DNA from: Zavarzinia marina
GTDB taxonomy: Bacteria; Pseudomonadota; Alphaproteobacteria; Zavarziniales; Zavarziniaceae
NCBI RefSeq assembly: GCF_021568905.1
Contig: NZ_JAKGSB010000004.1
Span: 248,001-312,000, forward strand
Direction of reading: 5' to 3'
Length of the DNA: 64,000 bases
A model generated the notes under the pieces. The model saw only the letters and a list, made by a program, of their open reading frames with translations. It had not been told where the DNA came from and did not search any database. Position numbers and translations under genes: made by a program. Of the stretch, positions 1-64,000 are shown in pieces (position 1 is the stretch's first letter; each line of letters opens with the position of its first letter).

Positions 1-394
1 TCACGGTCTGGGGCAGTTCGGCCGAGACCGGATCGCCCTCGAAGGTGCGGATGTTGCAGACCATGCCTTCCTGCAGCCACACCGCCGGCTCGCCGATCAC
101 ATCGCGCGAGACCAGGATCTGATCGAAGGTCTCGACATCCATGAAGGCGAAATTCTCGCCTTCCGGATAGAGGTACTGATAGTCCCGGTCTTCGAGGCTG
201 ACGCGCTCCACCTGCTCGGACGAGCGGTAGCGTTCCTGCGTCTTCACGCCGTCGCGGATGCCGCGCAGTTCGAGCTGGGCGAAGGCGCCGCCCTTGCCGG
301 GCTGCACCATCTGGGTCTTCAGAACTGCGAACAGCTTGCCGTTGATTTCGACGACATTGCCGACGCGGATCGTATTCGCGTTTACCTTGGGCAT
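1..394 (-). CDS. efp: Elongation factor P (C-terminus beyond window)
   Basis: EF-P rescues ribosomes stalled at polyproline stretches. The visible 131 residues begin MPKVNANTIRVGNVVEINGK, carry the domain I loop VQPGKGGAF with the lysine at position 34 that is normally modified, and continue into the OB-fold domain (RSSEQVERVSLEDRDYQYLY). The last part of domain III lies off the left edge, so no stop codon is seen. The ATG at 392-394 faces epmA divergently across about 100 bases. The presence of K34 together with the neighbouring ligase gene says this EF-P is of the beta-lysylated type. Identification is very secure. Confidence 0.96.
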   Translation of the reverse strand, partial: MPKVNANTIRVGNVVEINGKLFAVLKTQMVQPGKGGAFAQLELRGIRDGVKTQERYRSSEQVERVSLEDRDYQYLYPEGENFAFMDVETFDQILVSRDVIGEPAVWLQEGMVCNIRTFEGDPVSAELPQTV

Positions 395-492
395 GGGGAT
401 TGACTCTAAATGGCCTGTCTGGATGGCGGCGGACCCTATCAGACGCGCCCGCGATGGACAACCGCCACGGCGCCTGCTACGGCCCCTGCATC

Positions 493-1554
493 ATGACCGG
501 ATCGAACCCGCCCCAAAGCGCGCCCTGGTGGCGCCCCGACGTTTTCGCCGCCCGGCGCGACGCGCTTCATGCCCGCGCCGCCGTGACGAAGGCGATCCGC
601 GCCGCCTTCGACGCCCGCGATTTCATCGAGGTGGAGACGCCGGCGCTCCAGGTCAGCCCGGGGATCGAACCGCATCTGATGGCCTTTTCGACCGATCTGG
701 AACCGGCGGACGGCGGGCCGGGCTTGCGCCGGCACCTGCACACCTCGCCCGAATTCGCCATGAAGAAACTGCTGGTCGCGGGCGAAAGCCGGATCTTCCA
801 GATGGCGCGGGTGTGGCGGAACCGGGAACGCTCCGACACCCATCACCCGGAATTCACCATGCTGGAATGGTATCGGACGGGCGCCGGGCTGGACGATCTG
901 ATGGCCGATTGCGAAGCCCTGCTGCGCGCCGCCGCCAGCGCATGCGGTCGCGATCACCTGCTGGTCGCCGGCAAGGCCATTCCCCTGGACGAGGATTTCG
1001 AGCGCCTGTCGATCGAGGAAGCCTTCTTCCTGCATGCGGGCGTCGACCTGTTCGCCACGATCGACGATGACCGCGACCCGAGCCCCGGGCGTCTCCGCGA
1101 AGCGGCGGAGGAGATCGGCATTTCGACCAGCGACGAGGATCGCTGGGAAGATATCTTCTTCAAGATCGCCCTCGACCGGATCGAACCCCATCTGGGCGAG
1201 ACGAAACCGACCTTCCTGACCGACTGGCCGATCTCCATGGCCGCCCTGTCGCGCCCGAACCCGGACGATTCCCGGGTGGCGGAACGTTTCGAGCTCTATG
1301 TCGGGGGTGTGGAACTGGCGAACGCCTTCGGCGAACTGACCGATGCGGCGGAACAGCGCCGGCGCTTCGAAGCCGACTGCGCCTTGAAGGAGAAGCTCTA
1401 CGGCTTCTCCTATCCGATCGACGCGGATTTCCTCGCGGCCTTGGAATGGGGTCTGCCCGAATGTGCCGGCATCGCGCTGGGCGTCGATCGCCTCGTCATG
1501 CTGGCGACGGGGGCGGCGCGAATCGAGGACGTGCTCTGGGCGCCGGTGGTTTGA
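493..1554 (+). CDS. epmA: EF-P--(R)-beta-lysine ligase EpmA
   Basis: This truncated class II lysyl-tRNA synthetase homologue transfers lysine to K34 of EF-P. It lacks the anticodon-binding domain. Class II signatures are visible: FIEVETPALQVSPGIEPHL (motif 1 area), LHTSPEFAMKKLLVAG and FRNRER-type RVWRNRERSDTHHPEFTMLEW (motif 2), and GIALGVDRLVML (motif 3). I chose the ATG at 493 (353 aa) because the protein then begins just before the conserved part, as in the roughly 325-aa E. coli enzyme; in-frame ATGs at 454 and 400 would add a non-conserved leader. Divergent pairing with efp supports the call. Confidence 0.92.
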   Translation: MTGSNPPQSAPWWRPDVFAARRDALHARAAVTKAIRAAFDARDFIEVETPALQVSPGIEPHLMAFSTDLEPADGGPGLRRHLHTSPEFAMKKLLVAGESRIFQMARVWRNRERSDTHHPEFTMLEWYRTGAGLDDLMADCEALLRAAASACGRDHLLVAGKAIPLDEDFERLSIEEAFFLHAGVDLFATIDDDRDPSPGRLREAAEEIGISTSDEDRWEDIFFKIALDRIEPHLGETKPTFLTDWPISMAALSRPNPDDSRVAERFELYVGGVELANAFGELTDAAEQRRRFEADCALKEKLYGFSYPIDADFLAALEWGLPECAGIALGVDRLVMLATGAARIEDVLWAPVV

Positions 1555-1560
1555 ACGGCG

Positions 1561-2430
1561 TCAGGCGGCCTTCGCCGACTTCGCCGCCTTCTCCTCCTCG
1601 CCCGGCATGGGCAGGGTCGCCAGGGTGAGAACCGCGTCGGTCGAGAGGCGGGGTCCGAAGACGCTGGCGATACTGTCGACCGCGCTGGCGAGGCCGCGCC
1701 CGATCTGTCGGCCGATGCTGCCCACCGTGTCGGCGGCGGTATCGACCTGGGCCACCACCACGTCGGCGGCCTTGGCGCCGGCGCTTTCGATCTTCTTGGC
1801 GAAATGATCATAGATCGCGCTGACCGATCGCGGCTTGCCGGATTTGTCGTAGAAGATGTTGCGGTTGGCGGCGGCGGCGGCCGGCAGCAGGTCGGCGCCG
1901 GACGCCTGTGGCGCCTTCTCCATGGTGCGCAGGAAGCGCGACGCCCCGCCGGCACCGAGGAAATGCGCCATATAGAGGTCGGTCGAATTCACCGGGCGCG
2001 TCAGTTTGCCTTCGAGGTAATCCTTGTTGTCGCTGGCGAATTCGGCCCCCATCGCCGCCGCCACCGCCGGATTGTCGCGCAGGTCCAGGATCTCCTTGCG
2101 CAAGCCCTTGTCCGCCACCTTGAGCCGCCCGTTGGAGCAACGCTCGATCGAATCCGCCAGATCGCCCAGACCATGTTCCGCCCCATGGTCCTTCACCATC
2201 TGGAGCCAGGTCTGTTCGATGAACTGATAGAGCCCCCGGGCGGAAGAGGTGCGCGCCTTGGCTTCCGGATCGAAGCCGGATTCGATCTTGGCCTGGGCGA
2301 GCAAGTATTTGAAGTCGACGCCGGTCTTGCAGGATGCGGACTGGATGCCCTGCACCACGTCGGCGCGGATACCGGCATAGGTGCGATCGGTCGCCACGCT
2401 GGTCAGTTCGGTCGGCAAGATCAGGCTCAT
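1561..2430 (-). CDS. Lytic transglycosylase (SLT domain)
   Basis: Predicted 289-aa peptidoglycan-cleaving enzyme. The SLT fold is near the N-terminus, with LLAQAKIESGFDPEAKA containing the catalytic glutamate and SARGLYQFIEQTWL the conserved GLYQ-type motif. The C-terminal half is alanine-rich and not recognised. No signal peptide is seen, so export would need a holin or another route. The ATG at 2428-2430 removes a 49-residue unconserved leader. It is the last leftward gene of the particle cluster, separated by 127 bases from the small membrane gene upstream of it, so it could be either part of the lysis module or a host gene; its 3' end faces epmA with 6 bases between. Confidence 0.85.
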   Translation of the reverse strand: MSLILPTELTSVATDRTYAGIRADVVQGIQSASCKTGVDFKYLLAQAKIESGFDPEAKARTSSARGLYQFIEQTWLQMVKDHGAEHGLGDLADSIERCSNGRLKVADKGLRKEILDLRDNPAVAAAMGAEFASDNKDYLEGKLTRPVNSTDLYMAHFLGAGGASRFLRTMEKAPQASGADLLPAAAAANRNIFYDKSGKPRSVSAIYDHFAKKIESAGAKAADVVVAQVDTAADTVGSIGRQIGRGLASAVDSIASVFGPRLSTDAVLTLATLPMPGEEEKAAKSAKAA

Positions 2431-2464
2431 TCCAAGGTCCTCCCCGGCAATCCGGTCCCGGCTG

Positions 2465-2483
2465 CCCGGCGAAAATTGCCGGG
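2465..2483. other. Short hairpin CCCGGC-N7-GCCGGG
   Basis: A perfect 6-bp GC stem with an AT-rich 7-base loop (gaaaatt) sits between the transglycosylase start and the small membrane gene. There is no T-run on either side, so it is not a convincing intrinsic terminator. It may separate the last gene from the rest of the transcript. Confidence 0.3.
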
Positions 2484-2557
2484 TTGCCATGGCGCCGCGC
2501 CGGATTTCGGGGGCTGGCGCGGTGCCACGCCCCCTATCCTGCGAAGACCATGCCAAG

Positions 2558-2740
2558 TCAGCGATCGGACCGGGCATTGCCGACGTTGAGCGCCAGCAGT
2601 TCGATCAGGCGGCGCAGCACCCTGACGATGCCGTCGTCCTTCGGGCTGGGGGTCAGGGCGGCGATGGCGGAGGCGGCGGCCACCACCGTGGTGGCGACGC
2701 TCAGCAGGGCGTCGCCGTTGCGGACGATATAGTCGATCAT
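2558..2740 (-). CDS. Small membrane protein, holin-like
   Basis: A 60-aa protein: one hydrophobic segment (about residues 11-30, ALLSVATTVVAAASAIAAL) followed by PSPKDDGIVRVLRRLIELLA, an amphipathic tail with basic residues. Proteins of this size and plan often accompany endolysins in alphaproteobacterial phage and GTA-like clusters. Its start lies 10 bases after the stop of the SleB-type hydrolase, so the two are co-transcribed. A holin role is inferred from size, membrane segment and neighbourhood only; no family motif is recognised. Confidence 0.62.
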   Translation of the reverse strand: MIDYIVRNGDALLSVATTVVAAASAIAALTPSPKDDGIVRVLRRLIELLALNVGNARSDR

Positions 2741-2750
2741 GGAAACCTCC

Positions 2751-3236
2751 TCAGGGGCCGATGCGATAGAAGTGATGGCGACCGATGGCGACCAGGGGGC
2801 GCCGCCCCCGGGCCCAGGCGGGCCGCACGCCCCGGGCGTGATAGTGATCGGCGCCGGCGGTCGGATCGCCCGCGCGGCCGTCGAGGGCGGCATCGGCGAT
2901 CAGCCGGGCCGGCCGCAGCGCCGCGTCGTCGGGCACCATGGCGAGAAGCCTCGCGCGGTTCGGGTCGTCCCGGTTCCAGCACGAGAACTGCCAGGGCGCG
3001 CGGCAGACCGAGACCGCGTCGGGCCCGCCCCACCACAGCGGCTTCTGGCCGAGCGCGACGCGGCGCCCGCTGGCACGCATGCGGTTGACGATGACGGCGG
3101 CGACGGCGGCCATGCCCGGCACGCCCTCGCCCCGCGCCTCGCCCCAGAGGGTGCGGGCCAGCGTGTCGCGATCCGCCTCGCCCGGCGGCGGCAGATCCGC
3201 CAGGCGCGCGGCGAAGGGTGGCTGGGGCGCGCTCAT
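2751..3236 (-). CDS. Cell wall hydrolase, SleB family
   Basis: A 161-aa peptidoglycan hydrolase of the SleB/CwlJ type (Hydrolase_2). The family signature starts at TLARTLWGEARGEGVPGMAA with its catalytic glutamate, followed by VAAVIVNRMR, and later WQFSCWNRDDPN and ADHYHARGVRPAWA, all typical of the family. There is no signal peptide. It overlaps the preceding coiled-coil membrane gene by ATGA (3233-3236) and is followed by the tiny membrane protein. This layout is that of a phage-style lysis cassette placed at the tail end of the particle operon. Confidence 0.87.
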   Translation of the reverse strand: MSAPQPPFAARLADLPPPGEADRDTLARTLWGEARGEGVPGMAAVAAVIVNRMRASGRRVALGQKPLWWGGPDAVSVCRAPWQFSCWNRDDPNRARLLAMVPDDAALRPARLIADAALDGRAGDPTAGADHYHARGVRPAWARGRRPLVAIGRHHFYRIGP

Positions 3237-3544
3237 TCCCGCCCCTCCGGCACACGCAGCTCCATCTGGCGAAGCCGGAGCTCGAGATCGGCGAGGCGGC
3301 CGTCGACCCGGCCGAATTCGCGCCGCGCCTCCGCCGCCGGAAAGGTGAAGCGCCCGCCTTCCTTCAATTCGGCGATCTGTTCGCGCAAGGCCTCGATCTG
3401 CACGCGAAGGGCCGCGACGCTCGCCGTCGTCTCGGCGACGCCATTCGCCATCCAGACCACCCCCGCCGTCAGCAGGGCGCCGATCGCAAGCGCCGCCTGG
3501 CGTTCCAGGGCGCTCGCGCGACGTGTCGGATCGGAACCGTCCAT
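3233..3544 (-). CDS. Coiled-coil membrane protein, spanin- or Rz-like
   Basis: A 103-aa protein with one transmembrane helix near the N-terminus (about residues 18-36, ALAIGALLTAGVVWMANGV) and then a heptad-like stretch (VAALRVQIEALREQIAELKE, then VDGRLADLELRLRQMELRV). An N-terminal anchor plus a periplasmic coiled coil is the plan of Rz/i-spanins, but no sequence family is recognised. The ATG at 3542-3544 was chosen because upstream in-frame codons overlap the neighbouring gene. It sits between a small hypothetical gene and the SleB hydrolase and shares a 4-bp overlap with the latter. Confidence 0.7.
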   Translation of the reverse strand: MDGSDPTRRASALERQAALAIGALLTAGVVWMANGVAETTASVAALRVQIEALREQIAELKEGGRFTFPAAEARREFGRVDGRLADLELRLRQMELRVPEGRE

Positions 3545-3558
3545 CCGTCTTCTCCCCT

Positions 3559-3849
3559 TCAGCCGTCGAGCGCGGCGAGTTGCGCCAGCGCCGCGTCGCG
3601 CGCCGCCAGCGCGCGATCGAGGGCGGCGGCGAGATCGGTCGAAAAGGCGGCGCCGATCGTCTCGATGGTGATGCCGAGGTCGGCCGCCTGGGCGACGTTC
3701 AGGGCCTGGCGCAGGCGCGTCAGACCGCCGATCGCCGCCGCCTCCTCCATGGTCTCGGCGGTTTCGACGACATCGACCTGAAAGGCCGGCACGCCCGGTT
3801 CGCCATAGGCCGACGGCACCCAGAGAAAGGATCTGATCGCAATCTGCAT
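3559..3849 (-). CDS. Hypothetical protein in particle cluster
   Basis: A 96-aa protein, MQIAIRSFLWVPSAYGEPGV at the N-terminus, with an alanine-rich, helix-prone C-terminal half (TDLAAALDRALAARDAALAQ). No signal peptide or membrane segment is evident. The start follows the stop of the DUF2793 gene by 2 bases, so translation is probably coupled. It could be a small fibre-associated or chaperone protein for the DUF2793 product, but the sequence does not say. Confidence 0.72.
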   Translation of the reverse strand: MQIAIRSFLWVPSAYGEPGVPAFQVDVVETAETMEEAAAIGGLTRLRQALNVAQAADLGITIETIGAAFSTDLAAALDRALAARDAALAQLAALDG

Positions 3850-3851
3850 CG

Positions 3852-5345
3852 TTACAAACTCCCATAGGAAAGGAGACGCCAGGCCGCGCCGTCGAATTCG
3901 ACGGCGCACCAGGTGCCGGTGGCCAGCGCGCGCAAGCCGCCGACGTCGAGCGGGAAGGCGCCGCCGCCCGTCCGCACGATGTGAAAGCGCGTGCCGGCGG
4001 CGGCGTTGAGGGTCGAAAGGGTGATGCCGCGGCCCGCGGTCAGGGTGGCCGTATGGCGGATCACCGGCGCATCGACGAGGGCGGCGAGGCTGAAGTCGGC
4101 GTCGCCCGTCCATACGGCGCAGCCGCCTTCCTTCAGGCGCGCCCAATGGGCACCGTCATGCCGGACGACGCCGCCGCCGCCGCCGAGATCGGCGACGAAG
4201 GCGAGATCGCCCTGGGCCGGCGTCACGGACGACAGGGTCGCGACGGTCAGTACCCTGAGGCGATGCAGGCGATCGGCGGAGATCACGCAATTGGCGCCGA
4301 ACAGGGAGAGCCCGCTGTCGCCTTCGAAGCGCGCCACTTCCATCAGGCTGGCGGAACCGAGCGGGCACAGGCGCAGGCGCCAGCGCGTCGCCATGTCGCC
4401 GCTCGCCGGCACCGGCGAGATTACCTGGATCACTTCTTCGCCAACCAGCGGGTAACTCGAACCGTCATAGGCGGTGGCGGAAAGGCGGAACAGGAGATCG
4501 TTCTTCTGCACCGCCACCGGCGCGGCGCCGGTGCCGCGCGCCTTCTGCATCTTCAGGATCGGCCCGATGGCATTGTCCGAATAGGCCGAGAGATTGACCG
4601 CGACGCTGCCCCCCGACCAGGAATAGGCGAGCGAGCCCGTGCTATCCGCATTGAAGCTGCCGCCCATCGCGACGCCGCCGGCGAGCGGCAGGGCACCCGC
4701 CGCCGCCAGGAGATCGCCCCCGGCCGCGCTCGCCATCAGGCCGCGCATGAAGGGCGTGAAGGCGAAACTGTCGATCGTATCGGCACCGGTCAGCACCAGG
4801 CCCCGATCCGCCGCCCAGGTCGCGGCGGCGACGGCGTCGAGCCTGCCGGCATGAGCCTGCACCGTCGTGCCGACGGCGGCGGGTTGCAGGGCGCTGGTCG
4901 CCAGTGCCCCTTCGGATGCCGTCGCGAAGAGGGCCGCGTCGCCATCGTCGAGCTTGCCGTCGAGGGCGGCGTCGAGCCCGGCGACATCGGCGATGGCGAT
5001 ACCGGCCGAAACACCGATCGGCGCCCAGCCGGCGATGCCCCGCACCAGGGTGAGGCCCTCGGCCGCGACATGGACGATCATCCCCGCGAAGGCGGCATGA
5101 AAGCGCCACGCCGTGCCGTACCATCCGGCGAGTTGGCCGTCGCGCCCGGCCCAGGCACCGGTGGCGCCGGGACCGACGATATGGCATTGGCCGGCGGCAG
5201 GGGCTTCCGGCGGTGCCGTCCGGTCGCGATCCAGGACCACGGCCTGGACCAGCAGGTCGAGACCGTTCAAGGCCTCGTTGTGGGTTACTTCCTTCTGGGC
5301 CTGGGATTGCACGATATAGGGCATGGCCAGACGCGGGGTCGCCAT
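3852..5345 (-). CDS. DUF2793 family protein (likely tail fibre or spike)
   Basis: A 497-aa protein starting MATPRLAMPYIVQSQAQKE, the hallmark opening of DUF2793 (PYI..SQAQKEVTHNEAL). This domain is found in phage and GTA-associated tail proteins of alphaproteobacteria. The middle is low-complexity alanine/glycine-rich, as in elongated fibres, and the C-terminus ends in a compact segment GTWCAVEFDGAAWRLLSYGS. It lies directly after the megatron gene, where host-recognition proteins are expected. The role in cell attachment is inference from position and domain. Confidence 0.86.
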   Translation of the reverse strand: MATPRLAMPYIVQSQAQKEVTHNEALNGLDLLVQAVVLDRDRTAPPEAPAAGQCHIVGPGATGAWAGRDGQLAGWYGTAWRFHAAFAGMIVHVAAEGLTLVRGIAGWAPIGVSAGIAIADVAGLDAALDGKLDDGDAALFATASEGALATSALQPAAVGTTVQAHAGRLDAVAAATWAADRGLVLTGADTIDSFAFTPFMRGLMASAAGGDLLAAAGALPLAGGVAMGGSFNADSTGSLAYSWSGGSVAVNLSAYSDNAIGPILKMQKARGTGAAPVAVQKNDLLFRLSATAYDGSSYPLVGEEVIQVISPVPASGDMATRWRLRLCPLGSASLMEVARFEGDSGLSLFGANCVISADRLHRLRVLTVATLSSVTPAQGDLAFVADLGGGGGVVRHDGAHWARLKEGGCAVWTGDADFSLAALVDAPVIRHTATLTAGRGITLSTLNAAAGTRFHIVRTGGGAFPLDVGGLRALATGTWCAVEFDGAAWRLLSYGSL

Positions 5346-5370
5346 GGGTCACCTCCGGAAATGAATGGAT

Positions 5371-8300
5371 TCAGACCGTCGCGACGGCCCCGATGCCCCG
5401 GCCGAAGACGGCCGAGACCTGATGCACGCGGATGACGACGGCCGAGGGCAGCCAGCCGAAATCCGCCGTCTGCGCCGCCGCGTCATAGTCCGCGAAGGCT
5501 TCGGTCACGGCGATCGTCCGCTTCACCGCCGGCCCGGCGCCGTCGAGGACGTCGATCTCGTAGCGCTCCGCCTCCTCGTTCAGGGCGACGTCGACGCCGT
5601 CGGCCCAGACCCCGCCGAAGCGGGTCCGCCGGATCCAGGCGATGCGCAGGTTGCCGGCACCGTCGCGCCGGCCCGTGACATGGACCGGGGCATAGGGGCG
5701 AAGGCCCCGCCCCTCGGCGGTGAAGACCGTCGTGCCCCAGGCGGGATCGTCCGCCGGCAGCGTTGCGGGGCCGAAACGATAGTCCCGGGCCACCCCCCGT
5801 GCGGACAACGGCAGATCCACCTGGCGCAGCGCGCCGTTCAGCAGGACCACCGGCGCCCCGGCGGCGAGCGGGGCGCGCATGGCATGCTCGGTGCCGAGAC
5901 GGCCGCGCAACAGGCCGCGCAGATCGAAACGGCGGGTGCCGACGGTCGCCGCCTCGGCGAACTGCAGGATTTCCCATTCGCCGTCCGCATTGCCGATCGC
6001 GAGCGCATTGACGTCGCCCGCCAGCAGGTCGTCGCGCGCGCGCCCGGCCAGCACGCCGGTCTGCAGCTCGACGCCGAGCACGTTACCCTCGTCCCAGAAG
6101 TCCGCCGGACCGTCATAGAGCGGATAGGTGGTAACCCCCATGGTGGCGGAGAGCGGCAGCAGGGCGACACGGCCGAAGCCCGCGCCCGTCGCCGTCGCCT
6201 CCACCGCCACGGTCACCGCCGGGCTGGTCGCGGCGGCGGCCCAGGGACGGTGACCGGCATCGTCTTCCGACAGGACGGGCAGGTCGAGCAGGCGAAGGCC
6301 GAGGCCGACCGGCGCCGGCAGGCGGGAGATCGTGGCGGGCCGGCCCTCGGCCAGGACCGGGCCGTGGATCGACGGTTCGACCGCCACCGCCTCTACCGCC
6401 CGCCCCGGCCCGTCGGTGATCCGGCCGAGACGCAGCAGCAGGTCGCCGCCCGGCGTCGAGAGGCGGACCACGTCCCCCGGATCGAGCGCCAGGCGCGAAG
6501 GCGGCAGGGTCAGGCGGGCGCCATCACGGCCGATCCAGGCGGCGGCCAGCAGGCGCTCGGCGGTGCGCCGGGCCTGCCCCTCGTCCATCGCCAGGGGCAG
6601 GCCCATCTGGCTGCGCCCCGCGGCCCCGCCCACCAGGCGGCGGCTGACCGCCGTGCCCTGTCGATAGTCGCGGGCGACATCGGTGAAGGCGATGGCGATT
6701 TCCGCCGGCAGATCCGTCTCCTGGGCGCGGATCAGGGCATAGTCGGCGCCGCTCTCGGCCGCGACCAGATCGTCGGGGGTCAGGCTCGCCACCGCCTCCC
6801 CGCCGCGCGGCAGGAAGCGCAGGCGCCCGCCCACCTCCACCGCGTCGAAGTCGAAGGCGGCCATCAGGGCCTCGATCTCGCCGCGCGGTGCCGCCGGGCG
6901 ATCGCGCAGATAGCCGGTGACGATGCCGGCAAGGCGCGAGACGTCGATCATGCCGTCGCCGAGACCGACCCGGGCGCAGAGGCCGCGCACCAGCCCCGCC
7001 AGATCGCCGCCCGCGACCTTGCCGTTCAGCCAATGGCCGACGGTCCAGAGATCGCAGTCGCCCCAGAGGTCGCTGCGCGCCGGCCAGGCCGGAAACGGCC
7101 GCGCATCCCAGGTCCAGACCGCGATTTCGCCCACCATGCGGCCGCCATAGACGGCGGAGACCGGATTGGTCGCGGCATCCGGCCCGAAATGGTCGAGCCA
7201 GGCGTCGAGCCCGGCGCGCTGCACCAGATCGTCCCGCGTGCCGGCGGAGAAATGGGGCAGCGCGGATTCGGAGGATTTGGGATCGAAGAAGACATTCGGC
7301 TGATTGGTGCCCCGATCGATGCCGGGAATGCCCAGTTCGGTGAACCAGATCGGCTTGCCCTCGGGCACCCAGGCGGTCGGCATCGGGCGTTCCACGCCGC
7401 CGTCGCGTTCGTGGTGAGGGTTGGACCACCAGGACCGGATGTCCTTCGGCCGGAACACCCAGGGCTTGCCGTGCGCACCGTCGGTGATCGGGCTGCGGAT
7501 CTGGCCGGCGCGGTCCGCCTCGCTGGCGTAATACCAATCGTATTGCTCCCCGCCCTCGATCCCGGCGCGCAGATAGGCGGGGTCGTGAGGCCCGGCGAAC
7601 CCCGCCACATGATCGAGATGGCCGGCGCCGTCGCGCCAGTCGGTCAGGGGCAGGTAGTTGTCGATGCCGACGGCGTCGATATTCCCGTCCGCCCACAGGG
7701 GATCCAGGTGATAGCGGATGTCGCCGCTGCCGTCCGCCGGCTGGTGGCCGAAATATTCCGACCAGTCGGCGCCATAGGTGAGCGCCACCCCCGCGCCCAT
7801 GACCGCGCGGCAGTCGGCCGCGATCGCGCGCAGGTGGCCGACGAAGGGATAATCGCCGGACGCATTCCGCAGCGTCGTCAGGCCGCGCAGTTCCGACCCG
7901 ATCAGAAAGGCGTCGACCGCGCCCGGATCGACGGCATTCACCGCCGCCACCAGGCGGGCGTAGTGCAGGATGAAGCGGCGATAGGACCATTCGGCCGGTC
8001 CGCCATAGCCGACCGAGACGGCATTGGTGCCGCCGTCGACCGCGACCGAGACATCGGCCGGTGCGACGGTGCCGGCGAAGGCGTCGACCTGCGCCCCGGC
8101 CCCGGCCGTGCCGTCGTCGCTGCCGGCGTAACCGGGGGCGACGGCGGCGGTGATCCGCCCGCGCCAGGGATGCGCCGCCTGGCCGACACCGGCGCCATGG
8201 TCGCTGTAGGGATCGGGCAGCGCATTGTCCGCCGGAATATCCATGAACAGGAAGGGATAGAGGCCGACGGCATAACCCCTGGCCTTCAGCTCGCGAATGG

Positions 8301-9351
8301 CGCGCACCAGGGATTCATCGGACGGGGTGCCGCCATAGGCATTGTGGCCGTTGGCCGGATTGATCGAGATGACGGGCACGCCCGCGCGGTTCTGGCCGTG
8401 GACCGTCCAGGTCACGGCATTGCGCCCGTCGAATGTGTGCTTCGCCGCGATCTCGGCCCGGGGCCGGATGGTGCAGTGGCCGGCACGCAGATCGTCGCCG
8501 AACCAGCCGACGACGACGAAGACCCGGCGCACCGCCGGCAGGCTGGCGGCGAGATCGTCGAGCGCGGGCATCAGGTCCGCTCTCGCGTCTCCCGCGCTCC
8601 GGTTCTGCGGCGTCTGCGCGCCCTCGGCGCCGCCGGCACTGCCGGCCGTGATCACCCGCGTATCATAGACGAATTCCCCGCCGCCCGGGATCAGGCTGAC
8701 CGCGCCGATCCGATCCTCCAGCCCGATGCCGCCCGGCGGCGGCACCCGGCGGAACACCTCGAAGGTCAGCTGCGGCAGGCGGTTGCCGAATTTTTCCAGC
8801 GCCAGATTTTCGAAGACGACATAGGCGGTGCCGCGATAGGCCGGCACCTGCCCCGTGCCCTCGACGCCTTCGATCAGGGGATCGGGATCCTGTTCGAAGT
8901 CGCCGGGATGGAAGCGCCAGGTGACGCCGGTCAGGTCCAGCGGCTTGCCGTCGGCCCAGACGCGCCACAGCCGGTCCACCGGGCCTTCGCACAAGGCGAC
9001 CGCGAAACTGGCGTAATAGCTGTAGGTGGTGACGGAACTGCCGCCGCCGCTGCCGCCCTTGCCGCCGCCCGAGCTTTCGGTGGTCGGCACCTCGCGGAAG
9101 CGGGTGGCCCAGATGATCTGCCCGGCAAGCCGCGCGCGCCCGGCGAATTCCGGCACCGGCGCGCCTTCGGTCGAACTCTGGACCTGGAGATCCGAAAGGC
9201 GATTGCCTTCGCGATGCACCGTCTCGGAAAAGAGCTGGCGGTCGACATAGGCTCCGACGGCGGTCGCGGCGGCGGTGGCGATCGCCGCCACCCACAGCGA
9301 ACTGGAAGCGGTGAGCGCCGTCGCGGCCGCGGTCAGGACGAGAGTCGCCAT
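5371..9351 (-). CDS. GTA-type baseplate megatron / tail-tip protein (RcGTA g15-like)
   Basis: A 1326-aa protein, close to the size of the RcGTA g15 megatron. After a hydrophobic N-terminus it carries the region that matches phage tail proteins, a GTA TIM-barrel-like domain in the middle (seen around PVISINPANGHNAYGGTPSD, GADWSEYFGH, DPLWADGNIDAVGIDNYLPL, WFTELGIPGIDRGTNQPNVF), and a C-terminal tail-fibre-type domain. The ATG at 9349-9351 is preferred because the longer frame would run into the peptidase gene, whose stop lies 2 bases upstream. In RcGTA this protein closes the baseplate and contacts the cell envelope. Confidence 0.93.
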   Translation of the reverse strand: MATLVLTAAATALTASSSLWVAAIATAAATAVGAYVDRQLFSETVHREGNRLSDLQVQSSTEGAPVPEFAGRARLAGQIIWATRFREVPTTESSGGGKGGSGGGSSVTTYSYYASFAVALCEGPVDRLWRVWADGKPLDLTGVTWRFHPGDFEQDPDPLIEGVEGTGQVPAYRGTAYVVFENLALEKFGNRLPQLTFEVFRRVPPPGGIGLEDRIGAVSLIPGGGEFVYDTRVITAGSAGGAEGAQTPQNRSAGDARADLMPALDDLAASLPAVRRVFVVVGWFGDDLRAGHCTIRPRAEIAAKHTFDGRNAVTWTVHGQNRAGVPVISINPANGHNAYGGTPSDESLVRAIRELKARGYAVGLYPFLFMDIPADNALPDPYSDHGAGVGQAAHPWRGRITAAVAPGYAGSDDGTAGAGAQVDAFAGTVAPADVSVAVDGGTNAVSVGYGGPAEWSYRRFILHYARLVAAVNAVDPGAVDAFLIGSELRGLTTLRNASGDYPFVGHLRAIAADCRAVMGAGVALTYGADWSEYFGHQPADGSGDIRYHLDPLWADGNIDAVGIDNYLPLTDWRDGAGHLDHVAGFAGPHDPAYLRAGIEGGEQYDWYYASEADRAGQIRSPITDGAHGKPWVFRPKDIRSWWSNPHHERDGGVERPMPTAWVPEGKPIWFTELGIPGIDRGTNQPNVFFDPKSSESALPHFSAGTRDDLVQRAGLDAWLDHFGPDAATNPVSAVYGGRMVGEIAVWTWDARPFPAWPARSDLWGDCDLWTVGHWLNGKVAGGDLAGLVRGLCARVGLGDGMIDVSRLAGIVTGYLRDRPAAPRGEIEALMAAFDFDAVEVGGRLRFLPRGGEAVASLTPDDLVAAESGADYALIRAQETDLPAEIAIAFTDVARDYRQGTAVSRRLVGGAAGRSQMGLPLAMDEGQARRTAERLLAAAWIGRDGARLTLPPSRLALDPGDVVRLSTPGGDLLLRLGRITDGPGRAVEAVAVEPSIHGPVLAEGRPATISRLPAPVGLGLRLLDLPVLSEDDAGHRPWAAAATSPAVTVAVEATATGAGFGRVALLPLSATMGVTTYPLYDGPADFWDEGNVLGVELQTGVLAGRARDDLLAGDVNALAIGNADGEWEILQFAEAATVGTRRFDLRGLLRGRLGTEHAMRAPLAAGAPVVLLNGALRQVDLPLSARGVARDYRFGPATLPADDPAWGTTVFTAEGRGLRPYAPVHVTGRRDGAGNLRIAWIRRTRFGGVWADGVDVALNEEAERYEIDVLDGAGPAVKRTIAVTEAFADYDAAAQTADFGWLPSAVVIRVHQVSAVFGRGIGAVATV

Positions 9352-9353
9352 GG

Positions 9354-9794
9354 TCAGTCGGTCCCCGGAAAGCGGAAGGCGAAGCGAAGCCGCGCGCGCC
9401 ACCACGGCACGATCGAAACCTCCGCCACCGGATGCGGGTCATAGGCGTGGATCATCCGCCCCGGTGCCGTCTGGATCGCGCAATGTTTCGCCGGGCTGCG
9501 CGGCGCGAAGGCGAAGAGCAGCACGTCGCCCGCCAGCGCCGCCGTGGGTGCGATCTCGACCAGATGGCGCCGGGCCGCCGCCGCCAGGGTCTCGGCCCGT
9601 CGCGCCTCCGCCCAGTCGGGGGTATAGGGCGGCGGCACCTCGGGCTCCGTGCCGTGGAGATCGCGGTAGACCCCGCGCACGAGACCCAGGCAGTCGCAGC
9701 CGACACCGATCAGGGACGCCTGATGGCGATAGGGCGTGCCGAGCCAGCGCCGGGCCGCCGCGACCACGCGCTCAGACGAGACTGGAGCCGTCAT
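9354..9794 (-). CDS. NlpC/P60 family peptidase (RcGTA g14-like)
   Basis: A 146-aa tail-associated peptidoglycan peptidase. The catalytic cysteine is in GVGCDCLGLVRGVYRDL and the histidine in SPAKHCAIQT, both in NlpC/P60 context; the opening VAAARRWLGTPYRHQAS is also typical. In RcGTA the equivalent protein degrades the wall during DNA delivery. Its start overlaps the hub gene by 23 bases and its stop is 2 bases before the megatron start. Confidence 0.92.
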   Translation of the reverse strand: MTAPVSSERVVAAARRWLGTPYRHQASLIGVGCDCLGLVRGVYRDLHGTEPEVPPPYTPDWAEARRAETLAAAARRHLVEIAPTAALAGDVLLFAFAPRSPAKHCAIQTAPGRMIHAYDPHPVAEVSIVPWWRARLRFAFRFPGTD

Positions 9795-10647
9795 TGCCGT
9801 CTCCCTGGCTTGGATAGGACAGGGCGAAATCCGTGCCGGGCATATGGGGAAAGCCGCCGAAGGCGACGGTATTGGCGAAACGCTCGCGGCAGGTCTCGAA
9901 GCGGCGGTCGCAACCGGCGGTCAACAGGGCCGTATCGCCCGGCGCCGGCGCCATGGGCGGCGGCAGCAGCAAGGTGATGCGCGCGCCGTGCTGGCGGGCG
10001 ATCTCGAAACCCGTGCCGGCATTGGCGCCGCCCGTCCAGGTCAAGGTTCCGAAGGCGAAATCGCCGCCGTCATGCCCATCCAGGCCGTCCATGACCAGGG
10101 TCATCCGGCCCTCGACGGCCATGACCGTCGCGGTCGCGCGGTGGGCGGGCAGCGAGAGGTCGATGCCACAGCGGGCATCGCCGAGGTTCCAGGCACAGCG
10201 GCGCTCGAACAGGCGCCCCGTCACCTGGTCCAGGCGATGGGCAAGGCCGCGCAGCTCGGCGGTGAAACCGCTTCGCCCGCGCGTCACCTGGCCGATATGT
10301 CCCCGGCGCAGCAGGACGCGCTGGGCGACGTCCCGCCAGTTGACCAGATGGATCAGCACCTCGGCATCGTCGTAGCGCCCGGCGGCGAGATCCGCCTCGG
10401 TCACCGCATCGGCCGACAGCGCGCCCTCGACGTCGACGTTGGAAACGGAAAGCCCCGCCACACTCTCGATCGCGGAGGCGGTGAAGCCGCTGTCGGCCCG
10501 ATGGACGACACCGTCGAAGGCAAGATCGCGGTCGTGGTCGGTGAAACCCAGCACGACACCGTCGCGCCGGATCACGCGCAAGCAGCGCGCCAGTGTGGTG
10601 ACGCCGCCGGCCAGATGGGCGGCCAGATCTTCCGGCAGATCCTTCAC
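9772..10647 (-). CDS. DUF2163 baseplate hub protein (RcGTA g13-like)
   Basis: A 291-aa protein of the DUF2163/BR0599 family. It carries the conserved cysteine set RRCAWNLGDARCGIDLSL and CDRRFETCRERFANTVAFGG. In RcGTA the equivalent hub is reported to bind an iron-sulfur cluster through such cysteines, and all four positions are present here. It follows the DUF2460 gene with an ATGA overlap (10644-10647). The tail-hub role comes from family and gene order. Confidence 0.92.
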   Translation of the reverse strand: MKDLPEDLAAHLAGGVTTLARCLRVIRRDGVVLGFTDHDRDLAFDGVVHRADSGFTASAIESVAGLSVSNVDVEGALSADAVTEADLAAGRYDDAEVLIHLVNWRDVAQRVLLRRGHIGQVTRGRSGFTAELRGLAHRLDQVTGRLFERRCAWNLGDARCGIDLSLPAHRATATVMAVEGRMTLVMDGLDGHDGGDFAFGTLTWTGGANAGTGFEIARQHGARITLLLPPPMAPAPGDTALLTAGCDRRFETCRERFANTVAFGGFPHMPGTDFALSYPSQGDGNDGSSLV

Positions 10648-11273
10648 GACAGCACCTCGATCAAGGGAATGGAGGGCACCTGCCCCGCCCGGAAATCGGC
10701 GATGGAAACGGAGAGCTGGTCGATGTCGAAACGGACCGGCACGTCGAAGGCAAAGCCGGCGGTGACCACCGCGCCCGGTGCCGGCGCATCCGCCAGCGCC
10801 ACCATGCCGGCATCATGGTCGATCGCGACATCGATGCCCGTCACCGCCCCCCCGTCGACCGCGACCAGCACCGTGCCCGCGACCGGCCGGGTGATGGCGC
10901 GACGTTGCGCATAGCCCCCGGAGTCATAGGTCTTCGCCAGCTGGAACTGTTGCGTCACGCCATCGCCGATGCCGAGCGCCTGATCGGTCATGGCCGGCGT
11001 GCCGAGGGGCGCGCAGCTCTTCCAGTCCTGCCAGTCGCGAAAGCGAAAGGCGTGGAGGCGGCCGCCGCGCGCCTTGAAGAAGGCGAGCACGGCATGGAGG
11101 TCGTCGTCCGAACGCAACCCCAGGCCGACGTCGTAGCGGTGGCGCGGATTGGCCCAGAGCGCATTGCGTTCCTCGTGGCCGCTGGCCAGGGTCACCACCT
11201 CCACCCGCCAGCCCGGCCCGCCGCTGGAGCCGAAGGCGATGTCGAGGGGGAAGCGCACGTCGTGAAAGCTCAT
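10644..11273 (-). CDS. DUF2460 distal tail protein (RcGTA g12-like)
   Basis: A 209-aa protein beginning MSFHDVRFPLDIAFGSSGGP with the family features FPLDIAFGSSGGPGW, HEERNALWANPRHRYDVGLG and GGRLHAFRFRDWQDWKS. These match DUF2460 (TIGR02217), the distal tail protein in GTA-like particles. It lies between the tape measure and hub genes, exactly as in RcGTA. Confidence 0.92.
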   Translation of the reverse strand: MSFHDVRFPLDIAFGSSGGPGWRVEVVTLASGHEERNALWANPRHRYDVGLGLRSDDDLHAVLAFFKARGGRLHAFRFRDWQDWKSCAPLGTPAMTDQALGIGDGVTQQFQLAKTYDSGGYAQRRAITRPVAGTVLVAVDGGAVTGIDVAIDHDAGMVALADAPAPGAVVTAGFAFDVPVRFDIDQLSVSIADFRAGQVPSIPLIEVLS

Positions 11274-11280
11274 CTCTTCC

Positions 11281-11901
11281 TCACGAATAGCGCCGCGCCG
11301 CCGCCAGCGCCCGCGCCATGGCGGCGGTGACCTGGCCCTGGCTGCGGCGGAAGCTGTCGGCGTCGGGGGTGGTGATGTTGACGGTCACGCGCGGCATGAC
11401 CTGTGCCGCCGAAGCGGTGCCCGGCACCACCTCGCCCGAACCATCGGGCACGAAGAGTTCCGGCCCGTTCTCGCCGACGACATAGGCCCGGTCCGGCCGG
11501 ACCGGCCCGCCGGAAGCGCGGAAGCCGCCGAACAGGGCCGAGACCAGATCGCCCAACCCGCCCCCACCCCCGCCGCCACCGGTCAGCGCCGACAGGGCGT
11601 TGGCCAAGGCGTCGTCGAGCAGCAGGTCGGAGACGCGCAGCGCCATCCGCGCCAGCACCTGGTCCCATTCGACCTCGGCGCCGGTGATGGCGTCGATCAG
11701 GGCATGGCGGATGTCCCGCCCCGCCCGTTCGACACCGCGCGCCAGACCGTCGAAAGCGCCTTTGCCGGCACTCTCCTCCGCGAAGGCGGCGGCGAGACCG
11801 GCGAGCGCCTCGGCGCCGAGCTTGTCCGCCTCGGCGAAGGCATCGCGCAGGGGTGCGACATCCGCCGCCAGTTCGACGGTCAGGCGATCGACGACAGCCA
11901 T
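11281..11901 (-). CDS. Short tail tape measure protein (RcGTA g11-like)
   Basis: A 206-aa, alanine-rich helical protein with an internal glycine run (GGGGGGGG) and the conserved tail FGGFRASGGPVRPDRAYVVG, then ENGPELFVPDGSGEVVPG. This 'GENGPELF' block is typical of tape measure C-termini. The length is short, as in RcGTA, and predicts a short tail. It starts 13 bases after the small tail-chaperone gene. Confidence 0.88.
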   Translation of the reverse strand: MAVVDRLTVELAADVAPLRDAFAEADKLGAEALAGLAAAFAEESAGKGAFDGLARGVERAGRDIRHALIDAITGAEVEWDQVLARMALRVSDLLLDDALANALSALTGGGGGGGGLGDLVSALFGGFRASGGPVRPDRAYVVGENGPELFVPDGSGEVVPGTASAAQVMPRVTVNITTPDADSFRRSQGQVTAAMARALAAARRYS

Positions 11902-11914
11902 GATGGATTCCTCG

Positions 11915-12109
11915 TCACCCGCCGATGCGGGTCTTCAGGTCTTCGAGATCGGCGCGGCCGGCGGCCGGCGGGGCCAGGGCGCGGCGGACGGCGATCCGCC
12001 CGTCGAGCGCCAGCAGGAGATCGCGCGGGGTGGCGTCCCAGGTCGCGCCCGGCGCCCAGCCGAGCAGCGCCATGGCAAGGCCGGCGGCCCCCGCCACCCC
12101 GGCGATCAT
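11915..12109 (-). CDS. Small tail assembly chaperone-like protein (rcc01693/g10.1 type)
   Basis: A 64-aa protein (MIAGVAGAAGLAMALLGWAP, then ATPRDLLLALDGRIAV) resembling the tiny rcc01693-type protein (TIGR02216) that precedes the tape measure gene in GTA clusters. It overlaps the upstream gene by 4 bases (12106-12109). Role as a tail assembly chaperone extension is inferred from position. Confidence 0.76.
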   Translation of the reverse strand: MIAGVAGAAGLAMALLGWAPGATWDATPRDLLLALDGRIAVRRALAPPAAGRADLEDLKTRIGG

Positions 12110-12438
12110 AAAGGGTTTGCCGCCGCCTCCCCCGGACCGAGGGCGGCGGCGAGCAGCGCGGCGCAGGCGGGCGCCACCGCCAGCAGGCCGCGATCGAGGA
12201 CGAGATCGCCGACGTCACCGGCCGGCACCGTACCGCCGGCCTTCAGGGCGGGCAGCAGGACGGCGACGACATCGCGCAGGCCATAGCCGCCGTCGACGAA
12301 ACGCCGTGCCAGGGGGACGAGGCCGCAGCCCGCCATGGTCTCGGTCTCGGCGAGGGCGGCGAAACTCGGCCGCAGCAGGAAGTCGCGCCCGGCCAGATGC
12401 ACCCGCACCTCGCCCCGCGCCGTGCTTGGAACACTCAT
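12106..12438 (-). CDS. GTA tail assembly chaperone-like protein (g10-like)
   Basis: A 110-aa protein of the 'gene transfer agent family' type (GTA_TAC). The N-terminal part RGEVRVHLAGRDFLLRPSFA with ALAETETMAGCGLVPLARRF matches the family pattern. It lies between the tail tube and rcc01693-type genes. The 4-bp ATGA overlap with the next gene suggests translational coupling, consistent with the two-part chaperones of short-tailed siphoviruses. Confidence 0.83.
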   Translation of the reverse strand: MSVPSTARGEVRVHLAGRDFLLRPSFAALAETETMAGCGLVPLARRFVDGGYGLRDVVAVLLPALKAGGTVPAGDVGDLVLDRGLLAVAPACAALLAAALGPGEAAANPL

Positions 12439-12448
12439 GATCTCCTCC

Positions 12449-12853
12449 TCAGGCGAAGGTGACGGTGCCGGCGGATTCGAGGGTCAGGGTGAAGGTTTCC
12501 TCCCCGTCGTGCTCGCCGGCATAGTCGAGGGCGGTGATCAGGCAGGGCGCGGTCAGCGTGGTGCCGTCGCCGCGTGCGATGCGCCAGTCGCGTTTGGTGC
12601 GTGCCATGAACAGGCCGCGCGCCGTCTCGTGCGCCGTGCCGCTGTCGAAGACGCCGGCACCGGTGAAGGTGAAGGACTGCACCCCCGCCCCTTCCAGCAA
12701 TTCGCGCTGGCCGCCCGAATCCTTGTTGGTGGTCTCGACCACCTTCAGGCGGGCGCGCAGCCCGGTCGACCGCAGGCCGGCGATGGTGGCGAAAGTGCCG
12801 GTGCCGCTGGTGTCGACCTTCAGCAGGAAGAGGTCGCCGCGTTGCTTGGCCAT
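12449..12853 (-). CDS. Major tail tube protein, TP901-1 family (RcGTA g9-like)
   Basis: A 134-aa protein opening MAKQRGDLFLLKVDTSGTGT with FATIAGLRSTGLR, followed by ETTNKDSGGQRELLEGAGVQ and a C-terminal VTFA; this is the TP901-1 major tail protein pattern seen as g9 in RcGTA. It forms the tail tube. A Shine-Dalgarno-like GAGGAGA precedes the ATG at 12851-12853. Confidence 0.9.
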   Translation of the reverse strand: MAKQRGDLFLLKVDTSGTGTFATIAGLRSTGLRARLKVVETTNKDSGGQRELLEGAGVQSFTFTGAGVFDSGTAHETARGLFMARTKRDWRIARGDGTTLTAPCLITALDYAGEHDGEETFTLTLESAGTVTFA

Positions 12854-12869
12854 GCTCGTCTCCTCGAAT

Positions 12870-13295
12870 TCAGGATGTATGGGGAAGCGCCGTCTCGGTG
12901 ACGGCGCGAAGGCGCAGGATGCCGTGGCTGGTCACACCGTCGCCGTCGTCGAGCACGCCCGCATGGGCGACACGAAGCGCGACACAGCGAAGATCGGCAC
13001 CCAGGTCGAGGGGCAGCCGGTGAAAGGCGGCGGCGAGCACGGCGAGGATCTGCTTCACCTCCGCCCGGCCGCGATAGCGCGACCAGACATGCAGGGTCAG
13101 GACATGGAGCTGGCCGGTCCGGGTCGCGCTGTCGTCGGGAAAGACCTCCGCCTCGCCCAGCACGACATGGGGAAAGAGACCGCCCTCGGGCCTTCGGTCG
13201 TGAAGCCTTGTGCCGATCAGCGCGGCGAGATCCGTGTCGGCGGCGAGCCTTGCATAGACCGCCTGCTGCACGGCGAGCGAGGCGTCAGGGGTCAT
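12870..13295 (-). CDS. DUF3168 tail terminator (RcGTA g8-like)
   Basis: A 141-aa protein (MTPDASLAVQQAVYARLAAD, LIGTRLHDRRPEGGLFPHVV, LTLHVWSRYRGRAEVKQILA) matching DUF3168. In RcGTA the equivalent caps the tail at the head end. It overlaps the upstream gp10-like gene by 11 bases. Confidence 0.9.
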   Translation of the reverse strand: MTPDASLAVQQAVYARLAADTDLAALIGTRLHDRRPEGGLFPHVVLGEAEVFPDDSATRTGQLHVLTLHVWSRYRGRAEVKQILAVLAAAFHRLPLDLGADLRCVALRVAHAGVLDDGDGVTSHGILRLRAVTETALPHTS

Positions 13296-13557
13296 GGCGC
13301 AGGGCCTCCGTCATCGCCGCCGCGAAATCGTCCCGGCTGTCGCGGACCTTGCGCGTGACGAAGGGTTCGGCCGGGCGGCCCCCGGCGCCGAATTCCCGCG
13401 CCGCCGCCTCGTCCGCCATCGCGACCCGGCGGCGTCCCGGCCCGGCGTCGACCGTCACCGGCCCGGGCAGATGCTCGCCCAGCGCCGCCGCCGCCGCATC
13501 CAGCGCCGTCTCGATGCGCCCGGCCAGCGCCTCCGCTACATCTTCGAAACCGCTCAT
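13285..13557 (-). CDS. HK97 gp10-like putative tail-completion protein
   Basis: A 90-aa protein (MSGFEDVAEALAGRIETALD, ending RDSRDDFAAAMTEALRHDP). The PAEPFVTRKVRDSRDDF segment resembles the C-terminal part of HK97 gp10-type proteins. The start at 13555-13557 overlaps the previous gene by 4 bases. RcGTA itself has no obvious extra gene at this position, so it marks a difference from the Rhodobacter arrangement. The call rests on position, length and a short similarity. Confidence 0.7.
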   Translation of the reverse strand: MSGFEDVAEALAGRIETALDAAAAALGEHLPGPVTVDAGPGRRRVAMADEAAAREFGAGGRPAEPFVTRKVRDSRDDFAAAMTEALRHDP

Positions 13558-13886
13558 TGCCCACCTCCGCCGCGGGCCAGGATGGTCACATGGGCGCGGC
13601 GCGGATCGGGCAGGATCGCCAGAATGTCCAGAGGCTGGCCGCGCCACACGACGCGCCAGTCGGCCGAAAGATCGCTCCGCGCGCGGATCGTGATGCGCCA
13701 GGTCACCTGGGCTTCTCGAGCGTCGGCCTCGACCGGCTCGTGGCCCGTTTCCGCCTCGACGGCGGCGAAGACGTCCGCCACCGGGATCCAGGCCAGGGTT
13801 CCGCCGCCCGCGCCGTCGGTGTCGATTTCCGGGCGCTCGAAGGCGATCCGCTCGCGCAGGCGGCCGATGGCGACACGCCCGCTCAC
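13554..13886 (-). CDS. Phage head closure / head-tail adaptor protein (RcGTA g7-like)
   Basis: A 110-aa protein. I use the GTG at 13884-13886, which forms a GTGA overlap with the preceding stop, giving MSGRVAIGRLRERIAFERPE. The pattern RLRERIAFERP and TWRITIRARSDLSADWRVVW, then QPLDILAI..DPRRAHVTILA, is that of the SPP1 gp16/TIGR01563 head closure family. An ATG at 13911-13913 would extend it into the connector gene and is less likely. Confidence 0.84.
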   Translation of the reverse strand: MSGRVAIGRLRERIAFERPEIDTDGAGGGTLAWIPVADVFAAVEAETGHEPVEADAREAQVTWRITIRARSDLSADWRVVWRGQPLDILAILPDPRRAHVTILARGGGGQ

Positions 13887-14461
13887 AATCGCACCACGCG
13901 ATAGGGTGCCCACAGCGCCTCCACCCCCAGCGGCAGGGGCCGCAGCCCCTCGCCCCCCGCTTCCCGGCTCTCGAACAGATGGCCGAGCAGCAGCGCCATG
14001 CCCCGGCGAATGGGTTCCGGCACGTCGGTCGCGGCCGGGCCATAGCCCGCCTCATAGTCGATGGCGATGGCATTGGCCGCCCGCGCGCCGAAGGGCGTGG
14101 CGGCGCCGGCGCGCAGCACGAGGCGCCCCGGCACCGCCACGACGTCCGCCAGCCATGACGCCGGATCGAGCACGCTGGCATCCCCGTCCTCGTCATAGGT
14201 GGCGACGGCGGAGACCGCCGCCAGCGGCGGACGCGGCAGGTCCAGGGCGCGGCGGCCGAGCGGCCAGGCGTCGAGCCACAGGCGGAAGCCTTGCGTGATC
14301 AGGGCCCGGCGCAGGTGCTGCTCCGCCATCTGCCGCGCCGCGACGATCAGGGCGGCGACGATCGTATCCTCCGCCGTATCGTCGAGACGCAGATGCAACC
14401 GCGCCTCCGCGAGCGACAGCGGCTCGACCGCCGGCGGCGTCACGCGCTCCAGACCCGCCAT
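13883..14461 (-). CDS. Head-tail connector, phiE125 gp8 type (RcGTA g6-like)
   Basis: A 192-aa protein with LSLAEARLHLRLDDTAEDTI and VAALIVAARQMAEQHLRRAL near the N-terminus, then FGARAANAIAIDYEAGYGP and PEPIRRGMALLLGHLFE. These are the features of the phiE125 gp8/TIGR02215 connector family. It lies downstream of the capsid gene block and begins 2 bases after the stop of the hypothetical gene at 14464. Confidence 0.88.
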   Translation of the reverse strand: MAGLERVTPPAVEPLSLAEARLHLRLDDTAEDTIVAALIVAARQMAEQHLRRALITQGFRLWLDAWPLGRRALDLPRPPLAAVSAVATYDEDGDASVLDPASWLADVVAVPGRLVLRAGAATPFGARAANAIAIDYEAGYGPAATDVPEPIRRGMALLLGHLFESREAGGEGLRPLPLGVEALWAPYRVVRL

Positions 14462-14463
14462 GA

Positions 14464-14856
14464 TCAGGCGCCCCGGCGCGCGCCGTGGCCGCGCAGCACC
14501 GAAACGGCGGAGGCGGCACCATTGCTGGCGCCGGTCACCGTCATCTTGGCGCGCAGGTAGCGGGCCGGGCCGCGATAGCCGACCTGCTGCACGCTGTTCG
14601 CCCCGCCGACGGCGGTCACGGCCACGAAGTCGCCGGTCAGATCCGCCGCGGTCACCGGCTCATAGGTGTCGTCGTCGACCGAGGCTTCGAGGGACGGGGT
14701 ATGGCTGCCGTCGGTATAGGCCCCGAAATGGACCAGCACCGTCGCGGAATCATAGCCCCGCAGGTCGACGGCGCTGCCGGTCGCATTGCCGGTGCGCACC
14801 GCCGGCGCCAGCGAATGCGCCGGCGCCAGATGGCTCTTCAAGTCGCGAATGGTCAT
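14464..14856 (-). CDS. Hypothetical protein between capsid and connector genes
   Basis: A 130-aa protein (MTIRDLKSHLAPAHSLAPAV, DLRGYDSATVLVHFGAYTDG, ending RGHGARRGA). It has a beta-rich composition with no membrane segment. Small proteins at this site in phage clusters are often capsid decoration or carbohydrate-binding proteins, but nothing in the sequence proves that here. It has no counterpart at this position in RcGTA as I know it. Confidence 0.72.
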   Translation of the reverse strand: MTIRDLKSHLAPAHSLAPAVRTGNATGSAVDLRGYDSATVLVHFGAYTDGSHTPSLEASVDDDTYEPVTAADLTGDFVAVTAVGGANSVQQVGYRGPARYLRAKMTVTGASNGAASAVSVLRGHGARRGA

Positions 14857-14878
14857 GGGTTTGCTCCAAAGGTGAGTT

Positions 14879-14957
14879 CGTCATCCCGGCGCAGGCCGGG
14901 ATCTCGTGCCGAAAAGGGCTTTCTCGTCGGAAGCTCCCGGCCTTCGCCGGGACGACG
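14879..14957. repeat. Intergenic palindromic repeat, copy A
   Basis: Two near-perfect inverted arms of about 23 bases (core TCCCGGCGxAGGCCGGGA and TCCCGGCCTTCGCCGGGA) flank about 33 bases. The same arms occur at 36430-36511 and 49633-49709. This copy lies within the particle operon, between the capsid gene and the next gene, so the transcript must cross a strong hairpin here. Confidence 0.85.
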
Positions 14958-14969
14958 GGATGGAGGTGA

Positions 14970-16190
14970 TTACGCGCCGAACTTCAGCAGCTTGATGGCG
15001 TCGAAATCGAGCACGTCGCCGCCCACGCGCTTGGTGGTGTAGAATTTCACCTGCGGCTTGGCGGTATAGGGATCGCGCAGCAGGCGGATGCCCAGGCGGT
15101 CGGCGATGGCATAGCCCTCGCGGAAATTGCCGAAGGCGATCGACAGGCTGCCGTCATCCAGCGCCGGCATGTCCTCCGCCTCCGCGACCGGATAGCCGAG
15201 CAGGCTGGCCGGGCTGCCGGCGGCGAGCCCCGGCTGCCACAGGTACTGGCCCGAGGTCTCGTCCTTCAGCTTGCGCACCTCCGCCGCCGTCGCCCTTGCC
15301 ATGACCCAGGTGGCACCCATCCGGTAACCCGCCTTCAGGGCATAGGTCAGCTCGATCAGATGGTCCGCCGGATCGGAGGCGGCGAATTCGCCGTTCACGC
15401 CGGTGGCGACATGCTGAAGCGTGCCCCAGGGCCGGCCCGCGTCCCCCGTCGCGGCGGTCGGATAGGTGGCGAAGCCGCGCGGCATGCCGACACCCGAGCC
15501 CGAGACGAAGGCGGCACTTTCGGCCCGGGCGAATTTCTCCGCCACCTTCTGGGCCAGCCAGGCCTCGACGTCGAAATTGGCGTCGTCCAGCAGCTTCTGG
15601 GAGACGCGGGGTTCGGCATAGAGTTCATGGACCGGGATGCGCCACAGGCCGACTTGGGGGCTCGCCGTCTCGGACCGCGCCTCGACTTCCGCGACCCAGC
15701 CGGCGGCCGGCTCGCCGAGGTCCAGCATGCCCTCGACCGCGTCGGCCGTGACGCTGATGACCGAGGCGATGGCGCGCATCGGGCTCGTCTCCTGCAGGCG
15801 GGCGACGATGCGCGACGACATTTCCGCCGCCACCAGGTAGCCGCCATCGGGATCGCTGGCGACGCTCATCGCCTTCTTCTCGAGGGTGGCGAGATCGCCG
15901 TCGACACCCTTTCGCAGGAAGCCGGCGAAAGCGGCGGCATGGGCGGTCTCGGCGGCACTCCGGGTCTTGGTGCCGTTGCCGGGACGGGCCAGCGCGGTCT
16001 GCATCGCCGTCACCGTGTCGTTCAGGCGGCCGACCTCGGCATTCAGGCGCTCGACCGTCTCGACGGTCAGCACGTCGGCCCGCCCCTTGGTCTCGATCTC
16101 GGCGATGCGCCGGTCGTTCTCCACCCGAAAGGCGGTGAAGCTGCGCGCCAACTCGTCGGTCGCGCGCTGCATGGTGGCAAGCTCGGTCAT
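14970..16190 (-). CDS. Major capsid protein, HK97 family (RcGTA g5-like)
   Basis: A 406-aa capsid subunit. Residues 1-75 are charged and coiled-coil-prone (delta/scaffold domain), followed by the mature shell domain with SDPDGGYLVAAEMSSRIVAR, GWVAEVEARSETASPQVG, PVHELYAEPRVSQKLLDDAN and FGNFREGYAIADRLGIRLLR. These are typical of HK97-type capsids. It overlaps the prohead protease gene by ATGA (16187-16190), the usual protease-capsid order. The 116-base gap downstream holds repeat copy A. Confidence 0.95.
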   Translation of the reverse strand: MTELATMQRATDELARSFTAFRVENDRRIAEIETKGRADVLTVETVERLNAEVGRLNDTVTAMQTALARPGNGTKTRSAAETAHAAAFAGFLRKGVDGDLATLEKKAMSVASDPDGGYLVAAEMSSRIVARLQETSPMRAIASVISVTADAVEGMLDLGEPAAGWVAEVEARSETASPQVGLWRIPVHELYAEPRVSQKLLDDANFDVEAWLAQKVAEKFARAESAAFVSGSGVGMPRGFATYPTAATGDAGRPWGTLQHVATGVNGEFAASDPADHLIELTYALKAGYRMGATWVMARATAAEVRKLKDETSGQYLWQPGLAAGSPASLLGYPVAEAEDMPALDDGSLSIAFGNFREGYAIADRLGIRLLRDPYTAKPQVKFYTTKRVGGDVLDFDAIKLLKFGA

Positions 16191-16747
16191 TCGTGGTCCT
16201 TTCGAAGCGAGAAGGCATCCGCCGCGCGGCGGAGATTGGCGATGATGGCCGTGGTCAGTCCCGCCTCGCCCGGGGCGGCCTTCACCCAGGAAACGCGGGC
16301 CGCGTCATTCGCGGGCAGCGTGACGAGACTGATTTCATGCAGTTCGATCGCCTGCAAAAGGCGCGCGCCATCGGCGGCGATCGCGGCGCCGACGGTCGAA
16401 TAGCCGATGGAAAGCCCGTCCAGCGCGCCGAGGCGAAGGAGGGAGAGTGCCTCCCGCCCCCGTGCGGTCTCCAGCGCCAGGCGGCCCTCGACCCGCAGCC
16501 CGGTCTCGTCCTCGATCACGCGATCGAAGCGCCCGATGGGCTGGGCCATGTCGTGCTGCCACAGGAAGGGCGGCAGGCGCCCGGCATCACGCCAGCGCGC
16601 CAGGCTGGCGCGGAAAGCACCCGGCACGACCCGGTCGCCCTCGCTATCCGTGCGCCCGAAAACGCTGGCATAGCCGGCGAAGGCGCCGTCCGGCGCGATC
16701 GCCTTCACGCGCCAGGCGACGGGCCGGCCGATCTCGATGGATGTCAT
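16187..16747 (-). CDS. HK97 family prohead protease (RcGTA g4-like)
   Basis: A 186-aa serine protease that matures the capsid. Conserved features include FAGYASVFGRTDSEGDRVVP, PPFLWQHDMAQPIGRFDRV with the histidine, and LGALDGLSIGYSTVGA with the catalytic serine. Position between portal and capsid is diagnostic. The 3-base gap after the portal stop and the overlap with the capsid gene suggest coupled translation. Confidence 0.93.
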   Translation of the reverse strand: MTSIEIGRPVAWRVKAIAPDGAFAGYASVFGRTDSEGDRVVPGAFRASLARWRDAGRLPPFLWQHDMAQPIGRFDRVIEDETGLRVEGRLALETARGREALSLLRLGALDGLSIGYSTVGAAIAADGARLLQAIELHEISLVTLPANDAARVSWVKAAPGEAGLTTAIIANLRRAADAFSLRKDHE

Positions 16748-16750
16748 GGA

Positions 16751-17962
16751 TTACACCTCGTCCTTGCCAATGGGGCCGTAGCCGAGCGCCGCACGCCGTT
16801 CGTCCCGCGTGAGGTCTGCGGCGCCGCGTACCTTGACCCAGCGTTCCGCCCGGCGCGGTTCGAGCGCCGGCACCTCGTCCAGATCGGGTTCCAGCGTCGC
16901 GATGCCGAAGCCCGCCCCGAAGGCCCGGGCGAAGGCGCGCGCGATGCTCTGGGCCAGCGGCACCACCGTGTCCTCGTAGAGAGCGAGTCGGGCCTCGGCG
17001 TAATTGGCGTAGGTCTGGGCGTCCGGCACGCCGACCAGTTGCGGCGGCACCCCGAAGGCCAGGGCGATTTCCCGCGCGGCGGCATTCCGCCCCTCGATCC
17101 AGTCCATTTCGGCCGGCGTCAGGCTCAGCGCCCGCCAGTCCAGCCCGCCGTCCAGCAGCAGGGGACGGCCAGCGTTGCGCGCGCCCTCGAACTGTTCCGC
17201 GATCTCGCTCTTCAGGCGATCGAACTGATCGTCGGCCAGGCTGGCCGGGCCTTCCTTCGGCTGATAGACCAGGGCGCCGGAGGGCCGCGCCGCATTGTCC
17301 AGCAAGGCCTTGTTCCAGGCCCCCGCCGCATTGTGCTGGTCGATCGCCTGGGCCGCCGCCTCCAGCGCCGGCAGGCCGTGCCAGTCGTCCAGGGGATGGA
17401 AGGTCTTCAGATGCAGCACGGGGGAACGCCCGGTCAGCCCGTCGACCGGAATGAAGCGCGTCTCCTCGCCCTCGCGGTGCTCGAAGCCGGCGGGCACGCC
17501 GCCCGGTCCGGGGCGCACCGTCACCCGGTCCGGGCGCAGCAGGTGCCATTCGCGCGGCCGCGTGCCGGGCCCCACGGCCTCGACATAGGCATTGCCGGCG
17601 ATCAGCAGATGGGCGGTCAGGGCTTCCAGGAAGGCCGTGCCCTCGTCGCGCGGGTTGGGCCGGCGCAGCAGGACGTCGAAGGCGGCGACCGCGATCTCGC
17701 GGCCGCCGGCATCCCGCGCGATCCACGGGATCGCCGCGACGCCGCGCGCGACGAGGCCGACGGCCCGGTGCACGACCACGTTCCGGGCATAGCCCTCGTC
17801 GGCAAGCGCCGCGTAACGCCTTGCGGTCCAGCGCACGCCGGTCTCGTGCCAGCCGATCAGGGCCCGGCCGCGCGCCCGCGTTTCGGGCACCGGGCGGATC
17901 AGACGGCGCAGCCGTGCCATCAGGCCCGGCGCGGCCGCCGGCCCGTTCTTGCTTTCAGCCAT
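16751..17962 (-). CDS. Portal protein, HK97 family (RcGTA g3-like)
   Basis: A 403-aa portal forming the DNA channel. Recognisable blocks are HRAVGLVARGVAAIPWI, LLRRPNPRDEGTAFLEALTA, LLIAGNAYVEAVG, RPSGALVYQPKEGPASLA and AREIALAFGVPPQLVGVPDA with QTYANYAEARLALYEDTVVP. All are HK97-portal landmarks. It starts 3 bases after the terminase stop. Confidence 0.95.
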   Translation of the reverse strand: MAESKNGPAAAPGLMARLRRLIRPVPETRARGRALIGWHETGVRWTARRYAALADEGYARNVVVHRAVGLVARGVAAIPWIARDAGGREIAVAAFDVLLRRPNPRDEGTAFLEALTAHLLIAGNAYVEAVGPGTRPREWHLLRPDRVTVRPGPGGVPAGFEHREGEETRFIPVDGLTGRSPVLHLKTFHPLDDWHGLPALEAAAQAIDQHNAAGAWNKALLDNAARPSGALVYQPKEGPASLADDQFDRLKSEIAEQFEGARNAGRPLLLDGGLDWRALSLTPAEMDWIEGRNAAAREIALAFGVPPQLVGVPDAQTYANYAEARLALYEDTVVPLAQSIARAFARAFGAGFGIATLEPDLDEVPALEPRRAERWVKVRGAADLTRDERRAALGYGPIGKDEV

Positions 17963-17965
17963 GGA

Positions 17966-19303
17966 TCAGAGTCTCCGCAGTCTCGGAACGATCGGGCGCG
18001 GGCCGGACATCAGGTCGGTCAGTACCCAGACCAGGGCATCCACCCGGTCGCACAGGCCCTCGGGCCCCATCGCGGTGAAGCGGCACATCTGGTCTTCCAG
18101 GGTGCCGAGGCCGGGGCGATGGAACACCCGGCCCTGTTCATAAAGGGCGGCGATCGGCTCCGCCCGGACCGCCTTGCCGCGCGCCGCGCGCACGGCACGA
18201 TAGGCGACGGCGGGATCGAGGGTGCGGACCAGGGATTCGACCAGGTCGCCGCCCTGATTGACTTCCGCCACCAGGCGGTCTGCCTGATGGCGGTGAAAGG
18301 CGTCGATCGCCACGCGCGCCCAGGCGGTCGGCGGCAGGCGGCCCGACAGGTCCTCCAGCACCAGGAAGCCGCCGTCGGGCCGCAGCCCGGCCACGATGAT
18401 GCCGGTCTCCGCCCCCTCGTCCTCGCCCGTGGCGCCGACCGCCGGATCGACCCCGACGACGATGCGCAGCATCTCCCCCGGCAGGCGGGCATCGCGCTGC
18501 CGGTCCAGCAGATCGCGGGACCAGAGGGCGCCGGGCACGTCGTCCACCAGTTCGGCGTGCAGCTCCTGCCGGCCGAGGCGCGTGCCCTGATAGCGCCGCA
18601 CCACTTCCGCCAGGAAGGTCGGGGCCAGATTGGCCCAATTGTCGAAGGTGGAGCCGCGCGTCACCCGCACCCCGGGATCGCTCACCAAGCCCTTGATCAG
18701 CGCGCTCGGCTTCGGCGTCGTGGTCGCCAGGAAACGCGGCGCGGCCCCCAACCGCAGCCCCAGCAGCAATTGGTCCCAGGCGTCGGCATCGCGCCATTTG
18801 CACAATTCGTCGGCCCAGGCAAGGTCGTGCTGCGGCCCGCGCATCTGCCCCGGCCGCTCGGCCGAAAAAGCCGCCGCGACGGCGCCGTTGGGCCAGGTCA
18901 GCAGGCGTTTCGACGGCTCCCACCTTGGCCGCGATCCGGGCGGCGAAATGGCGAGAAGGCCGGATTCACCCTCGATCATCACCTGGCGCGCGTCCGCCGC
19001 CGTGGCGCCCACCAGGGCGATGCGCCGGGCCCTGCCCGCCTCCACCTCCATGCGCACCCATTCGGCGCCGGCCCTGGTCTTGCCGAAGCCGCGCCCGGCC
19101 AGCACCAGCCAGCCGTGCCAGTCGAGGCCCGGCGGCGGCAATTGCGCCGGTCGGGCCCAAAACGGCCAGTCGTAGTAAAGCGCCTCCGCCTCAGCCCGGC
19201 TCAGGCTCCGCAGGAAGGCCGCCCGCGTCTCCCCCGACAGCGAGGCGAGCCAGTCGGCCCTGAAGTCGCTGCCTGAGGTCGGCGGCGGCGGCACTGTCGT
19301 CAT
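17966..19303 (-). CDS. Terminase large subunit / DNA packaging ATPase-nuclease (RcGTA g2-like)
   Basis: A 445-aa packaging motor. Walker A is LAGRGFGKTRAGAEW, Walker B is HDLAWADELCKW, and the RNase-H-like nuclease acids are visible in VVGVDPAVGATGEDEGAETG (Asp), ADRLVAEVNQGGDLV (Glu) and CDRVDALVWVLTDL (Asp). All catalytic residues appear intact. The start used overlaps the small subunit gene by 113 bases, which is long but leaves the N-terminal WLASLSGETRAAFLRSLSRA intact. Confidence 0.95.
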   Translation of the reverse strand: MTTVPPPPTSGSDFRADWLASLSGETRAAFLRSLSRAEAEALYYDWPFWARPAQLPPPGLDWHGWLVLAGRGFGKTRAGAEWVRMEVEAGRARRIALVGATAADARQVMIEGESGLLAISPPGSRPRWEPSKRLLTWPNGAVAAAFSAERPGQMRGPQHDLAWADELCKWRDADAWDQLLLGLRLGAAPRFLATTTPKPSALIKGLVSDPGVRVTRGSTFDNWANLAPTFLAEVVRRYQGTRLGRQELHAELVDDVPGALWSRDLLDRQRDARLPGEMLRIVVGVDPAVGATGEDEGAETGIIVAGLRPDGGFLVLEDLSGRLPPTAWARVAIDAFHRHQADRLVAEVNQGGDLVESLVRTLDPAVAYRAVRAARGKAVRAEPIAALYEQGRVFHRPGLGTLEDQMCRFTAMGPEGLCDRVDALVWVLTDLMSGPRPIVPRLRRL

Positions 19304-19751
19304 GCTCTTCCCCGTCCTTCGCGGTATCGAGGCCGAAAGCCTGACGTTCCAACCGGATCAACCGTTCCGCCGTGGTGCCCAGCGACCGGACGAGGCCGGC
19401 CACCGTCTCCGCCTTGCCCGCGAAGGGTCCGTCCTCCGGCAAGCCGGTCGGCGCCGCCAGATGGTCGCGCAGCGACGATTGCACCAGCCCCAGGGTCTCC
19501 CGAAGATCCGACAGCAGACGGCGATGGGCGCGCGCCACCTCCAGCCCGCGGCGCGCGGCGAAATCATCGTCGCCGCCCTCGCCGCGCCCCCAGCCTTCCG
19601 ACCGGGCGCGGCGCCGCAGCGCCGACTCGCTGATGCCGAAGGTTTCGGCGATTTCGCTCAGATAGAGCTGGCCCAGGCGATATTCGCGCTCGATGCCCGG
19701 CCAATCCACGGCATCGCCCTTGTCCCGCGGTTGGTCCATGGCGTTGCCCAT
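19191..19751 (-). CDS. Putative terminase small subunit (g1-like)
   Basis: A protein of 186 aa from the ATG at 19749-19751 (or 182 aa from 19737-19739). The N-terminal region IEREYRLGQLYLSEIAETFG and ISESALRRRARSEGWGR is a helix-turn-helix typical of small terminases; the rest is charged and helical. The in-frame ATG at 19790 is rejected because the predicted transcription start lies downstream of it. First gene of the particle operon and overlapping the large subunit by 113 bases. The sequence family is weakly conserved, so the name rests on position and HTH. Confidence 0.76.
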   Translation of the reverse strand: MGNAMDQPRDKGDAVDWPGIEREYRLGQLYLSEIAETFGISESALRRRARSEGWGRGEGGDDDFAARRGLEVARAHRRLLSDLRETLGLVQSSLRDHLAAPTGLPEDGPFAGKAETVAGLVRSLGTTAERLIRLERQAFGLDTAKDGEEHDDSAAAADLRQRLQGRLARLAVGGDAGGLPAEPEPG

Positions 19752-19770
19752 TTCGGAAACATGTCGATTA

Positions 19771-19806
19771 TGTACCCATAATGTACACAATGCGCCCAGA
19801 CGTCAA
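19771..19806 (-). promoter_or_regulatory. Promoter of the particle operon with overlapping palindromic operator
   Basis: Read on the minus strand: TTGACG (19806-19801), 17 bases, CATTAT (19783-19778), a good sigma70-type match. The -10 is embedded in the inverted repeat TGTAC-N7-GTACA (19771-19787). A repressor bound there would block polymerase. The predicted start of transcription is about 20 bases before the terS ATG. No TTAA-N7-TTAA CtrA site was seen. Confidence 0.6.
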
Positions 19807-19819
19807 GGGAATTCTGTAC

Positions 19820-20701
19820 TCAAATTCGCGCGACCAGGGTATCGATCGCGTCGACCACGACATCCGGAAATTCCATCGGAATGAAATGGGTCGAGCCCGG
19901 TACCTGGGTGACGGCGCTGCCCGGGCGGATTGCCGCCAGGCTCTGGGCACCCTGGGCGCGCAGTGTCGACTCCGTCTCGGCATAGAGCGCGGCGACCGGG
20001 CAGCGCACCCGCGCCATGCCGCGCCAGAAGGTGAGACCGATGGTCGAGAAGGTCTTCGCCTCCCATTCCGGGGCGCAGGTCAGGCTGACGGTGCCGTCGG
20101 GATTGTCCCTGGTGCCGCCCGCGACATAGGCCTCGAGAAAACCGGGACGCCAGGTCTTGAAGGCGCCGCGCCCGGAATAGGCCTTGACCATCACCTCGCG
20201 CGAGGGCCAGACGGCCTGTCGCTTCGATGCGCGTTCCGCCAGGGGGATGCGCCCGGTCAGCCCGGTCAGCCGCGCGAAGTAGAAAGCGGGCGCCGCCACG
20301 GCCGGCACCACGGCGGGATCGATCAGGAGGAGCGCGGCGGCGAGCTCCGGATGGCGGGCCGCGACGTCGGCGCTGATCGCGCCGCCCATGGAATGGCCGA
20401 CCAGGATCGCCTTCTGCCCCCATTGCCCGAGGACGGCGGCGAGATCCTGGGCATAGCGCGACCAGGAGCGGAGCCGCGACGCTTCCGCCGGCACCGTCGA
20501 AAGGCCATGGCCGCGCAGGTCGAGGGCCCGGACCGTATAGCGGCCGCACAGGCTCTCCAGCAGCGGGCGGTAGGTTTCGGCATTCATGCCGGTCGCATGG
20601 GCGAAGTGGATCAGCGGGGCCTGGCCGAGCGGCGGCCCGCCGGCCAGGCCGGAGAAATGGCCCTGGGTGGCGGGGATCTCGATACGATGAAGAACGGACA
20701 C
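19820..20701 (-). CDS. Alpha/beta hydrolase
   Basis: A 293-aa alpha/beta hydrolase of unknown substrate. It shows the oxyanion strand LIHFAHATGMNAETYRPLLE, ALDLRGHGLS, the nucleophile elbow AILVGHSMGGAISADVAA with the serine, an acid region around ALYAETES and the histidine in VPGSTHFIPMEFPD. The GTG at 20699-20701 is preferred because AAGGA stands 7 bases upstream. It lies upstream of the particle operon on the same strand, its stop being only 14 bases from that operon's -35 box, so read-through is possible. Confidence 0.88.
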   Translation of the reverse strand: MSVLHRIEIPATQGHFSGLAGGPPLGQAPLIHFAHATGMNAETYRPLLESLCGRYTVRALDLRGHGLSTVPAEASRLRSWSRYAQDLAAVLGQWGQKAILVGHSMGGAISADVAARHPELAAALLLIDPAVVPAVAAPAFYFARLTGLTGRIPLAERASKRQAVWPSREVMVKAYSGRGAFKTWRPGFLEAYVAGGTRDNPDGTVSLTCAPEWEAKTFSTIGLTFWRGMARVRCPVAALYAETESTLRAQGAQSLAAIRPGSAVTQVPGSTHFIPMEFPDVVVDAIDTLVARI

Positions 20702-20863
20702 GCGACAATCCTTGGTGGGACCGACCCTTGGGGAGCGCGCCGATCCTGCGCCAAGGCCCGCCCCCTGTCTCCCCCCCTTCCGCGCGGGACGCCATGCCGA
20801 ATGCGCGACCCGTCGACAGCGGCATCGGCGGTCCTTAATCTGCACCATCTTGCCGCCACAAAG

Positions 20864-21400
20864 ATGAAGTCTGGTGCCGCCATGGTACGTCGCGCGACCG
20901 AAGATCCCCCCGTCATGCGCGGGCTCGCCCCGCCCGCCCCGCGCCCCGGCGCGATCGGCGGCGTCGAGCCCGTGGCGCCGCGCCCGATGGCCAGCGCCGC
21001 GCCGCGCCAGGGCATGGATTGGGGCCTCGGCCTGATCACCATCGCCTTTCTGGTCGGCGCGGCGGCGATCGTCGCCGTCGGCCAATGGACGAAGCGCCCG
21101 CCCGAGTCGCTCGCCGCCGGGGAGAGCCGAATCATCACAGCCCGGCCCGACACCACGATCCCCGACAATGGCGCAGCGGCCCCGGCCGGCACCGCCGCAT
21201 CGGGCGGGATGCCCTCGGCCGGCGGCGCGGCCCTGCCCGGCACCCCCTATTCCATGGATCAATCGACCGAGGGCGGCACCATCGACCAGCGGCCGCAAGC
21301 CCACACCGCCCCGGAACCCGCCGGCGCCGCCAAGCCCCGCCTCCGCTCCACCGCCCCCGGCTTCCTGCAGGCCCCGCCCGGCATGAAACCGGTGAAATGA
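20864..21400 (+). CDS. Membrane-anchored hypothetical protein
   Basis: About 178 aa from the ATG at 20864 (an ATG at 20882 is an equal alternative). A proline/alanine-rich cytoplasmic leader is followed by one transmembrane helix (MDWGLGLITIAFLVGAAAIV) and a long proline-, alanine- and glycine-rich tail with no recognisable domain. Codon third positions are GC-rich like neighbours. It is divergent from the hydrolase gene. No function is proposed. Confidence 0.65.
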   Translation: MKSGAAMVRRATEDPPVMRGLAPPAPRPGAIGGVEPVAPRPMASAAPRQGMDWGLGLITIAFLVGAAAIVAVGQWTKRPPESLAAGESRIITARPDTTIPDNGAAAPAGTAASGGMPSAGGAALPGTPYSMDQSTEGGTIDQRPQAHTAPEPAGAAKPRLRSTAPGFLQAPPGMKPVK

Positions 21401-21488
21401 GCCCTGCCGCGCCACCTTGAAAAAGAGCGTCACGCCCCTTGCGCATCGCCCGCCCCTGTGGCAGTTTCCGCGCCCTGAACGGAATCAC

Positions 21489-21563
<75 letters not shown>

Positions 21564-21673
21564 TCCCCCTTTCGAAAATCCGAATGTCCATTGGGGCCTG
21601 GGCGGCTTGCCCGGAGCAGTTCGTCATACGACTGCCGTGACCTGCCGGTTACGACTCTGGTTGCGACGCGCAT

Positions 21674-21697
21674 ATTCGTAACCTATAAGTTACGAAT
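21674..21697 (+). promoter_or_regulatory. Perfect palindromic operator of the toxin-antitoxin operon
   Basis: ATTCGTAAC-CTATAA-GTTACGAAT is a perfect 9-bp inverted repeat that overlaps the toxin ATG (21696). An additional half-site GTTACGA lies at 21648-21654. This is what an autoregulated antitoxin operator looks like. The surrounding bases are AT-rich compared with the rest of the window. Confidence 0.75.
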
Positions 21698-21989
21698 GTT
21701 CGAGGTACGGCAGACTTTGGTCTTTCGTGACTGGCTGGACGGTCTGAAGGACGAGCGTGCGCAGGCGCGTATCGCGCAACGGATCCTGCGCCTCGGCGCC
21801 GGATTGTTGGGGGACGCCAAGTTCTTCGACGGCATCGGCGAACTCCGCATCGACCACGGTCCCGGCTACCGGGTCTACTTCGTACAGCGCGGCAAGGTTC
21901 TGGTGATCCTGCTCTGTGGCGGCGACAAGCGCACGCAGAAGAAGGACATCGCCAGGGCGATCAGGATGGCCACCGAACTGGAGACCTGA
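21696..21989 (+). CDS. Toxin, RelE/HigB-like (Gp49 family)
   Basis: A 97-aa toxin of the 'addiction module killer protein' type (TIGR02683/PF05973), probably a ribosome-dependent mRNA endonuclease. Landmarks are VFRDWLDGLKDERAQARIAQ, GDAKFFDGIGELRIDHGPGY, RVYFVQRG and LLCGGDKRTQKKDIARA. The ATG at 21696 overlaps the operator; earlier in-frame codons would start inside the tRNA. The antitoxin gene starts 1 base after the stop. Confidence 0.92.
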   Translation: MFEVRQTLVFRDWLDGLKDERAQARIAQRILRLGAGLLGDAKFFDGIGELRIDHGPGYRVYFVQRGKVLVILLCGGDKRTQKKDIARAIRMATELET

Positions 21990-21990
21990 G

Positions 21991-22275
21991 ATGGCGATCG
22001 AAACGATACCCTTCGATGCAGCCCCATACCTCGGCACGGCCGAGGCGCAGGCGGAACTCGTGAACGATGCCTTCGAGAGCGGCGATCCCCGCTATGTCGC
22101 CGCTGCCCTCGGTACGATTGCGCGCGCGCGCGGCATGACGAAAGTCGCCAAGGAAGCCGGCATTTCCCGGGAAGCGCTCTACCGGGCCCTGAGCCCCGAA
22201 GGCGATCCGAAGCTCTCCACCCTGCTCGGCGTGCTGAAGGCGCTGAAACTTTCGATCAAGGCCGAGGCGGCCTGA
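21991..22275 (+). CDS. Antitoxin, HigA-like HTH (addiction module antidote)
   Basis: A 94-aa protein matching the TIGR02684 antidote family: FDAAPYLGTAEAQAELVNDA, ALGTIARARGMTKVAKEAGI and SREALYRALSPEGDPKLSTL. The helix-turn-helix (MTKVAKEAGISREALYRAL) should bind the palindrome upstream of the toxin gene. Toxin-first order is as in HigBA-type pairs. Confidence 0.92.
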   Translation: MAIETIPFDAAPYLGTAEAQAELVNDAFESGDPRYVAAALGTIARARGMTKVAKEAGISREALYRALSPEGDPKLSTLLGVLKALKLSIKAEAA

Positions 22276-22309
22276 CATCCCGCTTTCCCCTTCCCTCAAT
22301 CGCCAAAAG

Positions 22310-22333
22310 TGAACATAATCTCGGAAATGCTCA
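22310..22333 (+). promoter_or_regulatory. Inverted repeat upstream of tetR-type gene
   Basis: TGAACAT-N10-ATGCTCA (6 of 7 bases symmetric) lies 22 bases upstream of the TetR-family start. It is a plausible autoregulatory operator, proposed from symmetry and position only. Confidence 0.4.
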
Positions 22334-22355
22334 CATATAAGGGCGGGAGGGGAGA

Positions 22356-23000
22356 ATGAGCCGGGGTGTCGACATCGCGATGAAGAAGCAGCCGCGCCAG
22401 CGCCGCGCGCAGGTGACGGTGGATGCCATGGTGACCGCGGCGGACGAATTGCTGTGCGCGCTGCCTTATGAAAGCGTCACCACCAATCGGATCGCCGAAC
22501 GGGCGGGGGTCGGCATCGGTTCGCTCTACCAGTATTTCCCCAACAAGGAATCGATCGTCGCCCGTGTCGTCACCCAATGGGTCGAGACCATGGTGGCGGA
22601 AGTGGCCGAACTGCTGGCCGGCACCGCCCGCCTCGAGCTGTCGGAAGCGGCGCTATCCATGGTCAAGGCCCTGTTCGAGGTGGTGGACCGCAACCGGGTC
22701 AAGGTTCGCCTCATCCTCGAAGTCATCCCCTATGCCTTCCAGATCCCGGCGGTCGCCGTCCTGCCGCAGCAATTGGTGCTGATGGCGGCGCAATCCCAGG
22801 CGTCGTTCCGCGACCGGCTGCATTTCGCGCGGCCGGCGGCGGCCTCCTATGTCCTGATGGTGATGTCGCGCGCCTCGATCATCGAATCCGTGCTCCACTG
22901 CCCGCCCCATCTCGACCGGCGGGACGTGGAACGTACCATCGCCGATTTCATCGCCCGTATCCTGCTCGGCAACGAGACCGCCGCCCCCGCCGCCGCCTAG
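22356..23000 (+). CDS. TetR family transcriptional regulator
   Basis: A 214-aa regulator. The N-terminal helix-turn-helix is RAQVTVDAMVTAADELLCAL, ESVTTNRIAERAGVGIGSLY and QYFPNKESIVARVV, a classic TetR pattern; the C-terminal ligand domain is not assignable. GGAGGGGAG precedes the ATG. It converges on the DUF1302 gene with a 4-base overlap of stop codons (22997-23000). It may control the DUF1302/DUF1329 genes or a distant operon. Confidence 0.93.
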   Translation: MSRGVDIAMKKQPRQRRAQVTVDAMVTAADELLCALPYESVTTNRIAERAGVGIGSLYQYFPNKESIVARVVTQWVETMVAEVAELLAGTARLELSEAALSMVKALFEVVDRNRVKVRLILEVIPYAFQIPAVAVLPQQLVLMAAQSQASFRDRLHFARPAAASYVLMVMSRASIIESVLHCPPHLDRRDVERTIADFIARILLGNETAAPAAA

Positions 23001-25240
23001 AACTGATAGGTGGCGGCGATACCGATGAAGTCACGGTCGATGAAGGGATTGCGCGAGCCGTTGGGCCCGCCGCCCGCCCCGAAGGACTTGAAGTAGTTCA
23101 CCGTCACGGCGAATTGCTGGGTGAAATCCGCCCGAACCCCGAACAGCAGCGACGTCATGCCCTTGGTGAAGCCCGGCAGCGGCGCCGGCGTGATGCCGAA
23201 GAGACCGGTCTGGAATGCCACGGAAGGCGTCAGCTTCACCCCCGGGATGAGATCCGGATAGTCGAGGATGAACAGGCCCTGCACGCCGCCGGACCATTGG
23301 GTCGGCGTCTTGCCGGTTTCCCAGAACGGATCGCCCAGCGCCGTCACCGGCTCCGGCGGCGAGATCTGCACGGCGCCGCCGAAGCCGAGCGACCGGCTGT
23401 AGAATTCGCTGAAGCCGTTCTGCCCGTAGGCGCCATAGGGATAGCCCTTCTCCAGATCGACGTGCAGGGCGCCGAATTCGACCAGTGCAATCACGGAGGT
23501 GGCACCGGTCAGCATGCTGGGCAGATCGGTGCCACCGAAGATCTTGGTCAGGCGCAGTGCCGCCTGCCAGACGTCGTGGCGGCGGTCGGCCCGGATCACC
23601 CGGCCCGGGCCATATTGGTCGTCGAAGGTCTCGCCCGCCGGGCCGTCGGCGATGGGGGCGATGCCGAAGTTCTTCACGTAGATCGGCTCGGGCGTGATCT
23701 GCTGACCACCGATGCTGGCCGGCCCGATCGGCAGGTTGGCGCCGTAGGCGCCCTGGTCGATCGGAATGCCGCCCATCTGGTTGATCGCCTTGGCGAAGAA
23801 GGCCGGCGCCGACATCAGCACGGGCACGTCGTGCTTCCACGAAATCTCGCCGTTGATGGCGATGCCCGACCAGTTTTCCGTCGTGCTGAAGGCGAAGCCC
23901 AGCATCTGGATGTCGTCCGGGTAATATTGATAGAAGGCGCTGTCGTCCATGTTCTCGAACACGGTGCTGCGCGGCAGGGTGCCGAGGGGCGGCTGGATCA
24001 GGGCCGACAGGGCGCCCCCGACCGGGGCCCCGATGAGATCGGAGACCAGATCGCCGCCGAATTGCACCCCCGGCACGAGGCCCTGCACCAGGGAGGTCAG
24101 CGCCTGCTGGTCCTCGAGCCCGAGCAGGGCCACGGCGGAGCCGAGCGCCCCGGGCGCCGCCGTCGTCAGGTCCGCCTGGCCGGTCCCCGCCGCATAGGTT
24201 TCGGGCGCCTGGAAATAGATCGAGGGCAGCCGGCTGCGGTAATTCACGTAATAGAACTGGAACTCCGTATTGTTCAGGTCGGGCGAGAAATAGCGGATCG
24301 AGGCGCCCCAGTCGCCGCCGTCCGGATCGTCGATCTGATGCAGCGGAATGGAGGTCGACAGCGCCTGCGGTCCGGTGCCCCAGGGCGGCGGCGGATTGTC
24401 GTAATCGGCCGCATCGTCCCGCCCGACCGTATAGGAGCGCGTGTCGCCGTAATCGGTGAACACCGAGGTGCCCTTGGCGCCCTGGCAGACATTGTCGTTG
24501 AAGGCGAGGAAGGAGCCGCAGACCGGCAGCAGCAGGGGCTCGAAGTCGAACTGATAGAAGACCTCGAACGACGGCCCGTCCATCAGCTCGTAGCCGAGCT
24601 TGATCAGCGGCACCGGGATCAGCGCGTCCTTCAGTTCGGCCCCCGGCGTCAGGATCTTGTTCACGTCGATCGGATTGATCACGGAAATGCCGTTCAGGGT
24701 GAACAGCGCCTCGCCCCAGTTCAGGATCTGATTGCCGATCTTGATGCTGAGATTGTTGTCGAACAGATCGACATTGGTGCCGACGTAATATTCCCGGAAT
24801 TGCGCGTCCCAGGCCGCCGCATCCTGGGCCGAGGGGGAATAGCGCCCGCGATAGGGCCGTTCCGCCGGGCCGTTCTCCGCCAGATGATTGTCGAGCGCGA
24901 CGCTGTCGACGAAGGCTTCGCCGCTCACCGTGGCGAACCAGTCCCGCCAGCGCAGGCGCAATTCGCTGCGCACCGAGGTGATCTGGCTGACGATGTCGTA
25001 TTTGTCGAAATTCAGGTTGCCGTCGTCCGCGTCGGCCGGCGTATAGACCCCGCCGTTGTAATAGCCGACGTTACGGGGATCGCGGTCGGCCATGCGCATC
25101 TGGGCACCGACCGCGAGCGTGGTGATGACCGAACCCGTGACCTCGTCGCCGATCTCGAAATCATAGGCCGCGGCCGAAGTCGCCATGAGGAGGACGGCGC
25201 CGGCGCCATAAGCCGCCGGCCCGCGAAATTTCGCCGCCAT
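22997..25240 (-). CDS. DUF1302 family outer-membrane protein
   Basis: A 747-aa protein with a signal peptide (cleavage near ATSAAA-YDFEIGDEVTG). Typical DUF1302 features follow: VTGSVITTLAVGAQMRMADR, NDGNLNFDKYDIVSQ-like stretch, LNWGEALFTLNGISVINPID, and a C-terminus ending in an aromatic residue (FIGIAATYQF), as in outer-membrane barrels. DUF1302 and DUF1329 genes usually occur together, often near RND exporters and in hydrophobic-compound catabolism loci. Here no exporter is present. Precise role unknown. Confidence 0.9.
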   Translation of the reverse strand: MAAKFRGPAAYGAGAVLLMATSAAAYDFEIGDEVTGSVITTLAVGAQMRMADRDPRNVGYYNGGVYTPADADDGNLNFDKYDIVSQITSVRSELRLRWRDWFATVSGEAFVDSVALDNHLAENGPAERPYRGRYSPSAQDAAAWDAQFREYYVGTNVDLFDNNLSIKIGNQILNWGEALFTLNGISVINPIDVNKILTPGAELKDALIPVPLIKLGYELMDGPSFEVFYQFDFEPLLLPVCGSFLAFNDNVCQGAKGTSVFTDYGDTRSYTVGRDDAADYDNPPPPWGTGPQALSTSIPLHQIDDPDGGDWGASIRYFSPDLNNTEFQFYYVNYRSRLPSIYFQAPETYAAGTGQADLTTAAPGALGSAVALLGLEDQQALTSLVQGLVPGVQFGGDLVSDLIGAPVGGALSALIQPPLGTLPRSTVFENMDDSAFYQYYPDDIQMLGFAFSTTENWSGIAINGEISWKHDVPVLMSAPAFFAKAINQMGGIPIDQGAYGANLPIGPASIGGQQITPEPIYVKNFGIAPIADGPAGETFDDQYGPGRVIRADRRHDVWQAALRLTKIFGGTDLPSMLTGATSVIALVEFGALHVDLEKGYPYGAYGQNGFSEFYSRSLGFGGAVQISPPEPVTALGDPFWETGKTPTQWSGGVQGLFILDYPDLIPGVKLTPSVAFQTGLFGITPAPLPGFTKGMTSLLFGVRADFTQQFAVTVNYFKSFGAGGGPNGSRNPFIDRDFIGIAATYQF

Positions 25241-25256
25241 TGCCCGTCCCCTTTCG

Positions 25257-26633
25257 CTACTGCGAGCCCATGCGGCGCACGGCCTGCGGCGTGAATTCGG
25301 AAGCGTCGAGATCGGCGTCGAACTCGAACATCTTCTCTTCGTTCTTCATGCCGAAGGTCAGATATTTGCCGGATTGCAGGTCGTGGGCGATTTCCGCCAC
25401 CGAGGAGCAGAGCGGCACGTCATAGGCGTTCGACAGCGGCCCGTCCTGCACCCGCCACAGGACGCCGCGCGTATCGTAGACGTCGACCAGGGTGATGTTC
25501 CAGCTGTCCTCGTCGAGATAGAAGGTGCGGCGGCCGTAGACGTGGCGCGAGCCTTCCTTCAGCTTCGAATCGACCACCCAGGCCCGGTGCAGCTCGTAAC
25601 GCATCAAGTCCTGGCGCATGTGGTTCGGGGTCAGAATGTCCTTGTAGGAATATTTCTCGTCCGCGATCTCATAATTGTTGTAACCCATGTAGATCTCGCG
25701 CTTGCCCTGCAGCTCGAAGCGGTAGCGGTCGGTGGCGCCGTTGTACATGTCGAACGTATCGGCGGGGGCGAGGCCGTCGGTCTGCGGCGCCGGATTGTCA
25801 TAGGCGATCTCGGGCGCGCGCAGCAGGCGCCGCGTGCCGGGGTTGTAGACCCAGGCCTGGCGCGGCAGTTCCTTGGCGTTGATCGTGTCGAGCACGAGGA
25901 CGATGGTGCCCGCCGACTTCGGCGGATAGGTGATGAAGTTCAGATAGGAGATGGCGATGTTGTTCAATTGCCCGATGTCGCTGACGTCGCCGATCTGATT
26001 GATGCCGGGGCCGTTGTAATGGGCGATGCCCTGGTCGTGGCCGCGCACCAGTTCGTAGGAGCCGTCGCGCGCGACCAGCGCCGCCGCGAAATAGCGCTTC
26101 ACCTTGAAGCCGCGATAGCGCAGCCGATGATTCCAGATCGCCTCGACGCCGGAATTGGGAATGGGGAACGGATTGCCGAGAAGGGCGTCGTTCAGCCCGT
26201 TCTGATCCTCGGTCATGGTCGCCGTCAGGGCGTTCCTGCGGTTGCCTTCGTAGAGCCGTTCCGGCAGGGCGCAGCTCCGCCGGCTCTGGTAGACCGGCAG
26301 GACATAGGTCGGATAGAGCTTCAGCAAGGCCATCTGGCCCGGGGTCAGGTTCGCCTGATATTGCGCCGCGTTCTGGCCGGTGATGGTGAACAGCGGCTTG
26401 TCCTCGGGAAACGGCGTCGGATAGTGCATGCCCGGGCGATAGGTCGCCGGCGGCCTGGTCACGCCGCCCTCCCAGGGCGGGATGGTGCCCGCCGCATTGC
26501 CCGCGCGTTCGGCCCCCATGGGGGTCAGGTCGCCGTCCAGGCGCGCCGCCTGTTCCGGTGTGACCTTGGCCGTCGCCGCCGTCGCGGTCAGACACGAAAT
26601 GACGCCGATGAAGGCAGCCGCTGCCGCACGCAT
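25257..26633 (-). CDS. DUF1329 family periplasmic/envelope protein
   Basis: A 458-aa protein with a signal peptide (MRAAAAAFIGVISCLTATAA-TAKV). The mature part begins with the family pattern AARLDGDLTPMGAERAGNAA, GTIPPWEGGVT, and later contains NQIGDVSDIGQLNNIAISYL and RRTFYLDEDSWNITLVDVYD. The family is thought to have a LolA/LolB-like fold. I chose the ATG at 26631-26633 because it gives a clean signal peptide. The DUF1302 gene follows after 16 bases, so the two form one operon. Confidence 0.9.
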   Translation of the reverse strand: MRAAAAAFIGVISCLTATAATAKVTPEQAARLDGDLTPMGAERAGNAAGTIPPWEGGVTRPPATYRPGMHYPTPFPEDKPLFTITGQNAAQYQANLTPGQMALLKLYPTYVLPVYQSRRSCALPERLYEGNRRNALTATMTEDQNGLNDALLGNPFPIPNSGVEAIWNHRLRYRGFKVKRYFAAALVARDGSYELVRGHDQGIAHYNGPGINQIGDVSDIGQLNNIAISYLNFITYPPKSAGTIVLVLDTINAKELPRQAWVYNPGTRRLLRAPEIAYDNPAPQTDGLAPADTFDMYNGATDRYRFELQGKREIYMGYNNYEIADEKYSYKDILTPNHMRQDLMRYELHRAWVVDSKLKEGSRHVYGRRTFYLDEDSWNITLVDVYDTRGVLWRVQDGPLSNAYDVPLCSSVAEIAHDLQSGKYLTFGMKNEEKMFEFDADLDASEFTPQAVRRMGSQ

Positions 26634-26961
26634 CCGTTTCCCCCCTGTTTTTCGGCGGCGGGAGGGGCCTTCCTCTTCGCCCCGCGCCCCGCCGCGCTTT
26701 TTCTGAACCAAGGGTGCAGAAGCCCGGACGGGTTGTGAATTCGTGTTCGGCTTTGCCGGTGGCGCCCGATCCGGGGTCCGAAACGGGCGGATTTCCGGGA
26801 TTTGCGCTTCGGTTTTATGGAATTCGACGCAGAACTACTCGCAAATCCGGGCGCACCCCGGGCGCAGTTCGACAAAACCCCCTCTGGTCAGAGGGGTGCC
26901 CTGATCCGCCCCTGCCGTCAGCATCGAAAGACAGGACTGAAGCGACGGGAGCGCTCGAAAA
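26634..26961. other. Divergent intergenic region (328 bases)
   Basis: Separates the DUF1329/DUF1302 operon from the rightward XRE gene. I see no credible gene in it. It contains the lux-box-like palindrome at 26879-26896 and a GAcGGGAG ribosome-binding site for the XRE gene; either direction could be regulated from it. Confidence 0.6.
26879..26896 (+). promoter_or_regulatory. Lux-box-like 18-bp palindrome 1
   Basis: CCCCTCTG-GT-CAGAGGGG is a perfect 18-bp dyad, the length and symmetry of LuxR/TraR-type operators. It lies 66 bases before the XRE start and about 240 bases before the divergent DUF1329 start. A second element with the same left arm lies before luxI. Confidence 0.7.
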
Positions 26962-27372
26962 ATGACCGTGAACAGCTCGATTTCGGCGCCTTCCCTCGAT
27001 CGGGAAATCGGGGCCTGGCTGCGCGGCCTGCGGGTCGTGCGCGGTCTCTCGCTGAGCGCGCTCGCCGACGGCGCCGACATCTGTCCGACCCGCGTCGAGG
27101 CGATCGAAAGCGGCGGCGCGACCGCCGATCTCCGGGAAATGGCGCGCCTGCTTGCCGCGATCGATCCCGAATTGCTGGGCCGCCTGGTCGAATTCGCCCT
27201 CACCGTCGGGGCGGCCGCCAATTCGATCGACGAGACCAACCAATTGTCGCAACTCGCCAGCCGCATCGTCGCGGCCTTCGGCGGCGTGCCCTCCACCGCG
27301 ACCCGCCATGCCGTGGCCGACCTCGTCGAAGCCATCGCCGGCTATGGCGCCGGGCGCCGCCTCAACAGTTGA
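26962..27372 (+). CDS. XRE-family helix-turn-helix protein
   Basis: A 136-aa protein whose N-terminal half is a Cro/XRE-type helix-turn-helix (IGAWLRGLRVVRGLSLSALA, DGADICPTRVEAIESG); the C-terminal part is helical and unrecognised. It lies directly upstream of luxI, has a perfect lux-box-like palindrome in its promoter region, and is followed by another before luxI. It may therefore be a quorum-controlled regulator that relays the signal. Targets are unknown. Confidence 0.82.
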   Translation: MTVNSSISAPSLDREIGAWLRGLRVVRGLSLSALADGADICPTRVEAIESGGATADLREMARLLAAIDPELLGRLVEFALTVGAAANSIDETNQLSQLASRIVAAFGGVPSTATRHAVADLVEAIAGYGAGRRLNS

Positions 27373-27392
27373 GATGCCATTTTTTACACAAT

Positions 27393-27410
27393 CCCCTCTG
27401 ATCAGACAGG
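27393..27410 (+). promoter_or_regulatory. Lux-box-like palindrome 2 upstream of luxI
   Basis: CCCCTCTG-AT-CAGACAGG shares its whole left arm with palindrome 1 and keeps six of eight symmetric positions. It lies 55 bases before the luxI ATG, a suitable place for autoinduction. Confidence 0.7.
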
Positions 27411-27465
27411 CGCCATGAGATAACCAAACGTTGTTCAATTTATCGCCACAACCATGGAGGCGATA

Positions 27466-28092
27466 ATGATCGACGTCATCGGTCCCTGGAACCGTATGCA
27501 TCACCAGGACACGCTCGAGGCCATGTTCCGCCTGCGTCATCAGGTCTTCGTCGAGGAGATGGGCTGGGACCTGCCGCTGGCCCGCAACGGCCGCGAGACG
27601 GATCAATTCGATACCGCCCGCACGATCTATCTGGTCTACCGCGACGAGGACGGGGCGGTCGCGGGGTCCATGCGCCTCATCCCGTCGGTCCTGCCCCATG
27701 TGCTGGGCGACGTCTTTCCCGAATTGTGCAGCGGGCCGGTGCCGCGCGGCCCGGCGATCTTCGAGAGCAGCCGCTCCTGCATCTCGCGGAAGGCCCGGCG
27801 CAAGGATCCGAACGGCATGATCTGGGGCGCGCTGACCTGCGGCATGATCGAATACGCCATGCTGCGCGAACTGGACTTCATCACCGCCGTCATGGACCGG
27901 CGCATGGTGGACATGGCGCGCGTCGCCGACTGGCACCTGAATCCGCTGGGGCCGGAGCGGCGGATCGCCGGTGGCGGCGTGGTCGCCGTGACCATGCCCA
28001 TCGACACGCACGCGCTCGATACGGTGCGTCTCCAGCGCGGGGTGCCGGACCCGGTACTGTCGCTGCGCTTCGCCGGCGCCAGAGCCGCCTGA
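27466..28092 (+). CDS. Acyl-homoserine-lactone synthase (LuxI family)
   Basis: A 208-aa autoinducer synthase. All hallmark residues are present: R24, F28 and W34 in FRLRHQVFVEEMGWDL, D46 and D49 in RETDQFD, R70 in GSMRLIP, and E100 and R103 in IFESSRSCISRK. The ATG at 27466 is chosen over 27454 because GGAGG lies 7 bases upstream. The acyl chain length cannot be deduced. The cognate receptor is probably the convergent luxR. Confidence 0.96.
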   Translation: MIDVIGPWNRMHHQDTLEAMFRLRHQVFVEEMGWDLPLARNGRETDQFDTARTIYLVYRDEDGAVAGSMRLIPSVLPHVLGDVFPELCSGPVPRGPAIFESSRSCISRKARRKDPNGMIWGALTCGMIEYAMLRELDFITAVMDRRMVDMARVADWHLNPLGPERRIAGGGVVAVTMPIDTHALDTVRLQRGVPDPVLSLRFAGARAA

Positions 28093-28104
28093 GGGAACGC
28101 CGCC

Positions 28105-28887
28105 TCAGGGCTGGATCAGGCCGAGGCGGATCGCCGTCACCACCAGTTGCATGCGTGTGGAGGCGCTGAACTTGCGCTTGGCGCCTTCCACATGCCAATG
28201 GACCGTGGTCTCGCTGATGCTCAGGATCTGGCTGATCGCCCAGTCCGACTTGCCGGCGGCGACCCAGTGCAGGCATTCGTGCTCGCGCGGGGTCAGTTTC
28301 GGCACTTCTTCCCCGAGGCCGCGCCCCGAAAGCGCGAGGAGCCTGTCGTGCAGCCCGAGCCCCAGATAGCGCAGCTTGTGGATGAGGCGGGGATCGTCGT
28401 CCACCTGGCCGCCGGCGAAGGTCACTTCCGCCCGATAACCCTTGGGGCCGTGGATCGGAATGGTCAGGCCGGTGTGCAGGCCGAAGGCCCGCGCCTCCTG
28501 CATCACGCGGCGCCCGGCGGGGCGCACGCCGCGCGCCGCATTGGCCCAGGTGAAGGGGTTCAATTCGGTCGCGGCACGGCGGAACACGGGATCGACCAGG
28601 GCGAAGTCGTTGGCGATGTAATGCTCCACCCAGGCTTCGGGCATGCGCACCATCATCAGGGCCTGGTCCGGCATCTGGGTGCCGCGCGGCACCTCCATGC
28701 AGGCGCCATGAACGAAGCCATGGTCCGTGGCGAAACGTGTCACCACGTCGAAGCAGCTTTCGGCGGTCTCGGCCGCGCCGATGCTGTCGACCATGTCGAG
28801 GAAACGGTTCAAACCCTGCCCCGCGCGTTCAATGCCCGCGCCGATTGTCCACCGCTTCGCGGATTTCGCCAAGTACCCGCGCGTCAT
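28105..28887 (-). CDS. LuxR-family quorum-sensing regulator
   Basis: About 260 aa: an N-terminal autoinducer-binding domain (around MPEAWVEHYIANDFALVDPV and FGLHTGLTIPIHGPKGYRAE) and a C-terminal GerE helix-turn-helix (LTPREHECLHWVAAGKSDWA, ISQILSISETTVHWHVEGAK). It converges on luxI, with 12 bases between stops. The start is uncertain: ATGs lie at 28917, 28887 and 28794, and a TTG at 28812; the first two overlap the neighbouring gene. The family's usual length favours a start nearer 28812 or 28794. Confidence 0.93.
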   Translation of the reverse strand: MTRGYLAKSAKRWTIGAGIERAGQGLNRFLDMVDSIGAAETAESCFDVVTRFATDHGFVHGACMEVPRGTQMPDQALMMVRMPEAWVEHYIANDFALVDPVFRRAATELNPFTWANAARGVRPAGRRVMQEARAFGLHTGLTIPIHGPKGYRAEVTFAGGQVDDDPRLIHKLRYLGLGLHDRLLALSGRGLGEEVPKLTPREHECLHWVAAGKSDWAISQILSISETTVHWHVEGAKRKFSASTRMQLVVTAIRLGLIQP

Positions 28888-29149
28888 CCAAGAGTCGATT
28901 GAGGGCCGAAACGCCATGATCGCGGCGGATGCGTTCCACGATGAAGATCAGCATGGCTTCGAGATCGGCGATCGGCAACGGCCGGCGGTTGCCGCCCCGC
29001 TGGGTCGCCTGGCGCCACTCCTCCTCCAGCAGGTGACGGAGCGCGCCGTCGCCGAAGGCATTGGCGACACAATCCGCGGCGGCGCGGAAGCGCGCGAACG
29101 CCGGATCGTCTTCCGTCCCATTCCAGGCGCCGCCGGGGCTGTCGGGCAT
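28829..29149 (-). CDS. Hypothetical protein upstream of luxR
   Basis: A 106-aa, mostly helical, charged protein (MPDSPGGAWNGTEDDPAFAR, LRHLLEEEWRQATQRGGNRR, LEAMLIFIVERIRRDHGVSA). No domain recognised. It shares the luxR strand and its 3' end overlaps the luxR reading frame, implying one transcript. Codon use is like its neighbours. Small unknown genes beside luxIR pairs are sometimes modulators, but nothing here proves that. Confidence 0.65.
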   Translation of the reverse strand: MPDSPGGAWNGTEDDPAFARFRAAADCVANAFGDGALRHLLEEEWRQATQRGGNRRPLPIADLEAMLIFIVERIRRDHGVSALNRLLDDARVLGEIREAVDNRRGH

Positions 29150-29202
29150 TCCAATACCTACCGATAGTTGATAAGTCGATTATGACACCACCGTACGCCA
29201 GA

Positions 29203-29730
29203 TCAAGCACCGTCTTGCCATCCGCCTGGCCGCGACCCCGCATCGCGCCAGAACCTCAGGCAGATATCCCACTGGCCCCGCGCCTCCGCTCCGGCGATCT
29301 CGAACAGCAGGGCGCGCAGCCCCGCCGCCTCCGCTTCGAGGCCGCACAGCGACAGGCAGCGCAGGATCCGGGTCAGGCGCAGGTGGTTGTGGTCGGCGGC
29401 CCCGAGCCAGCCGTCGAAAGCGCCGGGAAAGCCGTCGCCGCGCCGAAAGACGGTACCGCGCCGCGCGATGCCGTAGAACCCCATCATCGTGTCGAGAGAG
29501 GCGAGGAGCGAGCCCCGCAGCGCCTCGTCGGCCCCGATCTCGGCCGCGTCCGCCGGCGTCAGAAGGGGGGCGTCGTCATTGGCGCGGCTCGTCTCGGGCA
29601 CGGGAAACAGCCATTGGATGAAGTCGTGGCGGGCTTCCAGCCAGCGCGGATCCTGGCGGCGGATCTCGCCGATCATGCGCCCGGCGCCGTCCGGCGCGCG
29701 CCCGGCCTGGAAATCAGTGAGCCTGCTCAC
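29203..29730 (-). CDS. Opioid growth factor receptor-like (OGFr_N) domain protein
   Basis: A 175-aa protein with the OGFr_N pattern RWLEARHDFIQWLFPVPETS, NDDAPLLTPADAAEIGADEA, SLDTMMGFYGI and DHNHLRLTRILRCLSLCGLE. Bacterial members are of unknown function; the opioid name comes from the eukaryotic protein and says nothing of its role here. It may share a transcript with the downstream 106-aa gene and luxR, as all three run leftward. Confidence 0.82.
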   Translation of the reverse strand: MSRLTDFQAGRAPDGAGRMIGEIRRQDPRWLEARHDFIQWLFPVPETSRANDDAPLLTPADAAEIGADEALRGSLLASLDTMMGFYGIARRGTVFRRGDGFPGAFDGWLGAADHNHLRLTRILRCLSLCGLEAEAAGLRALLFEIAGAEARGQWDICLRFWRDAGSRPGGWQDGA

Positions 29731-29821
29731 AGCCGCCGCCTCCTTCCCGTTGCATCATCATCACCGGACGGTCATCGTTCGGTCCTGATTTGGCCATGGC
29801 CCGAACCAACCATGGCGGGCC

Positions 29822-29851
29822 GGCCTGAGTCGGGATGGCCTGAGTCGGGAT
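29822..29851. repeat. Tandem 15-bp duplication GGCCTGAGTCGGGAT x2
   Basis: Two exact copies of GGCCTGAGTCGGGAT back to back, followed by a partial third (ggccgggat), in the 208-base gap upstream of the DUF4139 gene. No coding frame is evident. It may be simple slippage. Confidence 0.7.
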
Positions 29852-29938
29852 GGCCGGGATCCGGACCGGCCCGATTCCGGCCGAATCATGCGTCACCTGT
29901 CAAACATCCCGATCTGAATCCTTTGGGGGGAGACAATA

Positions 29939-32026
29939 ATGCGGAATCGCCTCGCCGTCGGGCTGGCCGTCGTCGGCCTCGGCCTCGGCGTCAGCCATCT
30001 GGCCCTTGCCGCCGACCTGCAGCTCGAACGGGTCATGCTGTCGACCGGCGGCGTCGGCTATTTCGAATATGAAGCGACCGTCGCGGGCGACGCCAGCCTG
30101 ACCCTCGACGTGCCGCTCGATCAGGTCGACGACATCCTGAAGAGCCTCGTCGTGTTCGACGACAAGGGCGGTATCGGCGGGGTCGAACTGCCGGGCCGGC
30201 AGCCCATGGACCAATTGTTCCGCGACCTGCCCTTCGGGCCGGAGGCGCTGTCGTCGCCCGTCGCCCTGCTCAATGCGCTTCAGGGCAGCGACGTGATCGC
30301 GACCGGCGCCCGCATCCTGACCGGGCGCCTCCTGAACGTCGAGCCGGAAGTCCAGACCCTGCCCAACGGCGGCGGCACCATCACCCGCCATCGCCTGACC
30401 CTGCTGACGACGGAAGGTCTGCAGCAACTGGTGCTGGAGAATGCCGAGGCCGTGAAATTCGCCGATCCGGCACTCCAGGCCCAGGTCGACAAGGCGCTGC
30501 GTATCCTGGCGGAATCCCATGCCCGCGACCGCCGCAGCCTGACCATCACCACGAACGGCACCGGCAGCCGCAAGCTGCGCGTCGCCTATGTCACCGAGGC
30601 GCCGCTGTGGAAGACCTCCTATCGCCTGACCATGCCGGCGGCGGCGGATGCCGAAAGCGCCCGTCTCCAAGGCTGGGCCGTGATCGAGAACATGAGCGGC
30701 CAGGACTGGAAGGACGTCGAACTCACCCTGGTCTCCGGCAGCCCGGTCACCTTCCGCCAGGCGCTCTATACCGCCTATTACATCGACCGCCAGGAAATCC
30801 CGGTCGAGGTCGTCGGCCGGATCCTGCCCAATGTCGACACCGGCGCCAGCGCCTATGAGGTCGCGGCCGAAGGTGCCGCCCTTGGGGATGGTGCCGCCGA
30901 CCGTTCGCGGCCCGACCGGGCCCGCACGCTCGCCGCCGGCGCCCTCGGCGACGTGCCGCCGCCCCCGCCGCCGGTGCTGGCCGCCCCGGCCCCCATGCCG
31001 GAAGCCGCCTATAAGGACGTAGAGTCAACGATCGTGGCTGGCGGCAGCGGCACCGTAGCCTCGACCGAAGCCCTGACCCAGGTCGTGTTCCGCCTCGAAC
31101 AGCCGGTCTCGGTCAGCTCCGGGCGCTCGCTCTCGGTGCCCATCGTCGATCGCGACGTGATGGCATCCCGCCTCGCGCTCTATCAGCCGGGCGTCCACGC
31201 CCAGCACCCTCTCGCCAGCGTCCGCCTCACCAATGACGGCGACACGGGCCTGCCGCCCGGCATTCTCACCCTCTACGAGCGGGACGAGCGCGGCTTCGGC
31301 TATGTCGGCGACGCCCGGCTGTCGGTGCTGCCGGCGGGCGACGACCGCATGATCTCCTACGCCCTCGACCAGAAGATCCGCCTCGATCGCTCGGAAAGCA
31401 GCGACGCCGTCCTGCAATCCGGCAGCATCGCGCGCGGTGTCTTCAACTACTCGCGCGTCCAGAAGCAGGTCTTCACCTATAAGATCGCGGCGCCCCCGCG
31501 CGAGGACCGCAGCATGGTCCTCGAACTGCCGAAACTGTCTGGCTACGACCTGGTCCAGCCGACCGAAGGCGTCGAGGAGACGGACCGCTACTGGCGCATC
31601 CCCGTCGCGCTCGAGGCCGGCAAGACCAGGACGGTCGAAATCGTCGCCCAGCGCACCGTCGACAGTACGATCGCCATCGGCGGCCTGAGTGACAGCCAGC
31701 TCGCCTATTACGCCGCGTCCGAGGCGGTCGATGCCAAGACCAGGGAGGCGTTCGAGCAATTGGCCAAGCTGAAGGCGGTCCAGGTCGAGGCCGACCGCAA
31801 GGTCGGCGATCTGACCGGCCGCATGCGCGACCTGAACGACGAGCAGCGCCGCCTGCGCGACAATCTCCAGGCCGTGCCGCGCGACAGCGACATCTACCGC
31901 CGCTACCTCGACAAGCTGGACGATCAGGAAACCGCGATCGAGACTCTTCAGGAGGAGATCGCCGAGGGCAAGGAAGCCTCGGCCGCCGCGCGAAAGGCGG
32001 TGGAAGACTTCATCGCCAAACTCTGA
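29939..32026 (+). CDS. DUF4139 domain-containing exported protein
   Basis: A 695-aa protein with a signal peptide (cleaved near SHLALA-ADLQLERVML). The start follows a very strong GGGGGGAG site. The N-terminal part has VMLSTGGVGYFEYEATVAGD and a ...VDDILKSLVVFDDKGG pattern; the centre has the DUF4139 region (KLRVAYVTEAPLWKTSYRL, GWAVIENMSGQDWKDVELTL, SGSPVTFRQALYTAYY). A proline-rich linker (about residues 338-352) precedes the second half, and the C-terminus is coiled coil (EDLN-type DEQRRLRDNLQAVPRDSDIY). Function unknown; likely periplasmic or surface. Confidence 0.88.
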   Translation: MRNRLAVGLAVVGLGLGVSHLALAADLQLERVMLSTGGVGYFEYEATVAGDASLTLDVPLDQVDDILKSLVVFDDKGGIGGVELPGRQPMDQLFRDLPFGPEALSSPVALLNALQGSDVIATGARILTGRLLNVEPEVQTLPNGGGTITRHRLTLLTTEGLQQLVLENAEAVKFADPALQAQVDKALRILAESHARDRRSLTITTNGTGSRKLRVAYVTEAPLWKTSYRLTMPAAADAESARLQGWAVIENMSGQDWKDVELTLVSGSPVTFRQALYTAYYIDRQEIPVEVVGRILPNVDTGASAYEVAAEGAALGDGAADRSRPDRARTLAAGALGDVPPPPPPVLAAPAPMPEAAYKDVESTIVAGGSGTVASTEALTQVVFRLEQPVSVSSGRSLSVPIVDRDVMASRLALYQPGVHAQHPLASVRLTNDGDTGLPPGILTLYERDERGFGYVGDARLSVLPAGDDRMISYALDQKIRLDRSESSDAVLQSGSIARGVFNYSRVQKQVFTYKIAAPPREDRSMVLELPKLSGYDLVQPTEGVEETDRYWRIPVALEAGKTRTVEIVAQRTVDSTIAIGGLSDSQLAYYAASEAVDAKTREAFEQLAKLKAVQVEADRKVGDLTGRMRDLNDEQRRLRDNLQAVPRDSDIYRRYLDKLDDQETAIETLQEEIAEGKEASAAARKAVEDFIAKL

Positions 32027-32040
32027 TCCGCCATCGGCAT

Positions 32041-32072
32041 CACGGGATGGCGCCCTCCGGGGCCATCCCGTG
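32041..32072 (+). terminator. Hairpin after the DUF4139 gene
   Basis: CACGGGATGGC and GCCATCCCGTG form a perfect 11-bp stem with a 10-base loop, 15 bases after the stop codon. Only two T residues follow directly, so termination may be partial. It lies before the DUF3592 gene. Confidence 0.6.
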
Positions 32073-32092
32073 TTGCCCGCGATGCGCGGTGG

Positions 32093-32596
32093 GTGGATCA
32101 TGCGGTCATGTTTGCGCGCGGCCGTCTGACCCGAATCCTCATCGTCACGATCTTCGCCCTGGCGGCCGCCTGGGCCACGGCGGCGGGCATGCGCGCGGCC
32201 AGCGACCTCTGGCGCCAGCCCGACTGGCCCGCCGCCACGGCGGAAGTGACCGACGTGCTCCGCGAGAGCGCGGCGGACGAGGATGGGCGCTACCGTCTCG
32301 AACTGCGTTTCATGGCCCCCGGCCCGGTCAGCGTCACCACGACGACGGCCGACGTGATCGGCGAGGAACGCCTGGCGATCCTGCGCGAGAGCGCCGGCGA
32401 AGGCCGCCGCCCCACGGTGCTGCTCTATTTCGACCCGGACCATCCGGCCGACGTCCGCCTGTCGCGCCAGAGCGGCGGCGCAAGGGCGCTGGCCGCCGCC
32501 TATGGCCTGCTGGCGCTGGTCGCCGCCGGCCTCTCCCTGCTCGCCTTCCGGCTGGCGGCGGGGCTGATGCTCAGCCCTGCAGGATCCCGGCCATGA
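32093..32596 (+). CDS. DUF3592-like membrane protein
   Basis: A 167-aa protein with an N-terminal membrane segment (ILIVTIFALAAAWATAAGMR), a soluble domain with WPAATAEVTDVL, YRLELRFMAPGPVSVTTTTA and VLLYFDPDHPADVRL, and a C-terminal membrane segment (LLALVAAGLSLLAFRLAAGL). This is the DUF3592 layout. The GTG at 32093 is used; an ATG at 32108 is possible. The 3' end overlaps the convergent lysoplasmalogenase gene by 26 bases. Confidence 0.75.
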   Translation: MDHAVMFARGRLTRILIVTIFALAAAWATAAGMRAASDLWRQPDWPAATAEVTDVLRESAADEDGRYRLELRFMAPGPVSVTTTTADVIGEERLAILRESAGEGRRPTVLLYFDPDHPADVRLSRQSGGARALAAAYGLLALVAAGLSLLAFRLAAGLMLSPAGSRP

Positions 32597-33266
32597 GGAG
32601 ATATTGGGCGGCGTAATAGGTGCCCCAGATCAGGTGATGCACGCCGCCGAAGGGTTTGCCGAATTTGGCCACCGCGATCATCGCGTCCGAGCCCATGAAC
32701 AGCAGTGCGCCGATGACGACCAGCATGGAGGGCGGCGGCAGGAGAAGCGCGCCCACGACCATGACCACGATCACCGTCATATAGAGCGCGACCGGCCCCG
32801 CCATCTCGCCGAAGCCGCCCTTGAGCTGGCCGTGCAGCATGCCGGCGGCACCGATCACCACGGCCACGCCGATCAGCCGCGCCATGTCGAGGCGGAGGCC
32901 GAAATGGCTCAGCACATAGGCGAAGATGGCGATATAGGCGAGATGGGCGATCAGGAAGGCGCCCAGCCCGAAGACGAACCACTTCTTCTCGTCGCGCAGC
33001 GCCAGGAAGATGTCGCCCAGGGTGGAGAAGGCCAGCGCCGCCACCAGCAGCAGGCCGATCAGCGAACCGCCGGGCAGGGAGACCGCCGTCAGCAGCGCGA
33101 GCGCCCCGACCGGCAGTGCCTTCAGCCACGGCATCAGCGGATACCAGGCGCCGCCCGTGCGCCCCAGATAGATCACGGAACTGACCAGGGAGACGACGAA
33201 CAGCGCATAGCGCATCATGTCCAGCCCATCGCCCCGCGCATCCAGCAGGGGAACGCTCATCAGCAT
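32571..33266 (-). CDS. Lysoplasmalogenase, YhhN/TMEM86 family
   Basis: A 231-aa protein with about eight hydrophobic segments. Family motifs are visible: MPWLKALPVGALALL, FSTLGDIFLALRDEKKWFVF and GLGAFLIAHLAYIAIF, and the C-terminal GALLFMGSDAMIAVAKF. These match the YhhN family, which cleaves the vinyl-ether bond of lysoplasmalogens in eukaryotic members; the bacterial substrate is less sure. Several ATG starts exist (33266, 33260, 33218). Confidence 0.88.
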   Translation of the reverse strand: MLMSVPLLDARGDGLDMMRYALFVVSLVSSVIYLGRTGGAWYPLMPWLKALPVGALALLTAVSLPGGSLIGLLLVAALAFSTLGDIFLALRDEKKWFVFGLGAFLIAHLAYIAIFAYVLSHFGLRLDMARLIGVAVVIGAAGMLHGQLKGGFGEMAGPVALYMTVIVVMVVGALLLPPPSMLVVIGALLFMGSDAMIAVAKFGKPFGGVHHLIWGTYYAAQYLLMAGILQG

Positions 33267-33273
33267 GTCGGCC

Positions 33274-34110
33274 TCATTTCTCGACGGCGTCGAAACGCGC
33301 GCGTTTCGCCAGCGGGTGCCGCTCGGCGAGGGCGCGGATCACGAAGCCCGGCAGATATTTCAGGAGAAGGGCACCCGCCCGATTGACGGTGCCGTTGACC
33401 AGGACCGGCCCGCGCCCGGCCAGCACCGCCGCCACCGCCTCTTCCGCCACCACGTCCGCCTGCTGCCATTGCCAGCCGGGGATGGTGTCGGTCGCCTGGG
33501 TCATGCCGGCGGCCTGGTGGAATTCGGTCCGGGTGAAGCCGGGACAGGTTGCGAGCACATGAACGCCGCGTCCCGCGACCTCTGCCGCCAGGAACTCGGA
33601 AAAACGGACGTCGAACGCCTTCACCCCGGCATAGAGGGTGGAGCCCGGCACCGGCGGCGCGAAGACGGCGAGGGAGGCGACATTGACGATCCAGCCGCGC
33701 TTCCGCGCCAGCATCGCCGGCAGCAGGCGGTGGCACAGTTCGGCGACCGACGTCACCATCACCTGGATCAGATCGCGCTGCGCCGCCCAGTCGGTGCGCT
33801 CGAAAATCTCGGGGATGCCGTAACCGGCGTTGTTCACCAGCATGTCGACCGAAAGCCCCTGGGCCTCGATCGCGGCGACCAGTATCGCCGGGGCCTCGGG
33901 ATCGGCCAGATCGGCCGGCAGCACGGTGACCGCCGAACCAAAATCACGGCGGATCTCGCCGGCCAGGGCTTCCAGCCGCTCCGCCCGGCGCGCGGTCAGG
34001 ATCAGGCCGAAACCACGCTTGGCGAGGGAACGGGCAAAGGCCGCGCCGAGACCGGCGGAGGCGCCCGTCACCAGGGCCGTGCAGCCTTCGCCGACGCGTC
34101 TTGCCGCCAT
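33274..34110 (-). CDS. SDR family oxidoreductase
   Basis: A 278-aa NAD(P)-dependent dehydrogenase. The nucleotide motif is TALVTGASAGLGAAFARSLA, followed by LVNNAGYG, the catalytic NVASLAV serine region and the YAGVK tyrosine/lysine pair. The ATG at 34108-34110 is chosen because it starts just before the Rossmann motif; the longer frame adds an unconserved arginine-rich leader. Substrate unknown. It precedes the lysoplasmalogenase gene by 7 bases on the same strand. Confidence 0.92.
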   Translation of the reverse strand: MAARRVGEGCTALVTGASAGLGAAFARSLAKRGFGLILTARRAERLEALAGEIRRDFGSAVTVLPADLADPEAPAILVAAIEAQGLSVDMLVNNAGYGIPEIFERTDWAAQRDLIQVMVTSVAELCHRLLPAMLARKRGWIVNVASLAVFAPPVPGSTLYAGVKAFDVRFSEFLAAEVAGRGVHVLATCPGFTRTEFHQAAGMTQATDTIPGWQWQQADVVAEEAVAAVLAGRGPVLVNGTVNRAGALLLKYLPGFVIRALAERHPLAKRARFDAVEK

Positions 34111-34163
34111 GCGCCCCTTCCCTTCGAACGAAACGGGGGCGGCCGAAACCGCCCCCGACCGGA

Positions 34164-35339
34164 TCAGACGATCTCGAACAGGCCGGCGGCGCCCATGCCA
34201 CCGCCCACGCACATGGTGACGACGCCGTATTTGGCGCCCCGGCGCTTGCCCTCGATCAGCAGGTGGCCGGTCATGCGCGCACCCGACATGCCGTAGGGGT
34301 GGCCGATCGAGATGGCGCCGCCCGAGACGTTCAGCTTCTCCATCGGGATGCCCAGACGGTCACGGCAATAGACGACCTGCACGGCGAAGGCTTCGTTCAG
34401 CTCCCAGAGGTCGATGTCCTCGACCTTCAGGCCGTGACGGGCCAGCAGCTTCGGCACGGCGAAGACGGGACCGATGCCCATCTCGTCCGGCTCGCAGCCG
34501 GCGACGGCGAAGCCGCGGAAGATACCGAGGGGCGCCAGACCGCGCTTTTCGGCTTCCTTGGCTTCCATCAGCACGGCGGCGGAGGCACCGTCGGAAAGCT
34601 GGGAGGCGTTGCCGGCGGTGACCACGCCGCCCTTCACCGGCTGCAGCGCCTGCAGGGCCTCGAGGGTGGTCGACGGGCGGTTGCCCTCGTCCTTGGCCAG
34701 TTCGGTCTCGACGTCGGAAATCGCGCCGGTCGCCTTGTCCATCACCTTCATGACGGTCTTGAGCGGCACGATCTCGGCGTCGAAGGCGCCGGCGGCCTGG
34801 GCGGCGGCGGTGCGCTGCTGCGACGACAGGGCGTATTCGTCCTGGACCTCGCGCGAGACGTTGTAGCGCTCGCCGACCAGATCGGCGGTGTCGAGCATCG
34901 GCATCCAGAGCGACGGCTTGTGCTCCATCAGCCATTCCTCGGTGAAATGGTTGACGTTCAGGTTGTTCTGGACCAGCGAAATGGACTCGAGGCCGCCGCC
35001 GACCATGATGTCGGCATTGCCGGCGATGATCTGCTGGGCGGCGAGGGCAATGGCATTCAGGCCCGAGGAGCAGAAACGGTTCAGGGTGGCGCCCGAGACG
35101 GTGACCGGCAGGCCGGCGCGGATCGCGGCATTGCGCGCGACATTGTGGCCGGCGGCGCCTTCCGGCAGGCCGACGCCCATATAGACGTCGTCGATCTCGC
35201 CACCCTCGATGCCGGCGCGGGCGACGGCGTGCTGGATGACATGGCCGCCCAGGGTCGCGCCATGGGTGTTGTTGAAGGCACCACGGAACGCCTTGGCGAT
35301 CGGGGTACGGGCGGTCGAGACGATTACGGCTTCTCTCAT
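34164..35339 (-). CDS. Thiolase / acetyl-CoA C-acyltransferase
   Basis: A 391-aa thiolase. The acyl-binding cysteine is C90 in [19 protein letters not shown], the histidine is in [20 protein letters not shown], and the second cysteine is in [17 protein letters not shown]. The length and motifs are those of class II thiolases used in beta-oxidation or acetoacetyl-CoA formation; which one is not clear from the sequence. It is divergent from two PaaI-type thioesterases, and the shared gap holds a palindromic operator. Confidence 0.94.
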
Positions 35340-35517
35340 GGCTCTCCACTCTCCTCACATTGGCGGCCGTCTTTCGGGCCCTTGGATGCGCGCGTCTTGA
35401 TAGCGCGCTCGAAAAGCCGCCGAAACAGGTTTTTGCGAAGGGCAGCCCCGCCGCCACATGCGCCAATGCGAAAATGTCAGTTCCCAGGCCGCTCTCCGGT
35501 GATCTAGAAAAATGACC

Positions 35518-35530
35518 AAACTGTCAGTTT
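35518..35530. promoter_or_regulatory. Palindrome AAACTGTCAGTTT in thiolase/thioesterase gap
   Basis: AAACTG-T-CAGTTT is a perfect 6-1-6 dyad 16 bases upstream of the first thioesterase. A partial copy sharing TGTCAGTT lies at 35475-35482. Two such sites in a divergent fatty-acid-type promoter region suggest a TetR- or FadR-like repressor; the protein is not identified. Confidence 0.5.
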
Positions 35531-35545
35531 CGTTCGAGGAGACCC

Positions 35546-35941
35546 ATGGCCGAGCCCCATCCCATCCTTTCGCTCCCCGGTTTCCTCAATCTCGTCGGCC
35601 CGGTGAAGACCGACCTCGAGGACGACGGCCGCTGGACCTTCTCCTTCACCGTCGGCGAACAGCACCTGAACCCGGGCGGGGTCTGTCACGGCGGCATGCT
35701 GATGACCTTCGCCGATCACGTCCTCGGCATGGTGGTGTGGGAGGCGATCGAGCGCCGGCCCTGTTCGACCGTCACCCTGAACTGCGATTTCGCCACCGCC
35801 GCCAAGGCCGGCGACGTGGTGGAGGGGGAAGCGCGGGTCACCCGCAAGACCCGCTCCCTCATCTTCGTCAACGGCATGCTCACCTGTAACGGCAATGTCG
35901 TCCTTCAGGCCAACGGCATCTGGAAGGTCTTGGGCGCATGA
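35546..35941 (+). CDS. PaaI family thioesterase (hotdog fold), first copy
   Basis: A 131-aa acyl-CoA thioesterase. The hotdog helix region NPGGVCHGGMLMTFADHVLG with its HGG motif is clear, and the strand CSTVTLNCDFATAAKAGDVV follows. A strong GAGGAGA site precedes the ATG. The second copy starts within its stop codon (ATGA), so the two are translated together and may form a heteromer. Confidence 0.9.
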   Translation: MAEPHPILSLPGFLNLVGPVKTDLEDDGRWTFSFTVGEQHLNPGGVCHGGMLMTFADHVLGMVVWEAIERRPCSTVTLNCDFATAAKAGDVVEGEARVTRKTRSLIFVNGMLTCNGNVVLQANGIWKVLGA

Positions 35942-36417
35942 AGGATTCTGGGCGCATGACCGCCGACGCCATCCCGCCCGCGCCGGACGGCTGGGCCCCG
36001 ATCACCACCCATGATCCGTTCGAGAAGGACGTCTTCGGCGATCACGGACCGGGAGCGGAAGGCGGCACCGTCACCTTCGCCTTCTACGACCGCCGGGAAG
36101 ACGGCAAACGCATCTTCGCCTTCCGGCCGGAACCGCGCCATGCCAACGGCCTCGGCATCGTCCACGGCGGCGCCATCATGACCTTCTTCGACGCTTCTCT
36201 CGGCTCCGCCGCCTGGGACGCGGTCGACCGCAGCCCGGCGGTGACCCTGTCCCTGACCTCGGAATTCCTCTCGCCGGCGCGCCCCGGTGACCTCCTGGTG
36301 TGCCGCCCCACGGTCACCCGCAAGGCCCGCTCGGTGATCTTCGTCCGCGGCGAAATCACCATCGGCCCACGCCTGGTCGCCACCGCCAATTCGGTCTGGA
36401 AAGTGCTGGGGGCGTAA
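35938..36417 (+). CDS. PaaI family thioesterase (hotdog fold), second copy
   Basis: A 159-aa protein (153 aa if it begins at the ATG at 35956). It has the same fold motif, NGLGIVHGGAIMTFFDASLG, and VTLSLTSEFLSPARPGDLLV. Its N-terminus is longer than in the first copy. The sequence GGGCGCATGA occurs twice around the junction, a small duplication that produces the two possible starts. Likely an old tandem duplication with divergence. Confidence 0.88.
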   Translation: MKDSGRMTADAIPPAPDGWAPITTHDPFEKDVFGDHGPGAEGGTVTFAFYDRREDGKRIFAFRPEPRHANGLGIVHGGAIMTFFDASLGSAAWDAVDRSPAVTLSLTSEFLSPARPGDLLVCRPTVTRKARSVIFVRGEITIGPRLVATANSVWKVLGA

Positions 36418-36429
36418 AAAGGAATAGCT

Positions 36430-36511
36430 CGTCGTCCCGGCGAAGGCCGGGATCTCGCGACGAGAGAGGCGCCCTTTTCTGATGAAGGTCACGGCCTTCG
36501 CCGGGACGACG
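36430..36511. repeat. Intergenic palindromic repeat, copy B
   Basis: Arms GTCGTCCCGGCGAAGGCCGG and its near-perfect complement at 36492-36511 flank about 40 bases that include gcccttttct, the inverse of a segment inside copy A. The element lies between convergent genes and may act as a terminator for both. Confidence 0.85.
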
Positions 36512-36526
36512 ACAGCGGGAGGGAGC

Positions 36527-37837
36527 CTACCCCTCCGCCCCATGCTCGCGGTGCAGGTGCAGGCGCCGGCGCATGCGGCGCAGCGCGACATAGACGGCGC
36601 CCAGCACCAGGGGCACCACGCCCGCCACCGCCAGGGTCGCGGGGGCGAGGTCCGGCGCCAGTTTTTCGGCGCCTTTCAGAACGTAGGCGATCAGGCCGAC
36701 GACGTAATAGCTGATCACCACGACCGACAGGCCCTCCACCGTCTCCTGCAGGCGAAGCTGCAGGCCGGCGCGCTGTTCCATGGAGCGCAGCAGGGACTGG
36801 TTCTGGGCCTGGAGCGCGATCTCGACCCGGGCGCGCAGGATCTGGCTCGACCGCGCCACGCGCTGCGACAGGCTCTCCTGCCGGGCGGCGGCGGATTCGC
36901 AGGTGCGCATGGCGGGAGTCAGGCGGCGGTGCATGAAATAGCCGATGGTCTCGAAACCGCCGATCGGCGTCTCCCGGTTCTCGGCGATGCGATCCTCGAC
37001 CAGGGCGTGATAGGCCTTGGCGGCGCCGAAGCGCCAGGTACTCTCGGCGACCAGGGCCTCGACCTCGGCCGCGATCGCGCCCAGTTCGGCGAGCAGGGCC
37101 TGTTCGTCCGTGGGGGTCGTGCCGGCCGCCGTGAAGGCCGCGGTCAATTCCGCCAGCCGGCGGTCGAGCACGGTTGTCCGCTGGTTGACCTTTCGCGCCA
37201 CGGGCAGGGCCAGCAGCGCCATCATGCGGTAGGTCTCGATGTCGAGGAAACGCTGCACCAGATTGCCGATGGTGCGCGGCGCCAGATCCTCGCGCAGGCC
37301 CAGGATCAGCTTCACCTCGCCCGACGGCCCGAGGCGGAAATCGGACCACACTTCCGCCCGCCCGTCGCCCAGGCTGGCGGCGACCAGCATCGAGGGATCG
37401 AACAGGCCGAGCGCCGCCGCCTCCGCCGGGGTGGCGCCGGCATGGACTTCCATGTCGACGACGGCGAGGTTGCGGCCGGGCGCGCCGGCGACGATGCCGC
37501 GCACCGCCTCCGGCACGGGCGCCACGGCAGCGCCCGGAACGACGACGGTCCAGCCGCAGCTTTCGGTATAGCGCTCCCATTTCACCGATGCGCCGTCGAG
37601 CGCGAAGCGGAACTGGCGGGCACCGGGGGGCGGCGCGTCGATCCCGAGATCGGCGCAGACGGCGGCGATATGGGCGTGATCGGCTTCCGCGTCGGCGGCG
37701 CCGTGGCGCGCGACATGGAGAACGCGGGCCGGTGCCGTCACCGGCAGGGTCGGCCGCGCATGCATCTCGTCGGACAGGCACTGGTGCAGCGGGTGATCGG
37801 GGCCCAGCCCCGCGCCGATGTCCAGCGCCGTCGGCAT
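36527..37837 (-). CDS. DUF3422 family membrane-anchored protein
   Basis: A 436-aa protein of the DUF3422 family: DHPLHQCLSDEMHARPTLPV near the N-terminus, a helical middle (LVQRFLDIETYRMMALLALP, RTCESAAARQESLSQRVARS), and two C-terminal membrane helices (VVVISYYVVGLIAYVLKG, TLAVAGVVPLVLGAVYVAL) with a basic histidine-rich tail. Function unknown. The start codon overlaps the OsmC stop by 1 base, so the two are co-translated. Confidence 0.9.
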   Translation of the reverse strand: MPTALDIGAGLGPDHPLHQCLSDEMHARPTLPVTAPARVLHVARHGAADAEADHAHIAAVCADLGIDAPPPGARQFRFALDGASVKWERYTESCGWTVVVPGAAVAPVPEAVRGIVAGAPGRNLAVVDMEVHAGATPAEAAALGLFDPSMLVAASLGDGRAEVWSDFRLGPSGEVKLILGLREDLAPRTIGNLVQRFLDIETYRMMALLALPVARKVNQRTTVLDRRLAELTAAFTAAGTTPTDEQALLAELGAIAAEVEALVAESTWRFGAAKAYHALVEDRIAENRETPIGGFETIGYFMHRRLTPAMRTCESAAARQESLSQRVARSSQILRARVEIALQAQNQSLLRSMEQRAGLQLRLQETVEGLSVVVISYYVVGLIAYVLKGAEKLAPDLAPATLAVAGVVPLVLGAVYVALRRMRRRLHLHREHGAEG

Positions 37838-38262
37838 CAGCCCGCCTCGGCGGCCGTGATGGCGACGCCGGCGCTGAGCTGGCGGCTGACCGGGCAACGG
37901 TCGGCGACGGCGATCAGGGCCGCGCGCTGTTCGGCGTCCAGCGGTCCCTTCAGGGTGATGGCGCGGTCGTAGCGGTCGCTCAGGCTCTTGCCGTCGGCGC
38001 TCGCCACCCGGCGCAGGCTGACGACGACCGAGACATGTTCGAGCGGCCAGCCCTTGCGCTCGGCATACATGCGCAGCGTCATGGTGGTGCAGGCGCCGAG
38101 GCCGGCCATCACCAGTTCGAAGGGCGTCGGCCCGGTATCGGCGCCGCCCATGGCCGGGGGCTCGTCCGCGCCCATGACATGACGACCGACGGTGACGAAC
38201 TGCCCGTATTTGCCATTGCCGCTTTCGCCGACCTGTACCGGTTGATGATGCATCTCGCTCAT
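37837..38262 (-). CDS. OsmC family peroxide-type protein
   Basis: A 141-aa protein of the OsmC/YhfA type. The two redox cysteines are in AGLGACTTMTLRMYAERKGW and ADRCPVSRQLSAGV. Such proteins reduce organic hydroperoxides or bind acyl carriers. ATGs at 38262 and 38253 are both possible. It heads a two-gene unit with the DUF3422 gene. Confidence 0.9.
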   Translation of the reverse strand: MSEMHHQPVQVGESGNGKYGQFVTVGRHVMGADEPPAMGGADTGPTPFELVMAGLGACTTMTLRMYAERKGWPLEHVSVVVSLRRVASADGKSLSDRYDRAITLKGPLDAEQRAALIAVADRCPVSRQLSAGVAITAAEAG

Positions 38263-38399
38263 GTTGGCCCCGACCCGTCCTCGATGGAAACTACAGCCTC
38301 TATTGGCATAATGCGGCTTTCGGAACCATAGGCGAGAGAAACCCGGATGCCCCCCATGCGCCCGATCAGCGCACGCCACATCACGGCGGCCGTGCCCGA

Positions 38400-39521
38400 A
38401 TGGCTCTCGCGCTGATCGTCGGCGCGGGCGTCATCGGCCTTGCCGCCGCCCGCGCCCTCGCCCGTGCCGGACACGAGGTGGTGGTCGCCGACGCGGCCTC
38501 CGCCATCGGCACCGGCATTTCCGCGCGCAACAGCGAAGTCGTCCATGCCGGCCTCTACTACCCGACCGGCAGCCTGCGCCAGCGCCACTGCGTCGAAGGC
38601 CGGCGCCTGCTCTACGCCCATTGCCGCGAGCGCGGCATCGCCCATCGGCGCACCGGCAAGCTGGTGGTCGCGACCGACCCGGCGGAAATCCCACGGATCG
38701 AGGCGATCCACGCCCTCGGCACCGCCAATGGGGTGGAAGGGCTGGGCCTGATCGACGGCGCCGAAGCCCGGCGCCTCGAACCCGCGCTTGCCTGCGCCGC
38801 CGCCCTCCTCTCGCCCGAGACCGGCATCGTAGACGCCCATGGCCTGATGCTCTCCCTCCTCGGTGAGGTGGAGGATGCGGGCGGCGCCTTCGCCGCCAAT
38901 ACGTCCGTCACCCGGCTGGAGCGCGCGGGCGGGCGCTGGCGCGTCCATTTCGCCGGCGCCGATCCCGGCACGATCGATGCCGACCTGGTGGTCAATGCCG
39001 CCGGCCTCGGCGCGCAGGCCCTGGCCGGGGCGACCCACGGCCTCGATCCCTTGCTGGTGCCGCCCCTGGTGCCGGTGAAGGGCAGCTATTTCACCTATGC
39101 CGGGCGCGCCGCCTTCACGCGCCTGATCTATCCGGCCCCGGTGGACGGCGGTCTCGGCATCCATGTCACCCTCGATCTCGCGGGCCGCATGCGCTTCGGC
39201 CCCGACGTCGAATGGCCGGACGGCGGCACCCTGCCCGGCACGACCATGCCCGACTATGGGGTGGACCCGGCCCGTGCCGCCCTCTTCGCCGCCGGCATCC
39301 GGCGCTATTGGCCGGGGCTGGATGCGGACCGGCTGCACCCCGACTATGCCGGCATCCGCCCGAAACTGACGGGGAAAGGGCGGGCGCCGGCGGATTTCAT
39401 GATCCAGGGTCCGGCCGAGCACGGCCTGTCCGGCCTCGTCAATCTGTTCGGCATCGAAAGCCCGGGGCTCACCGCCTGCCTGTCCCTGGCGCAGGCGGTG
39501 GTCGCCGCGCTTCGCACTTGA
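38400..39521 (+). CDS. FAD-dependent oxidoreductase, L-2-hydroxyglutarate oxidase-like
   Basis: A 373-aa flavoprotein of the DAO family. The FAD-binding motif is ALIVGAGVIGLAAARALARA. The family segments SARNSEVVHAGLYYPTGSLR, SPETGIVDAHGLMLSLL, PVKGSYFTYAGRAAF and LTGKGRAPADFMIQG closely match L-2-hydroxyglutarate oxidases (LhgO/L2HGDH). It likely oxidises L-2-hydroxyglutarate and passes electrons to quinone or oxygen. Substrate assigned from family resemblance. Confidence 0.88.
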   Translation: MALALIVGAGVIGLAAARALARAGHEVVVADAASAIGTGISARNSEVVHAGLYYPTGSLRQRHCVEGRRLLYAHCRERGIAHRRTGKLVVATDPAEIPRIEAIHALGTANGVEGLGLIDGAEARRLEPALACAAALLSPETGIVDAHGLMLSLLGEVEDAGGAFAANTSVTRLERAGGRWRVHFAGADPGTIDADLVVNAAGLGAQALAGATHGLDPLLVPPLVPVKGSYFTYAGRAAFTRLIYPAPVDGGLGIHVTLDLAGRMRFGPDVEWPDGGTLPGTTMPDYGVDPARAALFAAGIRRYWPGLDADRLHPDYAGIRPKLTGKGRAPADFMIQGPAEHGLSGLVNLFGIESPGLTACLSLAQAVVAALRT

Positions 39522-39603
39522 AGCGGCCCCGCGCCGCCCGCACCATCGGGCCGTCGCCCGTCTGTCGCCCGCCCGTCGTCTATCGTCTGTCCGAGGTAGC
39601 GAG

Positions 39604-40878
39604 ATGCTTTTCGATCTCCTGGTCCGCAACGTCACCCTGCCCGACGGCCGGGCGAACATGGATATCGCCATCGCCGGCGGCCGCATCCAGGCGGTCGAGC
39701 CGGCGATCGCGGCCGAGGCGGGCCGGGTGATCGACGGCGAGGGTTTCCTGGCCGCGCCGCCCTTCGTCGACAGCCATTTCCACATGGACTCGACGCTCTC
39801 CCTCGGCATGCCGCGCCTCAATCTCTCGGGCACGCTGCTCGAGGGGATCGCGCTCTGGGGCGAGCTGAAACCCCATCTGACCGTGGAAGCGATCAAGAGC
39901 CGCGCCCTCGATTTCTGCCGCCTGGCGATCGCGCGCGGCACGCTCGCCATCCGCAGCCATGTCGACATCTGCGACGACCGGCTGCTGGCGGTCGATGCCC
40001 TGCTCGAGGTCCGCGACGAGATGAAGCCCTGGCTCGACCTGCAATTGGTCGCCTTCCCGCAGGACGGCTATTTCCGCTACGCCCGTTCGGCCGAGAACCT
40101 CGCGCGGGCCCTCGACAAGGGCGTCGACGTGGTCGGCGGCATTCCCCATTTCGAGCGCACCATGGCCGACGGCGCCGCCTCGGTCCGGGCGCTCTGCGAG
40201 ATCGCGGCGGATCGCGGCCTGATGGTCGACATGCATTGCGACGAGTCGGACGATCCCCTGTCCCGCCATGTCGAGAGCCTGGCGGCGGAGACCACGCGCC
40301 TCGGCCTTCAGGGCCGGGTCACCGGCTCCCACCTCACCTCCATGCATTCCATGGACGATTACTACGTCTCCAAGCTGATCCCCCTGATGCGCGAGGCGGC
40401 GCTGAACGTCGTCGCCAATCCGCTGATCAACATCACGCTCCAGGGCCGCCACGACGGCTATCCCAAGCGCCGGGGCATGACCCGGGTGAAGGAACTCATG
40501 GCCGCCGGCCTCAATGTCGCCTGCGGTCACGACTGCGTCATGGATCCCTGGTATCCCCTCGGCAGTCACGACATGCTCGACGTCGCCCATATGGGCCTCC
40601 ATGTCGGACAGATGACCGGCGTCGACGAGATGCGCGCCATGTTCGCCTCGGTCACCGGGAACGGCGCCCGTACCCTCGGGCTCGACGGCTATGGTCTCGT
40701 GCCCGGTGCCTTCGGCGATCTCGTGCTGTTGCAAGCGCGCGACCCGATCGAGGCCCTGCGGCTTCGCGCACCGCGTCTCTTCGTCGTGCGCCGGGGTCGC
40801 GTCATCGCCGCAACCCCGAAGGTCGAAACGTGTTTGCATCTTGACGGCGGGATGTCCCGTCTCGATTTCACCCGTTAG
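39604..40878 (+). CDS. Amidohydrolase, cytosine-deaminase-like
   Basis: A 424-aa metal-dependent deaminase/hydrolase. The metal motif HxH appears in PPFVDSHFHMDSTLS, with later metal and catalytic positions in DMHCDESDDPLSRHVESLAA, GSHLTSMHSM and NVACGHDCVMDPWYPLGSHD, a pattern of CodA-type cytosine/isocytosine deaminases. The GntR regulator gene follows after 65 bases and may control it. The real substrate could be another cyclic amide. Confidence 0.9.
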   Translation: MLFDLLVRNVTLPDGRANMDIAIAGGRIQAVEPAIAAEAGRVIDGEGFLAAPPFVDSHFHMDSTLSLGMPRLNLSGTLLEGIALWGELKPHLTVEAIKSRALDFCRLAIARGTLAIRSHVDICDDRLLAVDALLEVRDEMKPWLDLQLVAFPQDGYFRYARSAENLARALDKGVDVVGGIPHFERTMADGAASVRALCEIAADRGLMVDMHCDESDDPLSRHVESLAAETTRLGLQGRVTGSHLTSMHSMDDYYVSKLIPLMREAALNVVANPLINITLQGRHDGYPKRRGMTRVKELMAAGLNVACGHDCVMDPWYPLGSHDMLDVAHMGLHVGQMTGVDEMRAMFASVTGNGARTLGLDGYGLVPGAFGDLVLLQARDPIEALRLRAPRLFVVRRGRVIAATPKVETCLHLDGGMSRLDFTR

Positions 40879-40943
40879 CGCCACTTGTCGCGGGGCGGCC
40901 CGCCCCCTAGGCTTCCAAGTTCGTCAGCAGAGCAGTCCAGATC

Positions 40944-41645
40944 GTGTCCACGACCACAGTTACCGATAGCGCCGACAAGACCCGGCGGAAAACAGGGCCG
41001 CGCAAATCCGCGACCCGCAGCGAGGAACTGCGCCTCGTCATCGCCGACGAGATCGTGCAGGGCCGCCTCAGCCCCGGCACCCCGCTGGAGGAATTGGAAG
41101 TGGCACGGCGCTTCGGCGTTTCCCGCACCCCCGTGCGCGAGGCGATCCGCGAACTCGCCGCATCGGGCCTCGTGGAAACCCGGCCGCACCGCAGCGCCCT
41201 GGTCGCCCTGCCCTCGCTCGATCGCCTGCGCGGCATGTTCGAGGTGATGGCGGAGCTGGAGGCGATCTGCGCCGGCCTCGCCGCCGTCAACATGACCGGC
41301 GCCGAACGCCGCAACCTCGAAGCCCTGCACGAGACGCTGGGCGAACTGGTGCGCCAGGGCGATCCCCAGCGCTATCACGAGGTGAACGAGAACTTCCACA
41401 GCGCCATCTATCACGGCAGCCACAACGACTATCTGACCGAGATCACCCTGGCGACGCGGGCGCGCCTGTCGCCCTTCCGCCGGGCCCAGTTCAGGACGCT
41501 CGGCCGCCTGTCGCTGTCCCACGCCGAACACGACCGGGTGGTGACCGCCATCCTGCGCGGCGAAAAGACCGCCGCCGAAGCCGCCATGCGCGGCCATATC
41601 ACCGTGGTCGAGGAAACCTACGAACGCTACAGCGGGGCCCGCTGA
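40944..41645 (+). CDS. GntR family transcriptional regulator (FCD type)
   Basis: A 233-aa regulator beginning at GTG 40944. The winged HTH reads LRLVIADEIVQGRLSPGTPL, EELEVARRFGVSRTPVREAI and RELAASGLVETRPHRSALVA; the C-terminal FCD domain carries metal/effector histidines (YHEVNENFHSAIYHGSHNDY, HAEHDRVVTAILRGEK, AMRGHITVVEE). FCD members usually respond to organic acids. Its neighbour is a cytosine-deaminase-like gene. Confidence 0.93.
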   Translation: MSTTTVTDSADKTRRKTGPRKSATRSEELRLVIADEIVQGRLSPGTPLEELEVARRFGVSRTPVREAIRELAASGLVETRPHRSALVALPSLDRLRGMFEVMAELEAICAGLAAVNMTGAERRNLEALHETLGELVRQGDPQRYHEVNENFHSAIYHGSHNDYLTEITLATRARLSPFRRAQFRTLGRLSLSHAEHDRVVTAILRGEKTAAEAAMRGHITVVEETYERYSGAR

Positions 41646-41669
41646 TCACGGTCACGCCGCCTGCTGCCC

Positions 41670-41730
41670 CCCTGGGCGGCGTTATGCCGCCCATTGCCCC
41701 ACCTGGGCGGCGTCATGCCGCCCACTGCCC
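41670..41730. repeat. Direct duplication at the 3' end of ubiA, each copy a hairpin
   Basis: Two 30-base copies of CCTGGGCGGCGTyATGCCGC followed by CCAyTGCCC (41670-41700 and 41701-41730). Each contains the stem GGGCGGC/GCCGCCC. The second copy includes the last codons and stop of ubiA, so the first is a duplication of that gene end. Lying between convergent genes, the pair could act as a bidirectional terminator. Confidence 0.75.
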
Positions 41731-42660
41731 GACAACGATGGCGAGAAACAGCAGGAAACCGAGACGGGCATTGGACTTGAAGCGCGTCAGGCATTGCGCC
41801 CCGTCGTCGAAATCCGTCGACGCCGCCTGATGCATCAGATGCAGCGCCGCCAGCCCGAGGCCGAGCCAGAACGGCCACGCCAGCCCGACCATGCCGCCGG
41901 CCAGCCCGACCAGCACCACCATCCCGCCGTAGACCGCGAAGAGGAACGGCCGCGTCCGGTCGCCGAGACGGAGCGCCGAGGATTTCACGCCGACGATGGC
42001 GTCGTCCTCCTTGTCCTGATGGGCATAGATCGTGTCGTAACCCAGCGTCCACAGGATGCCGGCGCCATAGAGCAGCACCGCCGGCCAGCCGAGATCGCCG
42101 CGCACCGCCGACCAGCCGACCAGCGCGCCCCAGTTGAAGGCGATGCCCAGCATGGCCTGGGGCCAGTGGGTGATCCGCTTCATGAAGGGATAGACCGCGA
42201 CCGGCAGCAGGGAGGCAATGCCGAGCCAGATGGTGAAGCTGTTCAGCGACAGCAGGACGCCGAGCCCGGCCAGCGCCTGAAGCGCCAGAAAGGCGAAGGC
42301 CGCCTTAACCCCGATCGCGCCCGACGGCAGCGGCCGCCCCCGCGTCCGCGCGACGCGGGCGTCGATGTCGCGGTCGGCGATGTCGTTCAGGGTGCAGCCC
42401 GCCCCGCGCATTACGGCGGAACCGACGAAGAAGAGCAGCAGCAGCCAGAAGTCCGGCAGCCCGCCCGCCGGCGCCGCCAGCGCCGTCGACCACCAGCAGG
42501 GCAGCATCAGGAGCCAGATGCCGATGGGCCGGTCCGCCCGCGCCAGCCGCAGATAGGGGCGCAGGGCGGGCGGCATGCGGTCGACCCAGGTCGAGGGCGC
42601 GGCATCGGCCGGCCTGATCTCGGCGGCACCGGGTTCGGCGGCATATGGCGTGGTGGGCAT
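41713..42660 (-). CDS. ubiA: 4-hydroxybenzoate polyprenyltransferase
   Basis: A 315-aa integral membrane enzyme that prenylates 4-hydroxybenzoate in ubiquinone synthesis. Both aspartate motifs are intact: GAGCTLNDIADRDIDARVAR and LGYDTIYAHQDKEDDAIVGV. It starts with RLARADRPIGIWLLMLPCWW, a diagnostic UbiA stretch. The ATG at 42658-42660 has GGGGA 6 bases upstream and is preferred over the one at 42666. Divergent from rsmE. Confidence 0.95.
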   Translation of the reverse strand: MPTTPYAAEPGAAEIRPADAAPSTWVDRMPPALRPYLRLARADRPIGIWLLMLPCWWSTALAAPAGGLPDFWLLLLFFVGSAVMRGAGCTLNDIADRDIDARVARTRGRPLPSGAIGVKAAFAFLALQALAGLGVLLSLNSFTIWLGIASLLPVAVYPFMKRITHWPQAMLGIAFNWGALVGWSAVRGDLGWPAVLLYGAGILWTLGYDTIYAHQDKEDDAIVGVKSSALRLGDRTRPFLFAVYGGMVVLVGLAGGMVGLAWPFWLGLGLAALHLMHQAASTDFDDGAQCLTRFKSNARLGFLLFLAIVVGQWAA

Positions 42661-42737
42661 GTTCATTCCCCAATGCTGACCGGAAACGTGCTAACCGGAA
42701 ACGGATATCGCCTCAAGAACCGGAATGCCTCCCCGCC

Positions 42738-43538
42738 ATGCGCGCGCGTCCCCGCCACCGTCTCTTCGTCGACGCCGACATCGCCCCCTCGCTCGCCGTG
42801 CCGCTCGCCGACGGCCAGGCCCACTATCTGGCCAATGTTTTGCGCATGGCCGATGGCGACGAGGTCTGCGCCTTCAACGGCCGCGACGGCGAATGGCGCG
42901 CCGGTTTCGCCCGCCAGGGCAAGCGCGGCGGCGCCCTGATTCCGTCGGAACTTCTGGCGCCCCAGCCGTTGGAGGCCGAAACCATCCTCGCCTTCGCGCC
43001 GATCCGGGGCGCCAAGGTGGAATTCGTCGCCGAGAAGGCGACGGAACTCGGCGCCACGCGCCTTATCCCGACGCTGACCCGGCGCACCGTGATCGACAAG
43101 GCGAACCCCGCCCGCATGCGGGCCAACGCGATCGAGGCGGCGGAGCAATGCGGCCGCTCGAGCATCCCCGCGATCGAGGAGATCCGGAAACTCGACCGCG
43201 TCCTGGGCGGCTGGGATCCGGCCGTCCCCCTCTTCTTCTGTGACGAGGCGGGCGACGCGCCGCCCCTTCACGCCGCCGCCCTCGGCCTGGGCGAGGGCCC
43301 GGCCGGCGTGCTGATCGGGCCCGAAGGCGGCTTCGACGATCACGAGCGCGCTCTCCTGCGGCGCCTCTCCTTCGTCCGCCCGGTCGGTCTCGGCCGGCGC
43401 ATCCTGCGCGCCGAGACGGCGGCCATCGCCGCGCTTGCCCTGATCGAAGCGGCCCGAGTCGAAGCCACACGGGCCGAGGACACACGGGTCGAGGGGAAAC
43501 CGGCGCTTAGGCCGGACGGCGGTCCCGGACCCGCATGA
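42738..43538 (+). CDS. rsmE: 16S rRNA (uracil-1498-N3)-methyltransferase
   Basis: A 266-aa SPOUT methyltransferase. The N-terminal PUA-like part has HYLANVLRMADGDEVCAFNG; the SAM knot has FVAEKATELGATRLIPTLTR, EAAEQCGRSSIPAI, GVLIGPEGGFDDHERALLR and LGRRILRAETAAIAALALIE. Its C-terminal tail of about 27 residues (ARVEATRAEDTRVEGKPALR) is longer than usual and overlaps the convergent gene by 32 bases. Confidence 0.95.
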   Translation: MRARPRHRLFVDADIAPSLAVPLADGQAHYLANVLRMADGDEVCAFNGRDGEWRAGFARQGKRGGALIPSELLAPQPLEAETILAFAPIRGAKVEFVAEKATELGATRLIPTLTRRTVIDKANPARMRANAIEAAEQCGRSSIPAIEEIRKLDRVLGGWDPAVPLFFCDEAGDAPPLHAAALGLGEGPAGVLIGPEGGFDDHERALLRRLSFVRPVGLGRRILRAETAAIAALALIEAARVEATRAEDTRVEGKPALRPDGGPGPA

Positions 43539-44961
43539 AGGCCCCGCGCAGGCCGAGGAACAGCCCGAACCAGACCAGGATCCCGGTCAGGGCCGGGGCA
43601 TGGGCGGCCAGATCCTCCACCGGCAGCACCAGGGCGAGGGCGAGCGCGAAGATCGCGAACAGCACCGGCCGCGCGTAATCGCGCGGGACGGCGCTCTTAT
43701 CGCCGCCGGTGCGATAGATCGCATAGGTGATCCACATGGCGACCACCTGGGCCAGCAGCAGGGCGGCGCCGAAGACGTGGCCGGGCAGGACCAGCAGCAT
43801 CCCGAACAGTTTCGCCGCCTGCATCACCGGATAGAGCAGGACCCGGCGCTGCACCGGCAGGGTGTTGTAGGCATGGAACAGCAGGCGCGTCACGACCAGC
43901 ACGGCCAGCCAGATGCCGGCGGCCAGCGCCAGGCCCAGCCCGTCGAAGACGTCGCGGTCCGCGACGGCTGCAAGACAGCCGAGCAGGCCGAGAACACCGC
44001 CCCAGGCCCAGGCCCGGGGCTCCAGCGAGAAGCCCTCGAAGCGGCTCGATTCCGGCTGCACCACGGGCCTTGCCTCATGCTTGGCGGCGACGAAGTCATT
44101 CTCGAAATAGCCGATCTCGTAGATCGCCAGCATGGAGGCATAGAGCAGCGCGACGGCGACCGCCCAGAGCGGGGACGGCCCGCGTTCCGGCCAGGTGGCG
44201 AGGGCCAGCATGGGCAATTCGCGCAGCAGGCTGTTGTAGAGGACGTAGAAGCGGCCGTATTTCGCCCGCGCCGTATAGCGCATGGGGAAATAGAGCCCTT
44301 CCTCCGCCACCACCCGGGGGCCGGTCGGCGCGATCAGGAAAGGCGCGCGCACGGCATCCAGAAGATCGCGGTCGTCTTCGGAATCGGTGATGGCGACCGC
44401 CCCGGCGATCCGGTCCGCGCCGAAGATCGGGCTCAGGCCGGACAGCTTGCCCCGGCGCAGCGCGGCGAAGGAAGTCAGCGCTGGCACGCAGACCCGCCGG
44501 CACGCCGCGAACGGCGAGCCCTTCAGGAGCGGCGCGACGATGAAATCCAGCCCGAAGGAGACGATCACCACCCGTTCGGGCGCAACGCCGCGCATCAGCG
44601 CGGCAAGCGGATGGCCGGCATGGCGCGCGAACAGCGCCGGCGCCCGCCACCGCCACAACAGGATGTTCCAGGGCGCCAGCACGGTGACCAGCATGATCGC
44701 GATATAGTCGCGCACCCGATAGCCGTAGCGCCCGAGCAGCAGCCCCCAGGGCATGAAGTCCCGGACCAGCGCCAGCACGATGCTGACCAGCGGCCCCGGC
44801 CAGGCCCTGCGCAGGTATTCCTCGGTGCTGGAGGAGCCGAACAGCGCATAGTCGAAATCGAGAAAGACCAGCCCGTCGTCCGCCGCCAGGGCCGCCCGCA
44901 GCCCGGGAACGGCATCGCGCCCCGGTTGCGTGCCGTCGACGCGCAATTCTTCAGACGTCAT
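43507..44961 (-). CDS. HAD-like phosphatase fused to a UbiA-like membrane domain
   Basis: A 484-aa protein. The N-terminal part (to about residue 210) looks like a HAD hydrolase of the phosphoserine-phosphatase type: VFLDFDYALFGSSSTEEYLR (motif I, DxD), VVIVSFGLDFIVAPLL (motif II), RRGKLSGL (lysine) and VAITDSEDDRDLLDA (acid motif). The C-terminal half has about eight hydrophobic helices and the sequence YEIGYFENDFVAAKHEARPV, a degenerate form of the UbiA NDxxDxxxD motif. It may make or modify a polyprenyl product. The ATG at 44959-44961 has GGAAGG upstream. Confidence 0.8.
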   Translation of the reverse strand: MTSEELRVDGTQPGRDAVPGLRAALAADDGLVFLDFDYALFGSSSTEEYLRRAWPGPLVSIVLALVRDFMPWGLLLGRYGYRVRDYIAIMLVTVLAPWNILLWRWRAPALFARHAGHPLAALMRGVAPERVVIVSFGLDFIVAPLLKGSPFAACRRVCVPALTSFAALRRGKLSGLSPIFGADRIAGAVAITDSEDDRDLLDAVRAPFLIAPTGPRVVAEEGLYFPMRYTARAKYGRFYVLYNSLLRELPMLALATWPERGPSPLWAVAVALLYASMLAIYEIGYFENDFVAAKHEARPVVQPESSRFEGFSLEPRAWAWGGVLGLLGCLAAVADRDVFDGLGLALAAGIWLAVLVVTRLLFHAYNTLPVQRRVLLYPVMQAAKLFGMLLVLPGHVFGAALLLAQVVAMWITYAIYRTGGDKSAVPRDYARPVLFAIFALALALVLPVEDLAAHAPALTGILVWFGLFLGLRGAFMRVRDRRPA

Positions 44962-45079
44962 GCCCTTCCGGCCCCGAACGCGTATCGACACGGATTCATT
45001 CTGGATATCATGAAATGCTCAGCCTGAAAGTACCGTCCGAATATCATCTTTTGGGAGAATGGCGAACCCCGCTTGGTCG

Positions 45080-45108
45080 TTGACACGCGGCCGATGCAAT
45101 CAAAAAAT
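45080..45108 (+). promoter_or_regulatory. Candidate sigma70 promoter for lipoprotein gene
   Basis: TTGACA (45080-45085), 17 bases, AAAAAT (45103-45108): a perfect -35 with a partial -10. It lies 66 bases before the lipoprotein start in a locally AT-rich stretch. Confidence 0.5.
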
Positions 45109-45173
45109 GCAAAAGCGCGTGGATCGGCAATCGGACTGGCGCGCGGATTCGAAGATATCGGTTGGGAAACGCC

Positions 45174-45755
45174 ATGCACCGGATGGTCACCGCCCTGTTC
45201 CTGACCACATTCCTCGCCGGCTGCGGCGCAACCGGAATCGTCGCCTCGGACGATCCCATGACGAAGTTGCGGCAGGCCCGCTACCTCTATCTCGAAGCGG
45301 GGCGACCGGCGCAGGCGGAACCCCTGATCCACGATGCCATGGCCGCCTTCCAGCGGTCGGGCGACACCGCCGGCCAGGCGGAGGCCCATCGGGAATTCGC
45401 CATGTTCCTGGCGACGCCCGGTTCGGATGCCATCATCGTCAACACGGCCGCCGAACAGCCGCCCGTCCCGCCCGAGCGCCTGGCCAAGGCCCTGGCCGAG
45501 ATGCGCGAGGCGTCTCGCCTCGCGGAAAGCGCCGGGCGCTACGACATTCTGGCCGGCACCAGCCTGGGCGAGGCGCGCATCCGCTACAGGATGGGCGATA
45601 TCCCCGCCGCCTGCGCCACCCTGCACCGCAGCCTCGACGCCAGCGAGAAGTTCTCGGCGGCGCCGGCGGAGATGAGGGCCAAGGCGCCGCCGGGCTGGGA
45701 CGGCACGGGCCGATTCGTCACGGCGTTCCGCGCGGAGTTCGGCTGCCCGCCCTGA
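45174..45755 (+). CDS. Putative lipoprotein, helical repeat-like
   Basis: A 193-aa protein with a lipoprotein signal (MVTALFLTTFLAGCGATG, lipobox LAGC). The rest is helical with TPR-like spacing (KLRQARYLYLEAGRPAQAEP, LIHDAMAAFQRSGDTAGQAE, ARIRYRMGDIPAACATLHRS), suggestive of protein binding at the membrane. No family is assigned. Candidate starts are 45174 and 45183. Confidence 0.78.
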   Translation: MHRMVTALFLTTFLAGCGATGIVASDDPMTKLRQARYLYLEAGRPAQAEPLIHDAMAAFQRSGDTAGQAEAHREFAMFLATPGSDAIIVNTAAEQPPVPPERLAKALAEMREASRLAESAGRYDILAGTSLGEARIRYRMGDIPAACATLHRSLDASEKFSAAPAEMRAKAPPGWDGTGRFVTAFRAEFGCPP

Positions 45756-45832
45756 TCGGCCGCCGCCGATCGCATTCCCGCTTGCCAGGGGCTTCCCCCA
45801 TCGGTTCTGCTGAGGACCGAGGAGAAACGCCC

Positions 45833-46558
45833 ATGACACCACCCCCCAAGGCGCCACGGCCGCCCCGGCGGCTCGATTCGCTGCGCGAGATCGGCGCCGG
45901 GCTCGATCTTCTGCGCGGTGTCGCCGACAGCACGCGGCGGATGGTGCTGCCGTTCGGCGGGGCGACGCTCGCCGACCTCGGACAGGGCCGGCGCGTCGCG
46001 GTCTTGCCCGGTTTCGGGGCGGACGATCTCTCGACATCGGTGCTGCGCCGCCATCTCGCCCATCGCGGCTTCAGGGCGGAGGGCTGGCACCTGGGGCGCA
46101 ATTCCGGGGACGTGGTCGGTGCCGTGATCCGCTTCACCGAGCGGCTGTCGTTTCGCGTGGCGGCGGCGGGCCGGCCCTATGCCCTGGTCGGCTGGAGCCT
46201 CGGCGGCTATATCGCGCGGGAAGTCGCGCGCAACCGCCCCGATCTCGTCGAGCGGGTGGTGACCCTGGGCACGCCGGTCAGGGGCGGCCCGAAATACACG
46301 GTCTTCGCCCCGGTCTATCGGGCGCGCGGCCTCGACCTCGACCGGATCGAGAGCCGGATCGCGGCCCGCGAAACCGTGCCGCTGACCGTCCCGGTGACGG
46401 CGCTCTACAGCCGGCGCGACGGCATCGTCGGCTGGCGGGCCTGCCTCAGCCCGGACGAGCCCATGGTCCGCCACGAGGAGATCGCCACCAGCCATTGCGG
46501 CATGGGCTTCGCGCCCGAGGTGCTGGCGCGCGTCGCCGCGATCCTCGCCGAAGCCTGA
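45833..46558 (+). CDS. Alpha/beta hydrolase, lipase/esterase-like
   Basis: A 241-aa hydrolase. VAVLPGFGADDLSTSVLRRH is the oxyanion strand, YALVGWSLGGYIAREVARNR the nucleophile elbow with serine, TALYSRRDGIVGWRAC the acid loop and ATSHCGMGFAPEV the histidine. GAGGAG precedes the ATG by 8 bases. The pattern GWSLGG and TLGTPVRGGPKYTVF resembles triacylglycerol-lipase-type and PHA-related hydrolases. Substrate unknown. Confidence 0.88.
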   Translation: MTPPPKAPRPPRRLDSLREIGAGLDLLRGVADSTRRMVLPFGGATLADLGQGRRVAVLPGFGADDLSTSVLRRHLAHRGFRAEGWHLGRNSGDVVGAVIRFTERLSFRVAAAGRPYALVGWSLGGYIAREVARNRPDLVERVVTLGTPVRGGPKYTVFAPVYRARGLDLDRIESRIAARETVPLTVPVTALYSRRDGIVGWRACLSPDEPMVRHEEIATSHCGMGFAPEVLARVAAILAEA

Positions 46559-46658
46559 CGCCGTGCCCTGTTGCGCATGACTACCCTGCGATCCGGGTGG
46601 CTGGACAGGGTGATCGGCTTTCGGCTAGTCAACCTGACAGCTTGATGGGAGGTTGAGC

Positions 46659-48023
46659 ATGTCGGGTGTACAGGCGGCCGGGGCGCCGATCGAGGACCGG
46701 CGCCAACTGGTCGAATGGATGGCCGCCGGCGCCAAGCCCGACAAGGCCGATTGGCGGATCGGCACCGAGCACGAGAAATTCGGCTTCCGGCTCGACGGTC
46801 TCGGCCCCGTTCCCTATGCGGGCGACAACGGCATCCGCGCCATGCTCGAGGGCCTGCGACGCTTCGGCTGGCAGCCGGTGCTGGAAGGCGAGAACATCAT
46901 CGCTCTCGAGATGGACGGCGCCTCCATCAGCCTCGAACCCGGCGGCCAGTTCGAGCTGTCGGGCGCCCCGCTCGAAACCATCCATCAGACCTGCGGCGAG
47001 GTGAACACCCATCTCGAACAGGTGCAGACCGTGGCCCGCGAGCTCGGCCTCGGCTTCATCGGCCTCGGCTTCGCCCCGACCTGGAAGCGCGAGGACGTGC
47101 CGGTCATGCCCAAGGGCCGCTACGACATCATGCGCGCCTATATGCCGAAGAAGGGCAGTCTGGGCCTCGACATGATGCTGCGCACCTCGACGGTGCAGGT
47201 GAACCTCGACTTCGCCTCCGAGGCCGACATGGCGGCCAAGATGCGCGTCGCCCTGGCGCTGCAGCCGGTGGCGACCGCGCTCTTCGCCAATTCGCCCTTC
47301 ACCGAGGGCCGGCCGAACGGCTTCCAGTCCTATCGCGCCCATATCTGGTCCGATACCGATCCCGACCGCACCGGCCTGCTGCCCTTCGTCTTCGAGGACG
47401 GTTTCGGCTTCGAGCGCTATGTCGACTGGGCGCTCGACGTGCCCATGTATTTCGTCTACCGCGACGGGCGCTACATCGACGTCTCGGGCCAGTCGTTCCG
47501 CGCCTTCCTCGATGGAAAGCTGCCGGCGCTGCCGGGCGAGAAACCCCATCTGGGCGACTGGTCGGCCCATCTGACCACCCTGTTCCCCGAAGCCCGGGTG
47601 AAGCGCTACATCGAGATGCGCGGGGCCGACGGCGGGCCGTGGAAGCGGCTCTGCGCCCTGCCCGCGCTCTGGGTCGGCCTGGTCTATTGCGACGAGTCCC
47701 TTGCCGCCTGCCTCGACCTGATCCGCGACTGGACGGCGGAAGAACGCGAGGCCCTTCGCGCCGCCGTGCCGCGCCAGGGCCTCCGCGCGCCGTTCCGGGG
47801 CGGCACCGTCCTCGACATCGCGCGCCGCATGGTCGAGATCGCCGATCAGGGCCTGCGCCGCCGCGCCGCCGGCAACGGCATGGGCGGGGACGAGACCATG
47901 TTCCTCCAGGTCCTGAAGAAGACGGTGGAGACGGGCCAGAGCCCGGCGGACGAGTTGCTCGCCGCCTACGAGGGGCGCTGGCACGGCGACATCACCCGTC
48001 TCTTCGCCGAATACGCCTATTGA
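46659..48023 (+). CDS. gshA: Glutamate--cysteine ligase (class of alphaproteobacteria and plants)
   Basis: A 454-aa enzyme of the first step of glutathione synthesis. Signatures: [60 protein letters not shown], and [14 protein letters not shown]-type [20 protein letters not shown]. These are typical of the plant/alphaproteobacterial GCL family. The ATG at 46659 follows GGGAGG at a good distance; a TTG at 46653 is less likely. Confidence 0.95.
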
Positions 48024-48030
48024 GGGCGCC

Positions 48031-48621
48031 ATGGCCGGGCGGCGCATCCTGATCGTCCTCGGCCATCCCTCGGGCGGGAGCTTCTGCGCCGCCGCCGCGA
48101 GCCGCTATGCCGAAGGCGCGGCATCGGCCGGAGCCGAGATCCGGCAGCTTCGCCTCGGCGAGATCGCCTTCGATCCCATCCTCCGCGAAGGCTATCGCAG
48201 CCGCCAGCCTCTCGAGCCGGATCTGGAGGATGCCCGTGCCGCCGTCACCTGGGCGGAACACGTCGTCTTCGTCTATCCGATCTGGTGGGGCTCGGTCCCG
48301 GCACTCCTCAAGGGTTTCCTGGACCGGGTGTTCCTGCCCGGTTTCGCCTTCGCCTATCGCGAAGGCCGGCCCCTGCCCGACAGGCTGCTGAAGGGCCGGA
48401 GCGGCCGCCTGATCGTCACCATGGACACGCCCGGCTGGTTCAACTGGCTGGTCTATGGCGCCCCCGGCCACCGCATGATGACCCAGACCGTGCTGAAATT
48501 CTGCGGCATCGGTCCCGTGCGCCGCAGCGTCTTCGCCCCCGTCCGGAACTCGACGGACAAAGCCCGCGCCGCCTTCCTCGAAAAGATGGGGGCGGCGGGC
48601 GGGCGCGACGCGAAAGCCTAG
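48031..48621 (+). CDS. NAD(P)H-dependent flavodoxin-fold oxidoreductase
   Basis: A 196-aa FMN-dependent reductase of the NQO/KefF type. RILIVLGHPSGGSFCAAAAS binds FMN phosphate; HVVFVYPIWWGSVPALLKGF and LDRVFLPGFAFAYR are the family's conserved middle. It probably reduces quinones or works with a K+ efflux system; no efflux gene is present here. It follows gshA by 7 bases, a frequent partnership in thiol or electrophile defence. Confidence 0.9.
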   Translation: MAGRRILIVLGHPSGGSFCAAAASRYAEGAASAGAEIRQLRLGEIAFDPILREGYRSRQPLEPDLEDARAAVTWAEHVVFVYPIWWGSVPALLKGFLDRVFLPGFAFAYREGRPLPDRLLKGRSGRLIVTMDTPGWFNWLVYGAPGHRMMTQTVLKFCGIGPVRRSVFAPVRNSTDKARAAFLEKMGAAGGRDAKA

Positions 48622-48641
48622 ATTGATCCGTCGGGCCCGTT

Positions 48642-49586
48642 TCAGCCGGCCGGTGTCGCAGCGCCGTTCGTCGCCAGCGACCAGCCGCGCGCCGCCGCCA
48701 GACGGCCGAGACCGGCCATCATCGCATCGGCCCGCGCATCGTCCGTCGCCAGCGCGGCGGCGGGCGCCGGGCGGCCGGTGAATTCGACATAGGCGCCGGA
48801 CGGCCGCCCGCCCCAGCCCGACAGCAGATGACCGGCCAGCGCCCGCGCCGATTTTTCCGGTGAACTCACGCCCGGCACCAGCGCCCGCATCGCCGGCAAT
48901 ATGTAATGCCAGGCGAAGCGAACGGGCGCCGGGCGTTCCCGCGCCAGGCCGGTGCCCGGCATCAGGCCCGGATCGAAGGCATGGAACCGCAGGCATTCCC
49001 CTTCGTGCCGGCGCGCCATGGCGTGGGCATAGAGAATGCAGCAGAGTTTCGCGGCGGCGTAGCGGTCGGACCCCTTCGCCATGCCGGAACCCGTGGCCAG
49101 AGCCTCGACCGACGCGAAGGCGCCGCCGCGAAAGCCGAACAGGCGCGCCAGCCGGTTGCGCGGATCATGAGTGCCGCTGCCCAATGTGACCACGGCCGCC
49201 CCCGGTGCCAGGGCCGGCATCAGCAGACCGACCAGCAGCACATGGCCGAAGACGTTGGCGGCAAAGGTCTCGTCCATGCCGTCCGGCGTCAGCACCGGTG
49301 CGCCCGGCACCTGAAGCCCGGCATTGCAGACCAGGGCATCGATTCCCGATGCCGCGCCCGGCAACGTCCGCACCGCCCCGGCGAAAGCCGCCACCGAGGC
49401 GGGATCGAGCAGGTCGAGAGGCAGCACGGCCAATCGTCCCAGCGGCACCCGCGCCCGCAGCGCATCGGCCGCCTCGGGCCGCCGCGCCCCGGCGACGACC
49501 AAAGCACCGCCCTCCGCCAGCGCCGACGCCAGAAACAGCCCCATGCCCGAGGTCGCCCCCGTGACGACATGAACCGGACGCCCCAT
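48642..49586 (-). CDS. SDR family oxidoreductase (retinol dehydrogenase-like)
   Basis: A 314-aa short-chain dehydrogenase. HVVTGATSGMGLFLASALAE is the Rossmann motif, LVCNAGLQVPGAP the NAG segment and SDRYAAAKLCCILYAHAMAR the YxxxK pair. The length and pattern resemble protochlorophyllide/retinol-type SDRs. The ATG at 49584-49586 has a GGGGAGG site that is locked in a perfect hairpin (49595-49616). Substrate unknown. Confidence 0.9.
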   Translation of the reverse strand: MGRPVHVVTGATSGMGLFLASALAEGGALVVAGARRPEAADALRARVPLGRLAVLPLDLLDPASVAAFAGAVRTLPGAASGIDALVCNAGLQVPGAPVLTPDGMDETFAANVFGHVLLVGLLMPALAPGAAVVTLGSGTHDPRNRLARLFGFRGGAFASVEALATGSGMAKGSDRYAAAKLCCILYAHAMARRHEGECLRFHAFDPGLMPGTGLARERPAPVRFAWHYILPAMRALVPGVSSPEKSARALAGHLLSGWGGRPSGAYVEFTGRPAPAAALATDDARADAMMAGLGRLAAARGWSLATNGAATPAG

Positions 49587-49594
49587 CGCCGTGC

Positions 49595-49616
49595 CTCCCC
49601 GTCGTTCGACGGGGAG
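49595..49616 (-). promoter_or_regulatory. Hairpin sequestering the SDR ribosome-binding site
   Basis: In the mRNA, CTCCCCGTCG-AA-CGACGGGGAG forms a perfect 10-bp stem. Its 3' arm holds the GGGGAG part of the Shine-Dalgarno, 8 bases before the ATG. Translation would be hindered unless the hairpin is opened. Confidence 0.55.
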
Positions 49617-49632
49617 ATCATAGCAAATGCGC

Positions 49633-49709
49633 CTTCCCGGCGAAGACCGCGATCTTTCGACGGGAAGACGCCCATCCGACGAAACGCCCCGGCCTTCGCC
49701 GGGGCGACG
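49633..49709. repeat. Intergenic palindromic repeat, copy C (degenerate)
   Basis: A diverged copy of the element at 14879 and 36430: left arm CTTCCCGGCGAAGACCGCGA, right arm CCCGGCCTTCGCCGGGGCGA, with about 37 bases between. It lies between two leftward genes. Confidence 0.75.
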
Positions 49710-49725
49710 CCCCGAAAGGAGGCCG

Positions 49726-50205
49726 TCAGCGCCCGCCGAAGGCGGAGCGCGCGAACATGGCGGCGGCGACGATGGTGATGAAGGCCGCGACGGCGGCGGG
49801 AATGAAGGCGACCGCGCCCGCCCAATTGCCGGCGCCCGCCGCATTGTCCCAGGGCGAGAGGCCGCGATTGGCCGCGAAATTGGCGAACAGATAGAAGACC
49901 GTATTGGCCCAGACCGCGAAGGCGAGGATGCCGCAGATCACCTTGCGCCGCCCCTCGGTCGCCACCACCCGGTCGATCACGGCGGCGACGGCCAGCGCCA
50001 TGATGCCGTTCAGCAGGCTGCCCACATGCATGGCGCGCCAGCCGCGCTCGGTGCCCGGAAAATCGAACCGCGCGCTCGGCAGGGGATCCAGGATGAAGCC
50101 GCCGAGGGCGACGAAGCCGATCGCGAAACCGGCCAGCAGGCCGGCGATCAGGACCAGGGCACCATGGCCGGCGAGGCGGCGCGCCTCGGGTGAAAGGGCG
50201 TTCAT
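49726..50205 (-). CDS. Styrene-oxide-isomerase-like membrane protein (StyC family)
   Basis: A 159-aa protein with four hydrophobic helices. Its blocks align with styrene oxide isomerase: AGHGALVLIAGLLAG, LGGFILDPLP, FPGTERGWRAMHVGSLLNGI, and WANTVFYLFANFAANRGL. The heme-ligand histidine (H60 here), the nearby asparagine (N66) and the tyrosine (Y105) that act in the StyC enzyme are all kept. StyC rearranges epoxides to aldehydes. No styrene monooxygenase genes are visible, so its real substrate is open. GGAGGAGA precedes the ATG. Confidence 0.82.
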   Translation of the reverse strand: MNALSPEARRLAGHGALVLIAGLLAGFAIGFVALGGFILDPLPSARFDFPGTERGWRAMHVGSLLNGIMALAVAAVIDRVVATEGRRKVICGILAFAVWANTVFYLFANFAANRGLSPWDNAAGAGNWAGAVAFIPAAVAAFITIVAAAMFARSAFGGR

Positions 50206-50297
50206 GATCTCTCCTCCGCTGCCGGCCTTCATACGCGCCGGTCCGCGGGGATCATGCCACGCCTCGTTCTTCCTACCAGCCTGCCAAACGGGGGGGA

Positions 50298-50723
50298 TCA
50301 ATCCCCCGAAGAAGCCCGTCCTTCATCCGCAGATCGATATTCGATCGTCGTTCCATTCCAAATGGTTGCGCGGCGGATCACCCTCGCCCCCGCTTCACGG
50401 ACGATGATGCGATCCTCGGCAGCCCAGGAGACACGAAGGACCGCTTCGTCGTACTGGATATAGAAGGGCTCGACCCCGGTCGCGTCGGTATCGCGACCAG
50501 CCGGCATCACGGCCAGCCGCGTCGTGTTCGGCGCCGTCGCGCCACAGCCGCGCGTGGTGGCCGCGACTTTATGATGGCGATCGGGCGACGGGATCTCCGC
50601 CAGCAAGGTCGTCTCACAATCGGCGATGCCGGGACCGACGATCATCTCGCCGGACAGGGCATGAAGGACGAGGCCGAGCAAGAGCCCGGCCCCGAAGGTC
50701 ACGAGAGGGATCTTGGCGGACAC
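50298..50723 (-). CDS. Hypothetical membrane-anchored protein
   Basis: A 141-aa protein from a GTG at 50721-50723. It has an N-terminal hydrophobic segment (PLVTFGAGLLLGLVLHALSG) and a periplasmic-type domain with paired cysteines (CETTLLAEIPSPDRHHKVAA, TTRGCGATAPNTTRLAVMP). The start lies 11 bases after the tldD stop on the same strand. No family is assigned. Confidence 0.7.
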   Translation of the reverse strand: MSAKIPLVTFGAGLLLGLVLHALSGEMIVGPGIADCETTLLAEIPSPDRHHKVAATTRGCGATAPNTTRLAVMPAGRDTDATGVEPFYIQYDEAVLRVSWAAEDRIIVREAGARVIRRATIWNGTTIEYRSADEGRASSGD

Positions 50724-50734
50724 CGGCGCCCGGC

Positions 50735-52174
50735 TCAGGCCGCCGTGCCGCCCACCGTCAGGCCGTCGATCAGAAGGCTGGGCTGGCCGACGCCGACGGG
50801 CACGCCCTGGCCGGACTTGCCGCAGGTGCCGATGCCGGGATCGAGTTCCAGGTCGTTGGCGATGGCGCGCACCTGGGTCAGGCAGTCCGGGCCGTTGCCG
50901 ATCAGGGTGGCGCCCTTGACCGCTGGCCCGATCCTGCCGTTCTCGATCAGATAGGCCTCGGTGCAGGAGAAGACGAATTTGCCGGACGTGATGTCGACCT
51001 GGCCGCCGCCGAAGTTGACGGCATAGAGCCCCTTCGGCACCGAGGCGATGATCTCTTCCCGCGTGGCGTCGCCGCCCAGCATGATGGTGTTGGTCATGCG
51101 CGGCATGGGCATATGGGCATAGGACTGGCGCCTGCCGTTGCCGGTCGGCTTCATGCCCATCAGCCGGGCGTTCAGGCGATCCTGGAGATAGCCGACCAGG
51201 ATGCCGTCCTCGATCAGGGTGGTGCGGTTGGTCGGCGTGCCCTCGTCGTCCACGGTCAGGGAGCCGCGGCGCCCGGCGATGGTGCCGTCGTCGACCACGG
51301 TCACGCCCCTGGCCGCCACCTGCTTGCCCATCAGGCCGGCGAAGGCGGAAGTCTTCTTGCGATTGAAGTCGCCTTCGAGGCCGTGGCCGATCGCTTCGTG
51401 CAGGAGGATGCCGGGCCAGCCGGCGCCCAGCACCACGGGCATTTCGCCCGCCGGGGCGGCGACGGCGTCGATGTTCACCAGGGCCTGGCGCAGCGCCTCG
51501 TCGACCGCCGGCTGCCAATGGCCGGGGTCCATGTATTTGGTGTAGAAGCCGCGCTCGCCCGCGCCGTAGGACCCGCTCTCCTGTTTGTCGCCGTCCTGCA
51601 CGACGACCGAGACGTTGAGCCGGACCAGGGGCCGGACGTCACGCACCCGAAGCCCGGAGGCGCGCACGATCTCCACCACCTGCCACGACCCGGACAAGGA
51701 GGCCGAGACCTGGCGCACCCGGGGATCCTTCGCCCTGGCATAGGCGTCGATCTCGGCCAGAAGCCTGGTCTTCGCCTCGAACGGCACCTCGGACAGGGGA
51801 TTGTCCTCGACATAGAGCTTGGCATTGGTGCCCGGCGGCGGTGCCGCCATGACGCCGCCATGGCCCGACGAAACCGCGCGGACGGTGCGCGCGGCACGCT
51901 CGATCGCCTCTTCCGACAGTTCGGCGGCATGGGCATAGCCCGTCGACTCGCCGGCGACAGACCGCAGGCCGAAGCCCTGCCCGGTATCGAAGGTGGCGGC
52001 CTTCAGGCGGCCGTCGTCGAAGGCGAAGGACTCGGACTGGGAATATTCGAGGAAGAGTTCACCGTCGTCCGCGCCCTGGAGGGCATCGTCCACCAGCCGC
52101 TCGACGCGGGCGGAATCGAGTCCGGCGCGTTCGAAGAACAGGGCATCGGGGACGAGACGGTCGGAATCGGACAT
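50735..52174 (-). CDS. tldD: Metalloprotease TldD
   Basis: A 479-aa subunit of the TldD/TldE peptidase, which trims small modified peptides and affects gyrase inhibitors. The zinc motif is GILLHEAIGHGLEGDFNRKK; SAFAGLMGKQVAARGVTVVD and PRMTNTIMLGGDATREEIIA are other TldD landmarks. The TldE/PmbA partner is not in the window. The gene is divergent from the cytochrome oxidase operon, as in many alphaproteobacteria. Confidence 0.96.
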   Translation of the reverse strand: MSDSDRLVPDALFFERAGLDSARVERLVDDALQGADDGELFLEYSQSESFAFDDGRLKAATFDTGQGFGLRSVAGESTGYAHAAELSEEAIERAARTVRAVSSGHGGVMAAPPPGTNAKLYVEDNPLSEVPFEAKTRLLAEIDAYARAKDPRVRQVSASLSGSWQVVEIVRASGLRVRDVRPLVRLNVSVVVQDGDKQESGSYGAGERGFYTKYMDPGHWQPAVDEALRQALVNIDAVAAPAGEMPVVLGAGWPGILLHEAIGHGLEGDFNRKKTSAFAGLMGKQVAARGVTVVDDGTIAGRRGSLTVDDEGTPTNRTTLIEDGILVGYLQDRLNARLMGMKPTGNGRRQSYAHMPMPRMTNTIMLGGDATREEIIASVPKGLYAVNFGGGQVDITSGKFVFSCTEAYLIENGRIGPAVKGATLIGNGPDCLTQVRAIANDLELDPGIGTCGKSGQGVPVGVGQPSLLIDGLTVGGTAA

Positions 52175-52574
52175 GAAAGAGGCTCCTTCGCGCTGCGTCC
52201 CGTTAATATGGGGGCGCGATCGGCATTCGTCACCGCCCCCGTGCTTGGCGGGCGTCACGGAATCGACATCCCGCATCGTTGCCCGCGCTAATTGACGAAC
52301 ATCAATTGTGGTTTGCGGCATAACGTCGCAAGAATGCGCGCGCCCATGGCCTTGGAGCCTTGGACAATATAGGTCCGCTGTCGCAAAATCTGTGTCGGCA
52401 AAGTCGCCGGTGATAGGCTCAACCTGTTATTCGGGCTGGCGATCCGGCCTGATCGAATGTACGAGTCCGGTCAGGCCGGAAGGTTTCCGCCGGACGGCGC
52501 GCGATATCTGAGGGGTGGTCGGGGTGCATCACTGTGTCTCGGCCAGGCTTAGCAAGCGGGAGTTGAATCGACCC
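52175..52574. other. Divergent regulatory region (400 bases), tldD / ctaC
   Basis: I see no gene here. An FNR/FixK-type box lies at 52292-52305. The segment 52340-52560 has no other recognisable motif. A GTG at 52515 could extend ctaC by 20 residues but gives a poorer signal sequence. Confidence 0.6.
52292..52305. promoter_or_regulatory. FNR/FixK-type box (anaerobox)
   Basis: TTGAC-GAAC-ATCAA matches TTGAT-N4-ATCAA at nine of ten positions and sits in a wider dyad AATTGA-N6-TCAATT. Located about 120 bases before tldD and 270 bases before ctaC, so either promoter could be the target. Confidence 0.65.
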
Positions 52575-55081
<2,507 letters not shown>

Positions 55082-55104
55082 TCAGCCGGCCGGAGAAAGC
55101 CTAA

Positions 55105-56040
55105 GTGACCATCGTCACCGACAACCGTCTCTCCGTCGCACAGGACGCCGGGCCCGCCTCTTCGGAGGCGGGTCTCGACGCCCGTGCGTCGGACTTCTTC
55201 GCACTGCTCAAGCCGCGGGTGATGTCGCTCGTGGTCTTCACCGGGCTGGCCGGCATCGTGCTGGCGCCGGGCGACATCCATCCGATCATCGGTTTTGCCG
55301 CGCTGCTGTGCATCGCCGTCGGCGCCGGCGCCTCGGGCGCCTTGAACATGTGGTACGACGCCGACATCGACGCGCGCATGTCGCGGACGCAGTCCCGCCC
55401 CATTCCCATGGGCCGGTTGACGCCCGACGACGCGCTCGCCTTCGGCCTCGTCCTTTCCGTTGCCTCGGTCCTCTCCATGGGCCTGCTGGTCAACGTCCTG
55501 TCGGCGGCCCTGCTCGCCTTCACGATCTTCTTCTATGTCGTCGTCTACACGATGTATCTGAAGCGGCGCACGCCCCAGAACATCGTCATCGGCGGCCTTT
55601 CGGGGGCCCTGCCCCCGGTCATCGGCTGGGCCGCCGTGACCGGCACCGTCACAATCGAGTCGCTCGCGCTCTGCGCCCTGATCTTCTTCTGGACGCCGCC
55701 GCACTTCTGGGCCCTGTCCCTGGTCAAGGCCAAGGACTACGGCGCCGTCGGCGTGCCCATGATGCCGAATGTCGCGGGCCCCGAATCGACCCGTCGCCAG
55801 ATCCTGGCCTATGCCGTGCTGCTCGCGCCCCTCGGCGTGGCGCCCGCGCTGCTCGGCTTCGCCGGCATGACCTACGGCATCGCCGCCGCCGCCCTCGGCC
55901 TCGTCTTCGTGGCGCTCGCCGTCCGGCTCCATAGGGTCCGCACCGACAGGGCGGCCATGCAGCTCTTCGGCTTCTCGATCCTCTATCTCTTCCTGCTGTT
56001 CGCCCTTCTCCTGGTCGAACGGCTGGCGGGCCTCGCCTGA
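55105..56040 (+). CDS. ctaB: Protoheme IX farnesyltransferase (heme O synthase)
   Basis: A 311-aa membrane enzyme that farnesylates heme B for the oxidase. The aspartate motif [20 protein letters not shown] and [20 protein letters not shown], then [20 protein letters not shown] and [20 protein letters not shown], are the CyoE/CtaB signature. It starts with GTG 55105. It is followed by a 39-aa membrane protein and ctaG. Confidence 0.95.
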
Positions 56041-56054
56041 TGGGAGGGGCGATC

Positions 56055-56174
56055 ATGACCGAATCCGACATGCACCGCCGCCGGCGGGGCCGCAACATCG
56101 CCCTCGGGCTGGCGCTCGCCGCCTGGGTGGTGGTGATCTTCCTGGTCAGTCTCGTGAAGGTCTCGGGGCAATGA
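56055..56174 (+). CDS. Small membrane protein between ctaB and ctaG
   Basis: A 39-aa protein: MTESDMHRRRRGRNIALGLA then [19 protein letters not shown], a basic N-terminus and one membrane helix. It has GGGAGGGG 7 bases upstream and overlaps the ctaG start by ATGA (56171-56174). Similar tiny proteins between ctaB and ctaG occur in alphaproteobacterial cox operons and are presumed assembly or stability factors. It is too short to be assigned by sequence. Confidence 0.75.
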   Translation: MTESDMHRRRRGRNIALGLALAAWVVVIFLVSLVKVSGQ

Positions 56175-56788
56175 GCAGGCAGCCGCTGCCCGAAGGCTAT
56201 CGTCCGCCGCGCCACGGGCGGACCGCCCTGGTGCTGGCCGGCGTGGTCGCGGGCATGATCGGGCTGACCTATGCCTCGGTCCCGCTCTACTACCTGTTCT
56301 GCGCCGTCACCGGCCTCGGCGGCACGACCCAGCGCGCCACCGACGACGAGGCCCGGGTGGCCGCCGCCGCCGTCTCGGACCGGGAATTCACCGTGCGTTT
56401 CGACGCCCAGACCGCCAGCACCCTGCCCTGGACCTTCAAGCCGGAGCAGCGCCAGGTGACCGTGAAGGCGGGCGAGCAGAAGCTGGTCTTCTTCAAGGCC
56501 GCGAACGACGCCAAGACCCCCGTGACCGGCCGCGCCACCTTCAACGTGACGCCGCTGAAGTCGGGCCAGTATTTCGTGAAGATCGCCTGCTTCTGCTTCG
56601 ACGAGCAGACGCTCCAGCCGGGGCAGAGCGTGGACATGCCGGTCCTCTTCTACGTCGATCCCGCGATCTCGGACGACCGCAATCTCGACGAAGTGAAGAC
56701 CATCACCCTTTCCTACACCTTCTACCGGGATCGCGACGACACGGCGGACGCCGCCGCGCACGCCTCCCGGGCGACGACGACCAACTGA
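56171..56788 (+). CDS. ctaG: Cytochrome c oxidase assembly protein CtaG (Cox11)
   Basis: A 205-aa copper chaperone that loads CuB. One N-terminal membrane helix ([20 protein letters not shown]) is followed by [15 protein letters not shown] and the copper-binding CFCF motif in [20 protein letters not shown], then [20 protein letters not shown]. All are Cox11 signatures. Confidence 0.95.
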
Positions 56789-56816
56789 CCGGAGCCGGTT
56801 CGAGGGAACGACAGCC

Positions 56817-57671
56817 ATGGCGCAAGCAGACCATCCCAATCACGACTACCACCTGCTCAATCCGAGCCCGTGGCCGCTTCTCGGCTCCTTCTCGGCCGGC
56901 GTCATGGCGCTGGGCGCCATTCACTGGCTGCATCCCGAGTCGTTCCTCGCCTTCGTGCCGACCAAGTCGACCCTGTTCTGGATCGGCCTCGCCGGCGTGC
57001 TCTACACCATGCTGGCGTGGTGGCGCGACGTGGTCGACGAGTCGGTGCACAAGAAGGAACACACCCCGGTGATCAAGCTGGGCCTGCGCTATGGCATGGT
57101 CCTGTTCATCGCGTCCGAGGTGATGTTCTTCGTCGCCTGGTTCTGGGCCTATTTCTACGGCGCCCTGTTCCCGACCGAGGCCATGGGCCATGTCTGGCCG
57201 CCCCAGGGCGTCGAGACCTTCGACCCCTGGCATCTGCCGTTCATGAACACGGTGATCCTGCTGCTGTCGGGCACGACCGTGACCTGGGCCCACCACGCCC
57301 TGATCGAGGACGACCGCAAGGGCCTGATCCAGGGCCTGACCCTGACGGTGATCCTGGGCGTCTTCTTCTCCTGCGTGCAGGCCTACGAATACTCCCACGC
57401 CGCCTTCTCCTTCGGCGGCAACGAGGCGGGCGCCAACTTCTACGCCGGCACCTTCTTCATGGCGACCGGCTTCCACGGCTTCCACGTCTTCGTCGGCACC
57501 ATCTTCCTGCTGGTCTGCCTGATCCGCGCCTACAAGGGCCATTTCACCCCGACCAGCCATTTCGGCTTCGAGGCGGCGGCCTGGTACTGGCATTTCGTCG
57601 ACGTGGTGTGGATCTTCCTCTTCGCCTCGATCTACGTCTGGGGTGCCGGCGCCGGCGGCGCCCACCACTGA
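56817..57671 (+). CDS. ctaE: Cytochrome c oxidase subunit III
   Basis: A 284-aa, seven-helix subunit. [60 protein letters not shown], and [20 protein letters not shown] with [20 protein letters not shown] are the CoxC landmarks. The conserved membrane glutamate lies in IASEVMFF. It completes the catalytic core. Confidence 0.96.
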
Positions 57672-57693
57672 TCGAGACGGCGAGGCGCAGACA

Positions 57694-58008
57694 TTGGCAA
57701 AGGCACGCTGTCCGCGCTGCGGTCAGGGCCCCCTGTTCACGGGGCTCCTGGCCGTCCGCGACAAATGCCCCGCCTGCGATCTCGACTACAGCGAGATCGA
57801 CACCGGGGACGGCCCCGCCGTCTTCGTCATCCTGATCCTGGGCGCCATCGTCACCGGCGGCGCCCTCTGGCTCGAACTGAATTACGAGCCGCCCATCTGG
57901 GTCCATCTGGTGATCTGGATGCCCTTGATCCTCGGGCTCTCCATCGTCATGCTGCGGCGGATCAAGGCGTCGCTGATCCACCAGCAATACCGCAAGCTCG
58001 GCTGGTAA
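57694..58008 (+). CDS. DUF983 family zinc-ribbon membrane protein
   Basis: A 104-aa protein from a TTG at 57694 with GAGG upstream. It opens AKARCPRCGQGPLFTGLLAV then KCPACDLDYSEIDTGDGPAV, two CxxC pairs forming a zinc ribbon, followed by two membrane helices (FVILILGAIVTGGALWLEL, VIWMPLILGLSIVMLRRI). DUF983 genes routinely sit between subunit III and SURF1 in alphaproteobacteria. Role in oxidase biogenesis is presumed. Confidence 0.87.
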   Translation: MAKARCPRCGQGPLFTGLLAVRDKCPACDLDYSEIDTGDGPAVFVILILGAIVTGGALWLELNYEPPIWVHLVIWMPLILGLSIVMLRRIKASLIHQQYRKLGW

Positions 58009-58028
58009 TTCCTGAACAAGAGGCCCCC

Positions 58029-58772
58029 ATGGCCCCCACCGCTTCGGCCAATCCTGGGCGCCGGCGTTTCCGTCCGACGCTCTGGCCCACCATCGTCACC
58101 CTCGTCGTGCTGGCGTCCCTGCTCGCCCTCGGCACGTGGCAGCTCCAGCGCCGTGAATGGAAGCAGGGCCTGATCGACGCGCTCGAGGCCCATCGCGCCC
58201 TGCCGCCGGTGGAACTGCCGACCACGATCGAGGATCCGGAGGCCTGGCGCTATCGCAACGTCACCGTGACCGGCACCTTCCGCCACGCGGACGAGATCCA
58301 CATCATCGCCTATTCCGCCGCCTCGAAGCAGGGCTATCAGATCGTCACCCCCATGGTGCGGGCCGACGGCAGCACCGTCCTCGTGAACCGCGGCTGGATT
58401 CCGACCGAGAACCGCGAGCCCGAAACGCGGCCCGAAAGCCTGGTTGCGGGCGTGGTCACGGTGACCGGCATGGCCCGGCCCGGCTGGCCGCAGAATTTCT
58501 TCGTGCCCGACAATTCGCCCGAGACCAATACCTGGTTCTGGGGCGACCTGCCGGCCATGGCGAAGGCCGCCCATGCCCCCGATGCCCTGCCCCTCTTCGT
58601 CGAGGCGGACAAGACGCCCAATCCGGGCGGCCTGCCCATCGGCGGGCAGAGCGTGGTCAACCTGCGCAACGACCATCTCGAATATGCCATCACCTGGTAT
58701 GCGCTGGCGGTCGGCATCTTCACGGTCTATTTCCTCTATCATTTCCGCCCCGAAGACGCGCCGAAGGCCTGA
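58029..58772 (+). CDS. SURF1-type oxidase assembly factor
   Basis: A 247-aa protein, heme a insertion factor. Two membrane helices frame the soluble domain; LGTWQLQRREWKQGLI at the first helix, VTVTGTFRHADEIHI, VLVNRGWIPTENREPETRPE, and NLRNDHLEYAITWYALAVGI at the second are SURF1 hallmarks. AAGAGG precedes the ATG. Last member of the oxidase gene set. Confidence 0.93.
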   Translation: MAPTASANPGRRRFRPTLWPTIVTLVVLASLLALGTWQLQRREWKQGLIDALEAHRALPPVELPTTIEDPEAWRYRNVTVTGTFRHADEIHIIAYSAASKQGYQIVTPMVRADGSTVLVNRGWIPTENREPETRPESLVAGVVTVTGMARPGWPQNFFVPDNSPETNTWFWGDLPAMAKAAHAPDALPLFVEADKTPNPGGLPIGGQSVVNLRNDHLEYAITWYALAVGIFTVYFLYHFRPEDAPKA

Positions 58773-58775
58773 TAC

Positions 58776-60269
58776 ATGACCGCCAATGCCTATGCCCGCC
58801 TGGAAGAGCGTTTCCGCCGTCTCTCGGCGGTGCAGGGCGCCTTGTCGGTGCTGCATTGGGACAGTTCGGCGGTGATGCCGCCCGGTGGCGCCGAGGCGCG
58901 GGGCGAACAGATCGCCGCCCTCTCGGTCATCGCCCACGAGATGATCACCGCGCCCGACATGGGCGACCTGCTGGGCGCCGCCGCCGATCTGGAGCTTTCG
59001 CCCTGGCAGGCGGCCAATCTGGCCGAGATGGCGCGCAACTGGCGCCACGCCACGGCCGTCGCCCCCGATCTGGTCGAAGCCCTGGCGCGCCAGTCGCACG
59101 AGACCGAGCTGGCCTGGCGCACCGCCCGCGCGGCCAATGATTTCCCCGATCTCGCCCCCCGGCTCGACGCCCTCCTCGGCCTCGTCCGGCAAGTGGCGGC
59201 GGCCAAGGCCGAGGCTTTCGGCCTCTCGCCCTATGACGCCCTGCTCGACGAATACGAGCCCGGCGGCCGGGCGGCCCGGATCGACGCCCTGTTCGACGAA
59301 TTGGGGGGCTTCCTGCCGGACCTGCGCGCCCGCGTGATCGAGCGCCAGGCGGCCCTGCCGGACGCCATGCCCCTGACCGGCCCCTTCCCGGTCGAGGCTC
59401 AGCGCGCGCTGGCGGACAAGGTGCTGGACGTGCTGCGCTTCGATCGCAACCACGGCCGTCTCGACGTCAGCCACCACCCCTTCACCGGCGGCGTGCCCGA
59501 CGATGTGCGCATCACCACCCGTTACGCGACCGAGGATTTCACCCGTTCCCTCATGGGCGTGATCCATGAGACCGGCCACGCCCAATACGAACGCGGCCTG
59601 CCCGTCGCCTGGCGCGGCCAGCCGGTGGGCAATGCCCGGGGCATGGTGATGCACGAGAGCCAGTCCCTGCTGCTCGAGATGCAGGCGTGCCGCACGCCCG
59701 AATTCATCGCCTTCCTCGCCCCCCTGGCGCGCGAGACGTTCCATCGCTCCGGCGCCGCCTACGAGCCCGCCAACCTGCGCCGGATCTATCACCGGGTACA
59801 GCCCGGGCTGATCCGGGTCGATGCCGACGAAGTCTGCTACCCGTCCCATGTCATCCTGCGCTATCGCCTGGAGAGGGCGATGATCGCCGGCGATCTCGCC
59901 ATCGCCGACCTGCCGGGCGCCTGGAACGAGGGCATGGCGGAGGTGCTGGGCATCACGCCGCCGAACGACGCCGACGGTTGCATGCAGGACATCCACTGGC
60001 CCGGCGGCGCCTTCGGCTATTTCCCGACTTATACCCTCGGCGCGCTGGCGGCGGCCCAGCTCTTTTCGGCGGCGACGGCGGCCGACGAGGCCATCCTGCC
60101 CGGCATCGCCGAGGGCGACTTCGGCCCCCTGCTGGCCTGGCTGCGGCCCCATGTCCACGAACAGGGCTCGCGTCTTTCGACCGACGAGATCCTGACGGCG
60201 GCCACCGGCATGCCGCTCGGCACCGCCGCCTTCAAGGCCCACCTCGAGACGCGCTACCTGAACGGCTGA
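58776..60269 (+). CDS. Carboxypeptidase M32 (thermostable carboxypeptidase 1 family)
   Basis: A 497-aa zinc (or cobalt) carboxypeptidase. The HExxH motif is GVIHETGHAQYERGLPVAWR, and the third ligand lies in MVMHESQSLLLEMQ. DVSHHPFTGGVPDDVRITTR and HVILRYRLERAMIAGDL are other M32 marks. It starts 3 bases after the SURF1 stop but has no clear link with the oxidase. Its 3' end overlaps the AraC gene by 16 bases. Confidence 0.95.
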   Translation: MTANAYARLEERFRRLSAVQGALSVLHWDSSAVMPPGGAEARGEQIAALSVIAHEMITAPDMGDLLGAAADLELSPWQAANLAEMARNWRHATAVAPDLVEALARQSHETELAWRTARAANDFPDLAPRLDALLGLVRQVAAAKAEAFGLSPYDALLDEYEPGGRAARIDALFDELGGFLPDLRARVIERQAALPDAMPLTGPFPVEAQRALADKVLDVLRFDRNHGRLDVSHHPFTGGVPDDVRITTRYATEDFTRSLMGVIHETGHAQYERGLPVAWRGQPVGNARGMVMHESQSLLLEMQACRTPEFIAFLAPLARETFHRSGAAYEPANLRRIYHRVQPGLIRVDADEVCYPSHVILRYRLERAMIAGDLAIADLPGAWNEGMAEVLGITPPNDADGCMQDIHWPGGAFGYFPTYTLGALAAAQLFSAATAADEAILPGIAEGDFGPLLAWLRPHVHEQGSRLSTDEILTAATGMPLGTAAFKAHLETRYLNG

Positions 60270-61225
60270 GCGCGCGCCCGGGCCCGCCCGGGCGTGAGAC
60301 CGAAGGCATCGCGAAAATGGCGGGTGAAATGCCCGCGCGACAGATAGCCGACGGCCGTCGCCGCCCGTTCGGCGCTGGCGCCCGATGCCAGAAGATCGCG
60401 GGCCGAGCGCATCCTCTCCCGGCGCAGCAGATCGCCGAAGGCCAGCCCCTCTTCGCTCAGACGACGGCGAAGCGTCGATTCCGACATCGCCAAGGCCCGC
60501 GCCACCAAGGGCGCCGTCCAGGGCGCGGCCAGATCGCCGCGCACCAATTGCACCACCCGCTCGCCCACCGAACGATCGAACAGGGGCCGCGCGGCGGGAT
60601 CGGCTTCGAGCAGTGCCAGGACTTCCGCAAGGCGCGAGCGCCGCACCGTCGGCCCAGCCGGGCCCGCGGCGATCTTCGATGCGGCATGGATCAGCGTATC
60701 GACCAGATGCGGCGTCAGGCAGAGTTCGACCGGCGCTCCGGCCCCCACCGCCCGAGCCCCCGATGCCCGAGCCCCCGATGCCCGAGCCCACGCCGTGCGG
60801 GCCCCCTCGGAGCCGTCGGGCAGAGCATCGGGCGCGACCTCGACGATCAGGGACTGATAGACGCCGTTGCGCTCGCTCGGCAGGTTCAGCACGTCCATGG
60901 CGATCTTGGCCGGCAGGACGAAGGCGGAGCCTTCCCGCAAGACCGTCGCCGCGTCACCGCGCCAGATTTCCTTGGCGCCGGACAGCACGACCCCGAGAAC
61001 CGGGAGGTCGAGACGAATGGCCGCCAACCGCTCCCGCGCCAGCGCGCAATAGGAAAACAGGTTCTCGCCATGGGGCACGGTGCCGGCGGTGTGATCCCGA
61101 CGGAAGGAGGCCAGACCTGCCAGCAAGCGGTCGGCCAGCAAGCGGTCGGCCAGCAAACGCTCGGCCAGCAAACGCTCGGCCAGCAAACGCTCGGATGGAC
61201 CGGGGATTCGAGGGGGCGCTTCCAT
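60254..61225 (-). CDS. AraC family transcriptional regulator with low-complexity insertions
   Basis: A 323-aa regulator (or 326 aa from GTG 61232-61234). The N-terminal arm holds a repeated LLAERLLAERLLADRLLADR segment encoded by 15-bp repeats (61121-61195). An effector domain follows (DHTAGTVPHGENLFSYCALA, EGSAFVLPAKIAMDVLNLPS), then an ARASGARASGARA insertion from a second repeat (60751-60795). The C-terminal AraC HTH is intact (SESTLRRRLSEEGLAFGDLL, YLSRGHFTRHFRDAFGLTPG). It is divergent from the SMP-30-like gene, a probable target. Confidence 0.88.
   Translation of the reverse strand: MEAPPRIPGPSERLLAERLLAERLLADRLLADRLLAGLASFRRDHTAGTVPHGENLFSYCALARERLAAIRLDLPVLGVVLSGAKEIWRGDAATVLREGSAFVLPAKIAMDVLNLPSERNGVYQSLIVEVAPDALPDGSEGARTAWARASGARASGARAVGAGAPVELCLTPHLVDTLIHAASKIAAGPAGPTVRRSRLAEVLALLEADPAARPLFDRSVGERVVQLVRGDLAAPWTAPLVARALAMSESTLRRRLSEEGLAFGDLLRRERMRSARDLLASGASAERAATAVGYLSRGHFTRHFRDAFGLTPGRARARAQPFR
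60751..60795. repeat. 15-bp tandem repeat inside AraC gene (3 copies)
   Basis: Unit CCCGAGCCCCCGATG, two exact copies and one degenerate. In frame it adds SGARA-type residues between the two domains of the regulator. Likely expands or contracts by slippage without a frameshift. Confidence 0.85.
61121..61195. repeat. 15-bp tandem repeat inside AraC gene (5 copies)
   Basis: Two copies of CAGCAAGCGGTCGGC followed by three of CAGCAAACGCTCGGM, in frame. They encode LLADR/LLAER pentads near the N-terminus. The number of copies could vary between strains. Confidence 0.9.
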
Positions 61226-61358
61226 GCCCGACACGATACCGCACCCCAGCCCGCGCCCGAAGGCCGCCTTGACCGGAACGGGAACATTTCAGGCTGAAAC
61301 CGATACGCGGCCCGCGTTCCCCGCCCCTAGCCTGCCCTGACCTGAAGGAGGAACGATC

Positions 61359-62282
61359 ATGACCGGACAGCCCGCCCCCGCCCGAACCCTGGCCACCCTG
61401 CCCCGCGCCGCGCTGATGGCCTTGACCGCCGCCCTGCTGCCGGACCCGGCCGCCGCCGAGCCGGCGCCCCGCGTCGTGACCGGTTTCGCCCATCCCGAAA
61501 GCGTGGTGATCGACGGCGACCGGCGCTTCGTCTCCAACATCGGCGCCGAACTCGCCCCGCTCGCCAGGGACGGCGACGGCTTCATCAGCGAAATGGCGGC
61601 GGACGGTACCCTGGTCGAGCGCCGTGCCCTTCCCGGCGCGGGCGACGCGCTGAATGCGCCGAAAGGCATGGCCGTGGTCGGCGGCACGCTCTACGTCACC
61701 GATATCGACCGGGTCGTCGGCTTCGACATCGACAGCCGGCGGCGCGTGTTCGAAGCGGCCCTGCCGGAAGGAGACGCCGTCTTCGCCAACGACCTCGCGG
61801 TCCTGGGGGATGCGACGCTGCTGGTCTCGGACACGCTGCGCGGTCTCGTGTTCCGTCTCGACCTCGCGACCGGGGGCTTCACACCCTGGGCCGCCGGCGT
61901 CCCCGGGGCCAACGGGCTGGCCCATGATCCGATCGCGGATCGCACCATGGTCGCCGGCCTCGGCGCGGATTTCGGCGGCGGCGATCTCTTCGCGATCACC
62001 GGCGACGGCACGGCGACCGCGCTCACCCGGGGCCCGCTCGGCATTCTGGACGGTCTCGTGCTGCTGCCCGGCGGCGATGCGCTGGTGTCGGACTGGGTCG
62101 CGCTCGGCGAACCCGTGCAGGGGCGGCTGTGGCGGCTTCCGGCCGACGGCGGCACGCCGGCCGTCGTGTGCCTCGACGCGCCGCTGCACGGGCCCGCCGA
62201 CTTCGACTACGACGCGGCGACCGGCACGCTCTGGATTCCGGCGACGATGGACGGCGCGGTGGTGATCGCGCCCTATCGCTGA
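61359..62282 (+). CDS. SMP-30/gluconolactonase-like beta-propeller protein, exported
   Basis: A 307-aa protein with a signal-like leader (RAALMALTAALLPDPAAA-EP). Repeated blade motifs are visible: GDALNAPKGMAVVGGTLYVT, DIDRVVGFDIDSRRRVF, NDLAVLGDATLLVSDTLRGL, VFRLDLATGGFTPWAAGV and LHGPADFDYDAATGTLWIPA. Such six-bladed propellers hydrolyse lactones or are simply binding proteins. AAGGAGG precedes the ATG. Divergent from the AraC gene. Confidence 0.85.
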   Translation: MTGQPAPARTLATLPRAALMALTAALLPDPAAAEPAPRVVTGFAHPESVVIDGDRRFVSNIGAELAPLARDGDGFISEMAADGTLVERRALPGAGDALNAPKGMAVVGGTLYVTDIDRVVGFDIDSRRRVFEAALPEGDAVFANDLAVLGDATLLVSDTLRGLVFRLDLATGGFTPWAAGVPGANGLAHDPIADRTMVAGLGADFGGGDLFAITGDGTATALTRGPLGILDGLVLLPGGDALVSDWVALGEPVQGRLWRLPADGGTPAVVCLDAPLHGPADFDYDAATGTLWIPATMDGAVVIAPYR

Positions 62283-62297
62283 CAGGTTCGCGGCACC

Positions 62298-63011
62298 TCA
62301 GCGCGCCGGCGTGTCTTCCCGGCGCGGGTTCAGCTTCTGCGCCAGTTCGGCCAGCGTGTCGCGCGAATCGATATAGACGGTCTTGTGGACCTTGCGGATA
62401 TAGCCGTCGTCTATGAGCTGGCCCATCACGCGGGCCACCGTCTCGCGCGTGGTCGAGGCCAGCGCCGCGATTTCCGCCTGGGTCGGCAGGGGATAGATCA
62501 TCCAGGAATCGGGCTTCACCGGGTCGGGCTTGGCGAGGCGCAGCAGCTCGACGCAGACCCGCTGATGGGCGCCCAGGGTGGCCAGGTCCATGATCCGCTC
62601 GTCCGCCGTGCGGATGATGCCGATCATCTTCTGCAGCACCCGGAACGCGACCGGCGGTCTCTCCTTCAGGAGATCGATGAAGACCTCGCGCGGCAGTTCG
62701 GCGATCCGGCAATTGGCCTGGGCGACGATATTGGCCGACCGCGGCAGGCCGTCGATCGCCGACAACTCGCCGAAGAAATCGCCGGCCTTCACCCGGGCAT
62801 AGGCGATCTCGCGCCCCTGCTTCGAGAAATTCACCACGTCCACCTCGCCTTCGACGACGAGATAGACGCCGCGGCAATCGCTCTGGCGGTCGAAGATGAC
62901 CTCGCCTTCCTCGAAACGGTGCCAGCGCGCGACCCGTGCGAGATCGGTCAGGACATCGTCGGACAGGCCCTCGAAGAGCGCGATCTGGGCAAGCTGGCTA
63001 CCGGTGGACAT
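62298..63011 (-). CDS. Crp/Fnr family transcriptional regulator (CRP-type helix)
   Basis: A 237-aa regulator. The cyclic-nucleotide-like domain has FEEGEVIFDRQSDCRGVYLV, GDFFGELSAIDGLPRSANIV. The winged helix is TQAEIAALASTTRETVARVM. Its recognition helix TRETVARV matches the CRP form (R-E-T-V-x-R), not the FNR form (E-xx-S-R), and no N-terminal cysteine cluster is present. It should bind TGTGA-type sites, and one lies 66 bases upstream. ATG 63011 is preferred; one at 63050 is possible. Confidence 0.93.
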   Translation of the reverse strand: MSTGSQLAQIALFEGLSDDVLTDLARVARWHRFEEGEVIFDRQSDCRGVYLVVEGEVDVVNFSKQGREIAYARVKAGDFFGELSAIDGLPRSANIVAQANCRIAELPREVFIDLLKERPPVAFRVLQKMIGIIRTADERIMDLATLGAHQRVCVELLRLAKPDPVKPDSWMIYPLPTQAEIAALASTTRETVARVMGQLIDDGYIRKVHKTVYIDSRDTLAELAQKLNPRREDTPAR

Positions 63012-63076
63012 GGCGGGAAGGTTAGCCGACCGGAACCGCACGTCAATCATCCGTTGGCAGGCGATTCGACGATTTC

Positions 63077-63092
63077 TGTGACGCAGGGCACA
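63077..63092 (-). promoter_or_regulatory. CRP-like site upstream of crp-type gene
   Basis: TGTGA-N6-GCACA matches the CRP consensus TGTGA-N6-TCACA at nine of ten arm positions. It lies 66 bases before the start of the CRP-type gene, suggesting autoregulation. Confidence 0.6.
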
Positions 63093-63161
63093 GCGCCCCG
63101 GCCGCGGTCGTGACACCTTTCCCCTGCCTCGCACCCGAGGCGCCAACCCTGCACTACCTTT

Positions 63162-63192
63162 CCCGCCTTCCTCAGGAAGGCGGGATTTTTTT
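63162..63192 (+). terminator. Strong rho-independent terminator (orphan)
   Basis: CCCGCCTTCC-TCA-GGAAGGCGGG followed by A and seven T residues. It is oriented rightward, but no gene lies upstream of it on that strand, so the transcript it ends is unknown. Confidence 0.85.
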
Positions 63193-63201
63193 GATCGCCG
63201 C

Positions 63202-63228
63202 CCCGCTTTTTCCCGAAAAGCGGGATTT
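63202..63228 (+). terminator. Second terminator-like hairpin
   Basis: CCCGCTTTT-TCCCG-AAAAGCGGG followed by ATTTTC, 10 bases after the first terminator. It shares the CCCGC/GCGGGATTTT design and may act as a backup. Confidence 0.7.
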
Positions 63229-63290
63229 TCTTCGCCGCTTGCCCGTTCGGTCTGCGAAGATGCCGCTCCGCCGCGAAGAGGAGAGAAGCG

Positions 63291-63704
63291 ATGGACGTGT
63301 TGCAATTGGGTGTCGACCTTCTGAAGCGCTATTTCGGCGACAAGGTCGATGCGGGGGCCCTGGGCGGGGCGCTGGCCGGCCTGCTCGGCGACGGCGGCAA
63401 GATCGACCTCGGCGCCCTGGTGGGCAGGCTGTCGGCGCAGGGCGGCGGCCTGCAGTCGATGCTGGGCTCCTGGCTGGGCGACGGGCCCAATATGTCGATC
63501 GATCCCTCGACCGTCCTGTCCCTCTTCGGCGGCGACAAGGTCTCGACCTTCGCCGACCGCATCGGCGTCGGCCGCGACGAGGCGGCGGGCGGCCTCGCGG
63601 ATGTCCTGCCCCAGATCGTCGATCGTTTCAGCAAGGGCGGCTCCCTGCTCGAGGCCGGCGGCGGCCTTTCGGGCATGATGGACATGGCCCGCAAGCTGTT
63701 CTGA
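63291..63704 (+). CDS. YidB/DUF937-like protein
   Basis: A 137-aa protein with the family's N-terminal [20 protein letters not shown] and a middle [20 protein letters not shown], ending in [23 protein letters not shown]937/YidB proteins are small and of unknown function. GAGGAGAG lies 6-14 bases upstream of the ATG. Two terminators precede it, so it has its own promoter. Confidence 0.85.
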
Positions 63705-63801
63705 CGCCGCCGCCGATAGCGGGAACAGGGAGGGGAGGCAGGCGCGGATCGTCGCGCGCTTGCCTCTTGCGGGCTTGGCCGGCCGGCCCCAATCTATAGT
63801 C

Positions 63802-64000
63802 ATGACGAGCGTTACGGAGACTGAAGCCCCCAGCCTCGAAGGCAAGCTGCTGGTGGCCATGCCGACCATGGGCGATCCACGGTTCGAGCGGACCGTGATC
63901 TACATGTGCGCCCATTCCCCGGAAGGCGCCATGGGCCTGGTGGTGAACCGCCCGGCGGACCACATCAGCTTTCCCGAACTCCTCGGTCAGCTCGGCATAG
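63802..64000 (+). CDS. YqgE/AlgH family protein (C-terminus beyond window)
   Basis: The visible 66 residues, [20 protein letters not shown] then [31 protein letters not shown], are the classical YqgE/AlgH N-terminus. Function is poorly known; AlgH was linked to alginate regulation in Pseudomonas. The right edge truncates it and no stop is seen. Confidence 0.93.

Follow-up and report, generated by a model that had tools for sequence, protein, structure and literature searches.

The gene under study lies in a stretch of DNA of 64 kb, which is here called the window. The gene encodes a protein related to styrene oxide isomerase (SOI), and the features around it are as follows.

46653..48023, plus strand: glutamate-cysteine ligase gene, the conserved flank on the side opposite to tldD
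48642..49586, minus strand: gene for an SDR family oxidoreductase of 314 aa, a neighbour in the window's genome only
49587..49728, no strand: strong hairpin block between the SOI-like and SDR genes (z -4.9)
49726..50205, minus strand: SOI-like gene, ATG at 50205, 159 aa
50298..50711, minus strand: 137-aa open reading frame without a family match (E <= 0.01), in the place of a divergent 315-aa gene of three relatives
50735..52177, minus strand: tldD metalloprotease gene, the other conserved flank (start chosen in this analysis)

The SDR gene and tldD are thus the neighbours, as the first-pass annotation had stated. Upstream of the ATG there is a GCGGAGGA ribosome-binding site, which is also present before the orthologs in L031, L032 and L034; of the four orthologs checked, only that in L033 has no such site before its start. 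The orthologs in four other Zavarzinia genomes are 72-74% identical, and dN/dS was 0.11-0.43 in all ten pairwise comparisons among the five Zavarzinia sequences. This indicates purifying selection, and the open reading frame is therefore a real, constrained gene. Membrane helices are predicted at residues 6-33, 53-80, 84-108 and 128-156, in line with four membrane-like regions in the hydropathy profile, and the AlphaFold2 model also gives a predicted fold of four long helices (mean pLDDT 82.2). Pfam contains no family for the protein, the best match being DUF996 below the cut-off (E 0.32).

Of six Zavarzinia genomes, five carry the gene, and the one in which it was not found (G002) is 74% complete. 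The place is the same in all five: the glutamate-cysteine ligase gene stands on one side and tldD on the other, followed by cox genes (gcl - SOI - tldD - cox). No match to PF10118, to a monooxygenase or to an aldehyde dehydrogenase was found within 9 kb of the window gene. The flanks available on the two sides are 49.7 and 13.8 kb, so a linked partner is truly absent and not missing because of a short contig. Three of the relatives carry a conserved gene of about 315 aa head to head with the SOI-like gene (L031 9241-10188, L032 about 9396-10346, L034 8099-9055), which is absent near the SOI-like gene in the window and in L033. This divergent gene was considered as a regulator. It is not recognisable as one, having no Pfam match in L031 and L034 and no NCBIfam match in L034, the proteins scanned.

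A phmmer search against the PDB chain sequences (E up to 1) gave two matches, 8pnu (E 7.5e-21) and 30tw (E 8.2e-18), both of which are styrene oxide isomerases. With the model as query in Foldseek, 8pnu was the sole match at E <= 0.001 (E 6.1e-5, TM 0.60, 31% identity). The rmsd between the monomer model and 8pnu is about 10 Å, and the subunit packing is therefore not reproduced by the model. A second structural comparison placed 8pnu first with Z 10.6 (rmsd 9.4, 119 residues) and unrelated helical bundles next with Z 9.6; the kinship with SOI accordingly rests on the amino acid sequence and not on the structural Z. The protein had been called styrene-oxide-isomerase-like, and it is a clear relative of SOI. 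Membership of an unrelated membrane family, which would have spoken against that description, was examined, and the PDB sequence matches, the phylogenetic tree and Foldseek all point to SOI instead.

Like StyC (NF045734; 8pnu/8pnv, 30tw), to which it is homologous over nearly its whole length, the window protein has four predicted membrane helices. Unlike StyC, it falls below the curated cut-off of the NCBIfam model NF045734 (109.3 bits vs 150), has Ala at D95 and Gly at T20, belongs to a separate clade and comes from a genome without StyA. In the tree of 74 rows, from which the L088 protein (116 aa) was left out, the window protein groups with its four orthologs in a clade confined to Zavarzinia (support 100/100), on a stem of 1.05 changes per column. 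The StyC clade is separate (17 rows, 100/97) and includes four Zavarzinia proteins from styrene clusters. Forcing the window clade together with StyC cost 30.07 log units and was rejected (p-AU 0.0149, for a constrained grouping chosen after the tree had been seen). The phylogeny against StyC that had been proposed as a check thus gives a clade of its own outside StyC; its placement among the other non-StyC lines is tentative (91/73). That the window protein is StyC itself is ruled out by the score, by the clade and by the genome without StyA. A search of plasmids found seven matches, none of which covered more than 46% of the query; five are annotated as StyC, one is a hypothetical protein clustered with styA and one is unannotated.

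The residues of StyC that matter for heme and epoxide have the following counterparts in the alignment, their roles being those given in PMC11374702 and, for the last, PMC12502698.

50026..50028, minus strand: codon of H60, counterpart of the heme ligand H58 of StyC
50008..50010, minus strand: codon of N66, counterpart of N64
49903..49905, minus strand: codon of N101, counterpart of N99 (N99A inactive)
49891..49893, minus strand: codon of Y105, counterpart of Y103 (Y103A inactive)
49864..49866, minus strand: codon of R114, counterpart of R112, which is R111 of the Rhodococcus enzyme

The spacing is that of StyC, with six residues from His to Asn and 45 from His to Tyr (H58/N64/Y103 to H60/N66/Y105), so that the observation of the three residues in the first-pass annotation holds. 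In StyC, H58 binds the heme while Y103 and N64 position the epoxide, and N99A and Y103A of the Pseudomonas enzyme are inactive while N64A and D95A are impaired (PMC11374702). For the Rhodococcus enzyme, H57 is described as the axial heme ligand, and R111 probably meets a heme propionate (PMC12502698). H58, N64, N99, Y103 and R112 are kept in all five proteins of the window clade. The 29-row superfamily alignment, for which 28 of the 38 related loci were used, has 13 invariant columns, H60, N66, N101 and Y105 among them, and in the 75-row alignment the H58 position is His in 75/75, N64 is Asn in 74/75, and N99 and Y103 are each kept in 67/75.

At D95 of StyC the window protein has Ala, and at T20 it has Gly. 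The 13 StyC-clade rows that are not from Zavarzinia all have Asp at position 95, and none of the 62 other rows does; the four Zavarzinia styrene-cluster proteins also have Ala. According to PMC12502698, RoSOI1 with D94A, which matches D95A, is still active in whole cells. Since this variant is active and the Zavarzinia styrene-cluster proteins have the same residue, Ala at this position does not exclude activity. The window protein resembles these styrene-cluster StyC proteins in genus and in Ala95, but they stand beside styA and styB, have a longer N-terminus and are part of the StyC clade. The N1-32 truncation of Z. compransoris ZcSOI in the same paper of 2025 stops where the G003 protein has its second ATG (32 codons in), and judging from the truncation points ZcSOI is probably of the Zavarzinia styrene-cluster type.

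The homology with SOI, the conserved residues, the purifying selection, the constant place of the gene and the relatives suggest that the window protein is most likely a stand-alone heme-b epoxide isomerase. We put a probability of about 0.6 on the reading that it is a heme-b membrane isomerase of the SOI superfamily which rearranges an epoxide other than that of styrene to an aldehyde or ketone (Meinwald rearrangement). Heme-based isomerisation of this kind reportedly received its structural explanation in 2024. By analogy with StyC we infer heme binding, a trimer, catalysis and the kind of substrate: ferric heme b would lie between the subunits, held by H60 and R114, and Fe(III) would act as a Lewis acid on the epoxide oxygen. 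This oxygen would be positioned by a hydrogen-bond network of Y105 and N66/N101, and a hydride shift would then give the carbonyl product. Judging from the relatives, the epoxide would be made by an oxygenase other than StyAB. Against an isomerase stand the locus without a partner gene, the changes of D95 to Ala and T20 to Gly, the rmsd of about 10 Å and the nearly equal Z of unrelated helical bundles.

The absence of styAB and styD had been noted, and it was confirmed: StyA, StyB and StyD queries gave no match in the 64-kb window at E <= 1e-6, and StyA gave none in the window's genome, which is 100% complete, at E <= 1e-3. Because the protein forms its own clade outside StyC and the genome has no StyA, a substrate other than styrene oxide is indicated. 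Close StyA genes (63-67% identity) are found in G001-G004, clustered with styB and a StyC; G002, G003 and G005 also have matches of about 30%. The window type coexists with a styrene-cluster StyC in G001, G003 and G004 and is therefore not a displaced StyC, and in the window's genome none of the isomerase-like genes is of the styrene-cluster type.

It is improbable that the protein works as a styrene oxide isomerase, whether retained when styAB was lost or using styrene oxide from another monooxygenase of the genome. The residues that matter for styrene oxide are kept, soluble diiron monooxygenase genes lie beside the second SOI-like gene of the genome, and SOI is described as tolerating many ring-substituted styrene oxides (PMC5874493). 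This is outweighed by the score below the StyC cut-off, by the separate clade with its rejected joining, and by the occurrence of the window type beside a styrene-cluster StyC in three genomes.

A heme-binding membrane protein without isomerase activity, serving for example in heme handling or in respiration near cytochrome oxidase, is similarly unlikely. In all five loci coxA lies 3.2-4.0 kb from the SOI-like gene; however, tldD stands in between and the cox genes run the opposite way. Another branch of the superfamily has kept the His and lost Tyr103 (8/75 rows), so roles other than isomerisation may exist, but N64, N99 and Y103, residues that position the epoxide and are not required just to hold heme, are all kept in the window clade. 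The branch in question is a deep clade (L030, L044, L045, L049, L050, L051, L125, L126), several members of which stand beside PF10118; with Tyr103 lost, its chemistry cannot be that of StyC unchanged.

The SDR gene is on the same strand as the SOI-like gene, 139 bp apart, and had been proposed to act on the aldehyde. None of the four other Zavarzinia loci has it at this place, and the best matches elsewhere in the genus (E <= 1e-15) have 57% identity in G001, in a frame with one internal TGA, and 37-47% in the others. The hairpin block between the two genes (49587-49728) has a predicted folding energy of -85.4 kcal/mol vs a shuffled mean of -64.9 (z -4.9), which speaks against a shared operon. 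Because the SDR is found at this place in the window's genome only and the hairpin block lies between, the window gene is most simply a single-gene unit. Two near copies of the core palindrome of the block occur in the window, at 14935-14952 and 36435-36452 (0.07 expected), and this GC-rich block may be a dispersed repeat. At L117 7882-9173 a further SOI-like gene that stands alone is flanked by an SDR gene and, on its other side, a pirin gene. That the SOI-like protein and the SDR work as a pair, with the SDR reducing the aldehyde, is very improbable in spite of the adjacency on one strand and the SDR in L117, as the SDR is missing from four loci, hairpins separate the genes and the L117 SDR is just 26% identical to that of the window. 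The earlier suggestion was an isomerase for another substrate, possibly paired with this SDR. A heme-type isomerase distinct from StyC, probably acting on another substrate, is supported by the residues, the separate clade and the genome without StyA; the pairing is not supported.

The gene was also correctly placed outside a styrene operon, with the addition that the genome holds two further SOI-like genes and that relatives are often linked to other oxygenases. The first of these genes (L029, on contig C13) comes after a YCF48-MMPL-DUF1329 cluster and precedes genes for an aldehyde dehydrogenase, a MobR-like sigma-54 regulator (match under its cut-off), a soluble diiron monooxygenase and a Rieske ferredoxin. 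The C13 cluster (L029, L127, L128; about 308-344 kb of the contig) also has a PF10118 gene with an acyl-CoA-ligase-like gene upstream. The second (C14, L030) is preceded at 104 bp by a PF10118 gene and is without Tyr103. A further type in G001-G004 (L042, L038, L043, L041) has 0.1 kb away the gene for an FA_desaturase-family membrane oxygenase, which we read as AlkB-like, NCBIfam giving no match; an aldehyde dehydrogenase gene is 1.5 kb away in all four loci, and a ferredoxin-type reductase is present in the three loci on longer contigs. These loci possibly encode a route of alkene epoxidation, isomerisation and oxidation.

Relatives outside StyC thus stand beside other oxygenases and aldehyde dehydrogenases. 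The window protein is like these oxygenase- or PF10118-linked proteins in belonging to the same superfamily outside StyC, and most of them keep His58 and Tyr103, but they differ in having a gene for an oxygenase or PF10118 close by, whereas no such gene lies within 9 kb of the window gene. SOI-like genes without PF10118 or the tested oxygenases nearby are also found in other lines (e.g. L117, L122, L123), and because such lone genes occur there too, a general role in epoxide handling is possible. In L075, a MAG of Mycobacteriaceae, genes for a soluble diiron monooxygenase and Rieske proteins lie at a distance of 0.8-2.6 kb from a StyC-clade isomerase with Asp95 (10010-10474). No StyA or StyB match was found at this locus, which we read as another epoxidase in place of StyAB. 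SOI-like genes are rare, and the samples differ: a match was found in 19/385 genomes of the class sample and, in a 398-genome 'phylum' sample, in the window's own genome only, the 20 other genomes shown being all of the same class.

PF10118, presently named a predicted metal-dependent hydrolase, is a recurrent link of this kind, although the 64-kb window itself has no PF10118 gene. With a profile built from 22 PF10118 proteins, a PF10118 gene is found within 300 bp of 30/72 isomerase-like genes, and of 30/55 outside the StyC and window clades. By group the counts are 0/12 for the StyC clade, 0/5 for the window clade, 0/5 for the AlkB-linked type together with G059, 0/2 for the Zavarzinia C13 type, 7/12 for the deep clade without Tyr103 and 23/36 for the rest. 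All are lower bounds, L067, L077, L088, L116 and L125 having a short flank on one or both sides. Second copies of counted loci (L056, L057, L085, L089, L076), L078 with a protein identical to that of L079, and the plasmid records L052-L055 were not included, and in L066, L081 and L086 the second SOI-like gene was assigned to the deep clade by its low profile score and not by the tree. Linked examples are L058-L065, L068, L070-L072, L074, L077, L086, L088, L115, L118-L121 and L124, and further L030, L044, L045, L048 and L049. L049 has two tandem SOI-like genes directly after its PF10118 gene (7678-8685). The pairs are on one strand and 5-48 bp apart in some lineages (L063, L064, L072, L077) and divergent in others (L058-L060), and the pairing is therefore not one frozen arrangement.

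The association also holds at the level of genomes. PF10118 was above its cut-off in 34 of the 385 genomes of the class samples, and it was present in 15/19 genomes with an isomerase-like gene (E <= 1e-8) vs 19/366 without (Fisher p 1.7e-14, related genomes being treated as independent; 1.2e-11 with Zavarzinia counted once).

PF10118 proteins keep E45, E75xxH78, E127 and E163xxH166 (22 rows, taken from 24 proteins found), which we take to be the pattern of diiron ferritin-like enzymes. The model of the protein (pLDDT 84.5) gave no Foldseek match at E <= 0.001, the best having E 0.052. In VIA-align it resembles ribonucleotide reductase R2, CmlI, AurF and methane monooxygenase (Z 10.8-12.0), the best match (Z 12.0, rmsd 4.3, 220 residues) being under the value of about 13 where, according to the tool, helical bundles stand out. 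Judging from their titles, all 50 of the VIA-align rows listed are presumably dimetal ferritin-like proteins. Taken alone the fold evidence is weak; it is chiefly the invariant residues and these 50 rows that support the diiron reading. PF10118 is a candidate new epoxidase. The linkage speaks for the family and not directly for the window gene, which has no such neighbour.

The SOI enzymes described in PMC11374702, PMC12502698 and PMC5874493 come from styrene breakdown. Searches of open-licence PMC papers, at the level of titles and beginnings of abstracts, showed no SOI outside styrene breakdown and no link of PF10118 with SOI; they gave nothing on COG3687, and for PF10118 only an unrelated title. 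As a tentative and rather doubtful joint reading, heme epoxide isomerases would not have arisen for styrene. PF10118, as a diiron oxygenase that makes the epoxide, would be their common and perhaps older partner, with StyAB, AlkB-like and soluble diiron monooxygenases as later replacements. The window gene would then be a descendant without a linked partner, a core gene of Zavarzinia acting in trans on an epoxide from one of the nine PF10118 proteins of its genome or from the soluble diiron monooxygenases.

Across the genus the gene represents a variant of an enzyme type already known; of more interest is the wider pairing with oxygenases and PF10118. That a conserved clade has all the catalytic residues, in a genome lacking StyA, implies that the chemistry probably serves other epoxides and offers new enzyme scaffolds. 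The links to PF10118, AlkB-like and soluble diiron monooxygenases indicate that the SOI fold probably serves several epoxide pathways, and the recurrent pairing with PF10118 provides a testable function for a family with a guessed name.
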